DNA of 64,000 bases from Betaproteobacteria bacterium UKL13-2. Its GTDB lineage: Bacteria > Pseudomonadota > Gammaproteobacteria > Burkholderiales > Usitatibacteraceae. The translations under genes and the position numbers were made by a program. The stretch covers positions 2,661,733-2,725,732 of the forward strand of contig CP012157.1 of NCBI GenBank assembly GCA_001602455.1, written 5' to 3'. Shown here in pieces: positions 1 through 64,000 of this stretch. Numbering within the stretch: position 1 is the stretch's first letter; each line of letters starts with the position of its first letter. The notes beneath the pieces were generated by a model, which worked only from the letters and a program-made list of their open reading frames with translations, made no database searches and was not told the origin of the DNA.

Positions 1-1
1 A

Positions 2-835
2 GACGATAGCGAGAGACTCCACTTTCGAACCATCTGGATTTCCGACATTCACCTTGGCACAACAGGCTGCCAAGCCGAGCTCCTGCTTGAATTTCTCAAG
101 CACACTGAATCAAAGAACCTGTTTCTCGTCGGCGACATCATCGACGGCTGGCAGCTCGCGAGACGCTGGTACTGGCATCGTCATCACAATGATGTAGTAC
201 AGAAAATACTGCGTAAAGCGCGCAAAGGCACCCGTGTCGTGTACGTCGCCGGAAATCACGACGAATTCGCACGCCATTTTTTAGGGCTGGCATTCGGTGA
301 TATCGATATCGTGGACGAAGTCATTCACACGACTGCCGCCGGAAAGCGTCTCCTTGTACTGCATGGCGATCAGTTTGACGCGGTAGTACAAAGCGCAAAG
401 TGGCTCGCGCACCTCGGGGATGTGCTTTACGGAATATCAATCGAACTCAATCGAATGCTCAATCGCGTTCGGAGCCGATTCGGTCTTCGTTATTGGTCAC
501 TCTCGCAGTACCTGAAGCACAAAGTAAAGAATGCAGTGAGTTACATTAACGCATTCGAAGAAGCGGTGGCGCGCGAGGCGCGGCGTCGACAGCTCGATGG
601 CGTGGTGTGCGGCCACATCCATCGGCCGGAGATTCGTGAAATCGACGGAATTACTTACTGCAACGATGGCGATTGGGTCGAAAGCTTGTCAGCGCTCGTC
701 GAAACGCATGAAGGCGAATTGCGATTGCTTACTTGGCTTGATGTCGAGAACTGGCGAAATGCCAAGGCGCCCAATCCGTCGCACGAAGAAAACGAAAACG
801 CCCCGGCCATTGCACCCATGCCGGTCGCAATCTAA
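2..835 (+). CDS. PlcP-like metallophosphoesterase, 5' end outside window
   Basis: Calcineurin-type metallophosphoesterase of the COG2908 group (LpxH/PlcP-like). The reading frame is open from base 2, so the start lies upstream. Visible metal-binding motifs in order are SDIHLG, GDIID, GNHDE, LHGDQFD and GHIHRPE. The C-terminal CNDGDWVES block is typical of PlcP-type proteins more than of classical LpxH. PlcP enzymes remove phosphate-containing head groups from phospholipids during phosphate starvation, giving diacylglycerol for glycolipid synthesis. The position directly upstream of pstSCAB and near a GT4 glycosyltransferase supports that role. LpxH activity (lipid A synthesis) is the alternative and cannot be excluded from sequence alone. 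Confidence 0.8.
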   Translation, partial: DDSERLHFRTIWISDIHLGTTGCQAELLLEFLKHTESKNLFLVGDIIDGWQLARRWYWHRHHNDVVQKILRKARKGTRVVYVAGNHDEFARHFLGLAFGDIDIVDEVIHTTAAGKRLLVLHGDQFDAVVQSAKWLAHLGDVLYGISIELNRMLNRVRSRFGLRYWSLSQYLKHKVKNAVSYINAFEEAVAREARRRQLDGVVCGHIHRPEIREIDGITYCNDGDWVESLSALVETHEGELRLLTWLDVENWRNAKAPNPSHEENENAPAIAPMPVAI

Positions 836-978
836 CCGCGCAATGGGCGGCGCGAAAAAGTGGACTTAACCTTGGGCGCGTTCGAAACGCGGGCATACCT
901 TGATCAGACAACATTCATAAATTATTGTTACTAAAAGATATTTCTAAAAATTTCACCAATTAAGCAAGGAGCCTATCG

Positions 979-1012
979 TTGTCACATGATCGTCACATTG
1001 CCTACCTAAAGT
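979..1012 (+). promoter_or_regulatory. Pho box and -10 element upstream of pstS
   Basis: Two direct heptamers, TTGTCAC (979-985) and TCGTCAC (990-996), start 11 bases apart, which is the PhoB half-site spacing. After exactly 10 bases comes TAAAGT (1007-1012), a plausible -10. PhoB boxes replace the -35 element. The pstS start codon is 71 bases further on. Confidence 0.85.
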
Positions 1013-1083
1013 ACTAAAACTCAAAAAAGATGCCTTATCGGCACACAGGGGTTCACAAATTTCACATGTATGGAGCAAATCTA

Positions 1084-2127
1084 ATGAAGCTACAGACCGT
1101 TTTGACTAGTGCAACCGCCGCCCTCGGGTTGGCTTTTGCCAGTTTGGCATCAGCCGTCGATATCACCGGTGCGGGTGCGACTTTCCCCTTCCCAATTTAT
1201 GCCAAGTGGGCCGAAGACTACAAAAAGGCATCCGGCCAGAACATGAACTATCAGTCGATTGGCTCCGGCGCGGGTATCCGTCAAATTCAAGCCAAAACAG
1301 TCGACTTCGGCGCCTCCGATGCACCGCTCACCGTTGAACAACTCGATAAAGACGGCCTGATTCAGTTCCCCGCAATCATTGGCGGCGTGGTTCCGGTCGT
1401 AAACATCGAGGGTGTCGCCCCTGGCGCGATGAAACTCACGGGCGCGGTACTGGCTGATATCTACCTTGGCAAGATCAAGACCTGGAATGATGCAGCGATC
1501 ACCGCCCTGAACCCAACGCTCAAGCTTCCAGCGGACCCAATCACCGTCGTCCGTCGTTCTGACGGTTCGGGCACCACTTTTTTGTTTGTTGACTATTTGT
1601 CCAAGGTAAGCCCAGAGTGGAAAACAAAGGTTGGCGTCGGCAATGCGGTGTCGTGGCCAGAAGGTGTAGGCGGCAAGGGTAATGAAGGCGTGTCCGCTTA
1701 TGTGCAGCGTATTAAGGGTTCCATCGGCTATGTTGAATATGCGTATGCCAAGAAAAACAAAATGTCGCACACACAGGTAAGGAACCGTGATGGCAATTTC
1801 GTTCAGCCAGACGATGAGACCTTCAAGGCAGCCGCCGCAAACGCTGACTGGGCAAAGGCACCAGGTATGTATCTGGTGTTGACGGATCAGCCGGGTCAAG
1901 ACAGCTACCCGATTACTGGTGCCTCTTTCATCATGATGCACAAAGCACAAGCGAACGCCGAAAAAGCACTGGCCGTGATGAAGTTTTTTGACTACGCATT
2001 CACCAACGGTGACAAAGCAGCAACGGAGCTCGAGTATGTTCCAATGCCGAAGAACGTAACTGCGATGATCCGCAACGTGTGGAAAAATGAAATCAAGGGT
2101 CCGAACGGCCAAGCGATCTGGAAGTAA
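1084..2127 (+). CDS. pstS: Phosphate ABC transporter, periplasmic phosphate-binding protein PstS
   Basis: High-affinity phosphate-binding protein that feeds the PstCA channel. A Sec signal peptide covers about residues 1-23 (MKLQTV...ASLASA). The mature N-terminus has the family hallmark GAGATFPFPIY, followed by SIGSGAGIRQ and the phosphate loop RSDGSGTT. The start at 1084 is chosen because GGAG (1072-1075) lies 8 bases upstream and the signal peptide begins there; the frame stays open 18 codons further up. Length of 347 residues is normal. It is preceded by a Pho box and followed by a terminator-like hairpin before pstC, which fits the usual excess of PstS over the membrane parts. Confidence 0.97.
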   Translation: MKLQTVLTSATAALGLAFASLASAVDITGAGATFPFPIYAKWAEDYKKASGQNMNYQSIGSGAGIRQIQAKTVDFGASDAPLTVEQLDKDGLIQFPAIIGGVVPVVNIEGVAPGAMKLTGAVLADIYLGKIKTWNDAAITALNPTLKLPADPITVVRRSDGSGTTFLFVDYLSKVSPEWKTKVGVGNAVSWPEGVGGKGNEGVSAYVQRIKGSIGYVEYAYAKKNKMSHTQVRNRDGNFVQPDDETFKAAAANADWAKAPGMYLVLTDQPGQDSYPITGASFIMMHKAQANAEKALAVMKFFDYAFTNGDKAATELEYVPMPKNVTAMIRNVWKNEIKGPNGQAIWK

Positions 2128-2140
2128 CTCGCAAACTGAA

Positions 2141-2176
2141 GGGGTCGTCACGCAAATCGCGGACGGCCCCTTTTTT
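2141..2176 (+). terminator. Hairpin with U-run between pstS and pstC
   Basis: GGGGTCGTC at 2141-2149 pairs with GACGGCCCC (2162-2170) including one G-T pair, and six T follow. It is a Rho-independent terminator that probably works as an attenuator, giving more pstS than pstCAB mRNA. Confidence 0.8.
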
Positions 2177-2216
2177 CTTCGCTTAGCATCCGCTGCCGTT
2201 AAAATAAGGAATTGCA

Positions 2217-3245
2217 ATGAGCCTCACTGAAGCGGGACTTGTGGTTGGCGAATCCAAGCGAGAGACATACGTGTCAACAGAACAAATACAAAAAAATATT
2301 GCGGCGCGTCTCGCGAGGCAACGAATTCAAGATGCGGCTTTTCGAAAAGTTACGCTAGGGTTTTCTCTTTTTGTTCTCGCCCTGCTTGCGGCCATCATTT
2401 TTTCTCTAGTCGTGGGGGCTTACCCAGTATTTGAAAAGTCAGGGTTTGGCTTTCTAACGAGCCGGGAATGGAATCCAGTCACCAATGATTTCGGCGCTCT
2501 GAACGCCATCTATGGTACGGTTGTCACGTCCATCATTGCGCTCCTGATCGCGTTTCCAGTTAGTTTTGGGATCGCCATCTTTCTCACTGAACTATGCCCG
2601 GGCTGGCTGAAACGACCACTCGGCACTGCAATCGAGCTACTGGCGGCGATTCCATCCATCATCTACGGGATGTGGGGACTGTTTGTTTTTGCCCCCCTGT
2701 TCGGTCAGTACGTTCAGCCACTACTGACCAAGTACCTCGGGGGTGTGCCGATTCTTGGTGCCTTGTTTCAAGGTGCGCCAATGGGTATCGGAATGCTTTC
2801 GGCTGGGATTATTTTGGCGGTGATGGTCATTCCGTTTATCGCATCCGTGATGCGCGACGTGTTTGAAATCGTGCCACCCGTGTTGAAGGAATCTGCTTAT
2901 GGCCTAGGCGCCACGACATGGGAAGTGGTTCGCAATATCGTATTGCCATATACCAAGGCCGGTGTCGTTGGCGGCACCATGCTGGGGCTGGGACGTGCGC
3001 TCGGCGAAACAATGGCTGTCACGTTTGTGATCGGTAACACCCCAAAAATTGCAGCATCACTATTCGAACCCGGCGCGTCCATTGCATCGACAATCGCAAA
3101 TGAATTTGCGGAAGCTGGCGATGGCGGACATATATCAGCCCTAATCGCCATCGGGCTCATTCTGTTTATCATCACACTCATCGTCTTGTCCTTGGCAAAG
3201 CTACTGTTACTGCAATTGGCAAAAGGCGAAGGAGCACGCACATGA
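2217..3245 (+). CDS. pstC: Phosphate ABC transporter permease PstC
   Basis: Inner-membrane permease of the Pst phosphate importer. It is 342 residues long with about six hydrophobic segments. The BPD-transport signature is visible in the stretch with [20 protein letters not shown] cytoplasmic N-terminus of about 45 residues ([13 protein letters not shown]...) precedes the first membrane segment, as is common in PstC. AAGGA stands 7 bases before the ATG. The gene overlaps pstA by 4 bases (ATGA at 3242-3245), so the two are translationally coupled. Confidence 0.96.
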
Positions 3246-4096
3246 GCCAGCAAGCAGAATCAACACTCTATCGGCGCCGCATCATGATCAACCGCGTAGC
3301 GCTGACGCTTTCACTCGTGGCAATGGCTGCCGGTATGGTGTTTCTGCTTTGGATTCTGGCGACGCTGGTGGTAAAAGGCGTTGGTGGACTCAACCTTGCC
3401 GTTTTCACACAAACAACACCCCCGCCAGGAAGCGCTGGCGGATTGTTAAACGCCATTTTTGGTAGTGTTGTCATGGTCGGGATTGGAACGCTAATCGCCA
3501 CACCAGTTGGTATCTTGGCGGGCGTTTATCTCGCTGAATTCGGCAAATCAGGCTGGATTGCACCGACCACGCGATTCGTGAATGACATTTTGTTGTCAGC
3601 CCCATCGATTATCGTCGGCCTATTCGTCTATACCGTCTATGTCGCACACGTGAAGCATTTCTCTGCATGGGCGGGTGCTTTCGCGCTTGCAATTATTGCG
3701 GTGCCCGTAATTGTGCGAACAACGGAGACAATGCTGTTACTCGTCCCCAATAGTCTGCGTGAAGCCGCTTCCGCACTCGGTGCCCCCGAGTGGAAAGTGG
3801 TGACCATGGTTGCATTGCGCGCCGTGCGCAGCGGTGTGATCACTGGCATCTTGCTCGCGGTGGCTCGTATCAGCGGAGAGACTGCGCCGCTTTTGTTCAC
3901 TGCCCTCAACAATCAATTCTGGAGTAGTAATCTCAACGCACCGATGGCAAATCTTCCAGTTGTCATTTTTCAATTTGCGATGAGCCCATTTGAAAATTGG
4001 GTTGAACTTGCTTGGGCTGGCGCGATGCTCATCACCTTCTCAGTACTTGCAATCAACATTGTCACCCGTGTCGTATTCCGTCAACGCGGCAACTAA
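3242..4096 (+). CDS. pstA: Phosphate ABC transporter permease PstA
   Basis: Second permease subunit of the Pst importer, 284 residues with about six membrane segments. Family motifs include [15 protein letters not shown] and the EAA-type loop around [14 protein letters not shown], followed by [13 protein letters not shown]. It starts inside the last codons of pstC and ends 14 bases before pstB. This order (S-C-A-B) is the standard operon. No phoU follows pstB here. Confidence 0.96.
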
Positions 4097-4110
4097 TTTA
4101 CGAGATCATC

Positions 4111-4905
4111 ATGAACGCCGTCTTGCAATCCTCCGACATCCTAATCAACGCACCGTCGAAAATCTCGGTTCGCAATCTTAATTTTTTTTATGGCAGCTTT
4201 CAGGGCCTAAAGAATATCAATCTTGAAATTTTGGATCGTCGCGTGACGGCTTTTATTGGCCCGTCAGGGTGTGGTAAGTCCACTCTACTGCGCACGTTAA
4301 ATCGGATGTACGACCTGTATCCGGGTCAGCGTGCGGAAGGCGAGATCATTATGAACGGCAAGAACGTTCTAGATAAATCCCAAGATCTCAACTTGCTTCG
4401 CGCCAAAGTAGGCATGGTGTTCCAGAAGCCAACACCCTTCCCGATGTCGATCTACGACAACATCGCCTTCGGCGTAAAACTCTATGAGTCACTCTCGAAA
4501 GCGGAAATGGACGAGCGTGTTGAGTGGGCGCTGAACAAAGCTGCGATCTGGGGCGAGGTCAAGGACAAACTGAAGCAGAGCGGCCTTTCGCTATCAGGTG
4601 GGCAACAACAACGCCTCTGCATTGCGCGTGCAGTTGCCGTGAAACCCGAAGTTGTGTTGCTGGACGAGCCAACTTCGGCCCTGGACCCTATTTCAACCGC
4701 AAAGGTTGAAGAGCTACTGCATGAATTAAAAACCGAATACACCATTGCGATCGTGACGCACAACATGCAGCAGGCCGCCCGCGTTTCTGACTTTACGGCC
4801 TATATGTACCTAGGCGACCTCGTTGAGTACGGCATTACCGACGAGCTATTCATCAAACCGAAAAGGAAAGAAACCGAAGACTACATCACAGGTCGATTCG
4901 GCTAA
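4111..4905 (+). CDS. pstB: Phosphate ABC transporter ATP-binding protein PstB
   Basis: ATPase subunit of the phosphate importer, 264 residues. Walker A is GPSGCGKST, the signature is LSGGQQQR, Walker B is [12 protein letters not shown], and the H-loop is VTHNMQQA. The start at 4111 (MNAVLQ) is preferred over the longer open frame from 4012, which lies entirely within pstA. The stop codon TAA is followed immediately by a copy of the dispersed repeat family (CCTGAAT core). No phoU gene is present after it. Confidence 0.96.
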
Positions 4906-5000
4906 CCTGAATATTTCACCGCACGCCGGCTGCTTCTCCCCTGCTTCTCCCCTGCTTCGCAGCACGTTGCCCTCTGAATGATTGGCAAACCGGCTTAGGC
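4903..5000. repeat. Dispersed intergenic repeat, copy A
   Basis: Starts at the pstB stop codon: TAA then CCTGAATATTTCACCG, then a GC-rich stretch ending in GCTTCGCAGCA, then TTGCCCTCTGAATGATTGGC and AAACCGG. It shares these blocks in the same order with copies at 5965, 56546 and 62030. It contains a short internal tandem duplication (CTGCTTCTCC twice, about 4930-4951). Confidence 0.75.
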
Positions 5001-5073
5001 CGGTGTCTGTTCGATGATCGCAACTTTGGTAGCGCTTCCTTGATCGGGCGACCTCGCGTTATCTCTTCCGACG

Positions 5074-5958
5074 CTATTTTGTTGATTGCTTGGGCGAGGC
5101 AACGAGATGCCGCCTGTTCAACCACACCGTTACGATACTTGCCGTTACAAACATAACGAAGGAATAGATCGCTGCAGGGATGGCATACGTCCCATCCTCA
5201 AGAATGTTAATGGCAATGAACATTGCAAGCGCCGCATTATGAATCCCGACCTCCATCGAGACTGCGATGGCCTGTGCGGAAGATAAACCGACTATGCGTG
5301 GCAAACAGTAGCCCAAGGACATTGAAAGTAGATTAAAGGCGACACACGCCATGCCAATCGTGGGCGCATGTTCGACGAGAACTTGGCTATTTTTCCAAAT
5401 TGCGATGGCGCTGAATACGGCCAGCACGAGCACCGAGATTCCCCTCACCCATTTCTCGGCCTCGATGGCTATCCGCAGCGCGTGGTGACGAACCAACATC
5501 CCTAATGTCACTGGCAACAGCACGACCAATGTGACCTCAAATATCTTGCCAAACGGCGGCGGTACGGTCTGACCGCCCGCCTTAAAGTAAGCAAATGACA
5601 GCCACACAATCAATGGAAGCGATACCAGCGCGAGGACACTGTTAATCGCCGTTAAGGTAATGTTCAGCGCAAGATCACCATGCGCGAGGTGACTAAAGAT
5701 ATTTGCCGAGGCTCCGCCAGGTGCGGCGGCCAACAACATCATGCCGATGGCCAGATCTGGGGGCAGATTGAATACCCGGCAAACCACCGCACACAAAAAC
5801 GTCAGCGCAATTGTTTGCGCAAATAAGCCGACCAAGACCGCCTTGGGCATATGAATAACGCGGCGAAAATCGGCTGCTGTCAGCGACAACCCGAGGCCGA
5901 ACATGATGAGCGCCAACGCTGCTGGTAGAAGGATGTTGGTAACAACGGAGCCTTCCAC
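5074..5958 (-). CDS. Bile acid:sodium symporter family (BASS) transporter
   Basis: Integral membrane transporter of the BASS/SBF family, 294 residues with about nine or ten hydrophobic segments. Family features are the N-terminal PAALALIMFGLGLSL, the AAAPGGASANIFSHLAHGD loop (sodium-site region) and the late motif MEVGIHNAALAMFIA. Substrate cannot be told from sequence; members carry bile acids, pyruvate, pantothenate and other organic anions. It lies downstream of the GT4 gene on the same strand, with a repeat copy between them, so it may be cotranscribed with it. Confidence 0.88.
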   Translation of the reverse strand: MEGSVVTNILLPAALALIMFGLGLSLTAADFRRVIHMPKAVLVGLFAQTIALTFLCAVVCRVFNLPPDLAIGMMLLAAAPGGASANIFSHLAHGDLALNITLTAINSVLALVSLPLIVWLSFAYFKAGGQTVPPPFGKIFEVTLVVLLPVTLGMLVRHHALRIAIEAEKWVRGISVLVLAVFSAIAIWKNSQVLVEHAPTIGMACVAFNLLSMSLGYCLPRIVGLSSAQAIAVSMEVGIHNAALAMFIAINILEDGTYAIPAAIYSFVMFVTASIVTVWLNRRHLVASPKQSTK

Positions 5959-5964
5959 TCGGAT

Positions 5965-6105
5965 CTAGCCTGAGTATTTCATGGGTCGCTCGCTGCGTCG
6001 AAGCAGGTTGCCTCTGAACGATTGGCAAACCAGTTTAGATCGTTCCGCTTTTGCGGTGGATTTTGGTCTGCACGTTCGATCACCAACATGATACGCTTCG
6101 GCGAT
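5965..6105. repeat. Dispersed intergenic repeat, copy B
   Basis: CTAGCCTGAGTATTTCATGG head, then CGCTGCGTCGAAGCAGGTTG, CCTCTGAACGATTGGCAAAC, ATCGTTCCG and TTTTGCGGTGGAT. It fills the gap between the BASS gene and the GT4 gene. Same block order as copies A, F and H. Confidence 0.8.
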
Positions 6106-7365
6106 TTACGCTGATGCATTACCAGCATGTGGCACCAGAATTTCCCGCGGTGCCGGACTGGTCTGGGCGGCCTGGTGAAACACCGCCTCAAGATCACTCA
6201 CCAAGCGCTCCCAATCGAGGCTCTCGGCCACTATCCTCGCCGCCATGCCGATCGCTTTTGCGTTGGGCCAGTCGCGGGCAATCGTTGCTGCAGAGGTCAC
6301 AAATGCGTCCGTGTTGTTGTACGGAACCAAATAACCACTCTCGCCTTGCCGAATCAGTTGTGACGCGGCCGCGTAGTCATACGCCAAGACGGTCAAGCCG
6401 CTCGCCATCGCCTCCGGCGTGACATTACCAAATGTCTCCGTAATGCTAGGGAACAGGAAGATGTCCCCAGACGCATAGTGCCGTGCTAAATCCTCACCGC
6501 GCTGCAAGCCAGCAAACACGACTCCGGGAATCTGTGTCTCCAATTCTTGGCGTGCAGGTCCATCACCGACGAGTACCAGCTTGATCTCTGGCCTGACAAC
6601 ACGCATCGCCTCATAGGCTGCAACCAGTGTACGTAGATTCTTTTCCGACGCTAGCCGACCAACATAGAGAGCAACTGGCGTCACGTCTGTCGCACCCCAT
6701 GACCGCCTCAGTTGTACGTCTCGCTTTGTAGGCGAGAAAAGTCGAGTATCGACGCCACGCGAGACCACACGCAGGTTTTGGAAGCCAACCTGCTGCAATT
6801 CCCGGCGAAGCGATTCGGTTGGCACCATGGTGCAATGGGTACGGTTGTGAAACTTACGCAGGTAGGCAAAGATTGGTTTCTTGAGCCAGCCGATGCCATA
6901 GTGCCCGCTATAGGCATGGAAATTAGTCCGAAAGTCTGATGTAACAGGAAGCTTAAGCTTAATCGCCGCTTGTAAGGCGGACCAACCTAGCGGGCCTTCG
7001 GTGACGATATGAACGACGTCTGGCCGACGCATACTCCAAAGATGAACCAAGGCGTTTTTTGCCGGTAGCCCCATTTTCAAATGGGGGTAGCGTGGGATCG
7101 GCAAGCCCCGCATCAGCACTTCCTCTTGATCTGCAGCGTCGGTCTTGGTCTGACGAGGACGAATCAGTTGCACGTCGTGGCGGCGTGCGCGCAAGCCATC
7201 AACAAAACGGGAGATCGTCATCGCGACCCCATTGATTTCCGGTGGAAACGTTTCGGTCACCACCGCCAGTCGGAGCGAGCGCTGACGCGCCTGCAATTCG
7301 TCGACAACGATATCTCTTGTCATGAAATCGTTCGGATTAGCCATGACGCCAATATGCGTTGGCAT
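6106..7365 (-). CDS. GT4-family glycosyltransferase, probable glycolipid synthase of the phosphate-stress set
   Basis: Retaining GT-B glycosyltransferase of family GT4, 419 residues. The N-terminal domain begins AVVTETFPPEINGVAMT (nucleotide-sugar family hallmark EINGV); the C-terminal domain has ALYVGRLASEKN, LVLVGDGP and the E-x7-E motif in SITETFGNVTPEAMASG. This subgroup includes SqdX/SQD2-like, MgtA-like and Agt-like enzymes that glycosylate diacylglycerol or related lipids. Pairing with a PlcP-like enzyme and pst genes suggests it makes a phosphorus-free glycolipid. In-frame ATGs at 7344 and 7323 are alternative starts; none has a clear ribosome binding site. Sugar donor unknown. Confidence 0.88.
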   Translation of the reverse strand: MPTHIGVMANPNDFMTRDIVVDELQARQRSLRLAVVTETFPPEINGVAMTISRFVDGLRARRHDVQLIRPRQTKTDAADQEEVLMRGLPIPRYPHLKMGLPAKNALVHLWSMRRPDVVHIVTEGPLGWSALQAAIKLKLPVTSDFRTNFHAYSGHYGIGWLKKPIFAYLRKFHNRTHCTMVPTESLRRELQQVGFQNLRVVSRGVDTRLFSPTKRDVQLRRSWGATDVTPVALYVGRLASEKNLRTLVAAYEAMRVVRPEIKLVLVGDGPARQELETQIPGVVFAGLQRGEDLARHYASGDIFLFPSITETFGNVTPEAMASGLTVLAYDYAAASQLIRQGESGYLVPYNNTDAFVTSAATIARDWPNAKAIGMAARIVAESLDWERLVSDLEAVFHQAAQTSPAPREILVPHAGNASA

Positions 7366-7390
7366 TGCAACGTTTTGATGACAATCCCGT

Positions 7391-7475
7391 GTCAGACGTT
7401 GTCGTCAATGCGTCAATCAACCGTCATACGACGGTCATTGCCTCGTCATGCTAGCTCGTCACCATTCCGTCACCC
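7391..7475 (+). promoter_or_regulatory. PhoB binding array between GT4 gene and DUF962-like gene
   Basis: GTCA occurs at 7391, 7404, 7412, 7423, 7434, 7445, 7458 and 7469. The four at 7412-7445 follow at exactly 11-base steps, and the last two are 11 bases apart, matching PhoB half-site spacing. The repeats read on the plus strand, toward the gene at 7515, but they lie between divergent genes and could serve both. No good -10 follows the last site at the spacing seen at the other Pho boxes. Confidence 0.8.
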
Positions 7476-7514
7476 TGCTGCATTGCCACCTTCACAATCC
7501 ACTTGGGAGATACC

Positions 7515-8129
7515 TTGAAAGAACTACTCCATCAACTCCACATCCAGCGCATGGATGACCATCGCTACTACCACCACAGCCGTATCAATCAATCGCTGCA
7601 TTTGCTCAGCGCCTCCAGCTTTGTGGTGGCCTACGCCCTACTCTTTACCGACCCCGCCATGGCTGCACTGCTGGCATGGTGCGTGGCAATGACGAGTCGT
7701 CAAGCCGGGCACTTCTTTTTTGAGCCAAAGGGTTACGACCACGTTAACCAAGCGACACACGAGCACAAAGAGGACATCAAGGTTGGTTACAACCTGCGCC
7801 GTAAAGTTGTCCTGATGACGCTGTGGGCAGTGTCACCACTGGCCTTGTACTTTGACCCTACACTTTTTGGTAACTTCACGCCCGCAGAATCCACCATGGA
7901 GTTACTGCGTCAAGTCGGCATGATGTGGCTTGCCATCGGTCTCGGTGGATTGGTGTTCCGCGTGGTGCATTTGTTCTTCCTGCGTGATGTTGCGACAGGT
8001 CTCGTTTGGGCACTCAAGATCATCACCGACCCGTTTCACGACATCAAGCTGTACTGGCGCTCGCCTTTTTATCTTTTGCGCGGCCAGCTCATTGATCCAA
8101 TGAACCACACTCAAGTCGGGCACGATTAA
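7515..8129 (+). CDS. DUF962/Mpo1-like membrane protein
   Basis: Membrane protein of 204 residues, histidine-rich, resembling the DUF962 (YGL010w/Mpo1-like) group. Visible hallmarks are H-x3-N-x3-H in HHSRINQSLH and a GHFFFEP motif after the second membrane segment, as in the GH-x-F/Y-E motif of DUF962. Mpo1 of yeast is an iron-dependent dioxygenase acting on 2-hydroxy fatty acids; function here is unknown. The TTG at 7515 is preferred because GGGAG (7505-7509) sits 5 bases upstream; the TTG at 7503 lies upstream of that motif. It sits behind a six-half-site Pho array, so it is probably phosphate regulated. Confidence 0.7.
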   Translation: MKELLHQLHIQRMDDHRYYHHSRINQSLHLLSASSFVVAYALLFTDPAMAALLAWCVAMTSRQAGHFFFEPKGYDHVNQATHEHKEDIKVGYNLRRKVVLMTLWAVSPLALYFDPTLFGNFTPAESTMELLRQVGMMWLAIGLGGLVFRVVHLFFLRDVATGLVWALKIITDPFHDIKLYWRSPFYLLRGQLIDPMNHTQVGHD

Positions 8130-9877
8130 GCTGGTAGGGTGCGGGGAGGCAACTTGTCAATGCGCCGCCCCGCCCGCCTCCACAGCCCCACTGGCTTCAA
8201 CCGTTGCGACCAGAATCCAAAGCGCTGGGCCAACCGCTGCGCCAACATCTCGCGCAGAATGCTACGCTTGATGATTTTATTGGTGAGTTTGGCGTCACGC
8301 CACCACCAGCCGTCCGTCTGCATGGCGGTGGCCGCAGCGACGAAGCGTTTTGCAACTTCCTCAAAGTCTGCATCGCTGTAGTTGAGCGAAAAGATAAAGC
8401 GGCCTGTCCCGACCCAGCTCAAGGCCAACCCCTCGGCCCGGAAGTAATACTGCAACATCCAGTTGTAGCGCGAGGGCTCGGTGTAACTCACCGTCCAGAT
8501 CGACGACAGATTGGCCACTTCAACCGGCAAACCCGCCTCACCCAGCATGATATTGAGCGACTCGGCGCGACGATTCCAGGTCGATTCCAGCGACGCATAG
8601 ACGGCTTGTATCTCCGGCGTCTCAATCTTCTCCAGAAAAACTTGCATCGCCCCCATCACATACGGATGCGAGTTGAACGTTCCCCTCGCAAAACAGATGT
8701 CCGCCGGGCGATCTGGATTGAAACGACGCATCCATTCACGCTTGCCGCATACCACGCCAACGGGAAAACCGCCGCCGAGGGTTTTGCCATAAGTGACAAT
8801 ATCGGCGTTGACGCCGAAGTGCTCTTGCGCCCCGCCGCGCGCGAGACGAAAACCGACAAACACTTCGTCAAAAATCAGCGCAATACCCCGTGCCGTGCAA
8901 ACCTCGCGCAACTGCTGCAGCCACGCGGTATAGGCAGCGCGGTCAAACTTGGCGTTACGGCCGCTATCGACCAGCGACGAGTCACCCGGCGCATTTTTAT
9001 TCGGATGCAATGCTTGCAGCGGGTTGACCAACACACACGCGATGTCGTTGCGTGTATTGAGAACATGCAGCGTATCGCGATCCATCTCCTTCAAGGTGTA
9101 GGTGTCACGCGGCGCAACGGGATTACCGGGGCCCGGCTGCACATCCTCCCACCAGCCGTGATAGGCGCCGCAGAAACGAACCAAATGCGTTTTGCGTGTG
9201 TGATAGCGCGCCAGCCGTACCGCCTGCATGACCGCCTCGGTGCCGGACATGTGGAACGACACTTCGTCCATGCCGGAAATCTCGCACAGCTTGGCCACAT
9301 TGCTGGCCACACACGGATGGTAAGCGCCCAGCACTGGGCCCATCGCGGCAACACGCGCGCTGCCTTCGGTCATGCAGGCTTTGTAGAAATCCACGCCGAA
9401 GACATTCACACCGTACGATCCGGTGAGGTCATAAAACACATTGCCGTCCAAATCAGTGAATGTGACGCCCTCGGACGACTGGATAAAGCTGCCGGTCTTC
9501 AGATGCTGCCGCAAAAACGCGCTGTACTGGTACGGCACCCGATAGGCTCCGGTGAACTGCAAATCGGAAATGCTTTCGGCGGCCTCTTGCGTCAGTGCGA
9601 CAGATTTGGTAAAGCGCTCACCGTAGATCGCCGACAGCCTGGCAAGCCCACTTTTTCGGCGTGTAATGACCTCATCCGGCGCACCGTCGGAGCCAAAAAA
9701 CTTGGCTTCGTCGTAGCTATAACCCGGCAACATTTTGGCCACGCGTTTGGCCATACGCGAGTGCCCGGCCAGCGAAGGGTGTTTAGCCATCGAAAGCTCC
9801 AAACGTCGCTTGGCTCGGGGCAGCGCCGCGACCAGCGCGGCAGCACCGGCGACCATCAATGTCAGTGTGGTATCCAT
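8126..9877 (-). CDS. Membrane-anchored class III aminotransferase (GSA-aminotransferase-like)
   Basis: PLP-dependent fold-type I enzyme, 583 residues, longer than the usual 420-460 because of extra N- and C-terminal parts. A hydrophobic segment (about residues 5-20) suggests a membrane anchor. Catalytic features are SGTEA (211-215), FDEV (336-339) and the Schiff-base lysine in YGKTLGGG (K365). The C-terminal 70 residues are basic. It resembles glutamate-1-semialdehyde 2,1-aminomutase but is not expected to be HemL. It faces psd with only 28 bases between start codons and overlaps the DUF962-like gene tail to tail by 4 bases (TTAA). A role in aminolipid head-group metabolism is inferred from these neighbours. 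Confidence 0.85.
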   Translation of the reverse strand: MDTTLTLMVAGAAALVAALPRAKRRLELSMAKHPSLAGHSRMAKRVAKMLPGYSYDEAKFFGSDGAPDEVITRRKSGLARLSAIYGERFTKSVALTQEAAESISDLQFTGAYRVPYQYSAFLRQHLKTGSFIQSSEGVTFTDLDGNVFYDLTGSYGVNVFGVDFYKACMTEGSARVAAMGPVLGAYHPCVASNVAKLCEISGMDEVSFHMSGTEAVMQAVRLARYHTRKTHLVRFCGAYHGWWEDVQPGPGNPVAPRDTYTLKEMDRDTLHVLNTRNDIACVLVNPLQALHPNKNAPGDSSLVDSGRNAKFDRAAYTAWLQQLREVCTARGIALIFDEVFVGFRLARGGAQEHFGVNADIVTYGKTLGGGFPVGVVCGKREWMRRFNPDRPADICFARGTFNSHPYVMGAMQVFLEKIETPEIQAVYASLESTWNRRAESLNIMLGEAGLPVEVANLSSIWTVSYTEPSRYNWMLQYYFRAEGLALSWVGTGRFIFSLNYSDADFEEVAKRFVAAATAMQTDGWWWRDAKLTNKIIKRSILREMLAQRLAQRFGFWSQRLKPVGLWRRAGRRIDKLPPRTLPA

Positions 9878-9905
9878 TCAATCACCTATCTTTAGAAGAA
9901 AAGTT

Positions 9906-10886
9906 ATGTCAGATATACGCGCAATTGTTGACAGTTCTGTGAACGCCGAACACTCCCCGTCGCCGACTTTGCCACCGACTTTGCCACCGAACTTGCCAGC
10001 GCCGCCAGCACCGCTTGCACCACGTTGGCGGGATCGTCTGCTCCAACAGGAAGATCTCAATTTCTTGCTGACCAACCGCGTGCCGCGAATTTTTCTGACG
10101 CGATTCATGGGTTGGTTTAGCAAAATTGAGCAACCGCTGATTCGTGATGCCTCAATCTGGGTCTGGCGCTGCTTTACGCATCTGGATTTAAGCGACGCAC
10201 GCAAACAATCGTTCACCAGTCTGCACGACTGTTTCACGCGCCAGTTGGTCGATGGCGCAAGAACCATCGATCAAGACACCACCGTCATGACATCACCGTG
10301 TGACGCCATCGTTGGCGCCCGTGGTGCCATCGAAGGAACGCAGGTGTTCCAAGCGAAAGGATTTTCCTATGCGCTGGCCGACTTGTTGGGCAGTGAAACA
10401 CTCGCCGAACAGTACCGTGACGGCACCTATGTGACGCTCCGGCTCACCTCAAGCATGTACCACCGGTTTCACGCGCCGCTCGATTGCCGTGTGACACACT
10501 TAACGTACATCTCGGGCGACACTTGGAACGTCAACCCGATTACGCTGAAGCGGGTCGAAAGACTATTTTGCAAGAATGAGCGCGCGGTGATTCACGCTGA
10601 GTCTCAAGGCCGTCGCATGCTGTTGGTTCCGGTGGCAGCGATTTTGGTGGCGAGTATTCGGCTGCACTTTCTGAATGTGCTGTTGCACCTGCGCTACCGC
10701 GGTCCTAACGAGATTGCTTGTGACGCAAGTTTTCGGAAAGGTGAGGAGATGGGGTGGTTCGAGCATGGCTCGACCATCATCGTGCTGGCTGAGAAGGGAT
10801 TCGCGTTGTGCGACGAAATCAACGTCGGCACACAAATGCGGATGGGGCAGCGGCTGATGCAAGTTCCCAGCATTGAACAGGCTTAG
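9906..10886 (+). CDS. psd: Phosphatidylserine decarboxylase proenzyme
   Basis: Converts phosphatidylserine to phosphatidylethanolamine at the membrane after self-cleavage to a pyruvoyl enzyme. The cleavage site is the GST in FEHGSTIIVL (Gly288/Ser289; the residue before is His, whereas LGST is the commonest form). Other motifs are SPCDA (Asp133) and MYHRFHAP (His196, His199). Length 326. The N-terminus carries a proline-rich 12-bp tandem repeat (TLPPTLPP). The start at 9906 is preceded by an AGAAGAAAAG stretch. It is divergent from the aminotransferase. A degenerate second copy lies at 14799-15000. Confidence 0.92.
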   Translation: MSDIRAIVDSSVNAEHSPSPTLPPTLPPNLPAPPAPLAPRWRDRLLQQEDLNFLLTNRVPRIFLTRFMGWFSKIEQPLIRDASIWVWRCFTHLDLSDARKQSFTSLHDCFTRQLVDGARTIDQDTTVMTSPCDAIVGARGAIEGTQVFQAKGFSYALADLLGSETLAEQYRDGTYVTLRLTSSMYHRFHAPLDCRVTHLTYISGDTWNVNPITLKRVERLFCKNERAVIHAESQGRRMLLVPVAAILVASIRLHFLNVLLHLRYRGPNEIACDASFRKGEEMGWFEHGSTIIVLAEKGFALCDEINVGTQMRMGQRLMQVPSIEQA

Positions 10887-11159
10887 TGGCGACGGGAACC
10901 GCCATAGCTGACCCTAAGCCGACACTCAGATTTCCCGAAAGCCGACCTTCGTTTGGTCGCGGAAAGTCCTAGGAGGCTCGGCTCCGATTGCTATCGGCTA
11001 AAAACAATTTGACCCAGACCCTCATGGCACTACCTTAAGCGAACATCTACTCTCAACTTAAAGACATCGGCTTGCCTAAACCGACTCCGAAAACCGTCTC
11101 CCCGGCGAACAACCACAGGGGTCGTGCCATGAGACCCAGACCCCTGATTGTCCGCAGCC
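10887..11159. other. Non-coding stretch after psd
   Basis: No convincing gene. CTCATGGCAC near 11022 and GTGCCATGAG near 11123 form a short inverted repeat, and GACCCAGACCC occurs at both places in the same orientation. It lies between psd and the RND remnant and looks like scar sequence from rearrangement. Confidence 0.4.
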
Positions 11160-11338
11160 GACATCTGTGCTGGCGTCAGACCTGAATAGGTCTAGATGAC
11201 ATTTACGGAAGGGATGGTCATTTCCGGCAGGATGTCGGTGGACATACGCTTGGCCGAAAGCAGACCAAACAACAGAATCAGTATCGCTAGCACGCCCATC
11301 GTGTATTTGTGCTGAAGCGCCTATTGAACAATCCACAT
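11160..11338 (-). pseudogene. Remnant of an RND efflux pump gene (N-terminus only)
   Basis: On the minus strand from the ATG at 11338 one reads MWIVQ, stop, ALQHKYTMGVLAILILLFG, then LLSAKRMSTDILPEMTIPSV, NVI, stop, TYSGLTPAQMS. This is the start of an AcrB/HAE1-type inner-membrane pump (first membrane helix and the porter-domain opening ...P.v.V.t.ysGlsp...). Two in-frame stop codons and the loss of about 1000 downstream codons show it is dead. It lies between psd and the btaA-like gene. Confidence 0.8.
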
Positions 11339-11590
11339 GGCGATTCCCTAGGTCGTCTCGTTGTCTTGTTGTTGGCTTGTGAGTAGCAAGCCCCACGTAA
11401 GCATGGCATGTCTGTGGCGAAAAAGTTCCTGGCGCGTCTCCCGTATTGGTTGTGCGTGGGTTAAAATGCTTTCAACTGAGCACTCGAGGCACGCTGAGCA
11501 AACCGGTGTGACGAATCGGACAAACAAACATCTGCCGCCGCTTTTCAGAAACGTCCAACGACAATTAGCAACGACAAATAGAGGCAGGCA

Positions 11591-12691
11591 ATGACATTGC
11601 CCCACGAATGCCAATTGCAATTCATTAAGCTAGCGTGTGATCTTCGCGTAAAAACGAGTTCAGCAATCAATAAAAGGACGCTTGAAATTCCTACACAGCG
11701 AAATCTGCTGCTTGGCGCTCGCGGGGCATTGCAGTTTGCGGTAGTCCGCGAAGACCCTAGGATCGAGCTCGAGGTGCTCGCCCGACACCCTTGCCAACGC
11801 CTGTTGTTGGTCACTTCCGGGGGCTGCACTGCGCTTGCTCTGCGGGCAGCCGATCCGCAGGTTTGCATCACCTTGGTAGACCCCAATGCCGAGCAGTTTT
11901 CGCACTTGGATCGAAAGCGCCGAGCATTGAGTGCACTGAGCGGCGACGCCTTGAAGGAAGCCTTCAATATTGGCCATTCGAATTCCACTGGTCTCTCGGA
12001 GTCAGGCAACTTTGAGGCGCTGTTTCGTGGCTTGCGGGGTTTTCTACACGACTTCGTATTGCCTTACGAGGCGTGGTCGCGATTGTTCAGCAATCAATCT
12101 CAATCCTCCGAAACACTTACTAGCGCGTTCGCCAGCCCCTACTGGCCGGTCGCCTTTCAGCTGTACTTCTCAAATACGCTGCTCAACACGATGTTCGGCG
12201 TTGACGCGACCCAACATGCCGCGCCGGGAAGCTACCCCGGCTACTTCCAAGCGCTGATCGAGCGCGGCTTGCGGCGCGCTGACGCGCATTGCAATCCGTT
12301 TTTGCACCACATCTTTTTGGGCCATTACGTGGATCGCCGCGAGTGCCTGCCGATCTTTCTCCAAACCCTGCCGTCACGGGCTGGCGATGATGAGTTCACC
12401 TACGTGCATGGCCGGCTCGAAGACGTAGCCAATCTTGGCGAGCACGACTTTGTTGATCTCTCCAACATTCTCGATTGGAGTACCCCCGAGGCCGTCGCAT
12501 GCTTGTGTGCGCATCTGGCAGAAGTCCTCCGCCCCGGTGCCGTCGTCATGTGGCGTCAACTCAACAACTGGCGAGACTTTGAGGCTTGCTTCAATGGCCG
12601 CTTCGCCTTCGACGCGGCATTCGGACAAGCATTGCAGGCACGGGACCAAAGCCTGTTCTATTCAAGTATCCATGTCGGAGTACGCCAGTGA
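11591..12691 (+). CDS. BtaA-like protein (DUF3419), S-adenosylmethionine 3-amino-3-carboxypropyl transferase
   Basis: 366-residue DUF3419 family protein. BtaA transfers the 3-amino-3-carboxypropyl group of SAM to diacylglycerol, giving diacylglyceryl-homoserine, the precursor of phosphorus-free betaine lipid. Visible family marks are VREDPRIE (about 52-59), the SAM-site block LLLVTSGGCTALALRA (71-86) with TLVDPNAEQ (94-102), and LSNILDWS near residue 290. It is somewhat shorter than typical BtaA (around 400). AGAGG lies before the ATG. No btaB methyltransferase is next to it; instead it overlaps a diiron-type gene by GTGA, suggesting a different end product. The acceptor could also be a non-lipid molecule. 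Confidence 0.8.
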   Translation: MTLPHECQLQFIKLACDLRVKTSSAINKRTLEIPTQRNLLLGARGALQFAVVREDPRIELEVLARHPCQRLLLVTSGGCTALALRAADPQVCITLVDPNAEQFSHLDRKRRALSALSGDALKEAFNIGHSNSTGLSESGNFEALFRGLRGFLHDFVLPYEAWSRLFSNQSQSSETLTSAFASPYWPVAFQLYFSNTLLNTMFGVDATQHAAPGSYPGYFQALIERGLRRADAHCNPFLHHIFLGHYVDRRECLPIFLQTLPSRAGDDEFTYVHGRLEDVANLGEHDFVDLSNILDWSTPEAVACLCAHLAEVLRPGAVVMWRQLNNWRDFEACFNGRFAFDAAFGQALQARDQSLFYSSIHVGVRQ

Positions 12692-13425
12692 TTCCCCGGG
12701 CTTTGAATGAGTTGATTGATGAGATTCTGGCCGACACGCCATTCCGAGACAATGCCTACTTCGCCGCGCTACGCGGCGGAACATTTGATCGCGAAGACTT
12801 CATTGAAACGCAGATTCAGTTTTACTTTGCGGTGGCTTTTTTCGGTCGACCGATGGCCGCGGTGGCGGCGAAAATTCCCAGTGCCAAGCTGCGTGTGGAG
12901 ATTCTTCGAAACGTCTGGGAGGAGCACGGCGAAGGCGACGAAGGGATAACCCATGGCTCCACTTTTCTCACCTTGCTCAACCGCCTCGACGGCATCACTC
13001 AATCTGATGTCGAACATAGCGTGCTCTGGCCCGAAGTGCGGCTGTTCAACACGATGCTCACCGGCGCATGCGTGATCGACGATTACTTGGTCGGTGTTGG
13101 CGTGATGGGCATGATTGAACGGATGTTCTCCGAAATCTCCGGCTGGATCGGTGCTGGCATTGTTGAGAGCGGCTGGCTCAAGGCTGAGCAGATGATTCAC
13201 TACAACGTGCATCAGGCGCTGGACGTGCGCCACTCAGAAGACTTTTTTGCCGTGTTGGCGCAACCCTTTGAGCGTGACGCTGACAGTCGTTATTTGATCG
13301 CGCAAGGGCTGCGCCTAGGCGCGTTTGGCTTCAATCGGTTTTACGAAGATCTGTTTGCTGCCCGTAAGCGGCGCATGTTGGTAGGAGTACGCACGTCGCC
13401 GGACGTCAATGACTGGGTTGGCTGA
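12688..13425 (+). CDS. Heme-oxygenase-like diiron oxidase (HDO, TenA/PqqC-like fold)
   Basis: 245 residues from a GTG start that overlaps the upstream stop (GTGA, 12688-12691); the frame is open further upstream but only within the btaA-like gene. Candidate metal ligands are E79 and H80 in NVWEEHGEG, H89, E144, and H175-x3-D179-x2-H182 in the segment HYNVHQALDVRH. The last triad matches the spacing in CADD/SznF/UndA-type heme-oxygenase-like diiron oxidases. Such enzymes do N-oxygenation, C-C cleavage or decarboxylation of amino-acid or fatty-acid substrates. Substrate unknown; the operon suggests a homoserine-type product of the upstream enzyme. Confidence 0.75.
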   Translation: MIPRALNELIDEILADTPFRDNAYFAALRGGTFDREDFIETQIQFYFAVAFFGRPMAAVAAKIPSAKLRVEILRNVWEEHGEGDEGITHGSTFLTLLNRLDGITQSDVEHSVLWPEVRLFNTMLTGACVIDDYLVGVGVMGMIERMFSEISGWIGAGIVESGWLKAEQMIHYNVHQALDVRHSEDFFAVLAQPFERDADSRYLIAQGLRLGAFGFNRFYEDLFAARKRRMLVGVRTSPDVNDWVG

Positions 13426-14244
13426 GTGAGCATTCGTGTCCTCGAATTAGCTGGCGACACATTCGCGAAGTTTCAGGATTCGATTCGCGCATTAGAACAG
13501 GGCATGACGTACCCCTTGGGCGATGATCGTTTCGCCATCGACCACGGTCAGGATTACTTCGCTTTTTTCCGACGCTTGGGTGACCTCGCCTACTTCGTTG
13601 CGCTCGACAACAACCAAGTGGTGGCGGTGTGTGCGGCAGTCAGGCGGCGGCTGCCGCGCTTTGCAGGCGCTGTCGCCGAAAAGGCGTGGTACATATGCGA
13701 TTTGAAGGTGCATCCGGACTACCGAAATCAGCGCATTCCATGGCAGATATTTCTGCACGGCTTCCCCGAAAAATACGCTCGCTGTCAACGCGGCTATGCG
13801 ATCAGCATGAACCCTGGCGATGGCAGCGCCAATCGCGTCGTACGGATGGCGACTCGGTTTCCGCTGGCTCCGATTTCTCTCGCGACTACGCTTGGAATCT
13901 ACTCGCTCTCAGCCGACCGAATGCGTGACATAGAAGGCGTTCTGCGCAGGCAGCTCGGCCCACTTGGCTACCTCAACTTGGGTGGCGCAAAAGACATCAT
14001 TCTGCAAAGTACTGGCGCAGCGATGCCGTTATTGCATTTGCAATATGGGCCTCCCGTCGAGACTGGCAACGCGCTGGTGCCGGCTGCGGTCGATGGCTAC
14101 GTCCACATGTTCTGTTTGCCAAGCGGCGATCCACTTGCGGTTGAGTTGCTCAAGCTTGATGTGCTGCCCGGCGCAACCGCGAGCATCGTTCACCACCGCA
14201 TGCCGCGCTGGAACTGGCGCTGCGTACTCACTAGCGACATCTAA
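13426..14244 (+). CDS. GNAT-family acyltransferase-like protein
   Basis: 272 residues, starting with GTG directly after the TGA of the diiron gene (no gap), so it is coupled to it. The central part YICDLKVHPDYRNQRIPWQI (about 89-108) is the beta4/alpha3 region of a GNAT fold, but the acyl-CoA loop reads RNQRIP instead of the usual R/Q-x-x-G-x-G/A. The C-terminal 120 residues are an extra domain not recognised here. It could acylate the amino group made by the BtaA-like enzyme, or be a non-catalytic GNAT relative. Function not assigned. Confidence 0.7.
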   Translation: MSIRVLELAGDTFAKFQDSIRALEQGMTYPLGDDRFAIDHGQDYFAFFRRLGDLAYFVALDNNQVVAVCAAVRRRLPRFAGAVAEKAWYICDLKVHPDYRNQRIPWQIFLHGFPEKYARCQRGYAISMNPGDGSANRVVRMATRFPLAPISLATTLGIYSLSADRMRDIEGVLRRQLGPLGYLNLGGAKDIILQSTGAAMPLLHLQYGPPVETGNALVPAAVDGYVHMFCLPSGDPLAVELLKLDVLPGATASIVHHRMPRWNWRCVLTSDI

Positions 14245-14316
14245 AACACTGGCCCGCCGCAAGGCTAAAAGGGGTACGCATATTTTCACAACACCGCACA
14301 TAAAAATATCGGCGCC

Positions 14317-14546
14317 TTAGTCGATGAATTTCAGCTTGCGGACTACAAACCGTAACTTGGTTCCCGGACTATAGCCGCGCTCCAGCAGGCGAACGGCTTC
14401 GCGCTTGAATTCCTTGCTAAACGTTTGACGTTTCCGGTCCGGATTGACCTTCGGCGTTTTCTTATCCACTACCACTTTGCTCATTTGACACCCCCTAAGG
14501 CATTGTTACCCTATTTAAAGTGTCCACCAAAACCGGGGTAGCTCCA
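14317..14546 (-). mobile_element. IS3-family remnant: left end and truncated orfA
   Basis: The minus strand from the ATG at 14484 encodes a 55-residue OrfA start (MSKVVVDKKTPK..., KRQTFSKEFKREAVRLLE), the HTH opening typical of IS3-family transposases. It breaks off after LERGYSPGTK and ends at a TAA (14317-14319). Upstream, 14521-14546 (TGTCCACC...GCTCCA) has the TG/CA ends expected of an IS3 terminal repeat. No orfB or second end was found, so it is a decayed fragment. Confidence 0.75.
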
Positions 14547-14644
14547 AGTCACAACGTTTTTGACTTGATTCGGCGGCTCAAAATATGAAATCAGAAAGCA
14601 CTCGCGAATGTCTGCCTCTGGCCGCTTTCCACTGTCCAGCGCGA

Positions 14645-14798
14645 CTACCGAACTTTGCTCAGGCGCTCTGCCATGCGCGTTTGCCAACCCGCACCTGTCG
14701 CTTTCCATCGGTCGATGACATCGGTGGGAAGCCGCAAGGAGATAAGTTTGCGCGGGTTAGTTGACACGGGTCTGCCGCCCTTGTTGACCTTCGCGCGC
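14645..14798 (-). pseudogene. C-terminal fragment of a BrnA-type antitoxin
   Basis: Minus-strand frame reading KGGRPVSTNPRKLISLRL, then PTDVIDRWKATGAGWQTRM and AERLSKVR, stop. This is the ribbon-helix-helix tail of BrnA (COG3514) antitoxins (GRP..., LRLD.DV...FKATG.GWQTR). The N-terminal half and the BrnT toxin are missing; the fragment stops exactly where the psd remnant begins (14799). Confidence 0.65.
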
Positions 14799-15000
14799 GC
14801 CGAGCAGTATCGCGACGGCACCGACGTCACAGTACATCTGATCTCGAGCATGTACCACCGCCTCCATGCAGCGCTTGCATTTCTGGGACGTATTGCTTCA
14901 CTTGCGGTATCGCGGGCCGAATGAAATTACTTGCGACGCACGATTCAAGCGCGGTACAGCAATGGGTTGGTTTGAGCACGGCTCGACCATCATTGTCTTA
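14799..15000 (+). pseudogene. Deleted and frameshifted second copy of psd
   Basis: AEQYRDGTDVTVHLISSMYH followed by RLHA matches residues about 167-200 of the intact psd product; then, one frame over, RLHFWDVLLHLRYRGPNEIT... to FEHGSTIIVL matches about residues 231-294. About 30 codons between the blocks are missing and both ends are gone. Many substitutions (for example D for Y, W for L) show that it is an old copy or came from a relative. Confidence 0.85.
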
Positions 15001-15092
15001 TTGGGCGCGATGACTGCAACGAAGCCGAGCGCAACCTTGACCACAACCAATATCGGTTTATGCTTCTTCGCCTTCTCCTTCTACATCTGGAG

Positions 15093-16043
15093 TCAGCTAA
15101 AAATTCGAATGACTCGGCCGATTGTCCAAAAGGCGGCAGTTCCGCCGATCGCGTAAAGCACTGGTGTGCGCCCTGCCACAATAATCGGCAGCTTGCCGAA
15201 CTGTCGAGCCAGAACATAGGCGAGACCAACGACAAATACTTGGCCGACTTCAACGCCGAGGTTAAATGTGACTAACGCAACGGCGAGATGATTGTCTGGC
15301 AACCCAATTTCTTTCAATGCGCCGGCAAATCCTAGCCCATGAACAAGACCAAACAAAAATGCCACCATCGCTGGCCAGCGTCTCGACAGGCTCATCTCCT
15401 TATGCAATGCTTCGTTCGCCACAAGCATGATTGACAGTGCAATGGTGGCTTCCACCGGCGCGACGCGAAGCGTCAGAATTTCGAGCGCACTGAGCGCCAA
15501 GGTCAGACTGTGAGCCAGCGTAAAGGCGGTGATCGTCCACAACAGCTTCTTGTTAAAGCCAACTAAAAACAGCAGCACAATCACAAACAGCAGGTGATCC
15601 GCACCGCTCAATATGTGCTCGACACCAAGCAGCACATACGCTTGGGCGATTTCACCCCATCCTCGTCCGTCCTCAGCCGCGCCATACAAGCGAACCGATT
15701 TCTGCCCCCCAGTAATCGTATAAACACGAGACTGTCCGTCGAGCCAAAATACTTTTACCAGCGCGGCTGAGTACCGCTGCCCGACACCTTCAATCGCAAG
15801 AGTGCCCTGTAGTCCGGCGTCGCCGCAACGAAGGATATTGGTTACCGCTTCACAACCATCTGGCCAAATGGGCTTTAGCACTTCACTCGCAGGCCGACTG
15901 CCGCTCGCGGTCCATTGCCACAAAAACTCGTTAGGCGATACCTGGCGGAGTTCCATTTCCGCCATACTCATTTCGTGCGCCGCGTTTGAGGTCGGAAGAA
16001 GCAACAATATGAGCCACGCGAGGACTCCAACGAATGTCTTCAT
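15093..16043 (-). CDS. HupE/UreJ-type membrane protein
   Basis: 316 residues: a signal peptide (about 1-21), an extracytoplasmic domain of about 120 residues, then six or so membrane helices with GVEHILSGADHLLFVIVLL, FTLAHSLTLALSAL and FGLVHGLGFAGAL. These His/Asp/Glu-containing helices are the HupE/UreJ family core, a family linked to nickel or cobalt uptake, but this longer subgroup is often found with secreted hydrolases. It overlaps the upstream PpiC-like gene by ATGA (16040-16043), so the two are one operon. Specific function not known. Confidence 0.8.
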   Translation of the reverse strand: MKTFVGVLAWLILLLLPTSNAAHEMSMAEMELRQVSPNEFLWQWTASGSRPASEVLKPIWPDGCEAVTNILRCGDAGLQGTLAIEGVGQRYSAALVKVFWLDGQSRVYTITGGQKSVRLYGAAEDGRGWGEIAQAYVLLGVEHILSGADHLLFVIVLLFLVGFNKKLLWTITAFTLAHSLTLALSALEILTLRVAPVEATIALSIMLVANEALHKEMSLSRRWPAMVAFLFGLVHGLGFAGALKEIGLPDNHLAVALVTFNLGVEVGQVFVVGLAYVLARQFGKLPIIVAGRTPVLYAIGGTAAFWTIGRVIRIFS

Positions 16044-16924
16044 CTGGCGACGGGCTCAACTTTTATGTTGTATTTTTTTGCGCGCACCGCAACCGCATCG
16101 CTACGCAATTGCGCCATGGTCGCGTCGGTCCAATCTTGTAGAACAACACCACGCAATGACTCATAACTCGCCGCTGTACCATTGGTGCTGGACTCAAGGC
16201 GTACTGCCCTCCAGCCATCTTTGCCCGAAATCGCAACCCACCTACCTTGGGTGGACTGCTCGAGCGCCTTTGCGAACGCTTCGCCATAGCCCTGTACGAT
16301 ATTGGCGTGTGGCCTGCCTTTGAAGACGCGCAGCCCGGCGTCGATATCACCCGGCGCACCGGTGTTTAGTTTCTCAACGAGCGCTTTTACCGACCCTTCG
16401 GTTCGCTCCCCGGCGATCACTGCTTCCTGAAAATCGTACCGCGCAGGCTCGTCGTACTTGGCACGATTCTTATCAAACCACTCCCGTACCACTTTGTCGT
16501 CTGCTGGCGGCAATTTAAGGTCTGCGCTTAACATACTAAGCGCTTTGAAAATAACACGATCCCGTATGACCGAGTCTCCCTTATCAACACCGAGAGCGAG
16601 ACCCTCTCGATACAAAATTTCATTGTCGAGCCAAACGCGCCTGAGTGCGAACAATTCTTCGTCGTTAGGTTCACGACCACGGGCATCCTTAAAAACTTGC
16701 TTCGCCTGCTTATCAACGGCGGAATCAACCAAGATCGTCTTAGGATCGCCCGCACGTGAAGCAACGATGTGGTCGACCGCGAACAGCAGTGCGCCGACGA
16801 GGACAAAGTGAAGCAGGGGCTCCCTCATCCAGTCCTGCCATTGCTTTTTGTCTTTGTTCTGTTTTTCGGTGGCCTCAACGGGGTCGGCAGAGGTAACAGG
16901 CAACATCATCATGAAATCATTCAA
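16040..16924 (-). CDS. Membrane-anchored PpiC-like peptidyl-prolyl isomerase domain protein
   Basis: 294 residues: a short cytoplasmic N-terminus, one membrane segment (about 35-55, LLHFVLVGALLFAVDHIVA), a SurA-like helical part (VDKQAKQVFKDARGREPNDE...) and a degenerate rotamase domain (RYDFQEAVI... to WVAISGKDGWRAVRLES). It probably assists folding of an exported partner, with the DUF3604 protein directly upstream as the obvious candidate. It lies between DUF3604 and HupE-like genes, all on the minus strand. Confidence 0.8.
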   Translation of the reverse strand: MNDFMMMLPVTSADPVEATEKQNKDKKQWQDWMREPLLHFVLVGALLFAVDHIVASRAGDPKTILVDSAVDKQAKQVFKDARGREPNDEELFALRRVWLDNEILYREGLALGVDKGDSVIRDRVIFKALSMLSADLKLPPADDKVVREWFDKNRAKYDEPARYDFQEAVIAGERTEGSVKALVEKLNTGAPGDIDAGLRVFKGRPHANIVQGYGEAFAKALEQSTQGRWVAISGKDGWRAVRLESSTNGTAASYESLRGVVLQDWTDATMAQLRSDAVAVRAKKYNIKVEPVAR

Positions 16925-16933
16925 GGTAGAAAG

Positions 16934-16960
16934 AAAAAACGCCGCACATCACTGTGCGGC
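16934..16960 (-). terminator. Hairpin with U-run after the DUF3604 gene
   Basis: GCCGCACA (16941-16948) pairs perfectly with TGTGCGGC (16953-16960) across a 4-base loop. Read on the minus strand it is followed by a run of T. It lies between the DUF3604 gene and the PpiC-like gene and probably lowers downstream expression. Confidence 0.75.
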
Positions 16961-16990
16961 GTGAAAGCACGGTTGCCCGCGCCCCGAGGT

Positions 16991-19231
16991 TTAGTTGACG
17001 CCGGCGACCTTGGTCGCTCCTTCGACCTCAATGTAAATTGGATTGCTATAGAACCACAAGTCAGCCCATGCAGCGACGTCAAAGGCGACCATTTTTTGGC
17101 CACTGACGATTGGAAGATGGCTTGGACAGCCGTTAAACTCAGTGGTCCCAACTGGCTTGCACGGAATACGCAGGTTAGCACCCGCAGGAATGCCGTTGTT
17201 ACCACCCGGCACTGTGGGGTTTACAGCCGACTCATTGGTATGGATATCCGCGATAGGGCTACCATTTGCATCGGTTTCAAACGGCACGTTTGCCGGAAGA
17301 TTCGTGCCCCTCAGTCGGATGTATTGAGATGCCGACACCCCCTTTAGACGGAAGGTCATCGCACGAAACTCATTATCAACAGCGCGCCATGAACTGCCAT
17401 TGAATGTCTTGATGATTCCAGCACTCGTATTTTTCGCCGCTGCTGGCACGTTGGCTAAGTTCGGATTGCTGATCCAGTCATTGGGCCATTGGCCCGCATA
17501 ATCTGAAGCAGTCGGCGCTTTGTAGCCTGTCACTAGGCCGCGTATCACATCAATGTGATCGAGCACAGGAAAATTGAGCGGCTGCGTGATACCGACCTGC
17601 GCCAGCGAAGGGTTAGCAAACGTGTATGGCGAATAATTTGATCCTGCCGGGTCACGCGCAACGATCGACACAACAACGTCTGCCCCCGCTGGCACCACCA
17701 ACTTTTCGCCCATTGTTACGCAACCTTTTGCATCCACATCGGTGTTATCGAACGCAGCATTGATCGCAAGCTGCTCGACCTGTGCGTCGGTGCGACCACC
17801 GCGAGCGGCGCGGCTGGTGGTGCATGCGATAAAGGCCAATCGATCAATTATCTGACCCGACGAGACATAGGTGTTACCCGTGCGAAGCCCATCTACGATC
17901 ATTTGGGGTGTTAGCTTGGCACCACCCCCATTTCTCACCATTGTGTAGTTACGCTGGTACTCACCGGGGTAGAAATCTTGCGTCGAGCGACGCTCATCTG
18001 GCCCAAAAATCCCACGGTTGTGCCAGTCAGAGCTTGCGAAGAACCAGAAGTTGCGACCCTCACCCAACAGCGCGTCCCATACACCGCCAATTTGCGCACC
18101 GTATACACCAGTGCCACCGTAGGTCGTACCACCAACTGAATCTGTGAATACTCCGCCGATATTGTTACGACGGATTGTGTATTCACCTCGTTGATCCGAG
18201 GCGCCATGCCCCGGCTGCGTTTCCATGCCAAACGCGACGCGCGGGGCTGCGTTATTGAAGTTCCGCAAATGCTCAATGTTAAAACCATTATTACCGTTCG
18301 GGTTGAACGGCCCCGCACGCTCCAAATGGGCTGGGACGTAGTAGCTGGCGTTTGGATGAAACTCCTTCATCCATTTCATCGCTTCGACTGTCTTCAGGTG
18401 ACCGCGTTCGCCTACGCCGGTGGTGCCACTTTGAATGAGTTTGCGTGCGGTTGTGTTCCAGCTAGCATCTGCCGCGTTTGCGCTGCCGGTAACCGAGCAG
18501 TCCCAGTTATTACCTTGTCCGGTTGCCCTATTGTTTCCCCTGCTGGTGTCAGTGTCGCCACGATCAAAACAATACGACCACTGCGCGAGTGCGTTTGCGT
18601 TACCGCTCGCGACATAGGCACCGAGCGGAACATAGCCGGGCACTGTCACCGGCGTACCACTACCAGTCGCGGGCATTTGACCGGTGATAACCGACATCGA
18701 CGAGTGCTCATGGCCTGCGACAACCGACTCCAAGCCGAGGAATAGCGGAATGTCTTTGAGCTTGTTAAGATACTCCGTCACCTGATATTGCACTTCTTGG
18801 ATTGACTGCCAACGCCACATATTTGGGTTCGTTGCTGAGCCAACCAGATTACCCTTGACGTTATTCACCCCCACGCCCGGACTCGCCGCCCAAGTCGTGG
18901 TGGGCCCGGCTCCGCTGTACGGATAAAGCGGGGTTGCCAGCGAGGAATCTTCGACCAACGAGCAGTTCCGGTTTCCGCTTCCGCCATGCCCTGCTTGAAC
19001 AAACCAATCAAGGCCCCACGGGGTATCGGTTTTATCAGTCGATTTCTTAACGAGCTTTTGCATTGAGATCGACCCATCGGAGCAGGTCGAATGATTATGA
19101 AAATCCCCACTCACATATTTGCCCGGCACCTTTTGTGCCGCAGCCGTCGTTGCAATCGATAGCACTGCAGTCGCGCTCAGTGCTGCCGATACAGCAATGA
19201 CGACCTTACGCTTGATGAATTCGTGAGTCAT
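16991..19231 (-). CDS. Secreted DUF3604 protein with PHP-like metal site
   Basis: 746 residues with a signal peptide (about 1-33, ending TTAAAQ). The mature start carries GDFHNHSTCSDGS (H45, H47, D52), the first metal-binding motif of PHP-type phosphoesterases; further His/Asp sites include SSDWHNRG. DUF3604 is uncharacterised; a secreted phosphoesterase role is inferred from the PHP-like site and from a Pho box about 80-115 bases upstream. It heads an operon with a PpiC-like chaperone and a HupE-like membrane protein. Confidence 0.85.
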   Translation of the reverse strand: MTHEFIKRKVVIAVSAALSATAVLSIATTAAAQKVPGKYVSGDFHNHSTCSDGSISMQKLVKKSTDKTDTPWGLDWFVQAGHGGSGNRNCSLVEDSSLATPLYPYSGAGPTTTWAASPGVGVNNVKGNLVGSATNPNMWRWQSIQEVQYQVTEYLNKLKDIPLFLGLESVVAGHEHSSMSVITGQMPATGSGTPVTVPGYVPLGAYVASGNANALAQWSYCFDRGDTDTSRGNNRATGQGNNWDCSVTGSANAADASWNTTARKLIQSGTTGVGERGHLKTVEAMKWMKEFHPNASYYVPAHLERAGPFNPNGNNGFNIEHLRNFNNAAPRVAFGMETQPGHGASDQRGEYTIRRNNIGGVFTDSVGGTTYGGTGVYGAQIGGVWDALLGEGRNFWFFASSDWHNRGIFGPDERRSTQDFYPGEYQRNYTMVRNGGGAKLTPQMIVDGLRTGNTYVSSGQIIDRLAFIACTTSRAARGGRTDAQVEQLAINAAFDNTDVDAKGCVTMGEKLVVPAGADVVVSIVARDPAGSNYSPYTFANPSLAQVGITQPLNFPVLDHIDVIRGLVTGYKAPTASDYAGQWPNDWISNPNLANVPAAAKNTSAGIIKTFNGSSWRAVDNEFRAMTFRLKGVSASQYIRLRGTNLPANVPFETDANGSPIADIHTNESAVNPTVPGGNNGIPAGANLRIPCKPVGTTEFNGCPSHLPIVSGQKMVAFDVAAWADLWFYSNPIYIEVEGATKVAGVN

Positions 19232-19313
19232 GTGAGCTCCTTTATTCTGAGTTTAGAAAGCAGAATTGCAACAGCATGATGTGCGGCCATGGCATTGCAA
19301 ATGAATGTGTCGC

Positions 19314-19347
19314 ATCGTACGAGAGGATGATGACAAGTCCGTGACAC
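19314..19347 (-). promoter_or_regulatory. Pho box and -10 element upstream of the DUF3604 operon
   Basis: On the minus strand the heptamers CGTGTCAC and TTGTCAT (second at 19336-19330) have GTCA cores 11 bases apart. After exactly 10 bases comes TACGAT (19319-19314). The geometry is the same as at pstS. The start codon of the DUF3604 gene is at 19231. The rest of 19232-19531 holds no gene that can be supported. Confidence 0.75.
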
Positions 19348-19531
19348 GAACCGTCTGACCGCCCAACGCGTAGCCGACTATGCTGCGGGAGGAAGGCGCG
19401 TGTTGGTCAAACCCGGAACCGTCCAATCGCCCAGAGGCAAGGTCCTTCGACCCAGCGGGCGAAGGATTGCCGAACACGCCGCCTTCGGATATGCTGCCGC
19501 TCCTTCACGGAAATGCAACAGGCTGCACACC

Positions 19532-20155
19532 ATGCAAGAAATCATTCCGCTATTCCCAGTCCCTTTTATGCGTGTCTCTGGCGCGCTGAATGCCCATCTC
19601 GTCAAGGCGTTAGTCGTACACTTTAGCCGCGCCGCCGACCGGACAAACAATACTTCGCCCAAGCTGTCACATACCGGTATGCTGCAGCCACGCGACAGCC
19701 CGCTTTTAGTGGACGCGGCCAGCGCGATCACTTCTCATCTTACTGACTTCGGTGCAGCAATGTTTGGCGAGCGGTTGGCTTGGGCACTTAAGGAAATGTG
19801 GGTGAACGTGCTTGATACGGGTGGCCATCAGGCGATGCATAACCATGCAAATAGCTTCATTTCTGGTGTTGTGTATTTGACTAAGACACATCCAAGTTCT
19901 TGCACCGTCTTTATGAAGTCACCGGGCGGTACAGATTTCGCGTTTAAGAACGACCATGCAAATGTCGTGACCGGACCTTTCAACGCCGACAAGTGGGTGA
20001 GCCCAGAACCTACCCCCGGCGACATGGTTCTTTTTCCGAGCTATTTGATGCACGCCGTTCCGCCAAATCAGGGCGAACAGCGCATCACGCTCTCCTTCAA
20101 TGCCATACCGGGTGGGTTCGATTCGTGGGGCTACCGGATTTCGTTTAATGGCTAA
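19532..20155 (+). CDS. Putative 2-oxoglutarate/Fe(II)-dependent oxygenase (PF13759-like)
   Basis: 207 residues. It begins MQEIIPLFPVPFMRV, the usual opening of this group. The double-stranded beta-helix metal site is seen as MHNHANSFISGVVYL, a later PGDMVLFPSYLMHAVPP with the distal His, and R in QRITLSFN for 2-oxoglutarate binding. The start at 19532 matches family length; the frame is open 44 codons further up. It overlaps the next gene by 8 bases (ATG at 20148), so the two are coupled. Substrate unknown. Confidence 0.8.
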   Translation: MQEIIPLFPVPFMRVSGALNAHLVKALVVHFSRAADRTNNTSPKLSHTGMLQPRDSPLLVDAASAITSHLTDFGAAMFGERLAWALKEMWVNVLDTGGHQAMHNHANSFISGVVYLTKTHPSSCTVFMKSPGGTDFAFKNDHANVVTGPFNADKWVSPEPTPGDMVLFPSYLMHAVPPNQGEQRITLSFNAIPGGFDSWGYRISFNG

Positions 20156-22910
20156 GACAACGAGTGCGCCCGACAAGGGCGTGGTCCCCAAGTCAGCAGT
20201 CAACACACCCGCGAATTGGTCCGATAGCCACCACCGACTCGCCATCGGCGTCATGTTGGCATCGGGCTTTGCTGCCCTGGGTTATCAAATTGTCTGGACT
20301 CATCAGAACGCACTTTGGCTTGGACACGAATCCGCCGCAGTGCTCGCCGTTGTTTGCGCTTTCTTCTTCGGCTTTGCCGCCGGCGCATTTTTTCTCGGCG
20401 ATCGAATTGCCGCTAGTGCCTATCCAGGTCGCTGGTATGCCGCCTGCGAAACAATTGCCGGCGGATGGAGCCTCGCCTTGATTTTTTTCATGGGTCCTGC
20501 TTCTGAGCATATCCTTGCATTGATCGGTGAGCGCCCCAGCCCGGCTTGGCAATGGTCGATTGCCTTTGCCGCGACTGCAGTGCTATTGCTACCGGCGACA
20601 TCCGCAATGGGTGCCACCTTACCGGCGTTAGAAAAATACCTTTCGCCGTTTCGTCGAGACACAAGTAACATCGCTGCGTTGTACGCCGCAAATACATTTG
20701 GTGCCGTGCTCGGCGTCATCTGCACCACATTTTGGCTGATCCCTGCGATTGGCTTCTCACAAACGGCCATCGTCTGCGTGGTTCTGAACGTATTTTGTGC
20801 GGCGGCATCGCTAGCACTGTTTGGCAAGAAATCCGTCGCGCTAAAGCAAGTACCGCTTACGCTACAAACCCAACCCCAACCCCAACTCCAACCGACCCAC
20901 CAGAAACGCCTCGCGATACTCCTAGTTTTAACCGGACTACTGGGAATAGGCTATGAAGTCGTCGCAATCCGGGTACTCAGCCTTGTCACAGAGAATACCG
21001 TTTATACCTTCGCTATCATGCTGGCCGTATATCTGGTCGGCACAGCAATCGGCGCAGCCGCGTATTGGCGCTGGGCTGGAACCTGGCTCACAATGCTCAG
21101 CAAAGACACCCCCATCGCCTCCGACGGCGCGATTTTGCTGCGGGATCGCCTACTGCAATTGCTCGCCTTCACCTGCCTCGTCGGATTACTCTGCCTCGGC
21201 GCGTCGCAGTGGCTCAGCGTTGAAGTCGCCGCGATTCTCGGACAGACCATGACGGCGGCACTAGCGGCCGAATCTGCAATCGCAATCGCAGCGTTCCTGC
21301 TACCGACCATCGCAATGGGCGCATTGTTTAGCCACCTCTGTGCTGAAGCCCCTGCGCAAGGCATTAGCTTCGGTAGAGCGCTCGCGTTGAACACCGCGGG
21401 TGCCTCCGTTGCGCCATTACTTTTTGGCGTTGCGATGCTGCCGGTCGCAGGTGCAAAGACGGCGATTCTGCTAATTGCCGTGGGCTATCTATCATTGCTC
21501 ACTGCTAAAACCTGGTCGAAGATTCGCGTGGCCTATGCAATGTCAAGTGTCGCCGCGTTAATGATTTGGGCACCGTCTCTACGCTTTGTTGACGTGCCAG
21601 CGGGCGGCAAAATTATCAGCTATGAAGACGGGGCATTGGCCGCCGTGAGTGTGGTTGCAGATGCAGATGGTGTTGCTCGACTACGCATCAACAATCGCCA
21701 GCAAGAGGGTAGCAGCGCGACACTCTACGCAGATGCCCGACAGGCACTGATCCCCACGCTACTCCACCCCTCGCCAAAACACGCATTGTTTCTTGGCGTA
21801 GGAACCAGCGTTACGGCGTCGGTTGCGGCAGATGAAAAGACACTTGTCGTTGACGCAGTAGAACTGCTGCCCGAAGTCATCAAAGCCTCTGCAATTTTTC
21901 GAAAAAACCTTGCAGATTCAGCGACCGGAGCCAATCCGCGCCTGAACCTCGCCAGCGCCGATGCACGCCGGTTCGTCCGTACCAGCACGCAGCAATACGA
22001 TCTGATTGTCGCTGACAACTTTCACCCGGCGCGAAGCGGTTCTGGTTCGTTATATACACGCGAACACTTTGCCGCAGTCCGTGCGCGCTTGGCAACCGAC
22101 GGAATATTCTGCCAGTGGTTGCCGCTACATCAACTCGATCTTGCTACCCTGCGCATCATTGTTAAGACGTTCATCTCCATTTATCCAAATAGTTCAGCGG
22201 TAATCGCAACCAACAGTCTTGAGACACCCGTCGTCGGGTTGATCGGCCGCGCTGAGACCCATTATTTTGATCGCGCAAAAATCGTAGACCGACTCAACAG
22301 CATCGCTTCTACTCATCGCCCACAGGACTTTGGCTTCGCCGATGAAATCGCATTGTTCGGCAGTTTTATCGCTGGCCCAGAGGCTTTAATCCGCTTCGCG
22401 GCCAACGCGCCAATCAACACCGATGACCATCCAATCGTATCCCACCTTGCGCCACAGGAAACCTACGCGCCAAGTTCTGCGCCACGCGATCGCATCCATT
22501 CTCTTCTGAGTCAAGTGGACATCCGGCCAAGCGACCTCCTGTTGACGCCGGACGATGAATTTGCAACCCGTTTATCTATCTACTGGTCGGCTAGAAACTA
22601 TTTCATTGATGTCGGGCGAGCAATAAAGCCATTTGCCGACCCCGTTAGAATGCTTGCGCAGGTGCGAGACCCACTGCTTAACGTCCTGAAAATCAGTCCC
22701 GACTTCCGGCCTGCTTACGATCCCTTGCTGCGGCTTGCGATTGCGGTCGGCCATCATGATCGCGCACTTGCTGCGCCGCTCCTGACCGAACTCAACGCCT
22801 TGCAGCCGCGACGTCCAGATGCGGCAGACGCACTTCGACAACTGGGTTTCGTGCAGCCCACACCGCCGGGAACGAGCACCAAGGATCGCTCAACACCAAG
22901 CCTGCGCTGA
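20148..22910 (+). CDS. Fused multi-helix membrane protein with spermidine-synthase-like domain
   Basis: 920 residues. Two membrane blocks (about residues 20-230 and 255-480, around a dozen helices) precede a spermidine-synthase-like SAM-fold domain: ALFLGVGTSVTASV, VDAVELLPEVIKAS, then IVADNFHPARSGSGSLYTREHF. The C-terminal 150 residues form a TPR-like tail. Such fused proteins are common and mostly uncharacterised; whether they make a polyamine is doubtful. The start at 20148 overlaps the 2OG-oxygenase gene, which suggests joint action on one substrate. Confidence 0.8.
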   Translation: MAKTTSAPDKGVVPKSAVNTPANWSDSHHRLAIGVMLASGFAALGYQIVWTHQNALWLGHESAAVLAVVCAFFFGFAAGAFFLGDRIAASAYPGRWYAACETIAGGWSLALIFFMGPASEHILALIGERPSPAWQWSIAFAATAVLLLPATSAMGATLPALEKYLSPFRRDTSNIAALYAANTFGAVLGVICTTFWLIPAIGFSQTAIVCVVLNVFCAAASLALFGKKSVALKQVPLTLQTQPQPQLQPTHQKRLAILLVLTGLLGIGYEVVAIRVLSLVTENTVYTFAIMLAVYLVGTAIGAAAYWRWAGTWLTMLSKDTPIASDGAILLRDRLLQLLAFTCLVGLLCLGASQWLSVEVAAILGQTMTAALAAESAIAIAAFLLPTIAMGALFSHLCAEAPAQGISFGRALALNTAGASVAPLLFGVAMLPVAGAKTAILLIAVGYLSLLTAKTWSKIRVAYAMSSVAALMIWAPSLRFVDVPAGGKIISYEDGALAAVSVVADADGVARLRINNRQQEGSSATLYADARQALIPTLLHPSPKHALFLGVGTSVTASVAADEKTLVVDAVELLPEVIKASAIFRKNLADSATGANPRLNLASADARRFVRTSTQQYDLIVADNFHPARSGSGSLYTREHFAAVRARLATDGIFCQWLPLHQLDLATLRIIVKTFISIYPNSSAVIATNSLETPVVGLIGRAETHYFDRAKIVDRLNSIASTHRPQDFGFADEIALFGSFIAGPEALIRFAANAPINTDDHPIVSHLAPQETYAPSSAPRDRIHSLLSQVDIRPSDLLLTPDDEFATRLSIYWSARNYFIDVGRAIKPFADPVRMLAQVRDPLLNVLKISPDFRPAYDPLLRLAIAVGHHDRALAAPLLTELNALQPRRPDAADALRQLGFVQPTPPGTSTKDRSTPSLR

Positions 22911-22941
22911 CGTACAACAAGACTACAAACCACGGTTTGGA

Positions 22942-22975
22942 TCGTCACGTTTTCGTCATGTCGGGCGTCTACAGT
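22942..22975 (+). promoter_or_regulatory. Pho box and -10 element upstream of the secreted protein gene
   Basis: TCGTCAC (22942-22948) and TCGTCAT (22953-22959) are direct repeats 11 bases apart, followed after exactly 10 bases by TACAGT (22970-22975). The next gene starts at 23011. Same geometry as at pstS and DUF3604. Confidence 0.8.
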
Positions 22976-23010
22976 AGTAACTTTATCTAGAGTGTCTGAT
23001 TGGGGCGGCT

Positions 23011-23469
23011 ATGTGGCTTAGGAAACTTATCATCGCAGCGTGTTTTGCAGGCTGTCTACCCTGCACAGATGTATTCGCGGCAGATACTAAAGAGGTTCGT
23101 GAAATTCGCTTTGACCAGATCTATTCTGGTAGCGGGCCACAAGGCGCGAGCTTTTCGCCGTTGGCACGATCACTTGAGGGCAAGCGTGTTCGCATCGCCG
23201 CATTTGCGGCCGTACCTTTCCGTGCCGAGGCCGAGTTTATGATGTTGACGCGCTCTTCCATGCACGTCTGCCCGTACTGCAATTCGGACAATAACTGGCC
23301 AATTGATATCATTGTCGCTTACACAAAAGGCGTTGCTCCCGTGACCAACCCCACTGCGCCAATTAACGTGACCGGAACGCTAGAACTCGGGCCAAAGCTC
23401 GATCCTGTCACTGGGATGGTGAGCCAACTGCGGATGATCGATTCTGTCGTCGAGCCAGTGCGCCGCTAA
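23011..23469 (+). CDS. Small secreted protein, remotely DUF3299-like
   Basis: 152 residues with a signal peptide (about 1-24, ending DVFAA). The mature part has LEGKRVRIAAFAAVPF, a CPYC motif in MHVCPYCNSDNNW and a predicted all-beta tail ending in a LELG...TG...LRMID strand pattern. This order (GKRVRI..G, C.., V.G.L..., Y/LR) resembles DUF3299, but the match is weak. It is preceded by a Pho box and followed after 57 bases by an ABC permease gene. Function unknown; a substrate- or metal-handling lipoprotein-like helper is a guess. Confidence 0.7.
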   Translation: MWLRKLIIAACFAGCLPCTDVFAADTKEVREIRFDQIYSGSGPQGASFSPLARSLEGKRVRIAAFAAVPFRAEAEFMMLTRSSMHVCPYCNSDNNWPIDIIVAYTKGVAPVTNPTAPINVTGTLELGPKLDPVTGMVSQLRMIDSVVEPVRR

Positions 23470-23526
23470 CATTCCCCGTTCGCGGACAAGCAGCACTGTT
23501 CACGATTGACACTCAATCAACTTGTC

Positions 23527-24684
23527 ATGAACACCGTTCAACACGCGGGGCGCGTGATCTACCGCCACCCCATCGCGTCGCTCTCAATTGTATTGCTGAT
23601 TAGCCTAACCACAGCGCTCGGCTACACCATGAACGCGTTGGAACGAGGATTGCGCCAAGCCGTAACGCGAGCAGTGGACAAATTTGATCTATTGGTCGGC
23701 ACCCCGGGAAGCTCAAACGCCCTACTGCTCGGCACCGTTTTTCTGCGTCCGCAATCGCTAGGACCAATTCCCGAAGCGCAGTTAAAGCGTCTCGCCGCAG
23801 ATCCAAGCATTCGGAGTATCGCTCCGCTTGCATTTGGCGACAGCACAGATAGCGGCCCCATGGTGGGTACAAGCGCCGCATTCTTTGATCGCCCCCAACA
23901 AGCGCAGCCAGAACAAGGGCGCCTTTTTGATGGCCCTCTTGAGGCAGTCGTTGGCTATCAGGTGAAATCGGCGCTTGGGACGACATTCAGGCCTGTCCAC
24001 GACAGCGACGATGATTCGCAGCACGACGTAGGCCACGCGCTTGACTTTTTGGTTGTCGGGCGATTGAAGGAAACCGGCACGCCGTGGGACAACGTCACGC
24101 TAGTGCCCATTACCTCGCTGGCTCAGTTGCACTATCGCGAAACTGCCCAAGCTCAAGCACTGCTGATCTCCACGCATACGATCGCCGACGCCTATCGCTT
24201 AAGACACGATTTGCGTGATGCCGGGCTAATGGCAGCATTCTCAGCCGAATTGTTGACGGAACTCGATAGCCTTACCGAGGGGCTGCGTACCGCAGTGCAT
24301 ACTGCCTCATTCGCATTTCAATTACTCGTGCTAGGCGGAGTGGCTATCGCAATGACGCTCTTAGTGCGGTATGCTGATTCGTCCCACACACCGCCATCGA
24401 ACGCGAGCGCCGCCCCCGTGGCTCACATCGTGTACCGCTTTGGTCGAGGTTGGTTCGTATCGTTAGGCCTGTCCATTGCCGGGATCAGCTTAGGCGTCGT
24501 CGTGGCATATATCGCTGTGCCACTACTTTCGACGCTCGTCTCGAAGTGGCTCGGGCTTTCGATTGTGAGCAGCTTGTCAATCAGCGAGTTGGAGGCGGCT
24601 ACAGTACAGCTTGCGGTGCTTGCTTCGACAGGCATCGTCAGCGCATTGGCGGCGAGCCTGAAAATTTCATGGGGGCGCGGTTAA
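23527..24684 (+). CDS. FtsX/MacB-type ABC transporter permease without adjacent ATPase
   Basis: 385 residues. An N-terminal membrane helix (HPIASLSIVLLISLTTALGY) is followed by a large periplasmic domain (about 60-260) and three C-terminal helices, the FtsX/MacB permease plan. The ATG at 23527 is used; a TTG at 23506 would add seven residues. Partner ATP-binding protein is not in this neighbourhood, which is unusual since these genes are nearly always paired. Some C-terminal residues (WGRG) suggest that the last loop may be shortened. Confidence 0.75.
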   Translation: MNTVQHAGRVIYRHPIASLSIVLLISLTTALGYTMNALERGLRQAVTRAVDKFDLLVGTPGSSNALLLGTVFLRPQSLGPIPEAQLKRLAADPSIRSIAPLAFGDSTDSGPMVGTSAAFFDRPQQAQPEQGRLFDGPLEAVVGYQVKSALGTTFRPVHDSDDDSQHDVGHALDFLVVGRLKETGTPWDNVTLVPITSLAQLHYRETAQAQALLISTHTIADAYRLRHDLRDAGLMAAFSAELLTELDSLTEGLRTAVHTASFAFQLLVLGGVAIAMTLLVRYADSSHTPPSNASAAPVAHIVYRFGRGWFVSLGLSIAGISLGVVVAYIAVPLLSTLVSKWLGLSIVSSLSISELEAATVQLAVLASTGIVSALAASLKISWGRG

Positions 24685-24781
24685 ACGCGTGGGAGTGGGC
24701 GAGCGATTTTTCGTCTGACCAACCACAGTATCGCAATCCGTCGAGCATTCAGACGAGCAAGCGCTAACCGAATGTCAGCAA

Positions 24782-24811
24782 CGACGGCCACGCTTCACGC
24801 CGTGGCCGTCG
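24782..24811. terminator. Perfect hairpin between converging genes
   Basis: CGACGGCCACG (24782-24792) and CGTGGCCGTCG (24801-24811) form an 11-bp perfect stem with an 8-base loop. It lies between the ends of the ABC permease (+) and the TorF-like gene (-). No T-run follows on either side, so termination is likely but not certain. Confidence 0.55.
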
Positions 24812-24819
24812 CAACGCGA

Positions 24820-25581
24820 TCAAAACGAGTACGACACGAAGCCGACTAGACGATTCTTACTCCAGTCCTTGCCATCAACCGTGTACCAAACTTTTTTTGC
24901 GTCAGTGTTCTTGAAATAAGCACCAACGTTTAGGCCAGCACCGAGATCATATGTGGCGCCGATCTTTGAGACTGTGTAGTCCAAGAATCCGTTGTTCTTA
25001 TACTTCTGCTGGGCGACCAATGCGTTAATCGTCAATTTAGGCATCGCGGGCAACGGGTAGTTAACTGCAAATTCAATGTAACTCGAACCCTTGCTGTTCT
25101 CTACACCGAAGGTGTTGCTTGTCGACTGGGCGTATTTGAGTGCGGCCGGACCGTAGCTTGCGCCAACATAAACTTCATCAGTATTGGGCTTAGGAATAAA
25201 GGCACCAGCACTAGGAAATTCGTAATGAAGATAGCCGATGTCGATCGTGACATCCTTCGCTACGTCAAACTTGAAACCACCGTAGATATCCCATTCGATA
25301 TTGGCATTACTGGTAAAGCCATTTGCATTGGCCGTGTCCTTCAGCCAATTGATATTGGATACGAAAGTGCCGACATAAAAACCGCTTTTGTGCGCGTAGT
25401 CCAAGTTTAGTTGTACTGCGGGCTTCTCCGATGTCTGGGAAATGCCGCGATACTCGTACTCGGAAAACAACGCAGCTTTACCGCTGAATGTGTTGTCTGA
25501 CACTTGGGCACAGACTAAACCCGCCGACGCGGAGACTCCAAACACGCCAGCTCGCAACATACTCTTTATTATTCTGCTCAT
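24820..25581 (-). CDS. TorF-family putative outer-membrane porin
   Basis: 253 residues with a signal peptide (about 1-25). The mature protein begins FSGKAALFSEYEYRGISQT, the conserved opening of the TorF (TIGR02001) family, followed by alternating beta-strand pattern with YVGTFVSNINW and DIYGGFKFDVAKDVTIDIGYLHY (split here by position, about residues 68-125). It ends in Phe (VGFVSYSF), as outer-membrane barrels do. Substrate unknown. Confidence 0.88.
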   Translation of the reverse strand: MSRIIKSMLRAGVFGVSASAGLVCAQVSDNTFSGKAALFSEYEYRGISQTSEKPAVQLNLDYAHKSGFYVGTFVSNINWLKDTANANGFTSNANIEWDIYGGFKFDVAKDVTIDIGYLHYEFPSAGAFIPKPNTDEVYVGASYGPAALKYAQSTSNTFGVENSKGSSYIEFAVNYPLPAMPKLTINALVAQQKYKNNGFLDYTVSKIGATYDLGAGLNVGAYFKNTDAKKVWYTVDGKDWSKNRLVGFVSYSF

Positions 25582-25702
25582 ATTTGAATCCCTTAAATGT
25601 TTTTGGAAAGCACAGGCAACGTTTGACGATAGATAGGTTGCCAGTCAATTGTTAAGAATTCATTGCAGTCAGCAGAATATCTGCCGTACACCACACCTAA
25701 AG

Positions 25703-25742
25703 CTTCGTACTTCTTCGTACTTCTTCATACCTCTTCGTACTT
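25703..25742. repeat. 10-bp tandem repeat, four units
   Basis: CTTCGTACTT repeated four times, the third unit changed at two positions (CTTCATACCT). It lies upstream of the porin gene, outside its likely promoter. Confidence 0.8.
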
Positions 25743-25807
25743 TTTAGGCATGAACGACATTCTTCACTTGGGCGGTAGTGTCCCCAACGAATTGGCAGCC
25801 CCACCTG

Positions 25808-26157
25808 GGAACTTCTCGAAACCATCGCGAGCGGGGGAAGTTAGCGGTGACGGGGTGGGCAAACGCGGGACACGTACCCCGTGTACGACGACGAATTTGA
25901 CAAACTTGGGAATTGACAAATTCGCCCGCGCAGCCGGTTTATAGAAGTGCCCTTATCAAAAAGTCGCCGATTGGCGGGCATCTTCGAGCGTTTTTGCTTG
26001 TACCTGCCCGTCTTTCCTAGGGTTTACTTTTTTGGGAACTTCTAAAAACCTACTGCGCGGGCGAATCTGTCAGTTCCGGTGCTCGCCGTACACTGGGTAC
26101 GTGTCCGCTCCTCACTGCCAACTTCACCCGCTCGTGACGGTTTTTAGGAGTTCCCTT
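25808..26157. repeat. Long imperfect inverted repeat reaching into the end of glmM
   Basis: The left arm (about 25808-25948) and right arm (about 26037-26157) are reverse complements over 120-140 bases with scattered changes. Shared blocks include GGACACGTACCC, ATTCGCCCGCGCAG and the outer GGAACT...AGAAGT ends. The spacer contains a smaller inverted repeat around GGCGGGCA and TGCCCGTC. The right arm supplies the last codons and stop of glmM (GGG AAC TCC TAA). The rest of 25582-26143 holds no gene. Confidence 0.75.
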
Positions 26158-27511
26158 TTGATTCGGTTTCAACCACGGCGGCGATTGATTTCGCAAGCGA
26201 ATTCACAAGGTCATGGTTCTCACCTTCGACCATCACGCGAATCAGTGGCTCGGTACCCGATGCGCGGAGCAATACCCGACCGCTGCCAGCGAGTGTGACT
26301 TCGGCGGCGCGGACGGCTTGCGTCACCGCGCTCGATGCCGCAAAGTCGAACTTACCTGCTGTCCGAATGTTGATGAGCACCTGCGGGGACATCACGAGAT
26401 CTGCCACATAGTCGGCGAGCGCCACGCGGTTGCGTGCGAGCGCCGCCAGCACCTGCAGTGCCGAGATCATGCCGTCGCCAGTGGTGTGTTTGTCGAGGCA
26501 AAGAATGTGGCCGGAGTTTTCGCCGCCGCATTCCCAGCCGCGCGCGATCAACATCTCCAAGACGTAACGATCACCGACCTTGGCGCGCGCGAACGGCACA
26601 TTCATCGCCGCCAGCTTTTTCTCAAATGCAAAGTTGGTCATCAGGGTGCCGACCACACCACCTTTAAGCTGACCATTCGCCAATCGATCTTTCACCACCG
26701 CGTAGAGCAATTGATCACCGTCGAATACTCTTCCGCTAGCATCACACATCATCAGTCGATCGGCGTCACCATCGAGCGCGATACCCATATCGGCGCCGAC
26801 TTCGACCACTTTGGCGGACATGGTTTTGGTATGTGTGGCACCAACACCCGCGTTGATGTTGAGGCCGTCCGGGCGATCACCGATGGCAATCACCTCGGCA
26901 CCCAATTCATAGAAGAGTTTCGGCGCGACATCGTAGGCGGCACCATGCGCACAATCCACGACAATCTTCATGCCGTTCAAGTTGAGTGCGTTCGGAAACG
27001 TGCTTTTGCAGAATTCAAGATAGCGTCCGGCCGCATCCTCGACACGGCGCGCCTTACCCAACGCTAACGAGGGCTTACACTGCATCGGCGAATCAATCGC
27101 CGTCTCAATAGCCGCTTCAACCGCATCTGGCAGCTTCATGCCATCGCCCGAAAAAAACTTGATGCCATTGTCGTCAAACGGATTGTGCGATGCCGAAATC
27201 ATCACGCCAGCAGAGAGTCTGAGCGCCCGCGTGAGGAACGCCACGCCGGGTGTTGGCATCGGCCCGACCAGCAGGACATCACAGCCTGCCGCAGCAAAGC
27301 CCGCCTCAAGCGCACTTTCCAGCATGTACCCAGAGATGCGCGTATCTTTACCGATCAACACGGCGGGCTTTCCGCCCTTCTTGCCTGGCGCATCCGCACC
27401 GGCAAGCACTCGGCCAGCAGCAAAACCGAGCTTCAACACAAAATCAGGCGTGATTGGCGCTTCGCCAACTTTGCCGCGGATACCATCGGTACCAAAATAG
27501 CGACGAGACAT
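26144..27511 (-). CDS. glmM: Phosphoglucosamine mutase
   Basis: Interconverts glucosamine-6-phosphate and glucosamine-1-phosphate for UDP-GlcNAc, peptidoglycan and LPS. 455 residues. The start at 27511 ([13 protein letters not shown]) is the family start; the open frame upstream is not conserved. The phosphoserine loop is SASHNP (Ser108), the metal loop DGDADR, and the C-terminal phosphate loop [15 protein letters not shown]. The final residues GNS and the stop codon come from the adjacent inverted repeat. Confidence 0.96.
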
Positions 27512-27569
27512 TACCGTTTTCCCAGTGAGTGATGTTGAGGCAGACCATCTTGTAGAACCGATGATTATC

Positions 27570-28970
27570 TCAGATGACCCCACTTTGCTTCATGTCGAGG
27601 TAGCGATTGACCAATGCCATTGGCAACTGGTCGGGCACGACATCGAGCACCCGAACACCGCGGGCTCGCATCCGCGCCAATACGGCGTCGCGCTTTATGG
27701 CGTAGGCGAGTGCTGCCGCGTGATCGATGAGCTCAGCCTCGCGTAGCGTGCGATCTGGGCGAAGCTGAACCTCGATTGATTTTTCTTTGAGATTGGCAAA
27801 CACCACCAAGTGCCGACGCTTCAGTTGCGCTAACGCCGCGTCGAGTCCATCCTCATCTTCGTCGCGCAGATTTGAAATGACGACAATCAGTGCGCGTTTA
27901 TTCAAGCGTCGCCCGACGTCTAGCGCAGCCTGATAGTAGTCTGGCGTTCGCAGCGACGGCTGGAGTGGATAGAGCGCATTCAAGAATCGGCTCATCGTTT
28001 CAGCGGATTTTTTGGGTGCCAAAAAACATTCGGCGACATCTGAATGCCCACCAAAGGTCATCAGCCCGGCCGAGTCGCCTTGACGTATCGCGACGAATGT
28101 CATCAGCAAAATCGCGTTAAGCGTGTGATCAAAGTGCGAGAGCGTATCGTCTTTTGCATTCATCCGGCGACTACAGTCAAGCAGGAAGAGTACCTGCTGA
28201 TCGCGTTCATCCTGATACTCACGCGAAATCAAGCGAACGCGCCGCGATGTGGCTTTCCAGTCTATGCTTCTTGGCGAGTCACCATCGCGATAATCGCGGA
28301 GCTGGTGAAAGTCCATGCCAGAACCACGACGCCGACGTTTGAGCACCCCAATTTGTGAAAGCCGATGATCGACCGCGAGCAGTGCATATCGCGTGACGGC
28401 GGCGTAGTTTGGAAAGGCGCGTACACTTTCTGCGGTCGCCAGCACGATCCGCGACTGCCACAATCCAAGCGGCGAGTGCCGTGCAACGGCGGTGCCCGCA
28501 AACTGCAAATTACCGCGCTCATTTGCCGTTAGCGGATATCGAAGTTGTGCGAACCCTCCCGGCGGAATCGTGACCTTGAACGGCATCTGTGCCGCTGTGC
28601 ACTGCACTGGATGAAGATCATAGAGCCAAACTGTGGTGGTATAGCCGCTATGGTTGGCGACTCTCAGCGCAACCTCAGATACGACGCCCACCGGAAGCGT
28701 ATGCGGTACACGTCGCGTGACCTTTAGCGTGCCCAGCGCACGCGCACGTTGACTCACCACCAAGGCATCGGCGATCGCAATGGCGAGCAACAAACCAACA
28801 CTCACCCCCCAAACTTGCCATGCCGCTGCCACGGTCATGACGGCAACTGAGGCGACAATCGACAACATCAACACTGCGCCGACGGCGACCAGCAATCTCG
28901 TCGTGGGCACAGGTAGCCAACTGACTTGATCGGGCGGAGATTGCATACGCATCGTCGTCGTTACGAACAT
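27570..28970 (-). CDS. DUF58 domain protein of the MoxR cluster
   Basis: 466 residues: two N-terminal membrane helices (about 27-65), a beta-rich middle and the DUF58 signature [21 protein letters not shown] with a following DWKATSRR, then a vWA-like domain with [11 protein letters not shown] (degenerate MIDAS). It works with MoxR ATPases in maturation of membrane or metal-enzyme complexes in studied cases. The start may be MFVTTT at 28970 or the ATG 18 bases later, because an 18-bp tandem duplication has copied the start region. Confidence 0.88.
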
Positions 28971-28986
28971 CGTCGTCGTTACGAAT
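28951..28986. repeat. 18-bp tandem duplication over the DUF58 start
   Basis: ATCGTCGTCGTTACGAAC is present twice in a row (second copy ends T instead of C). On the minus strand each unit carries an ATG, so it doubles the start codon region of the DUF58 gene. Confidence 0.85.
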
Positions 28987-28994
28987 CGACTACA

Positions 28995-30029
28995 TTACGC
29001 TCGCGGTGCTTCAACTTGGCTGAATAACTCACCAAGGACGAAGTCCACATCACGGCCCTCGATTTCCATTTCTGGCGATGCGCGCACGCGGTGTCGCATG
29101 ACCGCGAGCGAGACATCTTTCACGTCATCGGGGGTGACAAAGCCACGTTCGTTCATCAATGCATGCGCCCTTGCCGCGCGTACCAACGAAATCCCGCCAC
29201 GGGGCCCCGCCCCGGCTGCCAGTAACGGAAAGTCGCGCGTCGCACGCGTGAGCTTGATGGCATATTCAAGCACCCGCTCATCAACCACCACTGCGGCCGC
29301 AATTCGCTGTAATGCCAGAATCGTCTCCGGCTTGACAATCGTCGCCACCTTGGCAACATCAAGTTTGTCTGCAACCGACATGGCTGTCACCGCACGCACC
29401 ATAGCCGCCTCAGCCTCATCGGTTGGATAATCAATACGGATTTTCAGCAGGAAACGATCAAGCTGTGCCTCAGGCAGAGGATACGTTCCCTCCTGCTCAA
29501 TCGGGTTTTGTGTCGCCAGCACCATAAAGGGAGCACTCAACGGGTAATGCGTTCCTTCGATGGTCACTTGCGTCTCTTGCATCACCTCCAGCAGGGCTGA
29601 CTGCGTTTTGGCAGGCGCACGGTTAACTTCGTCGGCGAGAAGCAAATGGGTAAATACTGGCCCGTGTCGGGTGCGAAACTCACCTGATCGCGCATCAAAC
29701 AGCGTATGCCCTGTGATATCAGAAGGCATCAAGTCTGGCGTGAACTGAATGCGTGAAAACTCGCCATCAAATGCTTTTGCGAGCGCTTTCACCAGCAGAG
29801 TCTTACCCAGACCCGGCACCCCCTCGATCAGCACATGACCACCCGCAACAAGCCCCAGCAGCACTTGTGCAATGATGTCATCCTGCCCGACGACGGCAAC
29901 ACGCATTTCATCTTGAATCGCCCTCAATACACGCGCCGCCTCGGCAACCTTTTCGGGGAGTAGTACCGATGGCCCCGCCGATTCAATCGTTGCCGCTTGG
30001 TTTGAAGTCAGATGATGTTGTTCAGTCAT
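28995..30029 (-). CDS. MoxR-family AAA ATPase
   Basis: 344 residues. Walker A is GVPGLGKT, Walker B is LLLADEVNRAPAKTQSALLE, sensor 1 is VLATQNPIEQEGTYPLPEAQ and the following LDRF box is complete. A C-terminal lid ends in a GPRGG segment. MoxR ATPases act as chaperones for metal insertion or complex assembly. It is flanked by DUF58 and DUF4350 genes on the same strand, the standard MoxR gene set. Confidence 0.95.
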   Translation of the reverse strand: MTEQHHLTSNQAATIESAGPSVLLPEKVAEAARVLRAIQDEMRVAVVGQDDIIAQVLLGLVAGGHVLIEGVPGLGKTLLVKALAKAFDGEFSRIQFTPDLMPSDITGHTLFDARSGEFRTRHGPVFTHLLLADEVNRAPAKTQSALLEVMQETQVTIEGTHYPLSAPFMVLATQNPIEQEGTYPLPEAQLDRFLLKIRIDYPTDEAEAAMVRAVTAMSVADKLDVAKVATIVKPETILALQRIAAAVVVDERVLEYAIKLTRATRDFPLLAAGAGPRGGISLVRAARAHALMNERGFVTPDDVKDVSLAVMRHRVRASPEMEIEGRDVDFVLGELFSQVEAPRA

Positions 30030-30092
30030 ATTGATGTCCTGCGTTGGTATTGAATTGGTCAGGTGTGAGATAGGATATGTTGTTGGTACGCA

Positions 30093-31487
30093 TCAACGTG
30101 GTTTGCTGCCGCGCCGAACACGCATTGCGTCGCCATCCAGACGCGCCGTCGCAGCCATGAGCGTCTTGATGGCTCCCAAGCAATCTCGGCGTGAAAGTAT
30201 GTCGGCGGTGAGCAGGCGATTGATATCAGCAAGCGATCGCCCCGTCAGCGAGGCAGCCAATTGCAAGCGCTCACCAAGCGTCATGCTTGCTGCACGCGGA
30301 TGCCGAATCATCAGACGTGACCAAAATCGTGCGCGTACTGGCTCGATGAGTGCAGACCATTCGCCCCGCCGCGCCAGCCAACCACCAGCCGCGCGAATAT
30401 GCTCGCCAAGACTGCGCCGCGACGGTGCCGTAGCGGGCATCAGCGGTCCAAAGCGCGGCAGCACATGCCAAATCCACACCGCGATCAGTGCCGCGAGTGA
30501 GATCAGAACCATCCAGGCGTTCGCGCCGAGCCAGTCACCAAAACCCGTACTGATGGGGCGCGTCAACATCGCCACGGTCGGCGCTTCTTGCTCGCGACTT
30601 TGAGTCACTAAATGCCAAATCAATTCGGCATGATCGTCGCTCGAAAGCGACTTCCATGCAATGAAATCGAAGTTACTGATGGCGGTCACACGTCCACGTC
30701 CCATCGGTATTTCTGCGATACGTCCCCCATTTTGATCGCGAATGAGCACTGCGGAATCGATCTGCCTGCCACTGGCTGTGGGCGAAACAACAAGATTCTG
30801 ATAGGCGGCAAACCGTGCGCGGAATGTCATGCCGTCACTTAGCGTCACCCGCGACATGTTTTGCAATGGTGGCAAAGTCTGGTTGAGTGAAAATGGCGAC
30901 GCTCCGCGGGAACGCCGCCCGCCATTTGGTGCTGGCTCAACCAGAACTTCCTCCTCAGCGTCAGCATCATCAGGTACGGCCTCACTCTCGTCTGTCTCAT
31001 GGGTATTGGCGGGTGAATTTTTAATCGGCCGCTTGCGCTCAGCTTCGACCATTTGGCCACGCTGCCAAACTAAGCGCTTACGGTCAAGCGACCAACGCAT
31101 GAGTAACGGGTCATCTAAATGTGGCGTCTCCGCTTCGACGATGAGATGACCGCCTGCATCGACCCAACGCTCGATGGCCGCCACCCGCGCAGGCGTCATG
31201 TAGGGCAAGCGCCTATCCGCCAAAATCAGCACACGAGATGAGGAGCCTGCCAACTGTTTGTCGAGTGCGGCGATGCTGCGTAGCGGCGTGACACGCGCGT
31301 CTTGCTCCACCAATAATTTTTCAAGCGCCAAGTAGGGGTTGACGGCCGCCTCGCCTTTGACCCCAATCCATTCAGTGTCGTCGATAACTTCAAACCAGTG
31401 CACCGCGACGTATATCGCAACGGCGAGTAGCGCCACCCCGAAGGCAATCCAGCCCCACGTTGACCGCGAAAATCGCATTAGCTTCAT
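30093..31487 (-). CDS. DUF4350 domain membrane protein
   Basis: 464 residues. One N-terminal membrane helix (about 10-31), a glutamine-amidotransferase-like fold (LEKLLVEQDARVTPLRS, RVLILADRRLPY, WVDAGGHLIVEAE), a low-complexity acidic insert (about 180-210), a second membrane helix (about 337-355) and a helical cytoplasmic tail. DUF4350 proteins are constant partners of MoxR/DUF58/DUF4129. The start at 31487 overlaps the upstream stop (ATGA, 31484-31487), so it is translated with the DUF4129 gene. Confidence 0.85.
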   Translation of the reverse strand: MKLMRFSRSTWGWIAFGVALLAVAIYVAVHWFEVIDDTEWIGVKGEAAVNPYLALEKLLVEQDARVTPLRSIAALDKQLAGSSSRVLILADRRLPYMTPARVAAIERWVDAGGHLIVEAETPHLDDPLLMRWSLDRKRLVWQRGQMVEAERKRPIKNSPANTHETDESEAVPDDADAEEEVLVEPAPNGGRRSRGASPFSLNQTLPPLQNMSRVTLSDGMTFRARFAAYQNLVVSPTASGRQIDSAVLIRDQNGGRIAEIPMGRGRVTAISNFDFIAWKSLSSDDHAELIWHLVTQSREQEAPTVAMLTRPISTGFGDWLGANAWMVLISLAALIAVWIWHVLPRFGPLMPATAPSRRSLGEHIRAAGGWLARRGEWSALIEPVRARFWSRLMIRHPRAASMTLGERLQLAASLTGRSLADINRLLTADILSRRDCLGAIKTLMAATARLDGDAMRVRRGSKPR

Positions 31488-33187
31488 CTCGCAATCTCGG
31501 CGACGTTGGGTGTTGCGACTCTGCCTTGTACTGCACGCGCCACTGAAAAATAGCGCGACCATGCTTCAATCAGCGGCGCGACATCGACCTGCCCTACCAG
31601 TTCATGTGAATACGCCACGCGCTGCCAAGTATTGACAAGTCTGCTGAAGTAGGCGGGCTTCTCCGCCTTGCTACCGCCGTAACTTGCTGCGACATGCCGC
31701 TCACAAACACCTTCAGTATCACCGCGTGAGATGTCAAAACGCCCATCGGTGATGAGTGACACTAATGCACCGCGATATAACAATGATAATGCGAGGCGTG
31801 TGTCACCGGCTTGGAGCGCTTGGCGCGCGGCCTGAGCAACATCGTCAGGCAGTGACTCTGGTCGTACGTCGAGGCCAAACAACATATCCGGCCCGCGTGC
31901 GGTGCGCTGCCATGTGCGTCCTTCCAATCGTCGAATCAGCACGTATAAAAGACCAACAATGGCAGCGGCCCCTAAACCCCATGCCAGCGCTCGCAGGGCG
32001 TAGGACAGCCATTCACCAAATTTCTGCAGCCACTCAAAATTGGACGACTCTTTTTTCTTCTGCTCACCCCCTGGTCCAACATACTTGATACGCCACGTAG
32101 CCCGCGATTCACCAAACATCGGGTCGGCGAGTATTTTCGCCGCGCGTGCAGTCGCGCCAGTTTCAGGCGTCAATATTGCTGATGCAGTATCGAGCCCGCG
32201 CAATGAGAGCGTCTCATGATCGAGGTCGTTCATCTGGCCGAGCACTGTATTCAATGCACTTCGGTCGTCCTCGGTGTCGGTGCCGTCGAGACGACACGAT
32301 TGCGCCAACGCATCCGACATCGGCATCACCAACGCGAATGCAATAGCTACGACCAAACACATCATTGCGCCAGAGATCGTCTTGGCTATGCGTCGCCCGT
32401 CGTTCACCCAATCTGCGGTTTGAGTGGCACGAGCGCGCACGTCTAGCAGACGTGATGACATGCGCTTGAACGCAAGCTCGATATCCCAACCTTCGAGCAC
32501 GGTGCGGGCATTGAGATAGAGCGCGAATCCGCCAGCCACATAAAAAGGCTCAAGCAATAGAACCACCAGCGCAGTCAGGCCGTTCGACACATATTGCAGC
32601 CAGTCTGGTGGCGGCTCTGTCAGCCAACGGAATGGATTGATCGCGCCCACGTCGCCGGGTAGAAACATTTCCGCAAACGCATAAATCGACAGCACGAATA
32701 TGATTTCAAAATTCGCCGACGCCAACGTCAACCACATGCCCGCACCGCGCCCCTCGCGGCCCAATGCAGTGCGCCGTGTTCGCGCCACTTTGCCGGTCTG
32801 ACGTTCGAGCTGCGTTACGGGTAGCGAAAACGAGCGCGCACTATCGATTCGTCGCCACGTCAATGCTGCAAGCAAGCCATTGCCCCACCATAACGACGGC
32901 AGGCTTCGCCAGGTACTCGCGAGCGTGGGCGGTGCGCCAAAAGCTGCACCAGCGAGCACATGGAGGATCACGCGATCAAACGCAGGTTTAAGCCACCAAA
33001 TCAGGAGGGTGGCAATGATCGGCGAGGCGAAGCAGAGTAAGTTAATCACGACAGCGGCCGTGACATAGACCGATGCCCAGATGGGAAACAAGTCACGACG
33101 CCACGCCAGGGTCATGGCGTAGCCAAGATCGATCGCCTCGTAGGCGTTTCGCGCACGTAGGCGAACCGCCATATCTTCAAGCCGCAC
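31484..33187 (-). CDS. Multi-pass membrane protein with DUF4129 C-terminus
   Basis: 567 residues: about six membrane segments in the first 330 residues, an extracytoplasmic region, one more helix (ALAWGLGAAAIVGLLYVLI) and a cytoplasmic DUF4129 domain with ALSLLYRGALVSLITDG and VCERHV. It overlaps the SpoIIM-like gene by 11 bases upstream and the DUF4350 gene by 4 bases downstream, so it is in the middle of one operon. Likely a membrane part of the MoxR system. Confidence 0.82.
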   Translation of the reverse strand: MRLEDMAVRLRARNAYEAIDLGYAMTLAWRRDLFPIWASVYVTAAVVINLLCFASPIIATLLIWWLKPAFDRVILHVLAGAAFGAPPTLASTWRSLPSLWWGNGLLAALTWRRIDSARSFSLPVTQLERQTGKVARTRRTALGREGRGAGMWLTLASANFEIIFVLSIYAFAEMFLPGDVGAINPFRWLTEPPPDWLQYVSNGLTALVVLLLEPFYVAGGFALYLNARTVLEGWDIELAFKRMSSRLLDVRARATQTADWVNDGRRIAKTISGAMMCLVVAIAFALVMPMSDALAQSCRLDGTDTEDDRSALNTVLGQMNDLDHETLSLRGLDTASAILTPETGATARAAKILADPMFGESRATWRIKYVGPGGEQKKKESSNFEWLQKFGEWLSYALRALAWGLGAAAIVGLLYVLIRRLEGRTWQRTARGPDMLFGLDVRPESLPDDVAQAARQALQAGDTRLALSLLYRGALVSLITDGRFDISRGDTEGVCERHVAASYGGSKAEKPAYFSRLVNTWQRVAYSHELVGQVDVAPLIEAWSRYFSVARAVQGRVATPNVAEIAR

Positions 33188-34253
33188 GAGATACCCCTGA
33201 CTCAGCAGCGCCTGTGGTCAGTATTGTGGGCACTGAGGGCGATGCGGGCACTGAGGGCGATGCGGGCGATGCGGCGACACGCGTGCGACCCACAAGCGCA
33301 AAGTAAGACAGTACCAAGATCCAGCCGATGATGCCGAACGCATATTTCACTTCGACTGGCGGCACCCGCGATGCAGACCAGAACGCCTCGATGAAGGCGG
33401 CCATAAATGTCATCGCCGCCGCGCCGTAAAGAATCTGCACCGCGTCAATCGCCGCAAATTTCAGCGCCTCCAGTCGTGATCGTGCACCCGGCGCAATTAG
33501 CGCATAGCCAATCTGTAGACCAGCCGCACCGGACAGGGCGGCACCGACGAGCTCAAGCGAACTGTGGCCAGCAACGAATCCCCAAAATGTTTCAATATAA
33601 CCAAGCTGTGTCAGATAACCGGAAATCGCGCCGATATGTCCGCCGTTGAAAATCATGAAGAAAATCGAGCCCACGCCGAATAAGATGCCCCCGGCAAAAC
33701 ACTGAAAGTCGATACGGACGTTATTCATGATGTAAAACCCCCACATCGCGACATCACTGCCTGCGTCGCGACCTGCCCCCAAGATGCGATTTGCAGGGTC
33801 ATACATTTGCTGGACGGCCGCGAGCTCCTCTGCGGACATCAATACATAGGCGAAGTCTGGGAAGTATTGAATGGCAACAGTGATGGCCAGCATCGGGCCA
33901 AACAAACAAAATGAAGCGAGTGACACACTTCGCCAATGCTTGCGGACCAATTGCGGAAACGTCGCGCGGATAAACTGAATCACGCCGCCGGTCGACGCGG
34001 CGTGGCTTGCGCCATAGAGGGCCTGATGCCCTGCCAACACCCGCGATTCAAGCTGCGCAACGAGCTCTGCACCATATTGGCGGTCACGCGCTAACGCCAA
34101 GTGCCGCGCAAGCTGGCGATAGCGGTACGCGAAATCACTCGCCGCGAAATATGTTTTTCCATCGACGGCTTGGCCACCCCCCTCACGCTTAAGCCAGTCG
34201 TCAAATTCAGCCCATTGATCGCGGTAGCGCGCCTCAAACGCATCTTGTCGCAT
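33177..34253 (-). CDS. SpoIIM-like (DUF95) membrane protein
   Basis: 358 residues. A soluble helical N-terminus (about 100 residues) precedes about six membrane helices, including FYIMNNVRIDFQCFAGGILFG and the GHSSLELVG motif that marks the SpoIIM/DUF95 family. The C-terminus has a short duplicated unit (SPSVPASPSVP) encoded by an 18-bp tandem repeat. In non-sporulating bacteria this family goes with RDD and MoxR genes, as here. It touches the RDD gene (shared base 34253). Confidence 0.88.
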   Translation of the reverse strand: MRQDAFEARYRDQWAEFDDWLKREGGGQAVDGKTYFAASDFAYRYRQLARHLALARDRQYGAELVAQLESRVLAGHQALYGASHAASTGGVIQFIRATFPQLVRKHWRSVSLASFCLFGPMLAITVAIQYFPDFAYVLMSAEELAAVQQMYDPANRILGAGRDAGSDVAMWGFYIMNNVRIDFQCFAGGILFGVGSIFFMIFNGGHIGAISGYLTQLGYIETFWGFVAGHSSLELVGAALSGAAGLQIGYALIAPGARSRLEALKFAAIDAVQILYGAAAMTFMAAFIEAFWSASRVPPVEVKYAFGIIGWILVLSYFALVGRTRVAASPASPSVPASPSVPTILTTGAAESGVSRAA

Positions 34254-35038
34254 TAGCGCCTTCCCATCTCTTTGGCAGCGTTCGCACGTCGCCCGGTGAA
34301 TTCATCGGCGAGCCGAACGAGGCGATCGACTGCCGCCCCCCCTTGCGCCCCCTCAATCAATTCACTTGCATGCTGCGCGAGTTCATTCGCACGTTGGTCT
34401 GACCATCGCACTCGCCGTTCGGCGAAGTTAATCACGGCCCGCTGCTCATCAAGACGCAGTGGAACCGGATGCTTGGTGGCGTGATTCGCGCCCCGTATGG
34501 CGTGGGGTACCGCCAGCGTTTCAACGAATGGATGTCTCGCCACCGCGCTGGTCGCCGCCCGAAGTGCCGGTGACAGTGCCAGTGACGGCGGCACATACAC
34601 CACGACTGTTCCCGCAGCGAGGTCGCCGAGTCGTTTGAAGTCGCGATTAAGCAAGCACGATATCAGCCCAAAGCCGTACATAAATGGCAAAAAATCTACG
34701 GCACGAATCGTGTTGCGAATCACGGAGGCACGCCACGACACGGGCGTGCCGTCATCATGCAGTACACGCAAATGGCATGCCCGTTTTCCAGGCGTGGCAC
34801 CATTCCAAAAAACTTCAAATAGCACCGGGTACGCCCACTCAGCAGAAAACAAAAACAGCAACGTGATGCCGGTACCAAAGCCGCCAAATGCTGCCGCGGC
34901 TGTTGCAAGCGCAATGTAGGCAACCACCCTGATGAGCGCATCAATGACCCAAGCGCGCGCCCTCGCAACGGGGCCTGCAACGTTGAGCGTCAATTCAATG
35001 CCTTCGGGCGTCGTCACAACACGCGGTGTATCGAGCAT
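34253..35038 (-). CDS. RDD family membrane protein
   Basis: 261 residues with the RDD hallmark: Arg in VARARAWVIDALIR, GATPGKRACHLRV and DFKRLGDLAAGT. Three membrane helices lie between these. A charged C-terminal tail of about 80 residues follows. It is the first gene of the MoxR-type run on the minus strand, ending on the first base of the next gene. Exact role is unknown. Confidence 0.9.
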   Translation of the reverse strand: MLDTPRVVTTPEGIELTLNVAGPVARARAWVIDALIRVVAYIALATAAAAFGGFGTGITLLFLFSAEWAYPVLFEVFWNGATPGKRACHLRVLHDDGTPVSWRASVIRNTIRAVDFLPFMYGFGLISCLLNRDFKRLGDLAAGTVVVYVPPSLALSPALRAATSAVARHPFVETLAVPHAIRGANHATKHPVPLRLDEQRAVINFAERRVRWSDQRANELAQHASELIEGAQGGAAVDRLVRLADEFTGRRANAAKEMGRR

Positions 35039-35089
35039 GTTCTACGACGTTTGCTTAATCAGCATCATGCCCACCTTAACTCCTGAACC

Positions 35090-35929
35090 TTATACACGTT
35101 GGCCGTCATCGCCGAGGTAAATGTCACGATAGGCCGTATAGGTCGAGATCAAGATTAGCGGAACCACAATCAGCAGCCCTAACAAAAATGGGATTGAACC
35201 CACCACGATGAGCACTAGGAATATGACGCCGTAGAATAAAAACGGTAGGAAATTCTTAAGACAACCGACAAAGCTTTGGGAGATTGCCACCACGGGCGAC
35301 ATGCCGTTGATTGCCACAAGGGCTGGGGCAAACCAAAAAGCCATGATGTACACCGGCACTATCAAGGCTATCGCAATCAGCGACACCAACACTACACCAA
35401 GTCCAGCACTCGCAATCATGGTTGCGATGGCGTTTGTGTCACCACTAAGCATGATTCCAACGGCACCAGAAACCCCAAAAACAACAAAAATCAACACGCC
35501 AATTACGACCATCAGCGCGAGTGGGGCCGCCATATTCAGCAGGCCGAGGATAAGCAGCGGCTTCGCCTGTGGTGCTTTAAAGCCTGCAAAAACATCGGCA
35601 ACTTCGATGGGCTCACCATCAAATTGCTTGTGAGCACTAAGCATCAGCGCGCCGATGAAGAAGCCGAAAAGGGCGGGGCCAAGCAGCAAACCAACCAACG
35701 GCATCCAACCGGCGACAAATCGAAGGATCATGTAGAGCACGACATTGACGACCCAGATGAGCGGTGACAGCGTGAACAGGCGCCATGCAGACATGATCCA
35801 CGCGATTGCTCTCCCAGTCGGCGTTGACCGGCCATTGGGGATGAAGTTAGCGACGACCGACTCGGGCTTGGCCATCAGCACTTCGGTGGTTGGTGCAGCG
35901 TAGGGGTTCTGCGGTTGGTTGTATTCCAC
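35090..35929 (-). CDS. BPSS1780-family multi-pass membrane protein
   Basis: 279 residues. An N-terminal cytoplasmic part with NPYAAP is followed by about six membrane helices (WLFTLSP-type start at AWRLFTLSPLIWV, ending YTAYRDIYLG). This pattern, with DIF/DIYL near the end, is the BPSS1780 family, known mainly from Betaproteobacteria and uncharacterised. It lies 51 bases upstream of the RDD gene and may head that operon. Confidence 0.82.
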   Translation of the reverse strand: MEYNQPQNPYAAPTTEVLMAKPESVVANFIPNGRSTPTGRAIAWIMSAWRLFTLSPLIWVVNVVLYMILRFVAGWMPLVGLLLGPALFGFFIGALMLSAHKQFDGEPIEVADVFAGFKAPQAKPLLILGLLNMAAPLALMVVIGVLIFVVFGVSGAVGIMLSGDTNAIATMIASAGLGVVLVSLIAIALIVPVYIMAFWFAPALVAINGMSPVVAISQSFVGCLKNFLPFLFYGVIFLVLIVVGSIPFLLGLLIVVPLILISTYTAYRDIYLGDDGQRV

Positions 35930-35973
35930 GGTGGCTCCCGGGTTGCGTCAAATTAAGTATCAATGGAAGTTAA

Positions 35974-36148
35974 GGAAGCGCTGATTAAGTTCAGTCCTAA
36001 GCCAGACGACGCGACGAAGTTGGCAAACTCGTAAAAACGTCGACGCGGCATATGGTGATATGTGAGGAGAAGTTTTAGTGCGAGCAGCAGGCGCATCTGG
36101 CAAACGCGGAGGGGAAATGGGCTTAAAGTGGACTTAATCAGAGCTTCG
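35974..36148. mobile_element. MITE-like element
   Basis: GGAAGCGCTGATTAAGTTCA (35974-35993) and the reverse complement of 36129-36148 (CGAAGCTCTGATTAAGTCCA) match at 17 of 20 bases, giving a 175-bp unit with terminal inverted repeats and no open reading frame of note. A clear target duplication is not visible. It sits in the 320-base gap between the BPSS1780 gene and dnaE2; the rest of that gap holds nothing else recognised. Confidence 0.55.
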
Positions 36149-36249
36149 GTAATATACCTTACCGAATACAAGGCGAAGATGGCATTTCATTGGCAGATTT
36201 GATGCTCTTTGGAAATAGATGGGGCGTGATTTTGACCGCCAAATGACCT

Positions 36250-39200
36250 CTACCGAAAATCCCGCGATGTCGTATTGAGATCACCCATCTCACCAGCAAG
36301 CGCACCTAACAATGCTGTCTTGTCTGTCAAATGCCCTGCCACCACATGTACCACTTCACCTTCGCGCTCGACCGTGCCGGCCACTTCCATCAAACGTGAA
36401 AACACCAGCTCCTTGCGCTGCCGCTCGGCTAAGCGCGACCAAACGATTACATTCAGGTAGCCGGTCTCGTCTTCGAGTGTGACAAAGGTGGTGCCATTAG
36501 CGGTTGATGGCCGTTGGCGGCAGGTCACAATGCCAGCGACCCGCACCAACTGGCCGGCTCTTGCCACACGAATCTTGGCCGCTGACCAGCGTGCGCTTTT
36601 ATCAAGTTTGTCTCGTAACAACGCGATGGGATGGCTGCGCAAGGTGAGCCCAAGGGTTTGGTAGTCAGCCACAACATCAGAGGCTTCGGTTGGTGCGCGC
36701 AGTTTGACTTGCCCATGATCGGCAGGCGCCATAAACATGGCCGCATCACGCCCGGTGCCGAGGGCTGACCATAAGGCATGCCTGCGATTGCCGCTAAGGC
36801 TGGTGAAGGCGTCCGCTGCCGCGAGTGCTTTGATATCACCTTCATCAAGTGACGCACGGCGTTTGAGATCGGCGATGTTGATGAAGGCTTTGTGCGATCG
36901 TGCTTCAACAATGCGTGCGGCGGCGGCATCGGAGAGCCCTTGTACGAGGCGCAAACCTAAGCGTAGTTGGGGTGGGCTTTGTGTATATTTTTCGAATACC
37001 AAACCCAAGCATCCACGGGAGTTTTCAGGCATTTTTGCCTGAAACTGCCCGTCAATAGGGGTGTCTACTAAACTGAAAACTTCTAAAAACTGGGTGTCTT
37101 CCCTGCGTAGGCAGGGATCCAATTTCGTATTTTGTTGATGTGCAATCAAAATTGGATCCCCGCCTGCGCGGGGATGACAGTCTTTTGGGGGTTCGAGAAG
37201 TATCCCCTCGTTTGAGACCAATGAAGAATCCACCTCACTCATCATCACATCTACCGGTAGCACCACTACGCCGTGACGACGCACGTCTTGCACAATGGCT
37301 GACGGCGAGTAAAAACCCAGCGGTTGTGAATTCAACAAGCCGCAGGCAAATGCCGCTGGGAAGTGGCATTTGAGATAACACGAGACATATACCAGCAGCG
37401 CAAAACTCGCGGCGTGTGACTCTGGGAATCCGTATTCACCAAAACCTTGTATCTGCCGATAAATTTGCTCGGCGTAATCGCTGGTGTAACCACGCTCCAA
37501 CATGCCGTTAATGAGTTGATCACGGAACGGCTCGATACCGCCTTTGCGTTTCCAGGCCGCCATGGCACGACGCAGACGATCCGCTTCCCCCGGGGTGAAG
37601 CCTGCCGCAATCACGGCGAGTTGCATCACCTGCTCCTGAAAAATTGACACCCCTAGTGTACGTTTTAAGACGCCTTCAACATCTTTGCTCGGGTAACTCA
37701 CCGGTTCGATGCCCGTGCGGCGCTTCAAATACGGATGCACCATGCCGCCCTGAATTGGCCCTGGCCGCACAATCGCCACTTCGATCACCAGGTCGTAGAA
37801 CGTGGCGGGCTTTAAGCGCGGCAGCATCGACATCTGTGCACGTGATTCAATTTGAAATACGCCGATGGTGTCGGCGCGTTGAATCATTTGGTAAGTGTCG
37901 TGATCTTCGGCTGGAATGTCCTGCATACACAATGGCTGCCGGGTGTAGTCACTAATGAGTTGCATTGTCTTGCGCAGGGCGGTCAACATACCCAGCGCCA
38001 AAATATCGACCTTCAAAAGTCCTAACTCGTCCAGATCGTCTTTGTCCCACTGAATGACGGTACGGCTGGGCATGGCGGCGTTCTCAACCGGCACAAGCCG
38101 TGTGAGCTGATCCCGTGCAATCACAAAGCCACCCGAATGCTGTGAGAGATGGCGCGGGAAGCCAACCAATTGATGTGTGAGTGACAACACGGTTTGCATC
38201 AGTGGATTGTCTGGATCAAAACCCGCCTCGCGCAAACGTTCAGGCGCGATGGCGTGACCGTCCCACCACGCGATAGTGCGCGACAAACTATCAACTTGGT
38301 CGAGTGATAACCCAAGCACTTTACCCATATCGCGGATTGCACCTTTTGGTCGATAGGTAAAAAGTGCGGCGGTTAATGCGGTGCGATGGCGGCCATATTT
38401 TTCATACAGATACTGAATCACCTCTTCACGACGTTCGTGCTCAAAATCGACATCGATATCCGGCGGCTCGTTGCGCTCACGCGAAATAAATCGTTCAAAC
38501 AAGAGCTGCATGCGCGAGGGATCGACTTCGGTAATGCCCAAGCAATAACAGACCGCTGAGTTGGCAGCCGAGCCACGCCCCTGACACAAGATGCCACGGG
38601 CACGCGCAAATAAAACGATGTCATAGATCGTCAAAAAATAGGCTTCGTAATTAAGGTCCGAAATTAATTTGAGTTCATGCTCGATCTGTTTCACCACAAT
38701 CGGTGGATGTTGTCTGCCGTAGCGCTGGTCAAGACCTTGGTAGGTGACACGACGTAGATAACTCTCTGGCGTATCCCCCTCTGGCACAACTTCGCGCGGA
38801 TATTCATAACGTAATTCATCGAGCGAAAAATCACACATCGAGGCAATACGTGCGGCTTCCAGCAACATAGTCACGGGGTATTCACGCAAAAGACGCGTTA
38901 TCGTTTTGAGATGTGATTCGGTATTGGGTGATGCCGCAAAACCTAATTGGTCAACCGTCGTTTTATGATGTACCGCTGCCAGCGCATCGAGCAGTGGCTT
39001 ACGTGAACGAATATGCAAATCTACAAACGGTGTTGCGGCAATCGGTAGATCGACAGCCTTCGCAAGGAATTCAATATGTATCTTTTCGTCGATATCGTCA
39101 GCCGAAAATTGCCTCGAATAACCCAGCCATAAGCGATCCGCACATACCGCCTTCAACTGCCGTAACACCTCTATGACAGGTGAATCAGATGGGGCGGATG

Positions 39201-39636
39201 GGGTGGATGGGACGGATGGGAGAAAGACATCCATGAGATCGGGCAACACGACCACCAGACATTCACCAATTGACGCCGGTGTATGCAGCAAATCCGCAAG
39301 TAACAATTGATATTGGCCTTTGCTGGAGCGGCGTCTGGACAGTGTGATGAGCTCACTCAGATTGCCGTAGCCGTCTCTCGATGTGGCGAGTAACAGGATG
39401 CGACGAATCGAGGGGACATCATCAATTCTGAACGCTGCCCCAATGACGAGTTGGATACCACAGTCTTTTGCCGCCACATGGGCGCGGACCAAACCCGAAA
39501 CGCTGCATTCGTCGGTGATCGCGATAGCCTTGTAGTTAAGCCGCGCCGCTTCTGTGACTAATTCCTCAGGATGTGACGCGCCGCGCAGAAATGTGAAATT
39601 GCTGGTGACATTAAGGGCGGCATATCCGGGAACCAT
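36250..39636 (-). CDS. dnaE2: Error-prone DNA polymerase ImuC/DnaE2
   Basis: 1128 residues, C-family polymerase for SOS mutagenesis. N-terminal PHP domain (SNFTFLRGASHPEELV), the catalytic acidic pair in PPDIDVDFEHERR, FPESHAASFALLVYVSCYLK and a C-terminal OB-fold (GIVTCRQRPSTANGTTFVTLE). It is about 50-80 residues longer than usual because a palindromic repeat is inserted in frame near residues 800-870 (CHPRAGGDP...). Last gene of the imuA-imuB-dnaE2 operon, 39 bases after imuB. Confidence 0.95.
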   Translation of the reverse strand: MVPGYAALNVTSNFTFLRGASHPEELVTEAARLNYKAIAITDECSVSGLVRAHVAAKDCGIQLVIGAAFRIDDVPSIRRILLLATSRDGYGNLSELITLSRRRSSKGQYQLLLADLLHTPASIGECLVVVLPDLMDVFLPSVPSTPSAPSDSPVIEVLRQLKAVCADRLWLGYSRQFSADDIDEKIHIEFLAKAVDLPIAATPFVDLHIRSRKPLLDALAAVHHKTTVDQLGFAASPNTESHLKTITRLLREYPVTMLLEAARIASMCDFSLDELRYEYPREVVPEGDTPESYLRRVTYQGLDQRYGRQHPPIVVKQIEHELKLISDLNYEAYFLTIYDIVLFARARGILCQGRGSAANSAVCYCLGITEVDPSRMQLLFERFISRERNEPPDIDVDFEHERREEVIQYLYEKYGRHRTALTAALFTYRPKGAIRDMGKVLGLSLDQVDSLSRTIAWWDGHAIAPERLREAGFDPDNPLMQTVLSLTHQLVGFPRHLSQHSGGFVIARDQLTRLVPVENAAMPSRTVIQWDKDDLDELGLLKVDILALGMLTALRKTMQLISDYTRQPLCMQDIPAEDHDTYQMIQRADTIGVFQIESRAQMSMLPRLKPATFYDLVIEVAIVRPGPIQGGMVHPYLKRRTGIEPVSYPSKDVEGVLKRTLGVSIFQEQVMQLAVIAAGFTPGEADRLRRAMAAWKRKGGIEPFRDQLINGMLERGYTSDYAEQIYRQIQGFGEYGFPESHAASFALLVYVSCYLKCHFPAAFACGLLNSQPLGFYSPSAIVQDVRRHGVVVLPVDVMMSEVDSSLVSNEGILLEPPKDCHPRAGGDPILIAHQQNTKLDPCLRREDTQFLEVFSLVDTPIDGQFQAKMPENSRGCLGLVFEKYTQSPPQLRLGLRLVQGLSDAAAARIVEARSHKAFINIADLKRRASLDEGDIKALAAADAFTSLSGNRRHALWSALGTGRDAAMFMAPADHGQVKLRAPTEASDVVADYQTLGLTLRSHPIALLRDKLDKSARWSAAKIRVARAGQLVRVAGIVTCRQRPSTANGTTFVTLEDETGYLNVIVWSRLAERQRKELVFSRLMEVAGTVEREGEVVHVVAGHLTDKTALLGALAGEMGDLNTTSRDFR
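37005..37179. repeat. Palindromic repeat inserted in frame in dnaE2
   Basis: Two parts. 37095-37179 is an 85-bp palindrome whose arms (TGTC...GGGATCCAATTT) match at about 27 of 31 bases; it encodes CHPRAGGDP and the mirrored LDPCLRRE on the dnaE2 strand, phrases typical of bacterial palindromic repeats. 37005-37090 is a hairpin unit (CAGGCATTTTTGCCTG, then AACTGCCCGTCAATAGG and AACTTCTAAAAAC) that is also found near 48575 and, in part, near 26010. Confidence 0.8.
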
Positions 39637-39675
39637 GGGCGACTAATAAAAATAACAACGGCTGTATCAAACGCA

Positions 39676-41217
39676 TTACGCGAACAAGCCGTGCAAATAC
39701 CACTGACGCCCGAATCGGTAGTCGCGATAAATCCAACACACCTCTTGCTGCGGGTTTTGTGCAACAAAATAATCGCGTGCAACAGGTTTCCCGTCCCACC
39801 AACCGGTTTCAATACGCTCCGGCCCGGTGAGCAGCGTTAATGGCCCGTGATATTGAGGCACGTCGCTGCCAACCAATGCACGCGGCTCACGCAATATCCA
39901 GCTCGGGCGACGGCCAACGGTTGCTCTGCGGGCAGCGGTTGCTGAAGAAGTCGCCGCAGAAGAATAGTGGCGAGATTGGCGTTGTCTAATCTGCCCGGAT
40001 GCCGCCGCGACCGGGTTGGTATCGATCCGTTTACGCCATGCAAATTCAGGCCGATGGTCGTTATTCACTTCAACCTGGTACACCGCCTTTTCACCCAACC
40101 TTGCAGCAAGTCGATCCATCAAATTGCTAACCGACTCTTGTTTGTTTGCCAGCGAATTTCTTAGCAGGTTGTTGGTCTCGGCAAGATAAGGACAGAACTG
40201 ATCAGCTTGAATAGACATTTCGACTACGGTTGCCGCAAGATCGGCGCGCGCGAATTTTTCGCGTAGCAGTCGCAACCAATGGCTGGCATGACGTGCGGGT
40301 TCACGTGCTCCCAAGGTAATTTGCGTTGTGGCGTTACGCCCATGTTTTAGTGTCACAACCGCGGTTTGTGTGGCGGCACCACGCGCACGCAAAAATCCTT
40401 CCATTTCAACAAACATCGCTTCCGCAAACGGCATCAGCCGCTCACTCTCATGTATCTCAAATAAAAACTCGCGCTCGCTCGTGAAGTTTTCCGGCAAAAC
40501 AATGTACTGACGAGGGTCACCGGCTAAGCCGCGTGCACGATCTAAATCGTTCAACACCGTATCTCCAAACCGTTGCTGCAAACCGTGGCGTGGCAACTGA
40601 TATAAGTCTTTGATACGTGTCAGGCCAAGGGTGGCGAGTGTATTGATCGTCTCGTGCGGCCAGTTAAACAAAGCCAGCGGCACATCCGCCAAGCGCTCAG
40701 ATAGCTGGCTGACATCGCGGCACATACGCGTCGATGGCTGGTATTGCGTCAATCGGGCCAATAACTGCGCGGCCATCGGCGTCGGCGCGATCCCTACCAG
40801 CGCCTGAAAGCCCTGGGTACGAACCGTACGTCTGACTTCGCCGATCAACTGTGTAATACCGCCAAACAACGTCATGGTGGTGGATACCTCAAGCACAATG
40901 CCGTGCGAAGCCTGATCAACGGTGACCGAAGGCGTGAACTGCGCAAGCTGAATCGCAAGACGCCGTAAGGCAGACTCTTCTTTATCCAAGGTGCGCGGTA
41001 ATGCGGTTAATGTGCCACATACACCTCGTGCGGCGGCTAATGCCATGCCGGGTTTTAGTCCCGCTTCACGCGCAGCAGAGTTGAGGGCGTATAAGGTAGG
41101 CCGTTGTGCGGGGCCTGCGTGAATCACGAGTGGCAAGCTCGATAATAGCGTCTCACCATGACCACGAGAAACACAGTCAATAGCCAACTGGGGGAAGTGC
41201 AGTGCAATCCAAAACAT
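39676..41217 (-). CDS. imuB: ImuB, inactive Y-family polymerase-like protein
   Basis: 513 residues. The Y-family N-terminus is changed to MFWIALHFPQLAIDCV, lacking the catalytic Asp-x-Asp of active polymerases, as known for ImuB. Helix-hairpin-helix and little-finger parts follow (ALFNWPHETINTLATLGLTR). The C-terminal part ends with a WYLHGLFA motif that recruits partners. ImuB bridges the beta clamp, ImuA and ImuC. Sits between imuA (11-base gap) and dnaE2. Confidence 0.92.
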   Translation of the reverse strand: MFWIALHFPQLAIDCVSRGHGETLLSSLPLVIHAGPAQRPTLYALNSAAREAGLKPGMALAAARGVCGTLTALPRTLDKEESALRRLAIQLAQFTPSVTVDQASHGIVLEVSTTMTLFGGITQLIGEVRRTVRTQGFQALVGIAPTPMAAQLLARLTQYQPSTRMCRDVSQLSERLADVPLALFNWPHETINTLATLGLTRIKDLYQLPRHGLQQRFGDTVLNDLDRARGLAGDPRQYIVLPENFTSEREFLFEIHESERLMPFAEAMFVEMEGFLRARGAATQTAVVTLKHGRNATTQITLGAREPARHASHWLRLLREKFARADLAATVVEMSIQADQFCPYLAETNNLLRNSLANKQESVSNLMDRLAARLGEKAVYQVEVNNDHRPEFAWRKRIDTNPVAAASGQIRQRQSRHYSSAATSSATAARRATVGRRPSWILREPRALVGSDVPQYHGPLTLLTGPERIETGWWDGKPVARDYFVAQNPQQEVCWIYRDYRFGRQWYLHGLFA

Positions 41218-41228
41218 AGTGTGCTCCT

Positions 41229-42194
41229 CTAACGATCTGGTGCCATTGAACGAGATCTCACTGGCGCATCATGTCCGTTAATGACTGTCTGGCCGAATGT
41301 ACGGCCGAGCCATTCGCGTAACGGTGTGGGTGGTAAATGTGGTGGCGAATATGGCGACAAATACGGTGGAGAATGCGGCGGTAACGAAGTCGGCCTTGAT
41401 GTCGCAGGCTTGGTTGTGATGGGTCGCCTAGCAGAAGTCAGGCATGGCAAATCACGATGGCGTAGCTCAACTAACTTGTTGGGCGGCAAGCCACGACGTT
41501 TGAGAATATTCAGCATCAGCCCGCCATCCTCACTGGCCGTGAGTTTGATACGCAACGAAGCAGGCGAGGCATGTTGGGCAAACACGGTGGGGCGCATCAA
41601 CCAACAGATTGCGCCACCGGTCACGGCAGCGTGTTTTAAGCGGCGTAATGACGTGTTTGCAATCGCGGATGCCGTCCAAATACAAACACACTCAACCGCA
41701 CCGCTGGCTAAAGATTGTTCAGCCGCCCAAAATGCATCTTCAACACGCGCATCTTTGGTCGGCGCATCTTTGTTTCCTGTATCAACGATAAACAATCTAT
41801 TCAAATCGATACCGGCATCCTCAAGTGCGGGTGCGTAGGGAACATATGGCGGCGCAATCCAGATACAACGTCCAGCGGTCGGGATGGTCTTGATAGTTTG
41901 TACATGATGTCGATGTGGTTGATGCCGCCCCTGAAGTTGGGCAATGGCGGGCAGCAACAACGAAAGCTCACCCATGCCACAACCATCACACAGAATCTCA
42001 GCCAAATCCGCCTTGGACCACCCATGCCCGATAAGTGCGTCATCGAGTTGCGTAAACCCCGTCTTTATTCCCTTCCCCGATGCCACTCCGCCAAGCGTGT
42101 GTCCATCGTCACCAATACGAAATACGCCAAGCGCGGCCATGTTCGGCAACGATTGAACGATTGAAGCATTGGTTGGCGGCACGTGGGAAGACAT
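41229..42194 (-). CDS. imuA: ImuA, RecA-like SOS mutagenesis protein
   Basis: 321 residues. RecA/SulA-related core: TGFTQLDDALIGHGWSKADL (RecA-type start), LLLPAIAQLQG and CIWIAPPYVPYAPALEDAGID, as in ImuA proteins. Walker A is degraded. The C-terminus is proline-rich with short repeats (SPPYLSPYSPPHLPP). A perfect LexA box lies about 107 bases upstream of the start, so the cassette is SOS controlled. Confidence 0.9.
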   Translation of the reverse strand: MSSHVPPTNASIVQSLPNMAALGVFRIGDDGHTLGGVASGKGIKTGFTQLDDALIGHGWSKADLAEILCDGCGMGELSLLLPAIAQLQGRHQPHRHHVQTIKTIPTAGRCIWIAPPYVPYAPALEDAGIDLNRLFIVDTGNKDAPTKDARVEDAFWAAEQSLASGAVECVCIWTASAIANTSLRRLKHAAVTGGAICWLMRPTVFAQHASPASLRIKLTASEDGGLMLNILKRRGLPPNKLVELRHRDLPCLTSARRPITTKPATSRPTSLPPHSPPYLSPYSPPHLPPTPLREWLGRTFGQTVINGHDAPVRSRSMAPDR

Positions 42195-42260
42195 AGAATT
42201 TGCGGTTGGATCAGTACAGGCGGTAGCCGCGCAAGAGAGGATCTCTTGCAGGACTCTTTT

Positions 42261-42292
42261 GGCGAAAACTTTGGCGAAAACTTTGGCGAAAA
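42261..42292. repeat. 12-bp tandem repeat in the imuA leader
   Basis: GGCGAAAACTTT at 42261 and 42273, plus GGCGAAAA at 42285. It lies between the LexA box and the imuA start, in the presumed 5' untranslated region. Confidence 0.85.
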
Positions 42293-42300
42293 TATAGTTG

Positions 42301-42316
42301 CTGTATATAAATACAG
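42301..42316 (-). promoter_or_regulatory. LexA (SOS) box for imuA-imuB-dnaE2
   Basis: CTGTATATAAATACAG is a perfect CTGT-N8-ACAG operator with an AT-rich centre, 107 bases before the imuA start codon. Confidence 0.92.
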
Positions 42317-42453
42317 TATACGACGCTCTTTGTTAAAAGCAAGCCTGCAAGAAAATGTTTCGCCATAACTAACCAAGCTGCTGGTTTTCTTCCGTGTTTT
42401 TCAGCCCTCACCGCTCAGTTTGCGCAGTGTCTGCCAACAAATAGTGATGAACG

Positions 42454-42490
42454 GGCTAACCCGAATATTTCATGGGTCGCCCGGCCGCTT
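42454..42490. repeat. Dispersed intergenic repeat, copy C (head only)
   Basis: GCTAACCCGAATATTTCATG followed by GGTCGCCCGGCCGCTT: the head block of the family without the later TTGCCTCTGAACG part. Located 36 bases before the cyclase-FHA gene. Confidence 0.65.
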
Positions 42491-42525
42491 GGGGGTAACA
42501 TCACAGAAATAGCGAATCCAGCGAA

Positions 42526-43446
42526 ATGACCAGAACACATACAAACATGACAGTTCTGTTTGCCGATATCACCGGCAGCACCGAGCTGTTCGGCACAGTC
42601 GGTGATAGCGTTGCGCGCCGTATCGAACGGGCCTGGCTGGATCAAGTCACTGCCCTGCTGCCGGGCTTTGCCGGGCGCCTCGTGAAAACCATCGGCGATG
42701 AAGCAATGTGTGTGTTCCCGGACGCAGATCAGGCCGTGCTTGCCGCGAGCGCTATACAGGCCAGTGTGACCGCAAATCCGCCGCAAGGCCACTCCATCGA
42801 GCTACATATGGGTCTGCATGCGGGCGATGTCATGGTTGAAAAACATGACGTCTTCGGCAACACCGTCAACATTGCGGCTTACTTGGCGGCAGTAGCACTA
42901 CCCCAGCAAATTGCGATTACAGATTCCACCTACGCCATGCTGTCTGCCGCGCTAAAGGCGGTGACGCGGCCGATTTTTCGAACGGTGCTTAAAGGGCAGA
43001 CGATCACATCCACCATCTATCAGGTGTTGTGGAAAAAAGAAAACCCCGACCTGACGGACAGTTTTTTCTCCGTGCGCCAGACACCGCTGCTACCGGGTGA
43101 CAATGGTGGACTGCTGCTGAAGTATGCTGATCAACTCATACACCTGAATCATCAGCAGACAAGAATCAGCCTCGGCCGCGCAGTCAGTTGCGACATCGTG
43201 ATTGATGACCGCTACGCATCACGCGAACACGCCACCGTCGAACTCGATGGTATGAATTTTTATCTCTTAGACCGCAGTATCAACGGCACCTACATTGCCT
43301 TTGATCACCGTCCGGAAATCAGCGTATTGCGACGCGATGTATTACTGGATGGTGGGGGAAAAATTTCGCTTGGCCGCGCATTTCAGGAAGACCCTAAACA
43401 CGTCATCGAGTTTTCCTACGATAGGCGGTCAATGTTTCGCGTATAG
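42526..43446 (+). CDS. Class III nucleotide cyclase domain fused to an FHA domain
   Basis: 306 residues. The N-terminal class III cyclase domain has TVLFADITGSTELF with the metal Asp, TIGDEAMCVFPDADQA, HMGLHAGDVMVE and a NTVNIAAYLA segment. The C-terminal half (about 215-290) is an FHA phosphothreonine-binding domain: SLGRAVSCDIVID, YASREHATVE and SINGTYI. Such proteins link cAMP or cGMP production to protein phosphorylation. Some catalytic residues (for example the transition-state Arg) are not certain, so activity is open. Flanked on both sides by repeat copies. Confidence 0.88.
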   Translation: MTRTHTNMTVLFADITGSTELFGTVGDSVARRIERAWLDQVTALLPGFAGRLVKTIGDEAMCVFPDADQAVLAASAIQASVTANPPQGHSIELHMGLHAGDVMVEKHDVFGNTVNIAAYLAAVALPQQIAITDSTYAMLSAALKAVTRPIFRTVLKGQTITSTIYQVLWKKENPDLTDSFFSVRQTPLLPGDNGGLLLKYADQLIHLNHQQTRISLGRAVSCDIVIDDRYASREHATVELDGMNFYLLDRSINGTYIAFDHRPEISVLRRDVLLDGGGKISLGRAFQEDPKHVIEFSYDRRSMFRV

Positions 43447-43449
43447 CGA

Positions 43450-43497
43450 CACCCATCACCCGCTTTCGAACGCGCCCCCAAGAAATATTCAGGCTAG
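43450..43497. repeat. Dispersed intergenic repeat, copy D
   Basis: ATCACCCGCTTTCGAACGCG and CCCCC then AAGAAATATTCAGGCTAG, the reverse orientation of the head block with an alternative GCGTTCGAAAGCGGGTGA tail, as in copy G. Its CTAG supplies the stop codon of the gamma-glutamyltransferase gene. Confidence 0.7.
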
Positions 43498-45095
43498 AAA
43501 CCTGCGGCGTGTCCATCCTTGCGATGATCCGACCCGGCAATATAGCCACTGTCAGTACGCCAGATGAGTTGTGCACCACCAAAGGCGAAATTCACCGCTT
43601 CCGCTACGGCCAAACGATGCCCTTTTGCTTGCAATGCCTGCCCAATAGAGGCCTCCAATGCTTGTTCAAGGCCAATGGTTCCATCAGCGTTAACAATCCA
43701 GCGCGGCGCATCGGACGCCGTTTGCGGATTCTGTCCATAGTCACGAATACGTGTGAGCATTTGTACATGTCCCTGCGGTTGCATATGTCCACCCATCACG
43801 CCGAATGACATCAATGGCGCACCGTCTGCGCCTGACAAGAATGCCGGGATGATGGTTTGATATGGCCGCTTATTCGGCGCGACGAGATTGGGGTGGCCCG
43901 GCGTACGCACAAAGCCATGTCCGCGATTTTGCAAACTGATGCCGGTGCCCGGCACCACTACGCCCGCGCCAAAACCCATGTAATTTGATTGAATCAAACT
44001 CACCATCATGCCGCTGGCGTCCGCAGTGGTCAGATAGACCGTGCCGCCCTGCGTCGGGATACCGAAGGTCGGCGCACCCGCACGCGACATATCGATCAGC
44101 GCCGCACGCGACTTCAAATATGTTCGGTCGAGCAATTGCTTGACATCAATATCCATCGCGGCAGGGTCAGCGATATAGCGATAAGCGTCGGCAAAAGCCA
44201 GTTTCATGGCTTCAAGCTGTAAATGAATACTGTCTAATGAATCAACTGGGTATTGCGCTAGATTGCAGTGCTCCAAAATACCTAGGCATAAAAGTGCCGC
44301 CAGTCCTTGCCCATTCGGCGGAATCTCATATAGACGAACATCGCGGTAGCCCACTGAGATAGGCTCCACCCAATCGGCACGATGGTTCGCAAAATCTGCC
44401 AAGGTATGTACGCCGCCCAACGCATGTGAATGCGCCACCATTTTTTCCGCCAAACGACCACGGTAGAAGCTCTCGCCCTTTGTTGCGGCGATATCTTCAA
44501 GCGTTGTCGCTTGATCTTCATATACCCATTGCGTACCAGCATTGGGGGGAGCGCCGTCTCGTACAAACTCCCGCTTGAAATCAGGCTCCTCAATCATCTG
44601 CGCTTGTCGCGCCCAGCTCGCCGCAGTGATCGGCGATACCAAGTGCCCACGACGCGCATAGCCAATTGCCGCTGCGAATAGCGACTCGAATGGTAGCTTG
44701 CCAAACTTTTTAGACAGCGCTACCCATTGTGACACCGCCCCTGGGATCGTGACGCTATCAATGCCACGCACCGGCATGGTTGTTAAACTCGGATACTTCG
44801 AGGCGATGTACTCAGGCGTCCAAGCCGCGGGCGAGCGACCCGATGCATTTAACCCATGCAGGCGATCCCCATCCCAAATAAGGGAAAAGCCATCTGAGCC
44901 AATGCCATTGGACGTCGGCTCGACCACGGTGAGCGTAATCGCTGCGGCGATTGCGGCATCTACTGCATTGCCACCCTGCTGTAGCATCGACATACCGGCT
45001 TGCGTCGCCAGTGGCTGAGAGGTCGCAACGATGTTCGATGCCATCACCGGCATACGTTGCGATGCATATGGAAACTCATATCGAAACGGCATCAT
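43494..45095 (-). CDS. Gamma-glutamyltransferase family protein
   Basis: 533 residues, N-terminal nucleophile hydrolase of the GGT family (YwrD-like cytosolic branch; no signal peptide). Motifs include GMSMLQQGGNAVDAAIAAAI, PTSNGIGSDGF and the processing region QGGTVYLTTADASGMMVSLI, where the Thr becomes the nucleophile of the small subunit after self-cleavage. It could hydrolyse gamma-glutamyl compounds or act on oxamate- or acylase-type substrates. The start overlaps the small upstream gene by ATGA. Confidence 0.9.
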   Translation of the reverse strand: MMPFRYEFPYASQRMPVMASNIVATSQPLATQAGMSMLQQGGNAVDAAIAAAITLTVVEPTSNGIGSDGFSLIWDGDRLHGLNASGRSPAAWTPEYIASKYPSLTTMPVRGIDSVTIPGAVSQWVALSKKFGKLPFESLFAAAIGYARRGHLVSPITAASWARQAQMIEEPDFKREFVRDGAPPNAGTQWVYEDQATTLEDIAATKGESFYRGRLAEKMVAHSHALGGVHTLADFANHRADWVEPISVGYRDVRLYEIPPNGQGLAALLCLGILEHCNLAQYPVDSLDSIHLQLEAMKLAFADAYRYIADPAAMDIDVKQLLDRTYLKSRAALIDMSRAGAPTFGIPTQGGTVYLTTADASGMMVSLIQSNYMGFGAGVVVPGTGISLQNRGHGFVRTPGHPNLVAPNKRPYQTIIPAFLSGADGAPLMSFGVMGGHMQPQGHVQMLTRIRDYGQNPQTASDAPRWIVNADGTIGLEQALEASIGQALQAKGHRLAVAEAVNFAFGGAQLIWRTDSGYIAGSDHRKDGHAAGF

Positions 45096-45274
45096 TTGGC
45101 GTCGCTTTCTGAAGAGTTATTAGCCTGCCATTGCTTGAGACTTCGCTCGTACTCCCAAAGCTCTTCTTCGTAGATATCCATCACGCAAGGGATGCAGCCC
45201 GTTCCGCAACATTCATGCGGCTCAGGTTTACGCGGTGGCTTTAGTGGAAAGAGATTGACGTTTTGGGTATTCAT
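45092..45274 (-). CDS. Small Oxidored-like cysteine-rich protein
   Basis: 60 residues with PPRKPEPHECCGTGCIPCVM followed by DIYEEELWEYE, the Oxidored-like domain (PF09791: P-P-x-P...CCG-x-GC-x-x-CV...Y...EL). Its function is not known. Its ATG directly follows the T-run of a terminator, so no ribosome binding site can be seen. It overlaps the gamma-glutamyltransferase gene by 4 bases. Confidence 0.85.
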   Translation of the reverse strand: MNTQNVNLFPLKPPRKPEPHECCGTGCIPCVMDIYEEELWEYERSLKQWQANNSSESDAK

Positions 45275-45302
45275 AAAAAATCACGTAGTGTTTACGTGAT
45301 TT
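45275..45302 (-). terminator. Terminator of the tct genes abutting the next start codon
   Basis: AAATCACGTA (45278-45287) pairs perfectly with TACGTGATTT (45293-45302). On the minus strand the stem is followed by a run of six or more T that ends at the ATG at 45274. It should end transcripts from tctB-tctA. Confidence 0.8.
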
Positions 45303-45371
45303 TACGGGAGCACAGGCCTACTGGATGCGGGTGATGAAGCACCACAACCCCAACACCCCACCGCCCCATGC

Positions 45372-46877
45372 TCAGTCCTCGACAAACGCTTCTTCGCGTT
45401 TTTTTCGGATTGCCGGGAGTGCAATGACCACCAGCAGCAGCACTGAAATACCGAGCAGCGTCGCAGATAGTGGCCGCGTCAGGAAAGTCGTCGCATCACC
45501 ACGCGAGAGCAACATCGCACGGCGCAGATTCTCTTCCATCATTGGCCCCAAGATAAAGCCCAAGAGCAATGGTGCTGGCTCGCAGTCGAGCTTCACGAAC
45601 AAATAACCCACCATGCCAAATACGGCAGTGACCACAACATCAAACGGACTGTTCGAGAGCGAATACACACCGATACAACAAAACACCAAAATCGCCGGAT
45701 AGAGCAAACGATAAGGCACAGTCAGGAGCTTAATCCACATACCGATCAGCGGCAGATTGAGAATCACCAACATCAGGTTGCCGATCCACATCGATACGAT
45801 CATGCCCCAAAACAACTGCGGCTTTTCGCTCATGACTTGTGGGCCAGGTTGGATTCCCTGAATGATCATCGCGCCCACCATCAACGCCATCACCGGGTTT
45901 GGTGGAATACCCAAGGTCAAGAGCGGGATAAAGGATGTTTGCGCGGCCGCATTGTTGGCCGATTCCGGCGCTGCAACACCACGAATATCTCCCTTACCAA
46001 ACTGAGAAGAGTCTTTTGCGATTTTCTTCTCAAAAGTGTAAGCGGAGAACGATGCGAGTACCGCACCGCCTCCCGGTAAGATACCGAGCAAAGAGCCAAG
46101 ACCGGTACCACGAAGAACTGCTGGGAACGCTTCTTTAATGTCCTGCATGGTTGGGAGTAAGCGCCCCACCTTATTGACAAAAATTTCGCGTTCTTCGCCC
46201 TGCTCTAAGTTCTTGATAATCTCGGCAAAACCAAAAACACCCATGGCCACGGCCACAAAACCAATGCCATCGGAGAGTTCAGGAATCGAGAAGTTGAACC
46301 GTGCCATACCCGAATTCACATCGGTACCAACCAAGCCTAGCAGCAGGCCGAGCAAGATCATCGCAATCGCCTTAATCACCGAGCCGTGCGCCAACACAAC
46401 CGCAGCAATCAGCCCCAAGGTCATGAGCGAGAAGTATTCGGCTGGACCAAACTTAAACGCGATCTCAGCCAGTGGCGGCGCCGCCGCAGCAAGCAGCAAT
46501 GTCGCCACACAACCAGAAAAGAATGACCCCAACGCAGCAATACCAAGCGCTGCACCGGCGCGGCCTTTGCGCGCCATTTGGTACCCATCGAGCGCGGTGA
46601 CCACACTCGATGACTCCCCAGGGATGTTGACCAAAATGGCGGTAGTAGAGCCGCCGTATTGTGCGCCGTAGTAAATACCAGCGAGCATGATGAGCGACAA
46701 CTCAGGCTTCAATGTGAATGTGGCCGGCAACAACATGGCGATGGTCGCCACGGGCCCAATGCCAGGCAACACACCGATCAGCGTGCCCAACAGGCAGCCG
46801 ATTAAACAGTACATCAATGCTTCTGGCGTAAACGCGACGCTAAAGCCCAAGGCGAGATTGGAGAGTAGTGCTTCCAT
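45372..46877 (-). CDS. tctA: Tripartite tricarboxylate transporter, large membrane subunit TctA
   Basis: 501 residues and about 11-12 membrane helices. Family motifs are GCLLGTLIGVLPGIGPVATI, YYGAQYGGSTTAILVNIPGE and GILPGGGAVLASF. It forms the transport channel for citrate-like or other carboxylates with TctB and a periplasmic TctC. The small subunit gene is 13 bases upstream. No tctC lies in this window. Confidence 0.93.
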   Translation of the reverse strand: MEALLSNLALGFSVAFTPEALMYCLIGCLLGTLIGVLPGIGPVATIAMLLPATFTLKPELSLIMLAGIYYGAQYGGSTTAILVNIPGESSSVVTALDGYQMARKGRAGAALGIAALGSFFSGCVATLLLAAAAPPLAEIAFKFGPAEYFSLMTLGLIAAVVLAHGSVIKAIAMILLGLLLGLVGTDVNSGMARFNFSIPELSDGIGFVAVAMGVFGFAEIIKNLEQGEEREIFVNKVGRLLPTMQDIKEAFPAVLRGTGLGSLLGILPGGGAVLASFSAYTFEKKIAKDSSQFGKGDIRGVAAPESANNAAAQTSFIPLLTLGIPPNPVMALMVGAMIIQGIQPGPQVMSEKPQLFWGMIVSMWIGNLMLVILNLPLIGMWIKLLTVPYRLLYPAILVFCCIGVYSLSNSPFDVVVTAVFGMVGYLFVKLDCEPAPLLLGFILGPMMEENLRRAMLLSRGDATTFLTRPLSATLLGISVLLLVVIALPAIRKKREEAFVED

Positions 46878-46890
46878 TGATGTCCTCTCC

Positions 46891-47349
46891 TTAACCCAAA
46901 AATTGTGGCCAGATCGGAAACGGTAACTTCAACCCGTACACGAACACGCCGATGGAGCCGATGGAGAGAATTACGCCGGCAATCAATTGCTCTTTTAATT
47001 TGAATTCGTGCCCCCCAAACGCCGATATCATCACCAGCACAATGATCGCCAGTGCGAGTCCGATCAATTTGACGGTCAGACCAAAAACAATAACAGCCCC
47101 AAGAATCCATACAATCGGTCGCCACGCCAGTGCGCTAACACGCTCACCATCGGCGACGAATGACTTGAACAAAATCACTAGGCCAAGCACACCAAGTAAA
47201 AGTCCAAGCACGAACGGAAAGTATCCAGGTCCCATCCGGCTTGCCGTACCCATTGGGTAATCGTAGACCTTAACGATCACGGCAAACGCAAAACCAATGG
47301 CCGCAAACATAATGCCGGACCAAAAGTCTTTCGGGTTACGTAGATGCAT
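46891..47349 (-). CDS. tctB: Tripartite tricarboxylate transporter, small membrane subunit TctB
   Basis: 152 residues with four membrane helices. The conserved opening is FWSGIMFAAIGFAFAVI followed by YPMGTASRMGPGYFPFVLG, the TctB signature. First gene of the pair with tctA. Confidence 0.9.
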   Translation of the reverse strand: MHLRNPKDFWSGIMFAAIGFAFAVIVKVYDYPMGTASRMGPGYFPFVLGLLLGVLGLVILFKSFVADGERVSALAWRPIVWILGAVIVFGLTVKLIGLALAIIVLVMISAFGGHEFKLKEQLIAGVILSIGSIGVFVYGLKLPFPIWPQFLG

Positions 47350-47503
47350 GACTCCTCCTTACGTTTAACGCGATACTACTGTTTGAATTCTTAAATTGAT
47401 TGTAACCGTATTCTTATACTCTCTGGTCAAACTTACAACACACTGACGCCACACCGCTCACTCACCAGATCCCGTCCCCGCGCACGACCTTAAGGGTTGC
47501 GCC

Positions 47504-48547
47504 GTGCGGGAACCTAACTTTCTTCGCTCGAAGTACGGTGGTCGCTCTATCCAAACCGAGCCAGAGGTTGCCCGATCAATGAGATTGTCCGATGTCGCGC
47601 AGCGCGATGCGATAATCGCAACGATGCGCGAACATAAAAACCTTAGCGCTCCTTCGGCGCCACGTCCGCTGGACCCTAAACCAAATTGGCTCACGCTTGC
47701 GCCCGCGAGCTTTGTGATTCTGTGGAGCACGGGCTTTATCGGGATGCGCCTCGGTGAGCCATTCGCCGAGCCATTCACTTTCATGGCGTTACGAATGGCC
47801 ATTGTGGTGGCCATCCTGCTCATTGCCGCGTGGTGGTTTCGCGCACCTTGGCCGGCCAACCGCCGCGAAGTCTCTCATGCGGCGCTTGCCGGCTTGCTGG
47901 TACACGCCACTTATCTATCGGGCGTGTTGTATGCCATCTCGTTAAAGTTGCCACTCGCATACACGGCCCTTATCGCTGGTTTGCAGCCGATTTTGTCGGC
48001 CGTCGCCGCTAACGCACTAATGGGCGAGCGCTTATCACGCCGACAATGGCTGGGGATGCTGTTCGGCTTAGCGGGGGTACTTTTGGTCATCGCCTCGAAG
48101 TGGACGGCAGGAGAAATCTCAGTTGCCGCACTCACCTCCGCCATCGTTGGGTTGCTCGGCATTACTGCCGGAACGCTCTATCAAAAGCGCTACTGCTCAA
48201 CGATGGACTTACGCACCAGCGGCGTGATTCAGTACTCGGCGACGGGTCTTGTCTTGTTCGCATTTGCCCTGCTGTTTGAAACTCGCGTTGTTCAATGGAC
48301 GCCACAGTTTGCGTTTGCATTAGGTTGGCTGGCGATCGTGCTGTCATTAGGTGCGATTTCGCTCCTTTACGTGATGATCCGCCACGGCGCGACGGCAAAA
48401 GTCGCGAGTTTGTTTTTCTTGACACCATCAGTCACCGCCATCATGGCCTACGCGCTGTTTGGCGAATCGCTTTCTGCGTTGGCCATTGGCGGTCTCGCCG
48501 TCTCGGCAATCGGCGTCGCACTCGTCACACGAAAGGGGCGCTCTTAA
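47504..48547 (+). CDS. EamA/DMT family transporter
   Basis: 347 residues with two EamA repeats and about ten helices: PASFVILWSTGFIGMRLG, then ALPLAYTALIAGLQPIL-type segments, and SLFFLTPSVTAIMAYALFGE in the second half. Probable exporter of metabolites; substrate unknown. A GTG at 47504 with TAAGGG 8 bases upstream is taken as the start; ATGs at 47579 and 47624 would remove a 25-40 residue extension that other family members lack. Confidence 0.88.
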   Translation: MREPNFLRSKYGGRSIQTEPEVARSMRLSDVAQRDAIIATMREHKNLSAPSAPRPLDPKPNWLTLAPASFVILWSTGFIGMRLGEPFAEPFTFMALRMAIVVAILLIAAWWFRAPWPANRREVSHAALAGLLVHATYLSGVLYAISLKLPLAYTALIAGLQPILSAVAANALMGERLSRRQWLGMLFGLAGVLLVIASKWTAGEISVAALTSAIVGLLGITAGTLYQKRYCSTMDLRTSGVIQYSATGLVLFAFALLFETRVVQWTPQFAFALGWLAIVLSLGAISLLYVMIRHGATAKVASLFFLTPSVTAIMAYALFGESLSALAIGGLAVSAIGVALVTRKGRS

Positions 48548-48574
48548 AACCTAATATCGGCAAGCGTTTCCAAG

Positions 48575-48605
48575 CATAAATGCTTCAAACTGCCCGTCAA
48601 TAGGC
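48575..48605. repeat. Short hairpin repeat also found inside dnaE2
   Basis: AAGCATAAATGCTT hairpin followed by CAAACTGCCCGTCAATAGG; the same tail follows a hairpin at 37020-37055. Confidence 0.6.
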
Positions 48606-48687
48606 GAGTTTCAAATTTCACAAGACGTTGATATAAATTCAGGCCTGATAAACTGCCATCATTCCCACAAGGTAAGGGTAGAAGCCC

Positions 48688-49242
48688 ATGAGAACCACAG
48701 AAGAACTCCTGACCCAATATGCCGCGTACCACCGCGACCGCCGCAACATCGCCACACATTTTCTCGGTGTGCCGATCATTGTCTTCTCGGTCATCCTCGG
48801 CTTCGCCCAGATTCTGGTCGGTCCGATCCATCTGGGCTGGGTGCTGGTGCTCACCGCATCCGCCTACTACCTGTCACTTGATCGTCAACTCGGTCTGCTG
48901 ATGTTTGGATTTTTGGCACTATGTGCGGTCGTCGCGTCGGTCGTGTCGTTCAAGACGGGTTGGGTGACTGGGCTGGGCATCGCGGTCGTTTTGTTTGTGG
49001 TGGGTTGGGCGATTCAGTTCGTAGGCCATCAGTACGAGGGCCTTAAGCCAGCGTTTGTCGATGACCTGATCGGGTTGGCGGTGGGGCCATTATTCGTGCT
49101 TGTCGAGTTTCTGTTTCTGTTAAAAATGCGGCAGGATCTCAAGCGTTATATCGAAACGCGCGTCGGCCCGACACTGGCCGCACGAAACGGGCAGCCTTTG
49201 ACACCGGGGCAGCCGACCACCAAGCCAGTCACAACATCATAG
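48688..49242 (+). CDS. DUF962 (Mpo1-like) membrane protein
   Basis: 184 residues with about four membrane helices. Family motifs are YAAYHRDRRNIATHFLGVP and FVGHQYEGLKPAFVDD (with the GH motif), ending IGLAVGPLFVLVEFLF. DUF962 proteins relate to yeast Mpo1, which needs iron to shorten 2-hydroxy fatty acids. Second DUF962-like gene of the window (the other is at 7515). GTAAGGG lies before the ATG. Confidence 0.9.
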   Translation: MRTTEELLTQYAAYHRDRRNIATHFLGVPIIVFSVILGFAQILVGPIHLGWVLVLTASAYYLSLDRQLGLLMFGFLALCAVVASVVSFKTGWVTGLGIAVVLFVVGWAIQFVGHQYEGLKPAFVDDLIGLAVGPLFVLVEFLFLLKMRQDLKRYIETRVGPTLAARNGQPLTPGQPTTKPVTTS

Positions 49243-49263
49243 CCATCGTCGGCTCGAATAAAC

Positions 49264-50274
49264 ATGTCACCAACGTCCTCATCTTCGAGTCAAGCCTTGA
49301 ACGAAAACAAGCATTCCAATCACAGTGGCTCGACACCAGACTCTCCCGCAATGACCGGCGACTCCGGGATATACGATGTGGCGCAGCGCGAGCTGACAAC
49401 TGTTCGCGACTTGCTGCGATTTGCGGTGAGCCAGTTTATCGAGCAGAAGCTCTTCTTCGGTCACGGCTCGTCAAATGCCTACGACGAAGCGGTATATCTG
49501 GTGCTCAATACCTTGCACTTGCCGCTTGATCACCTTGAGCCATTTCTCGATGCGCGTCTGACCAGCGTAGAGCGCGATGCCCTGCTTGGGGTCATCGAGC
49601 GCCGCGTACGTGAGCGCGTTCCTGCCGCCTATCTGACCCATCAAGCGTGGTTAGGTGATTACAAGTTTTATGTCGATAAACGCGTGCTCGTGCCGCGTTC
49701 ATTTATTGCCGAGCTAATGCGCGACGACCTCGCGCCGTGGATCGAAAATCCACGCGGTGTTGGTCGCGTTCTTGACCTCTGTACCGGCTCAGGCTGTCTG
49801 GCTATTTTGGCCGCGCTTTCGTTTCCGCACGCCACGGTCGATGCGGTTGATGCGTCACTCGATGCATTGGAAGTGGCCAAGAAAAACGTCTGTGACTACG
49901 CCCTCGACGACCGCATCAACCTAATCGCATCGGACATGTATGAGTCACTTGGCGCGAAGCAATACGACATCATCATTAGCAACCCACCGTATGTGTCGGC
50001 GACATCGATGGAACGCTTGCCTGAGGAATACCGTCGTGAACCTGAAATGGCCCTTGCCTCAGGCGAAGACGGGCTAGATCATGTGAGAACGATCATGGCA
50101 GATGCCGCAAAACACCTATATGCCAATGGCCTGCTGGTGGTCGAAGTCGGCTTTAATCGCGAAGGTGTAGAGCGCGTGTTTTCAACACTGCCGCTGATCT
50201 GGGCTGAAACAAGTGTTGGCGACGAAGTGGTATTCATCATTGATCGTGAGAGCCTTGTTGCAGCGCAGTCGTAA
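49264..50274 (+). CDS. prmB: Ribosomal protein L3 N5-glutamine methyltransferase PrmB
   Basis: 336 residues. The helical N-terminal domain and SAM domain (RVLDLCTGSGCLAILAA) are followed by the NPPY motif (ISNPPYVSATSMERLPEEYR), where PEYR-type residues distinguish PrmB from PrmC. Methylates a glutamine in L3. The first about 30 residues are Ser-rich and not conserved, so an internal start at 49351 (MTGDSG) is possible. Confidence 0.93.
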   Translation: MSPTSSSSSQALNENKHSNHSGSTPDSPAMTGDSGIYDVAQRELTTVRDLLRFAVSQFIEQKLFFGHGSSNAYDEAVYLVLNTLHLPLDHLEPFLDARLTSVERDALLGVIERRVRERVPAAYLTHQAWLGDYKFYVDKRVLVPRSFIAELMRDDLAPWIENPRGVGRVLDLCTGSGCLAILAALSFPHATVDAVDASLDALEVAKKNVCDYALDDRINLIASDMYESLGAKQYDIIISNPPYVSATSMERLPEEYRREPEMALASGEDGLDHVRTIMADAAKHLYANGLLVVEVGFNREGVERVFSTLPLIWAETSVGDEVVFIIDRESLVAAQS

Positions 50275-50317
50275 AGTCGATAGCCCTGCGTCATTTTGGC
50301 AACTACATAGTGACTCA

Positions 50318-50378
50318 CCTGAATACTTCACAGCTCGCTGATTCGAAGCCGCAGGCGACCTATGAAGTATTCAGGCTA
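50318..50378. repeat. Dispersed intergenic repeat, copy E (paired heads)
   Basis: CCTGAATACTTCA (50318-50330) and its reverse complement TGAAGTATTCAGG with CTAG flank a GC-rich core. It lies between prmB and rluB and its right end supplies the TAG stop of rluB. It can fold into a bidirectional terminator-like hairpin. Confidence 0.75.
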
Positions 50379-52481
50379 GAGCGCACTGCCCTGACCGCCA
50401 CCCTGTGGCCCAGGCTTTGAGCCGCCCTTACGTCGACGAGAGCGACGGTGTGGCTCAGGGCGACGCGGATTCCCTGTCGGCGGGCGTGCCTCACTAGACC
50501 GATGAATCACAGCCGATGTTGGCGAAACAATTCGGTTCCCGATTGAATCATCGATATCGTCATAGACTGGTTCTCGCGGAACTGACGTAATCGCATTACC
50601 AATACTGTCCTCATCAAAAGCCGCGCCAGTCGAACGTAGCCCAATATCTGAACCCGATTGCCGATCACCGCGACCACGGCGACCGCTGCGCTTACGGCCG
50701 CGTCCGGGTTCGCGTAGAAGCCCAGCCGATTCGACAGCCACTTCGGCTGGCGTATCGCCCTCTGGCGCAATCGTATTGGCGGGCAAGATGTTGGCATCGC
50801 GCTTGCCGCGTCCGCGACGACCGCGACCGCGACGAACACGTTCTGCTGGCGACGAGGCGTCTGCCTCACCCGCTGGCTGAGCACGAGAGTTTTCCAGCTT
50901 GTCGGCACCCGCAATTTCAGCCGAACCTGCGCCTGCTGCAACCGCGCCATCACTCACGCCATCCATGGCGCGCCCACGACGCGGCACAGGCACCGGACGA
51001 GCCGGACCATTGGTTGGCAACTGTCCAATCGGCCCTTCTGTCTCCATGCCAACCCAGCGTAGGACGGCACGTGCCTGACTCGGATCAAGCTCAAGCATAC
51101 GGCCGCGTGTCAGGCGAGGCGGCAATCCAATCTTGCCAAATCGGATGCGCATCAAACGCGAGACCGTCAAGCCGACGGCCTCGAACATCTTACGAACTTC
51201 ACGATTACGTCCCTCACGCAACACGACGTGATACCACTGATTGACACCCTCACCACCGCGCTTGTCGATGGTGTCAAATTTGGCCGGGCGATTTTCAACC
51301 AGCTCGTCGGCTTCGTCGGATTCTTCATCGGGCTCCGCTGTGATCGACACGCCAGACAACAACTGCTGCGTCTGCTCGTCGGTCAGCTCACCGAGAATTC
51401 GCACCGCGTACTCCCGTTCAACTTCATATCGAGGGTGCATCAGTCGATTCGCGAGTTCACCGCTCGTGGTGAAAATCAGTAGCCCAGAAGTGTTGATGTC
51501 GAGACGACCGACCGACATCCACTTGCCGTTTTCAACGCGCGGCAAATTATCGAACACCGTAATACGATTACCCGGATCGTTGGTCGTCACGATCTCACCC
51601 TCGGGCTTGTGATAGAGCAGTACGCGTGGCAATTCTTCACTGAACTTCAACTTCACGAGACGATGATCAATCATCACCGCATCGGTTGGCGACACGCTTG
51701 TTCCGGTGGTGGCAACGATGCCATTCACCATCACGCGACCCGAGGAAATCATGATTTCCATATCGCGCCGCGAACCGTGCCCCGACTGCGCGAGCACCTT
51801 ATGCAATCGCTCGCGCTTAATGTGCGCTTCTTTTGCCAGCGCCTCTGCAAACTGGCCTGACTTCGACTCATCCCCCCAACGTCGCGTCTCTGCGACCTCA
51901 GAAATAAGGCGGGAACCCGCTACCGCGTTGCCTGCCGATGGCGCACGAAATGGCGTTTTCTTGCCGCCACGAGTCTTGCGCGGGCGTGACGGCCGGGCAC
52001 GTCCGTCACCGAGCGAGTTGCCCGCACCTGCGGCGGGTCCTGAACTATCAATAAAAACTGGTTGAGCGCCCGCGACACCGCCCCTTGCCTTGCCTTTGCG
52101 ACGGGCGTCGCGATCGCGTCCGCGACCCACGCCCGGCACCGGTGCGCCCATCGTGTTGCCGTCCACAGGCACGCCAGGTACCCTTGGTGTGCCCCTCGTA
52201 TCTTTTTTCCCTGCGCCACGAGGCCCGCGGGCTTGACCTGCCGACGCACGGGCACGATTGCCACGACCGTCTGCGGCACCGCGTACACCTGCCTTGCCGC
52301 CTTTGCCACCAATTCGATTACCACGGTTATCCGCCGCACCATCTTTGCCCCCGGCTTTTCCGCGCTTGCGTTTGCCACGACCCGAAGGATCAATGGCTTC
52401 GATGACCTCTTTTTCTTCGCCGATATAGCGACCATCAACATATCCACGCGCCGCAACGCGTACAACGACCCTTTTGGTCAT
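50376..52481 (-). CDS. rluB: 23S rRNA pseudouridine synthase RluB with long basic tails
   Basis: 701 residues against about 290 in E. coli. The S4 domain (LHKVLAQSGHGSRRDMEIMI) is followed by the catalytic core GRLDINTSGLLIFTTSG (Asp) and REGRNREVRKMFEAVGL. The flanking regions of about 220 and 220 residues are rich in Gly, Arg, Lys and Ala, low in complexity, and probably bind RNA or ribosomes. It overlaps scpB by ATGA (52478-52481), the usual scpA-scpB-rluB order. Its stop codon lies in a repeat copy. Confidence 0.93.
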   Translation of the reverse strand: MTKRVVVRVAARGYVDGRYIGEEKEVIEAIDPSGRGKRKRGKAGGKDGAADNRGNRIGGKGGKAGVRGAADGRGNRARASAGQARGPRGAGKKDTRGTPRVPGVPVDGNTMGAPVPGVGRGRDRDARRKGKARGGVAGAQPVFIDSSGPAAGAGNSLGDGRARPSRPRKTRGGKKTPFRAPSAGNAVAGSRLISEVAETRRWGDESKSGQFAEALAKEAHIKRERLHKVLAQSGHGSRRDMEIMISSGRVMVNGIVATTGTSVSPTDAVMIDHRLVKLKFSEELPRVLLYHKPEGEIVTTNDPGNRITVFDNLPRVENGKWMSVGRLDINTSGLLIFTTSGELANRLMHPRYEVEREYAVRILGELTDEQTQQLLSGVSITAEPDEESDEADELVENRPAKFDTIDKRGGEGVNQWYHVVLREGRNREVRKMFEAVGLTVSRLMRIRFGKIGLPPRLTRGRMLELDPSQARAVLRWVGMETEGPIGQLPTNGPARPVPVPRRGRAMDGVSDGAVAAGAGSAEIAGADKLENSRAQPAGEADASSPAERVRRGRGRRGRGKRDANILPANTIAPEGDTPAEVAVESAGLLREPGRGRKRSGRRGRGDRQSGSDIGLRSTGAAFDEDSIGNAITSVPREPVYDDIDDSIGNRIVSPTSAVIHRSSEARPPTGNPRRPEPHRRSRRRKGGSKPGPQGGGQGSAL

Positions 52482-53407
52482 GATGTTTGCCCCATCGCGG
52501 TATCTGCTCGCGTGTCTGTCGGCACGGCAACCACCTCTGCTGCGGATTGCGCAGCGTTTTCATGCATCGTTGGCGCGACGCCCTCTTCATGTGGCACAGC
52601 CCCTTCTCCACTTGGCACATCCCCCTCTTCACTTGGCACATCCCCCTCTTCACTTGGCACAGCCAATTCGTCGTTCGACGTATCCACCCCAGGCAAGGAC
52701 AGGAGGGAAGACTCGGTCGCCACGAGCACAGCACCCGCCTGCGCCATATCCAGCGTCGCTTGAAGCTCATGCAACGGCGGGAGTTCTTCGAGTGAACGTA
52801 GATTCAAGTCATCCAGGAAATGTTTGGTCGTTGCAAACAGTACCGGTCGGCCGACCGTTTCGCGATGTCCAATCTCGTCGATCCAACCGCGATCTTCGAG
52901 CGTCTTCAAAATATGCGGGCTGACGGCAACACCACGAATATCTTCAATATCTCCGCGCGTTACTGGCTGGCGATAAGCGATGATGGCCAAGGTCTCCATC
53001 ACGGCGCGTGAATATTTCAGTGGCTTATCATTGGAAAGACGCTCGAGATACCGTTGGTAGACCGGCCTGACTCGAAAGCGATAGCCGCTCGCAACCATCG
53101 AAAGCTCAACGCTTCGGCCTTCCCATTCGAGCCGAAGCTCATCGAGCAAATTGCGAATCACGTCTGGGCCAAGCCGCCCTTCAAACAGGCGCTTTAATTC
53201 GTTAATCCCCATTGGTTCGAACGCTGCCAGCAACGCCGCTTCCAACACGCGCTTCGCTTCGTTCGCATCGCTGACGTCAGCCAGCGTCTGGTCGGAGATA
53301 TCGCTGAATTGGCCTTCATACACGGACTGCTCCACCACCGTCACGACGCCCTCTGTAGCAGCATCACCGGCGACGATTTCGCTCGTATTGTGTTCTTGTT
53401 GGTTCAT
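52478..53407 (-). CDS. scpB: Segregation and condensation protein B
   Basis: 309 residues. Winged-helix pair of the ScpB family: AKRVLEAALLAAFEPM, SGYRFRVRPVYQRYLERLS, YSRAVMETLAIIAYRQPVTRG-type motif (positions about 140-160) and DRGWIDEIGHRETVGRPVLF. Works with ScpA and SMC in chromosome folding. The tail has a VPSEEGD heptad present three times, made by a 21-bp tandem repeat at about 52612-52665. Overlaps rluB by 4 bases. Confidence 0.94.
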   Translation of the reverse strand: MNQQEHNTSEIVAGDAATEGVVTVVEQSVYEGQFSDISDQTLADVSDANEAKRVLEAALLAAFEPMGINELKRLFEGRLGPDVIRNLLDELRLEWEGRSVELSMVASGYRFRVRPVYQRYLERLSNDKPLKYSRAVMETLAIIAYRQPVTRGDIEDIRGVAVSPHILKTLEDRGWIDEIGHRETVGRPVLFATTKHFLDDLNLRSLEELPPLHELQATLDMAQAGAVLVATESSLLSLPGVDTSNDELAVPSEEGDVPSEEGDVPSGEGAVPHEEGVAPTMHENAAQSAAEVVAVPTDTRADTAMGQTS

Positions 53408-53456
53408 TTACATGACTTCCGTAACTGACGCCGGACTCGCCGCACGTCGGGATAAA

Positions 53457-54329
53457 TCAGCTTGGCTCCAGCGGCGGCATTTCCGCCGCTTTTAACTTCA
53501 CATAGATAGGCTCCATCGGCGCGGTTTGGGTAATCTCGATCAGCGCTTCGCGAGCCAGTTCGAGTACCGCAAGAAAACTCACGACGATAACCGACACGCC
53601 TTCTTCAAGCTGAAACAGGTCATCGAATCGAACAAATTCTTGCACGCCGCCTTCACTGCCCAAACGTCGCAGGATGCGACTCATATGTGATCGAACCGAA
53701 AGCTCTTCGCGCGACACACGATGCTTCTGTGTTGCTTTTGCACGCGCCAAGATCGCCCGCCACGCATCGGTCAAATCGGCAGCCAATACGGTCGGAACGC
53801 GCTTCACCAGACTCTGCTCGACCAACACATCAACCAGCGAAAAATCCCGGCCACTTCGCGGCAAACTTTCAATCGCGAGAGCCGCCGCCTTCATTTGCTC
53901 ATACTCAAGTAGGCGACGCACAAGTTCTGCACGCGGGTCTTCTGCCTCGACTTCGTCATCCTTTGGCGGTCGCGGCAGTAGCATGCGCGACTTAATTTCG
54001 ATCAGCAGCGCCGCCATCAAAAGATATTCAGCCGCCAATTCAAGCTGGCCGTCGCGCATCGCTTCGACGTACACCATGTACTGGCGCGTTAAATCGGCCA
54101 TCGGGATGTCGAGAATATCGAGCGAGTGTTTACGAATCAGGTAGAGCAGCAAATCCAGCGGCCCTTCAAACTGCTCGAGAACAACCGAAAGCGCATCAGG
54201 CGGAATGAATAAATCGGTCGGCAGCTCTGTCATGACTTCGCCGCGAATACGCGCAAGCGGCATTTCCATCGCGAGGTGCCCCTGCTTGTCGCTGTCTTTA
54301 TCGTTATCTACCACGAGCTCAACGCTCAT
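53457..54329 (-). CDS. scpA: Segregation and condensation protein A
   Basis: 290 residues, kleisin partner of SMC. Family start FEGPLDLLLYLIRKHSLDIL with ADLTRQYMVYVEAM, then AAEYLLMAALLIEIKSRMLL. The C-terminal winged helix (VIVVSFLAVLELAREALIEI) binds SMC. It is followed 50 bases later by scpB. The N-terminal 40 residues before LFIPPD are not conserved; an internal start is possible. Confidence 0.94.
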   Translation of the reverse strand: MSVELVVDNDKDSDKQGHLAMEMPLARIRGEVMTELPTDLFIPPDALSVVLEQFEGPLDLLLYLIRKHSLDILDIPMADLTRQYMVYVEAMRDGQLELAAEYLLMAALLIEIKSRMLLPRPPKDDEVEAEDPRAELVRRLLEYEQMKAAALAIESLPRSGRDFSLVDVLVEQSLVKRVPTVLAADLTDAWRAILARAKATQKHRVSREELSVRSHMSRILRRLGSEGGVQEFVRFDDLFQLEEGVSVIVVSFLAVLELAREALIEITQTAPMEPIYVKLKAAEMPPLEPS

Positions 54330-54410
54330 AATTGTGTATATCCGTTTCTACCGAATGGGGTTAACGCGACCGATGAGGAGTGCGCTTGACGGCACTCACG
54401 ACTGGAATGC

Positions 54411-55619
54411 TCATTTGTAGTCCAAGCCCATGGCGTCGCGTACATCGCGCATCGTTTCTTCGGCAATGTCACGCGCTTTTTCGCAACCGTCTGCAATGAT
54501 GTTCTTAATCAGCATCGGATCATCTTCGAAAGCCGCGGCACGCGCTCGCATGGGTTTTAGCTCAGTGCAGATGGCGTCAATCACGGGTTGCTTGCACTCC
54601 AAGCAACCAATACCGGCACTCTGGCATCCTTCAACCACCCAGCGTTTGGTATCGTCGTTCGAATAGACCTGATGCAGTTCCCACACTGGACACTTTTCAG
54701 GGTTCCCGGCATCGGTGCGTCGCACGCGTGCCGGGTCGGTTGGCATCTTGCGCACTTTGTCCGTAACCGCTTTTTCAGTGTCGCGAATATCGATGGTGTT
54801 GCCATAGCTTTTGGACATTTTTTGTCCGTCCAGGCCGACCATCCTCGACACCGGCGTCAGCAACGCTTCGGGCTCGGGCAAGATGACCTTCCCGCCGCCC
54901 TCAAGATAACCAAACAGGCGTTCGCGGTCACCCATGGAGAGATTCTGCACGTCCGAGAGTAACTCACGCGCTTGGTCTAGCGCTTGCTGATTGCCTTCCT
55001 GCTGATACTGGGTACGCAACCCAGAGTAGAGTTTGGCTTTTTTAGAGCCTAGCTTCTTGACTGCCGCTTCCGCTTTTTCCTCGAAGCCCTTCTCCCGGCC
55101 AAACAAATGGTTGAAGCGGCGTGCGACCTCGCGTGTCAGTTCGATATGCGACACCTGATCTTCACCAACGGGAACCTGATTGGCACGATAGATCAAGATA
55201 TCGGCGGCCTGCATCAGCGGGTAGCCTAGGAAGCCGTATGTGGTCAGGTCGCGGCCATACTGCCCCTGCTTCTCAACTTGATCCTTGTACGTTGGCACCC
55301 GCTCCAGCCATGACAGCGGCGTAAAGAACGACATCAGCAGGGTTAGCTCCGCATGTTGCGGCACCCGCGACTGGACAAACATCGTCGCCTGCGACGGGTC
55401 GATGCCGGCCGCAATCCAGTCGATCACCGTATCGTAGGTGTACTGCTGAATCACATCGGGCGACTCATAGTGTGTCGTCAATGCATGCCAATCGGCAACG
55501 AAGAAGAAACATGGGTGTTCATTTTGGAGCTTGACCCAGTTTTTAAGCGCACCGTGATAGTGGCCAAGGTGAAGCCGTCCGGTGGGACGCATACCGGAGA
55601 GAACGCGGTCAGGGAACAT
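54411..55619 (-). CDS. trpS: Tryptophanyl-tRNA synthetase
   Basis: 402 residues from MFPDRVLSG at 55619. HIGH-type motif GRLHLGHYHG, KMSKS motif complete in GQKMSKSYGN. The longer form with an insert of about 60 residues (KGFEEKAEAAVKKL...) is common in Proteobacteria. The open frame before 55619 is not conserved. Sits between the M50 protease and scpA. Confidence 0.96.
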   Translation of the reverse strand: MFPDRVLSGMRPTGRLHLGHYHGALKNWVKLQNEHPCFFFVADWHALTTHYESPDVIQQYTYDTVIDWIAAGIDPSQATMFVQSRVPQHAELTLLMSFFTPLSWLERVPTYKDQVEKQGQYGRDLTTYGFLGYPLMQAADILIYRANQVPVGEDQVSHIELTREVARRFNHLFGREKGFEEKAEAAVKKLGSKKAKLYSGLRTQYQQEGNQQALDQARELLSDVQNLSMGDRERLFGYLEGGGKVILPEPEALLTPVSRMVGLDGQKMSKSYGNTIDIRDTEKAVTDKVRKMPTDPARVRRTDAGNPEKCPVWELHQVYSNDDTKRWVVEGCQSAGIGCLECKQPVIDAICTELKPMRARAAAFEDDPMLIKNIIADGCEKARDIAEETMRDVRDAMGLDYK

Positions 55620-55664
55620 AATTGGGCACAGAAGCCTAGTGATCGACGCTATAAATGGAATTAG

Positions 55665-55901
55665 GGTATCTGCCCGGCGCAGCAACTCGAAAAAAACGAG
55701 CGCAACGTATGGCAAGAGGGTACTCAGGCGCTGGAATCTTTTATCAAAAAACTCAAATGGCCGCGGACAAATACGCCACGAAACATGAAACTAGCTGATC
55801 TTTCTGTGGGTCACGATTCAGTGAATGCGATGTCCAGTGTCTCAACGCCGGGAGGCGGAACTGCTATCGGGACATCACAGCGTTCGCTGGATTTCACCTA
55901 A
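55665..55901 (+). other. Open reading fragment of unknown origin
   Basis: Between trpS and the M50 gene a plus-strand frame is open with a protein-like composition (LEKNERNVWQEGTQALESF, IKKLKWPRTNTPRNMKLADL, SVGHDSVNAMSS) up to TAA at 55899. Its only good ATG (55785) would leave 38 residues and there is no ribosome binding site. It could be the tail of a lost gene. Confidence 0.25.
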
Positions 55902-56541
55902 GACTCAGCAAGGAGTATACCGCGTTCATGGAGAAGTCGACCAAAGGCCAAAGAAATGTTCCCATCACGCCTGTGAGTATCAGCGCGACGAGGATAAACA
56001 TGCCATATGGTTCGGATTTCGAAAACGTGTACGACGCCTTGTTTGGCAGCAGCCCCGCAAGAATCCTTCCGCCGTCTAGGGGAAGCAACGGAAACAGGTT
56101 AAACACCATCAAAATGGCATTCACAAAGATCCCCGCTTTGGCTACCAGCAACAAAAATACAATCGGCATAGACGCTGGAAACATTTGCGCCACTTTGCCA
56201 ACGACTGCCCACCCAATCATCATCGCCAAGTTGGCCGCCGGCCCTGCGGCAGCGACCCATATCATGTGCTGCTTGGGCCGTCGGAGCGCGCCAAAGTTGA
56301 CCGGAACCGGCTTGGCTGCGCCGAAAACAAACGGCGACACCAGCAACGTGACAAGGGGCACCAGGATTGTCCAGATCGGATCAATGTGCTTGAGCGGATT
56401 CAGGGTCATTCGGCCCAGCATGTATGCCGTCGAATCGCCGAAGTATCGTGCCGCGAATGCATGCGCCGCCTCATGCAGCGTGATCGCAAAGATCAGCGGG
56501 ATTGCGTAGACCAATATTTTTTGAAGTGCGTCGATTTCCAT
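55894..56541 (-). CDS. Site-2 protease family (M50) membrane metalloprotease
   Basis: 215 residues and about six membrane helices. Zinc motif HEAAHAFAARYFGD (HExxH) in the first part and NLFPLLPLDGGRIL (the DG motif) in the later part. This short type without PDZ domain (YwhC/ M50B group) lies between trpS and yciO in many Proteobacteria. The ATG at 56541 is chosen; the extra residues above it fall in a repeat copy. Confidence 0.92.
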   Translation of the reverse strand: MEIDALQKILVYAIPLIFAITLHEAAHAFAARYFGDSTAYMLGRMTLNPLKHIDPIWTILVPLVTLLVSPFVFGAAKPVPVNFGALRRPKQHMIWVAAAGPAANLAMMIGWAVVGKVAQMFPASMPIVFLLLVAKAGIFVNAILMVFNLFPLLPLDGGRILAGLLPNKASYTFSKSEPYGMFILVALILTGVMGTFLWPLVDFSMNAVYSLLSLR

Positions 56542-56545
56542 GAGG

Positions 56546-56675
56546 TCTAGCTTGATTATTTCACCACTCGCCCGCCGCTTCGAAGCATATTGCCTTTGAT
56601 CAATTGGCAAACCAATTTGGAGTGTTCCTGTTTTGCGTTAGGTACGCGGTTCGCAAAGTGTATCGCCGCAACATG
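56546..56675. repeat. Dispersed intergenic repeat, copy F
   Basis: CTAGCTTGATTATTTCACCA, then CGCCGCTTCGAAGCATATTG, CCTTTGATCAATTGGCAAAC, AATTTGGAGTGTTCCTGTTTTGCG, later GCAACATGATA as in copy B. It fills the space between the M50 gene and yciO. Confidence 0.75.
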
Positions 56676-56693
56676 ATATTGATGGAACAAGGC

Positions 56694-57323
56694 TCAATCC
56701 TCGAAGCCAAACACGGCAGCATCCCCCTTACCGCGCCTAACCAGAATGGGGACATCTTGGGAAAGATCAACAATTGTCGTAGGCTCGATTCCGCACGCGC
56801 CACCATTAAGTATGACATCGAGCTGATGTTCCAGTGCATCACGTATTGCCTCAGCATCGTTCAGCGGCTCATCAGCGTCCGGCAGCACTAAGGTCGACGA
56901 CAGGATCGGCTCACCCAACTCGGCCAGTAGTGCGCTCGCAACAGCATGGTCAGGCACGCGCACACCGATTGTCGCTCGCTTGGGGTGGGCAAGGCGCCGC
57001 GGCAATTCTCGGGTCGCCTTCAAAATGAATGTATACGCGCCGGGGGTATTGGCCTTGAGTAACCGATATTGCGTGTTGTCAACCTTGGCAAAGGTACCGA
57101 TTTCGGAAAGGTCGCGACAAACCAAGGTGAATTGATGTCGTTCGTCGACGCCGCGGATACGGCGTATCCGCTCCATCGCTGACTTGTCGCCAATGTGGCA
57201 GCCGAGTGCATAGCAAGAATCTGTCGGGTAGGCAATCAGCCCGCCTTGACGCACGATCTCGACCGCACGCTTGATCAGGCGTGGTTCAGGGTGTGTCGGG
57301 TGTAGGACGAAGAATTGACTCAT
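56694..57323 (-). CDS. yciO: YciO/Sua5/YrdC-type protein
   Basis: 209 residues. It starts MSQFFVLHP and has AYPTDSCYALGC, KRATIGVRVPDH and PTTIVDLS, the YciO branch of the YrdC/Sua5 fold. YrdC members make threonylcarbamoyl-AMP for tRNA t6A; YciO members have an RNA-binding fold but their role is less clear. The tail is short and lacks the Sua5 C-terminal domain. It is next to the PHP-phosphatase gene, as in many genomes. Confidence 0.88.
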   Translation of the reverse strand: MSQFFVLHPTHPEPRLIKRAVEIVRQGGLIAYPTDSCYALGCHIGDKSAMERIRRIRGVDERHQFTLVCRDLSEIGTFAKVDNTQYRLLKANTPGAYTFILKATRELPRRLAHPKRATIGVRVPDHAVASALLAELGEPILSSTLVLPDADEPLNDAEAIRDALEHQLDVILNGGACGIEPTTIVDLSQDVPILVRRGKGDAAVFGFED

Positions 57324-57349
57324 TTGTGTCTGCCAACCGTGCGCCCACC

Positions 57350-57398
57350 CGCCGACTCACCCGCTTTCGAACGCGCCCCCATGAAGTGTTCAGGCTAG
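57350..57398. repeat. Dispersed intergenic repeat, copy G
   Basis: ACTCACCCGCTTTCGAACGCG, CCCCC and ATGAAGTGTTCAGGCTAG: the same variant as copy D (first block split: ACTCACCCGCTTTCG, AACGCG). It lies between yciO and the PHP gene. Confidence 0.7.
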
Positions 57399-57407
57399 CA
57401 TCAGGTG

Positions 57408-58283
57408 TCAAGCGGCGAGGAGCTGCCAGATTGGTTTCAAATCCCGATCAATATCACTGAGCTTTGGAAGGCGCCCAGGCTCCACCGGAGTTTCATCTGG
57501 CGCGTGAAAATCGGCTCCTCTGGACGCATAAAGCCCAAACGACTTGCAACGGCGCGCAGCAGGGCCATACTCATCTGGGGAATGGCTACCCGTCACGACT
57601 TCGACCCCTTCCCCACCGAGCGCCTTAAATTCTGCGCACAAGGTGTCAAGTTCGCGCTCACTGAGTGTATAGCGGGCAGGATGCGCAATCACGGCGTGCC
57701 CCCCAGCCCCCTTAATCCATTTGACGGCATCTTCGAGCGTTGCCCAGCGATCAGGGAGGTAGCCCGGGTTTCCGGGTGTCAGGAATCGCTTGAAGGCGTG
57801 CGTGATATCCGGCACGATGCCGCGTGCGACCAGCGCACGGGCGAAGTGGGTTCGTCCGATGAGCTCTTTGTTTTCGGCTAAGGCGAATGCATCAGCAAAA
57901 ATATCAGGAAGTCCCGCCGCGACGAGTTGCTTGGCGATTGCTTTCCCGCGTATGATGCGCCCGCCTCTGACGCTCGCAAGCCCATCCAGCAACTCGCGAT
58001 TTTCCTCGTCAATGCCCAAGCCAACGATATGGATCGTTGTCATCAGACTATCAATATCACCCTTTGCAACCCAAGAGACAGAAATTTCGACACCGCTGAT
58101 AAACCGTAACCCCACCTCATCCGCGCAAGCTTTCGCCGCGCTAATATTGGCAACCGTGTCATGGTCCGTCAGCGCGAGGGCGTCACAGCCATTTCGGTGG
58201 GCAAGCGAGACCAACTCAGCGGCCGAAAACAGCCCGTCTGAGGCATTTGAGTGATTATGCAAATCAAAATTTAGTTCGTTCAA
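57408..58283 (-). CDS. PHP-domain phosphoesterase (RNase AM / 3',5'-nucleoside bisphosphate phosphatase type)
   Basis: 291 residues. PHP metal motifs: FDLHNHSNASDG, ALTDHDT, GVEISVSW, HAVIAHPARY and ASRGADFHAPD. Homologues (E. coli YciV/RNase AM, Chromobacterium Cv1693) remove phosphates or nucleotides from RNA 5' ends or nucleoside bisphosphates. A TTG at 58283 with AAGG 6 bases upstream is chosen; no ATG exists near the motif start. Member of the yciO neighbourhood. It starts only about 125 bases from the divergent hypothetical gene. Confidence 0.88.
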   Translation of the reverse strand: MNELNFDLHNHSNASDGLFSAAELVSLAHRNGCDALALTDHDTVANISAAKACADEVGLRFISGVEISVSWVAKGDIDSLMTTIHIVGLGIDEENRELLDGLASVRGGRIIRGKAIAKQLVAAGLPDIFADAFALAENKELIGRTHFARALVARGIVPDITHAFKRFLTPGNPGYLPDRWATLEDAVKWIKGAGGHAVIAHPARYTLSERELDTLCAEFKALGGEGVEVVTGSHSPDEYGPAARRCKSFGLYASRGADFHAPDETPVEPGRLPKLSDIDRDLKPIWQLLAA

Positions 58284-58408
58284 TTCAAACCTTTTTAAGC
58301 ACGAGCGTGCGAACCTTAGGGCGACAAGATGAAGAAAACAATCTGCGCCCAAACGATGTGTGCGATTCGAAAGCGAATCGCCAACTTTTGCGCCAAAGTG
58401 AACATTCT

Positions 58409-59167
58409 ATGACTGAAATGAAACCCATACGATTTCTCGCCAAAGGCACCACCCTTGATACCGGCCACGAAGGAGCCGCCCAAGAAATACTCGGCGCACA
58501 ATTTTTGCGTCTCACCCAAGCGATCTCGCCGGGCATGGCAAGTTTATCGCAGCAACGCGCGCTGACGGTACTGCAAGAACTCTCAGCCATGGCCGATGAT
58601 TTAGACCAGCAATACGGACCCGACGGTAACTTAGCGCTTGACGACATTGAGGAAGTGACCAACGCAGGATTGACCGCGAGCGCGGAACTAGAAGGCTGGG
58701 TGAACCAAACCGCGGGTGACACCAGCCTGATGCTGCTCGATAACTTGACACTCGGTTTGACCCTATGGGCGATGCGCCACCATGTCAATATCGCGGTTTC
58801 TGAGCCGATTGTGAATGCGCTGGCGCGCCGAGTGAACCTCGCGACGAGCAAGCAGGAAACAGCAGCCGTATTTGCCATGACACAGGGAACAATTGAGCAC
58901 CTTCGACCACAATTAGAACGCGACCTTGAACGCTCTAATCCGGAGCGGCCATGGCGACTACTCAACGTGAATTTCGCCATTGCGTCGATTCGTACCGGAG
59001 ATACTGCGCTCATGCGTTTTGCGTTCGATCAATTCAACTTGGCGCTGCCGGATGAATGTGCAGGCTTTTACGCTGAGGCACTGTCGGTCGCTGACCGCAG
59101 TGGCCTTCCCGCTGACACCCGCACTTTCATTGCCGACGAGTGTCGCCGATGGACCGCTGTCCACTAA
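58409..59167 (+). CDS. Hypothetical protein, mostly helical
   Basis: 252 residues from the ATG at 58409 (MTEMKPIRFLAKG). No family recognised. It has no signal peptide or membrane helix; predicted mostly alpha-helical with a stretch rich in Leu and Ala (ISPGMASLSQQRALTVLQEL). Acidic and soluble. It stands between the divergent PHP gene and yciB; an Arg/Glu-rich middle (LRPQLERDLERSNPERPWR) could bind nucleotides or partners, but this is a guess. Confidence 0.75.
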   Translation: MTEMKPIRFLAKGTTLDTGHEGAAQEILGAQFLRLTQAISPGMASLSQQRALTVLQELSAMADDLDQQYGPDGNLALDDIEEVTNAGLTASAELEGWVNQTAGDTSLMLLDNLTLGLTLWAMRHHVNIAVSEPIVNALARRVNLATSKQETAAVFAMTQGTIEHLRPQLERDLERSNPERPWRLLNVNFAIASIRTGDTALMRFAFDQFNLALPDECAGFYAEALSVADRSGLPADTRTFIADECRRWTAVH

Positions 59168-59282
59168 GAAGAAGCGGCAAACGCGCAACAGTTTTAATCA
59201 TGAGATAATACTAAGTTACTGTTTTAACCCATGTTTTCGGCAGAGCCCGCTTAACCTTCGGGCCGCGTACGCAGCCTAACCA

Positions 59283-59885
59283 ATGAAATTTCTATTCGAC
59301 TTTTTTCCGGTCATTCTGTTTTTTGGGGCCTATAAAGTATTCGATATCTACATCGCAACCGGCGTAGCCATCGCCGCTTCGATCGCTCAGGTGGGCTACC
59401 TGAAGTTGTACAAAAAGAAAATCGAGCCCATGATGTGGTTGAGCCTCATTGTCATCGTAGTTGCTGGCGGCGCGACGATCATCCTCAAGAACGAAATGTT
59501 CATCAAATGGAAGCCAACCATTTTGTTTGGTGGCATGGCGATAGCAATTGCAATTGCCCAGTTCTGGCTTAAGAAGAACCCGATTGCATTCGTGTTTAAT
59601 AACACCATCCAAGCACCCGCTGCCGTCTGGCGCAAACTCTCACTCGCGTGGATTGTGTTCTTGCTTTTAATCGCATTTCTGAATATCTGGTTTGCTTACT
59701 ACACCTCTACGGACACTTGGGTGTTATTCAAAACATTTGGGGATATGGGGCTGTTCTTCGTCTTTATCGTTGCGCAGATTTTTTGGCTACTGCCATATTT
59801 GCCCGACGAGAACGCCGCGCCAGAGCCAGCGCCGCTAAATGACGCCCCAGGCGCGACTAGCCCGGTCACAGAAGGAAAACGTTAA
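59283..59885 (+). CDS. yciB: Inner-membrane septation protein A homologue YciB
   Basis: 200 residues and five to six membrane helices. Family start MKFLFDFFPVILFFGAYK and middle IKWKPTILFGGMAIAIA with KKNPIAFVFNN. Part of envelope or division functions in E. coli. The charged tail is followed by an ATG of the next gene at the same bases (59885). Confidence 0.95.
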   Translation: MKFLFDFFPVILFFGAYKVFDIYIATGVAIAASIAQVGYLKLYKKKIEPMMWLSLIVIVVAGGATIILKNEMFIKWKPTILFGGMAIAIAIAQFWLKKNPIAFVFNNTIQAPAAVWRKLSLAWIVFLLLIAFLNIWFAYYTSTDTWVLFKTFGDMGLFFVFIVAQIFWLLPYLPDENAAPEPAPLNDAPGATSPVTEGKR

Positions 59886-60187
59886 TGCTTTATGCCATCA
59901 TTTGCGACGAGCTACCTGGTGCATTGGAGCGGCGCATCGCCAACCGGCCTGCACACGTTGAGCGTCTTAAGGCGTTGCAGTCAGAGGGTCGCCTTTTGCT
60001 GGCGGGTCCACATCCGGCCATCGACAGCGAAGATCCAGGCCCCGCAGGATTTTCAGGATCACTCATCGTCGCTGAATTTGCGTCACGCGAGGACGCGATC
60101 GCTTGGGCAGCCGGCGATCCATACGCGATCGCGAACGTATTCGCCAAGGTGACCGTCAAACCTTTTAAAAAGACACTGCCCGCCTAA
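59885..60187 (+). CDS. YciI family protein
   Basis: 100 residues. YciI fold with MLYAIICDELPGALERR and RPAHVERLKALQSEGRLLLA (His and Asp near the active-site pocket), ending FAKVTVKPF. Dimeric ferredoxin-like proteins of unknown role. Starts at the last base of yciB and is followed after 2 bases by the BolA-like gene. Confidence 0.92.
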   Translation: MLYAIICDELPGALERRIANRPAHVERLKALQSEGRLLLAGPHPAIDSEDPGPAGFSGSLIVAEFASREDAIAWAAGDPYAIANVFAKVTVKPFKKTLPA

Positions 60188-60189
60188 CA

Positions 60190-60471
60190 ATGCAATCTAT
60201 CAGAAACGAAATCATTGCACGATTGGCGAGTCTAGAACCAAGCTCGCTTACCGTCGAGGACGACTCAGCAGCTCATGCTGGACACCGAGGCGCGGCGGAG
60301 CACACACAAAAAACCGGGGCAAGTAGTGGCACGCATTTTGAAATTTGTATTTCATCACCGCAATTTAAAGGCAAGACGCTAATCGCCAGACATCGAATGA
60401 TTTACCAATTGCTAGACGACCTAATGAAGTCCCATATTCACGCAATAAAGATTGACGCACACGCTAACTAA
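60190..60471 (+). CDS. BolA-family protein
   Basis: 93 residues. BolA fold: GTHFEICISSPQFKGKTLI and ARHRMIYQLLDDLM, HAIKIDA. The conserved HR in the loop is seen. Acts with monothiol glutaredoxins on iron-sulphur traffic in many bacteria. A flexible Ala/His/Gly loop (about 27-45) is longer than usual. Confidence 0.92.
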   Translation: MQSIRNEIIARLASLEPSSLTVEDDSAAHAGHRGAAEHTQKTGASSGTHFEICISSPQFKGKTLIARHRMIYQLLDDLMKSHIHAIKIDAHAN

Positions 60472-60511
60472 TTACGTTTATTTTTGTATCACTTACCAGA
60501 AGGAAGAAGCA

Positions 60512-61363
60512 ATGCAACTGACAATGAAAACACTCGCCCTCGCAGTGGCTCTCGCAGTTTCTGCCCCTGTATTGACGACCAACGCGTTTGCTCAAACCAA
60601 GGCAAAGAAAGCGGGTACGGAAGCAGCGGCCACACCGAAGGCCGAAGGCAAAACCAGTGTGAATGGCGTCATCATCCCACAGGCATTTTTTGATGCGATG
60701 AACAAAGAGCGCGAGGCCTCCGGCCAGGCAGCGTCGCCAGAAATTAACGCCGCCATTCGCGACGAACTCATCAACCGTGAAGTGCTTGCCCAAGCCGCTG
60801 CAAAGCGTGGCCTAGACAAGGACGCTGCCGTTGCTGCGCAGATGCGAATTGCGGCGCAAACCGTATTGATCCGCGCATTTTTCGAAGACCACGCCAAGGT
60901 GAACCCTGTTACCGACGCGCAGTTGAAGACCATGTACGACGGCTTTGTGGCACAAATGGGCGACAAGGAATACAAGGCTCGCCACGTGCTCGTCGATACC
61001 GAAGAAGAAGCCAAAACAATCATCGCCCAACTTGGCCGCGGCGAGTCGTTTGAAAAGCTCGCCAAAGACAAATCTAAGGACCCAGGCTCAAAAGACAACG
61101 GCGGCGATCTCGATTGGGGTCCAGCGGGTCGGTACGTACCAGAATTCGGTAACGCATTGCGCGCACTGCAAAAAGGTCAAACCACATCTAATGCGATCAA
61201 AACGCAGTTTGGCTGGCATGTGATCCGTCTCGATGATTCGCGCGACATGAAGCCACCGAAGTTCGACGACGTAAAAGATAACTTCCGCCAACGCGCCCAG
61301 CAAGAAACCATCGCACGTCTGGTGCAAGAACTACGCTCAAAGGCAAAAATCGAAGAGAAATAA
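60512..61363 (+). CDS. Exported PpiC-type peptidyl-prolyl isomerase
   Basis: 283 residues. Signal peptide (about 1-27, ending TNAFA). SurA-like N-terminal helices, then a parvulin domain (KEYKARHVLVDTEEEAKTII, KDPGSKDNGGDLDWG and TQFGWHVIRLDD). AGGAAGAAGC precedes the ATG at 60512; the frame above it is not used. Last gene of the yciB-yciI-bolA-ppiC run, followed by a strong terminator. Confidence 0.94.
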   Translation: MQLTMKTLALAVALAVSAPVLTTNAFAQTKAKKAGTEAAATPKAEGKTSVNGVIIPQAFFDAMNKEREASGQAASPEINAAIRDELINREVLAQAAAKRGLDKDAAVAAQMRIAAQTVLIRAFFEDHAKVNPVTDAQLKTMYDGFVAQMGDKEYKARHVLVDTEEEAKTIIAQLGRGESFEKLAKDKSKDPGSKDNGGDLDWGPAGRYVPEFGNALRALQKGQTTSNAIKTQFGWHVIRLDDSRDMKPPKFDDVKDNFRQRAQQETIARLVQELRSKAKIEEK

Positions 61364-61382
61364 TCTTCGTATCACCAAAAAA

Positions 61383-61405
61383 GGCAGCCTAGGCTGCCTT
61401 TTTTT
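61383..61405 (+). terminator. Terminator after ppiC
   Basis: GGCAGCC (61383-61389) and GGCTGCC (61392-61398) form a 7-bp stem with TA loop, followed by seven T. Confidence 0.92.
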
Positions 61406-61481
61406 GTACTTCTTTTTTTGTACTTCTTTTTTTGTACTTCTTTTTTTGTACTTCTTTTTTTGTACTTCTTTTTTTGTACTT
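61399..61481. repeat. 14-bp tandem repeat of the T-rich terminator tail
   Basis: TTTTTTTGTACTTC repeats six times; GTACTT begins at 61406, 61420, 61434, 61448, 61462 and 61476, exactly 14 bases apart. The remaining gap to 61633 has no other feature. Confidence 0.9.
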
Positions 61482-61633
61482 ATTTCCCTGCTTGTTTTCG
61501 TACTACCCGCCGCTCGGCGGTTGCTTAATTCAGCTCGCTGGGCGACAGCAGTTTGGTTGGGTTCTCAATTTAATCCATATTCGGCAGCTTGCATAGAGTT
61601 GCATCGCGCACGCGGCTCAAGTAACTTGGCACC

Positions 61634-62032
61634 ATGACGCCGCCACTAGCCCCGATTCGAATGCAGTTCGCAACAGCCGGCAACCATTACCGGCTGGAAG
61701 CGACGATCTCCCGCCTGCTACCCCGCGAGGTCGCTGAGGTGGTTGCAGCGTTTAGCCAAGTTTGGACTAAGCCAGAAGAAATCGACAGCATCTCGCTTGG
61801 CATAGAAGCGGGTGAAGCACTTATCTTGACGTTGACGGCGGATCACGAAATATCGCTCACCCAACGCCCCGCCGACATCGCCCGTCTGCTGACCTATGCG
61901 ATTTGGCAGCGCCTAGACCGCTACACAAAAGTCACGGTCGAAACCACATATCTTGGCGAATCGCCAGACACACATTTCGAATTCGGTGAGGAGCAGTATG
62001 CGACCGCATACGGCGCACGGTTCGAAAACTAG
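61634..62032 (+). CDS. Hypothetical protein
   Basis: 132 residues. No family recognised; soluble, acidic, with an alternating pattern (ISLGIEAGEALILTLTADHE). The start may be MTPPLA at 61634 or MQFATA at 61661. Its TAG stop is the first part of a repeat copy (TAGCCTGAATG). A real gene is likely because the frame is clean, but support is limited. Confidence 0.55.
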   Translation: MTPPLAPIRMQFATAGNHYRLEATISRLLPREVAEVVAAFSQVWTKPEEIDSISLGIEAGEALILTLTADHEISLTQRPADIARLLTYAIWQRLDRYTKVTVETTYLGESPDTHFEFGEEQYATAYGARFEN

Positions 62033-62160
62033 CCTGAATGTTTCACCGCTCGCCCGCTGCTTCAAAGCACCTTGCCTCTGAACGATTGGCCAATCAATTT
62101 GAATCGTTCCTATTTTGCGGTGGATGCGGCTTGCACGTTCACCTGAGCTGTTCAGGTTAG
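62030..62160. repeat. Dispersed intergenic repeat, copy H (most complete)
   Basis: TAGCCTGAATGTTTCACCGC, CGCCCGCTGCTTCAAAGCAC, TTGCCTCTGAACGATTGGCC, AATTTGAATCGTTCC and TTTTGCGGTGGATG, and a closing inverted head TGAGCTGTTCAGGTTAG. Both ends provide stop codons: TAG for the hypothetical gene and TAA for purL on the other strand. Confidence 0.8.
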
Positions 62161-64000
62161 CCGACCCAGCGTCTGGCGTTCTCAAACATCCTAAGCCATG
62201 GGCTGGGTGCGGGACGCTCGCTGCCCACCATGCGAACCGGCCAAGTTGAGGGTCGCCACGATAGATTCGCCGCAAACACCGCCCGCTCCGGGTGCGGCAT
62301 CATGATCGTAAAGCGCCCATCGGGCGTCGTAAAGGCAGTCATTCCCTGCGGCGAGCCATTCGGATTGGCCGGGAAACGCTCGGTCGCCTGCCCGGCATAG
62401 TCGACAAACTGCCCCGCGCAGAGCCAACGCACAGCGTCCTTCTGCTTGGCGTCGCGGAACACGGCACGGCCCTCGCCATGCGCGGTCGGCACCGGGATTA
62501 CCGAACCTTGCATCCCGGCAAAGAAGATTGACGGCGACTCCCGCACTTCAAGTAAGACAGTTCTGGCTTCGTACTGCTCACTCGCGTTGCGCTCGAAGTG
62601 TGGCCAATTCTCCGCCCCAGGAATGATTTCTGACAGGTTTGACATCATCTGACAGCCGTTGCACACACCAAGCGCAAAGGAGTCTTTGCGTGCAAAAAAA
62701 GCGACAAACTCCTCCCTCGCACGAGCGTTGAACAGGATCGATTTTGCCCAACCCTCACCGGCGCCGAGTACGTCGCCATATGAGAAGCCACCGCACGCGG
62801 CGAGCCCGCGGAAGTCGCGCAGCGATACTCGCCCGCTGATGATGTCACTCATGTGAACATCAACGGCTTCAAACCCCGCCCGAACGAATGCATGTGCCAT
62901 TTCAAGCTGCCCATTAACCCCTTGCTCGCGCAAGATGGCAACCTTCGGCAACACGCCCGCTGCGGCCGTCCCGAGGGGACTCAGCGACCAATTCGGCTCA
63001 AAGGTCAAGGCCGAAAACAGGCCGGTATCGTTTGTATCACCGATGCGCGCAAACTCTTCTGCGCTCGTTGCAGGATTGTCCCGAAGAGATTGAATAAGGT
63101 GACTGGTTTTGCCCCAAGCACGCTGTAACGCGACCCGCGGGGCAACCAACAAATTCTGTGCAGTCCGGGCAATGCGCAGTTCGTCTGTGCTGTTGGGATG
63201 GCCGATGATATGTGCCTGCTTGCCCAGCCCGGCATCGCGCATCGCCGCCATGACGGCCTCACGATCCTGACGACGAATTTGCAGCACTGCACCGAGTTCT
63301 TCACTGAATAGTGCCGCAAGAACCGCCGCATTGACGCCGATTTTCTTCGACGACGCCGTCGCGTCGTAGTCATCGACATCCGTTTCATTTTCAGCGAACG
63401 TGAGCGTGTCTAGGTACAAGGTCACACCACAATGTGAGGCGAACATCATCTCTGCAATACAGACCAACAAACCACCATCAGAGCGGTCGTGATATGCCAG
63501 CAACTTGCCGCCTCGCGCCAACGCACGGACGACCTCAAAGAACTTTGCAAGCTGTTCGGCATTGTCTACATCGGGCGGAACGCCTCCCTGCGCCAAGAAT
63601 ACCTGGGCGAGCGCTGACCCACCCAAGCGGTTTTTGCCTCCCCCAAGATCGAGCAGAACCAGCTCTGTATCGGGTTCTGACAACAATTCAGGCGTCAATG
63701 TTTTGGTGGCATCATCGACTGTCGCAAATGCAGAGATCACTAACGACACGGGCGATACGACTTGCTTCTTTTCGCCACCTTCGGCCCACGACGTGTGCAT
63801 GGAAAGCGAGTCTTTCCCGACCGGGATACCCAGACCTAGCGTTGGGCAGATATCGAGACCAACCGCCTCGACCGTTGCGAAGAGATTCGCGTCTTCGCCC
63901 GGCACACCTGCCGCAGCCATCCAGTTGGCTGAAAGTTTGATGCTATTGAGTGCCGGAACATCAGCGGCCGCGATATTCGTAATCGCTTCGCCGACGGCCA
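62157..64000 (-). CDS. purL: Phosphoribosylformylglycinamidine synthase PurL, 3' part
   Basis: The 3' half of purL; the frame stays open to base 64000, so the gene extends beyond the window. AIR synthase-like C-terminal ATP domain (FATVEAVGLDICPTLGLGIP, YHDRSDGGLLV) is followed by a class I glutamine amidotransferase domain with the nucleophile in LGVCNGCQMM and the triad His/Glu in PHPERAVF. Single-chain proteobacterial type. Converts FGAR and glutamine to FGAM. The TAA stop is inside repeat copy H. Confidence 0.97.
   Translation of the reverse strand, partial: AVGEAITNIAAADVPALNSIKLSANWMAAAGVPGEDANLFATVEAVGLDICPTLGLGIPVGKDSLSMHTSWAEGGEKKQVVSPVSLVISAFATVDDATKTLTPELLSEPDTELVLLDLGGGKNRLGGSALAQVFLAQGGVPPDVDNAEQLAKFFEVVRALARGGKLLAYHDRSDGGLLVCIAEMMFASHCGVTLYLDTLTFAENETDVDDYDATASSKKIGVNAAVLAALFSEELGAVLQIRRQDREAVMAAMRDAGLGKQAHIIGHPNSTDELRIARTAQNLLVAPRVALQRAWGKTSHLIQSLRDNPATSAEEFARIGDTNDTGLFSALTFEPNWSLSPLGTAAAGVLPKVAILREQGVNGQLEMAHAFVRAGFEAVDVHMSDIISGRVSLRDFRGLAACGGFSYGDVLGAGEGWAKSILFNARAREEFVAFFARKDSFALGVCNGCQMMSNLSEIIPGAENWPHFERNASEQYEARTVLLEVRESPSIFFAGMQGSVIPVPTAHGEGRAVFRDAKQKDAVRWLCAGQFVDYAGQATERFPANPNGSPQGMTAFTTPDGRFTIMMPHPERAVFAANLSWRPSTWPVRMVGSERPAPSPWLRMFENARRWVG

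Follow-up and report, generated by a model that had tools for sequence, protein, structure and literature searches.

What might a protein of the BtaA superfamily make when its gene is joined to those of a diiron oxidase and an acyltransferase-like protein instead of BtaB? The question is raised by three genes (the trio) in the 64,000-nucleotide stretch of DNA analysed here, referred to as the window. Their immediate setting is as follows.

9735-10886: intact phosphatidylserine decarboxylase (PSD) gene, by Pfam
11591..12691, + strand: DUF3419 (BtaA-superfamily) protein, putative SAM-dependent 3-amino-3-carboxypropyl transferase (PF11899)
12688..13425, + strand: heme-oxygenase-like dimetal oxidase (HDO) with 3H/3C ligands (PF14518; profile matches; ligand columns)
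13426..14244, + strand: GNAT-like protein, putative N-acyltransferase (PF00583; 14 invariant residues in 19 rows)
14317..14484, - strand: transposase-like fragment (HTH_Tnp_1) just 3' of the trio (PF01527, E 0.0025, 18.4 bits, cut-off 24.1)
14655..15050, + strand: degraded PSD remnant 3' of the trio (PF02666, E 0.0017, below cut-off)

The coordinates and junctions given in the initial annotation were exact on recheck. The first two genes overlap by GTGA, the HDO start codon GTG lying at 12688 and the DUF3419 stop codon TGA at 12689-12691, and the HDO stop codon TGA (13423-13425) directly abuts the GNAT start codon GTG at 13426. The HTH_Tnp_1 fragment is a mark of past insertion outside the pathway, and the PSD remnant, of which two short stretches are 73-78% identical in DNA to the intact copy, has no part in it. 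In a 16S search, the host came out nearest to Burkholderiales plasmid records, at 88-90% over 65% of the query. Recent foreign origin is unsupported by composition, as the trio's GC (0.557-0.578) and GC3 (0.64-0.66) are near the neighbours' values. An RNA element (Rfam search of 9800-15200, nothing over gathering score), an anti-phage system (PADLOC search with the three trio proteins, no match at E<=0.01) and viral carriage (no relative of P0001, HDO P0002 or DUF3419 alignment A6 in viral_contigs) were likewise considered and rejected.

Recurrence of the trio in other genomes had been set beforehand as a test, and the trio passed it. A scan of one genome per species (84,980 species), seeded with DUF3419 only, yielded 19 loci, in 17 of which HDO and GNAT genes are both adjacent to the DUF3419 gene, so that chance adjacency is rejected; of the other two loci, one (L028) encodes its HDO at another genomic site and one ends at a contig edge. 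The trio is also present on a Mycobacterium riyadhense plasmid and, with this plasmid and the window added to the scan's loci, the three genes stand side by side in 19 of 21 cases. As a control, 13 further DUF3419 loci (L004-L016) were checked for HDO and GNAT genes, with no match better than E 0.18 within loci of ~3.2 kb that cover 0.6-1.4 kb of flank. Trees of all three genes split into the same two sub-groups, and pairwise distances among the genes correlate at 0.82-0.92. The trio is confirmed as a real, conserved unit whose adjacency goes beyond chance. It is rare, scattered across five named phyla and found in none of 12 same-genus genomes; most of its loci come from MAGs, in which both taxonomic labels and contigs may be erroneous. 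Six Streptomyces plasmid records carry an HDO ~60% identical to that of M. riyadhense with no trio-type DUF3419 or GNAT gene on the record, so the HDO can exist in another setting.

Some sequences were set aside in the comparisons. The HDOs of L028 and L029 were left out of the HDO alignment (A5), while the L029 DUF3419 and GNAT proteins are absent from A6 and A4, respectively. The L038 DUF3419 gene reads in two frames; it was excluded from A6, A7 and the core comparison and kept as read in the tree. L017 was excluded from A7, A8 and the DUF3419 core comparison, and L016, a truncated sequence, from the DUF3419 tree and core comparison. One gene-calling run performed poorly on G+C-rich loci and was used for the L038/L035 cluster only.

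The first gene product matches PF11899 with 86.4 bits (cut-off 28.2), and the BtaA-type SAM-site motifs noticed at the outset are intact, with the residues S-G-x-C, D-x-N, D-W, R and Y common to trio and BtaA-like proteins. The predicted model of the window protein matches the SAM-methyltransferase fold; by analogy, the protein is probably an aminocarboxypropyl-group transferase. A PDB sequence search returned 0 matches for the protein and E 0.18 as the best match for the DUF3419 profile, hence no clear solved relative. Grouping with BtaA-like proteins was not found: in the DUF3419 tree (midpoint root, long branches), a 100/99 branch separates the 21 trio rows from the 13 BtaA-like ones, the latter named by similarity and in the case of L041 also by a neighbouring methyltransferase. 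The SGGC-to-DW spacing is 197-219 residues in 16 window-type proteins against 261-266 in 13 BtaA-like ones, making the window-type core ~42-69 residues shorter; in group II, the shortening is only ~12-20 residues. Residues T80, E142, S291 and N292 of the trio proteins are N, G, L and D in the BtaA-like proteins. Ahead of the EDP motif, seven trio ORFs have only 7-15 residues, compared to 30-57 in 11 of the 13 BtaA-like ORFs, and the window ORF has 52. Given that the first 46 residues of the latter have no counterpart in relatives (the core runs from about residue 46) and are poorly modelled (pLDDT <50 at 16-45, a low-confidence helix at 5-20), the true DUF3419 start may be further in than 11591.

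Shorter core, divergent residues and short pre-EDP stretch together count against diacylglycerol as acceptor, and a small or soluble molecule is considered somewhat more likely. The argument is weak, since the missing segments are without known function, group II is little shortened and the window ORF does have its 52 pre-EDP residues. The shortened core could also mean that there is no second substrate, the enzyme closing the aminocarboxypropyl group on itself to azetidine-2-carboxylate or homoserine lactone for HDO and GNAT to tailor. Such SAM cyclisation is known in natural-product pathways (PMC10491745). However, E142, F145, N235, R322 and Q323, invariant in the trio proteins and located outside the SAM site, may suggest a bound acceptor, and we regard cyclisation as improbable here. 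The 50 fold matches listed for the DUF3419 model comprise no nicotianamine or azetidine synthase, which excludes neither.

The initial annotation had described the trio as lacking BtaB, and this stands: none adjoins the trio, and with the BtaB-like protein of L041 as query no match at E<=1e-3 appeared in the 21 loci (short contigs in some cases). The best BtaB match elsewhere in the host genome is only a PmtA-like methyltransferase, which shares 33% identity with a rhizobial BtaB-like protein along 137 of the latter's 224 residues. Ordinary DGTS synthesis, in which this methyltransferase would act in trans and HDO and GNAT be unrelated passengers, would nonetheless have to explain why both accompany this DUF3419 clade over five named phyla; with the clade distinct from BtaA-like proteins and BtaB-like matches missing from the loci, it is judged very improbable.

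The second gene product matches PF14518 (iron-containing redox enzyme) with 72.6 bits (cut-off 28.9) and belongs by score and ligands to the 3H/3C HDO superfamily. Profile search matches the solved CADD, HrmI and BesC chains, and the ligands align with those of solved HDOs. The diiron pattern noted from the start is a complete 3-His/3-carboxylate set in sequence: E79, H89, E144, H175 and D179 are identical in all 20 aligned rows and H182 is kept in 19, L025 having N. A CADD-type self-sacrificing pABA synthase was rejected, as the Tyr27/Lys152 positions are F25/I154 in the window HDO and TIGR04305 scores 33.4 bits against a cut-off of 200. The GNAT-like core assigned to the third protein holds up weakly: PF00583 scores 23.7 bits, just over its cut-off of 20.7, and covers residues 44-104 of 272 only, which leaves the C-terminal half unassigned. 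PF00583 is matched at E<=0.01 by 12 of the 19 proteins in the trio GNAT family, and no siderophore-acyltransferase family (IucB/MbtK-type) is among the Pfam matches of the window protein and its family.

Based on these assignments, the trio is read as a self-contained, horizontally spreading cassette for aminocarboxypropyl transfer from SAM, diiron oxidation and N-acylation, with a probability of roughly 0.48, a little short of even odds. The DUF3419 enzyme would move the 3-amino-3-carboxypropyl group of SAM to a nucleophile (a hydroxyl, if BtaA is a guide) to give a homoserine-ether-type amino acid. The diiron site of the HDO would bind this amino acid and oxidise it by N-oxygenation, desaturation or C-C cleavage, all known reactions of the HDO superfamily, and the GNAT protein would then acylate the nitrogen. 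The claim that such a pathway is undescribed agrees with a literature search, in which none with DUF3419, HDO and GNAT was found.

The trio product may be a small amino-acid-derived compound, and we slightly favour a small molecule that is exported over a lipid built on diacylglycerol. The neighbourhoods differ between the window and the other loci, and no flanking gene common to most of them was seen. L032 has HlyD and EmrB-type MFS exporter genes directly 3' of the trio and L017 an MmpL gene; some hosts may export the product. The earlier reading, in which DUF3419 acts on diacylglycerol like BtaA and HDO and GNAT deliver an oxidised, N-acylated phosphorus-free lipid, is possible though doubtful. 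It draws on the BtaA-superfamily membership and the 52 pre-EDP residues of the window ORF, and on neighbours that count against a small molecule: MmpL in L017, a PAP2-type gene with a desaturase adjoining the trio in L035 and L038, and, in the window, pst genes, the PSD gene and a GT4 gene whose top NCBIfam matches, all under their cut-offs, are lipid glycosyltransferases, with Pho-box-like repeats nearby in a motif scan. Apart from the separate clade and shorter core of its DUF3419, it is opposed by two congeners that keep this pst/GT4/PSD neighbourhood where the trio was not found. A further point against the lipid reading is the desaturase/hydroxylase adjoining the trio in three loci, which has the arginine hydroxylase GntB as best NCBIfam match (below cut-off) and is nearer to it than to fatty-acid desaturases. 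The same Pho-box scan gave no match in 10887-11590, 5' of the trio, which says little on Pho control since there was none 5' of pstS either.

A narrower form of the small-molecule reading, in which the HDO N-hydroxylates the homoserine-type amino acid and GNAT acylates the N-OH to a SAM-derived hydroxamate, exported as a metal-binding or antibiotic-like compound, is considered unlikely; if true, BtaA and HDO chemistry would be combined in one type of pathway found across five named phyla.

Lastly, our study has importance in revealing a separate clade within the BtaA superfamily, scattered in its phylogenetic distribution and encoded next to genes for a diiron oxidase and an acyltransferase-like protein in 19 of the 21 loci seen. 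If the suggested chemistry holds, aminocarboxypropyl transfer in this superfamily extends beyond betaine lipids. As the three genes are short and in many cases coupled in translation, simple heterologous expression would be a way to look for the product.

The closest known system is the BtaA/BtaB (DGTS) pathway, with which the trio shares DUF3419 family, SAM-site residues and coupled gene layout, and from which it differs in the separate clade, the shorter core and HDO plus GNAT replacing BtaB. Hydroxamate siderophore pairs combine an N-hydroxylase with a GNAT acyltransferase, as do IucD/IucB of aerobactin. The logic suggested for the trio, N-oxidation followed by acylation, would be similar, but an HDO takes the place of the flavin N-hydroxylase and the GNAT protein lacks a siderophore-acyltransferase Pfam match. 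The 3H/3C oxidase is shared with the amino-acid pathways of HrmI, BesC, PolF and MboA and with self-sacrificing CADD, whereas a DUF3419 aminocarboxypropyl transferase partner is described for none in the portion of the HDO literature examined. According to PMC13108848, only about a dozen HDOs are functionally validated, with mainly amino or fatty acids as substrates, so that adding a further class of substrate would be instructive. As regards the donor, the proposed first step would resemble nicotianamine synthase (NAS), CntL, MccD and isonocardicin synthase NAT, of which NAT, like BtaA, is apparently not homologous to the other three; in all of them, SAM provides the aminocarboxypropyl group (PMC10491745).

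The trio of DUF3419, diiron-oxidase and GNAT-like genes is a real, conserved and rare three-gene unit with intact signatures, and it is probably mobile. The three reading frames and their junctions (a GTGA overlap, then a zero-base junction) were borne out on the sequence as initially annotated, with the following Pfam assignments:

11591-12691 (+), DUF3419 protein; 86.4 bits, cut-off 28.2
12688-13425 (+), iron-containing redox enzyme (PF14518), the heme-oxygenase-like diiron oxidase (HDO); 72.6 bits, cut-off 28.9
13426-14244 (+), GNAT protein, weak; 23.7 bits, cut-off 20.7

No NCBIfam model attains its own cut-off against these proteins. Residues 1-46 of the DUF3419 frame are without counterpart in relatives and are of low quality in the structure model. 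When the window proteins were compared by tblastn with 72,556 plasmid records, a Mycobacterium riyadhense plasmid was found to carry all three genes in the window order, followed by an MmpL transporter. The alignment of the two DUF3419 proteins (A1) seeded a single scan of 84,980 species, one genome each, with HDO and GNAT playing no part in locus finding. The 177 pattern matches gave 19 confirmed loci, which are not 19 independent events because close relatives are among them (L024/L026, L032/L033, L035/L038). Since the patterns favour the trio-type DUF3419 subclade, the scan is uninformative on BtaA proper and its member list incomplete. The recurrence elsewhere for which the initial annotation had called is evident from tblastn, the three genes being adjacent in 17 of the 19 loci. 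One further locus (L028) has DUF3419 and GNAT adjacent and the HDO elsewhere in the genome (E 7e-104); the other (L034) breaks off where its contig ends, and the rest of that MAG yielded no HDO. With window and plasmid included, adjacency holds in 19 of 21 loci, eight in the order DUF3419-HDO-GNAT and eleven as DUF3419-GNAT-HDO; 4-base overlaps are common and the widest gap is 364 bases (L031). Going by record titles and tree labels, the hosts belong to Myxococcota, Planctomycetota, Verrucomicrobiota (Pedosphaera), Actinomycetota and Pseudomonadota, the last including Rickettsiaceae, Endozoicomonas and others. Such labels may be mistaken for MAG records, which make up 17 of the 19 scan loci.

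The trio shows signs of co-inheritance. Five loci (L017, L035-L038; group II) split off from the remaining ones in each gene tree, and pairwise distances correlate at 0.92 (DUF3419-GNAT), 0.82 (DUF3419-HDO) and 0.84 (HDO-GNAT), much of which is expected to reflect this two-group split. Judged by the starred tree branches, gene order changed at least twice. Among 300 relatives, the window DUF3419 protein matched in 14 genomes, at full length only in its own, which has a single DUF3419 gene; the other 13 matches are weak (18.8-37.2 bits), and all 12 that entered the tree group with BtaA-like proteins. No match came from any of the 12 congeneric genomes (73-100% complete). Against 398 Pseudomonadota genomes, the DUF3419 profile scored 422 bits on the window's own gene, and four others were listed at E<=1e-10, with at most 44 bits. 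Gene order is kept from the pst end (congener G009) or from the gene at 5074 (congener G007) through phosphatidylserine decarboxylase (PSD), and both syntenies end at 10861. Past the break point G009 has a transposase-like ORF, of IS30 type on our reading, and in the window the trio is followed downstream by a fragment resembling a transposase and by a decayed stretch of PSD. Insertion of the trio cassette at this site is the simplest reading; its base composition gives no sign of recent acquisition. The intact PSD (9735-10886) lies upstream of the trio, and the decayed, diverged copy (14655-15050) sits beside the transposase-like fragment. Also beside PSD is a long (583 aa) class III aminotransferase (8126-9877, -), related to glutamate-1-semialdehyde aminomutase and 94% identical in two congeners.

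The neighbourhoods give mixed signs, so that a lipid product is neither proven nor excluded. No flanking gene common to most trio loci was seen among about 30 flanking proteins scanned. An HlyD and an EmrB-type exporter immediately follow the trio in L032, and an MmpL lies beside it in L017. Three loci in Pedosphaera and Gemmataceae MAGs (L035:6012-7935, L038:316-2248, L036:10689-11633) have a membrane desaturase/hydroxylase whose top NCBIfam match is the arginine hydroxylase model GntB, at 71-75 bits against a cut-off of 380; a PAP2-type gene accompanies it in two, L035 and L038, the latter assigned via clustering. In the window itself, a block of pst, GT4 and PSD genes lies on one side of the trio and a block of HupE, PPIase and metallohydrolase-like genes on the other. 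Pho-box-like matches number 11 in the window against 4.7 expected, with clustered repeats at 7378-7449, 19319-19347 and 39162-39190; repeats stand in the gap from GT4 (6106-7365, -) to an Mpo1-like gene (7503-8129, +) and ahead of the CehA/McbA-like-PPIase-HupE block, with none before the trio or before pstS.

The absence of BtaB held across all 21 trio loci, some of them short contigs, none of which has a BtaB-like match. A BtaB in trans had been entertained; the best match in the own genome is a 204-residue protein whose top NCBIfam model, below cut-off, is the phospholipid methyltransferase PmtA. Ordinary DGTS is an unlikely product, given these BtaB searches and the single DUF3419 gene, though such a PmtA-like enzyme might act in trans. 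The gene trio stands as initially described, and its lipid interpretation becomes one of several readings. The DUF3419 superfamily may extend beyond betaine lipids. Other plasmid DUF3419 genes also lie in biosynthetic-looking operons, with KAS III and AMP ligase (Rhizobium sp., L042:4001-5074), UbiA and AMP-binding proteins (Roseinatronobacter, L078:3830-4930), or DoxX-like and DUF2071 genes (Streptomyces, L077:5482-6411).

The shortest chemistry using all three enzymes would be aminocarboxypropyl transfer by the DUF3419 enzyme, oxidation of the resulting amino acid by the HDO and N-acylation by the GNAT protein; N-oxygenation followed by acylation, the boldest reading, would yield a hydroxamate. 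Of the three assignments, acyltransfer is the most tentative, because Pfam GNAT models cover only residues 44-104 of the window protein, PF00583 matches 12 of the 19 family members (E<=0.01) and the best profile hit in the PDB has E 0.012. The family has 14 invariant residues in 19 sequences, including E24, Y29-P30, H40-G41, Y44, Y89, D92 and K94.

The link of the HDO to the other two genes is perhaps not obligatory: on six plasmid records from Streptomyces there is an HDO that shares about 60% identity with that of M. riyadhense, and neither trio-type DUF3419 nor GNAT was found on these records. Group II stands together with the Streptomyces row in the HDO tree. At both plasmid loci inspected (L018:9259-10645, L019:9262-10660) the HDO immediately follows an EF-hand calcium-binding protein. 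We found no described product or pathway for the trio in the open-licence literature, where other names could escape the search; the parts of PMC10491745 consulted list BtaA and other aminocarboxypropyl transferases and mention no HDO partner, and the residue terms sought in PMC11965152 were absent there. According to PMC13108848, PMC13185094 and PMC12614342, HDO substrates known so far are mainly fatty or amino acids, and the reactions include N-oxygenation, C-C cleavage, desaturation, and azetidine and alkyne formation.

A 20-row HDO profile (18 from trio loci, two from Streptomyces plasmids) matched CADD (8.5e-12), 4-aminobenzoate synthases, HrmI (3.5e-8) and BesC (4.5e-7) in the PDB. E79, H89, E144, H175 and D179 are invariant in all rows and H182 in 19. 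They align with CADD E81, H88, E142, H174, D178 and H181 (numbers counted off the printed alignment), which we take to be its metal ligands. The diiron-oxidase pattern noted initially thus extends to a complete 3-His/3-carboxylate set in the alignment. This set provides the ligands of most HDOs according to the review PMC13108848, which also gives Tyr27 and Lys152 as the CADD residues cleaved. The window HDO has Phe and Ile at the aligned positions and therefore, as judged from its sequence, does not look like a self-sacrificing enzyme of the CADD type.
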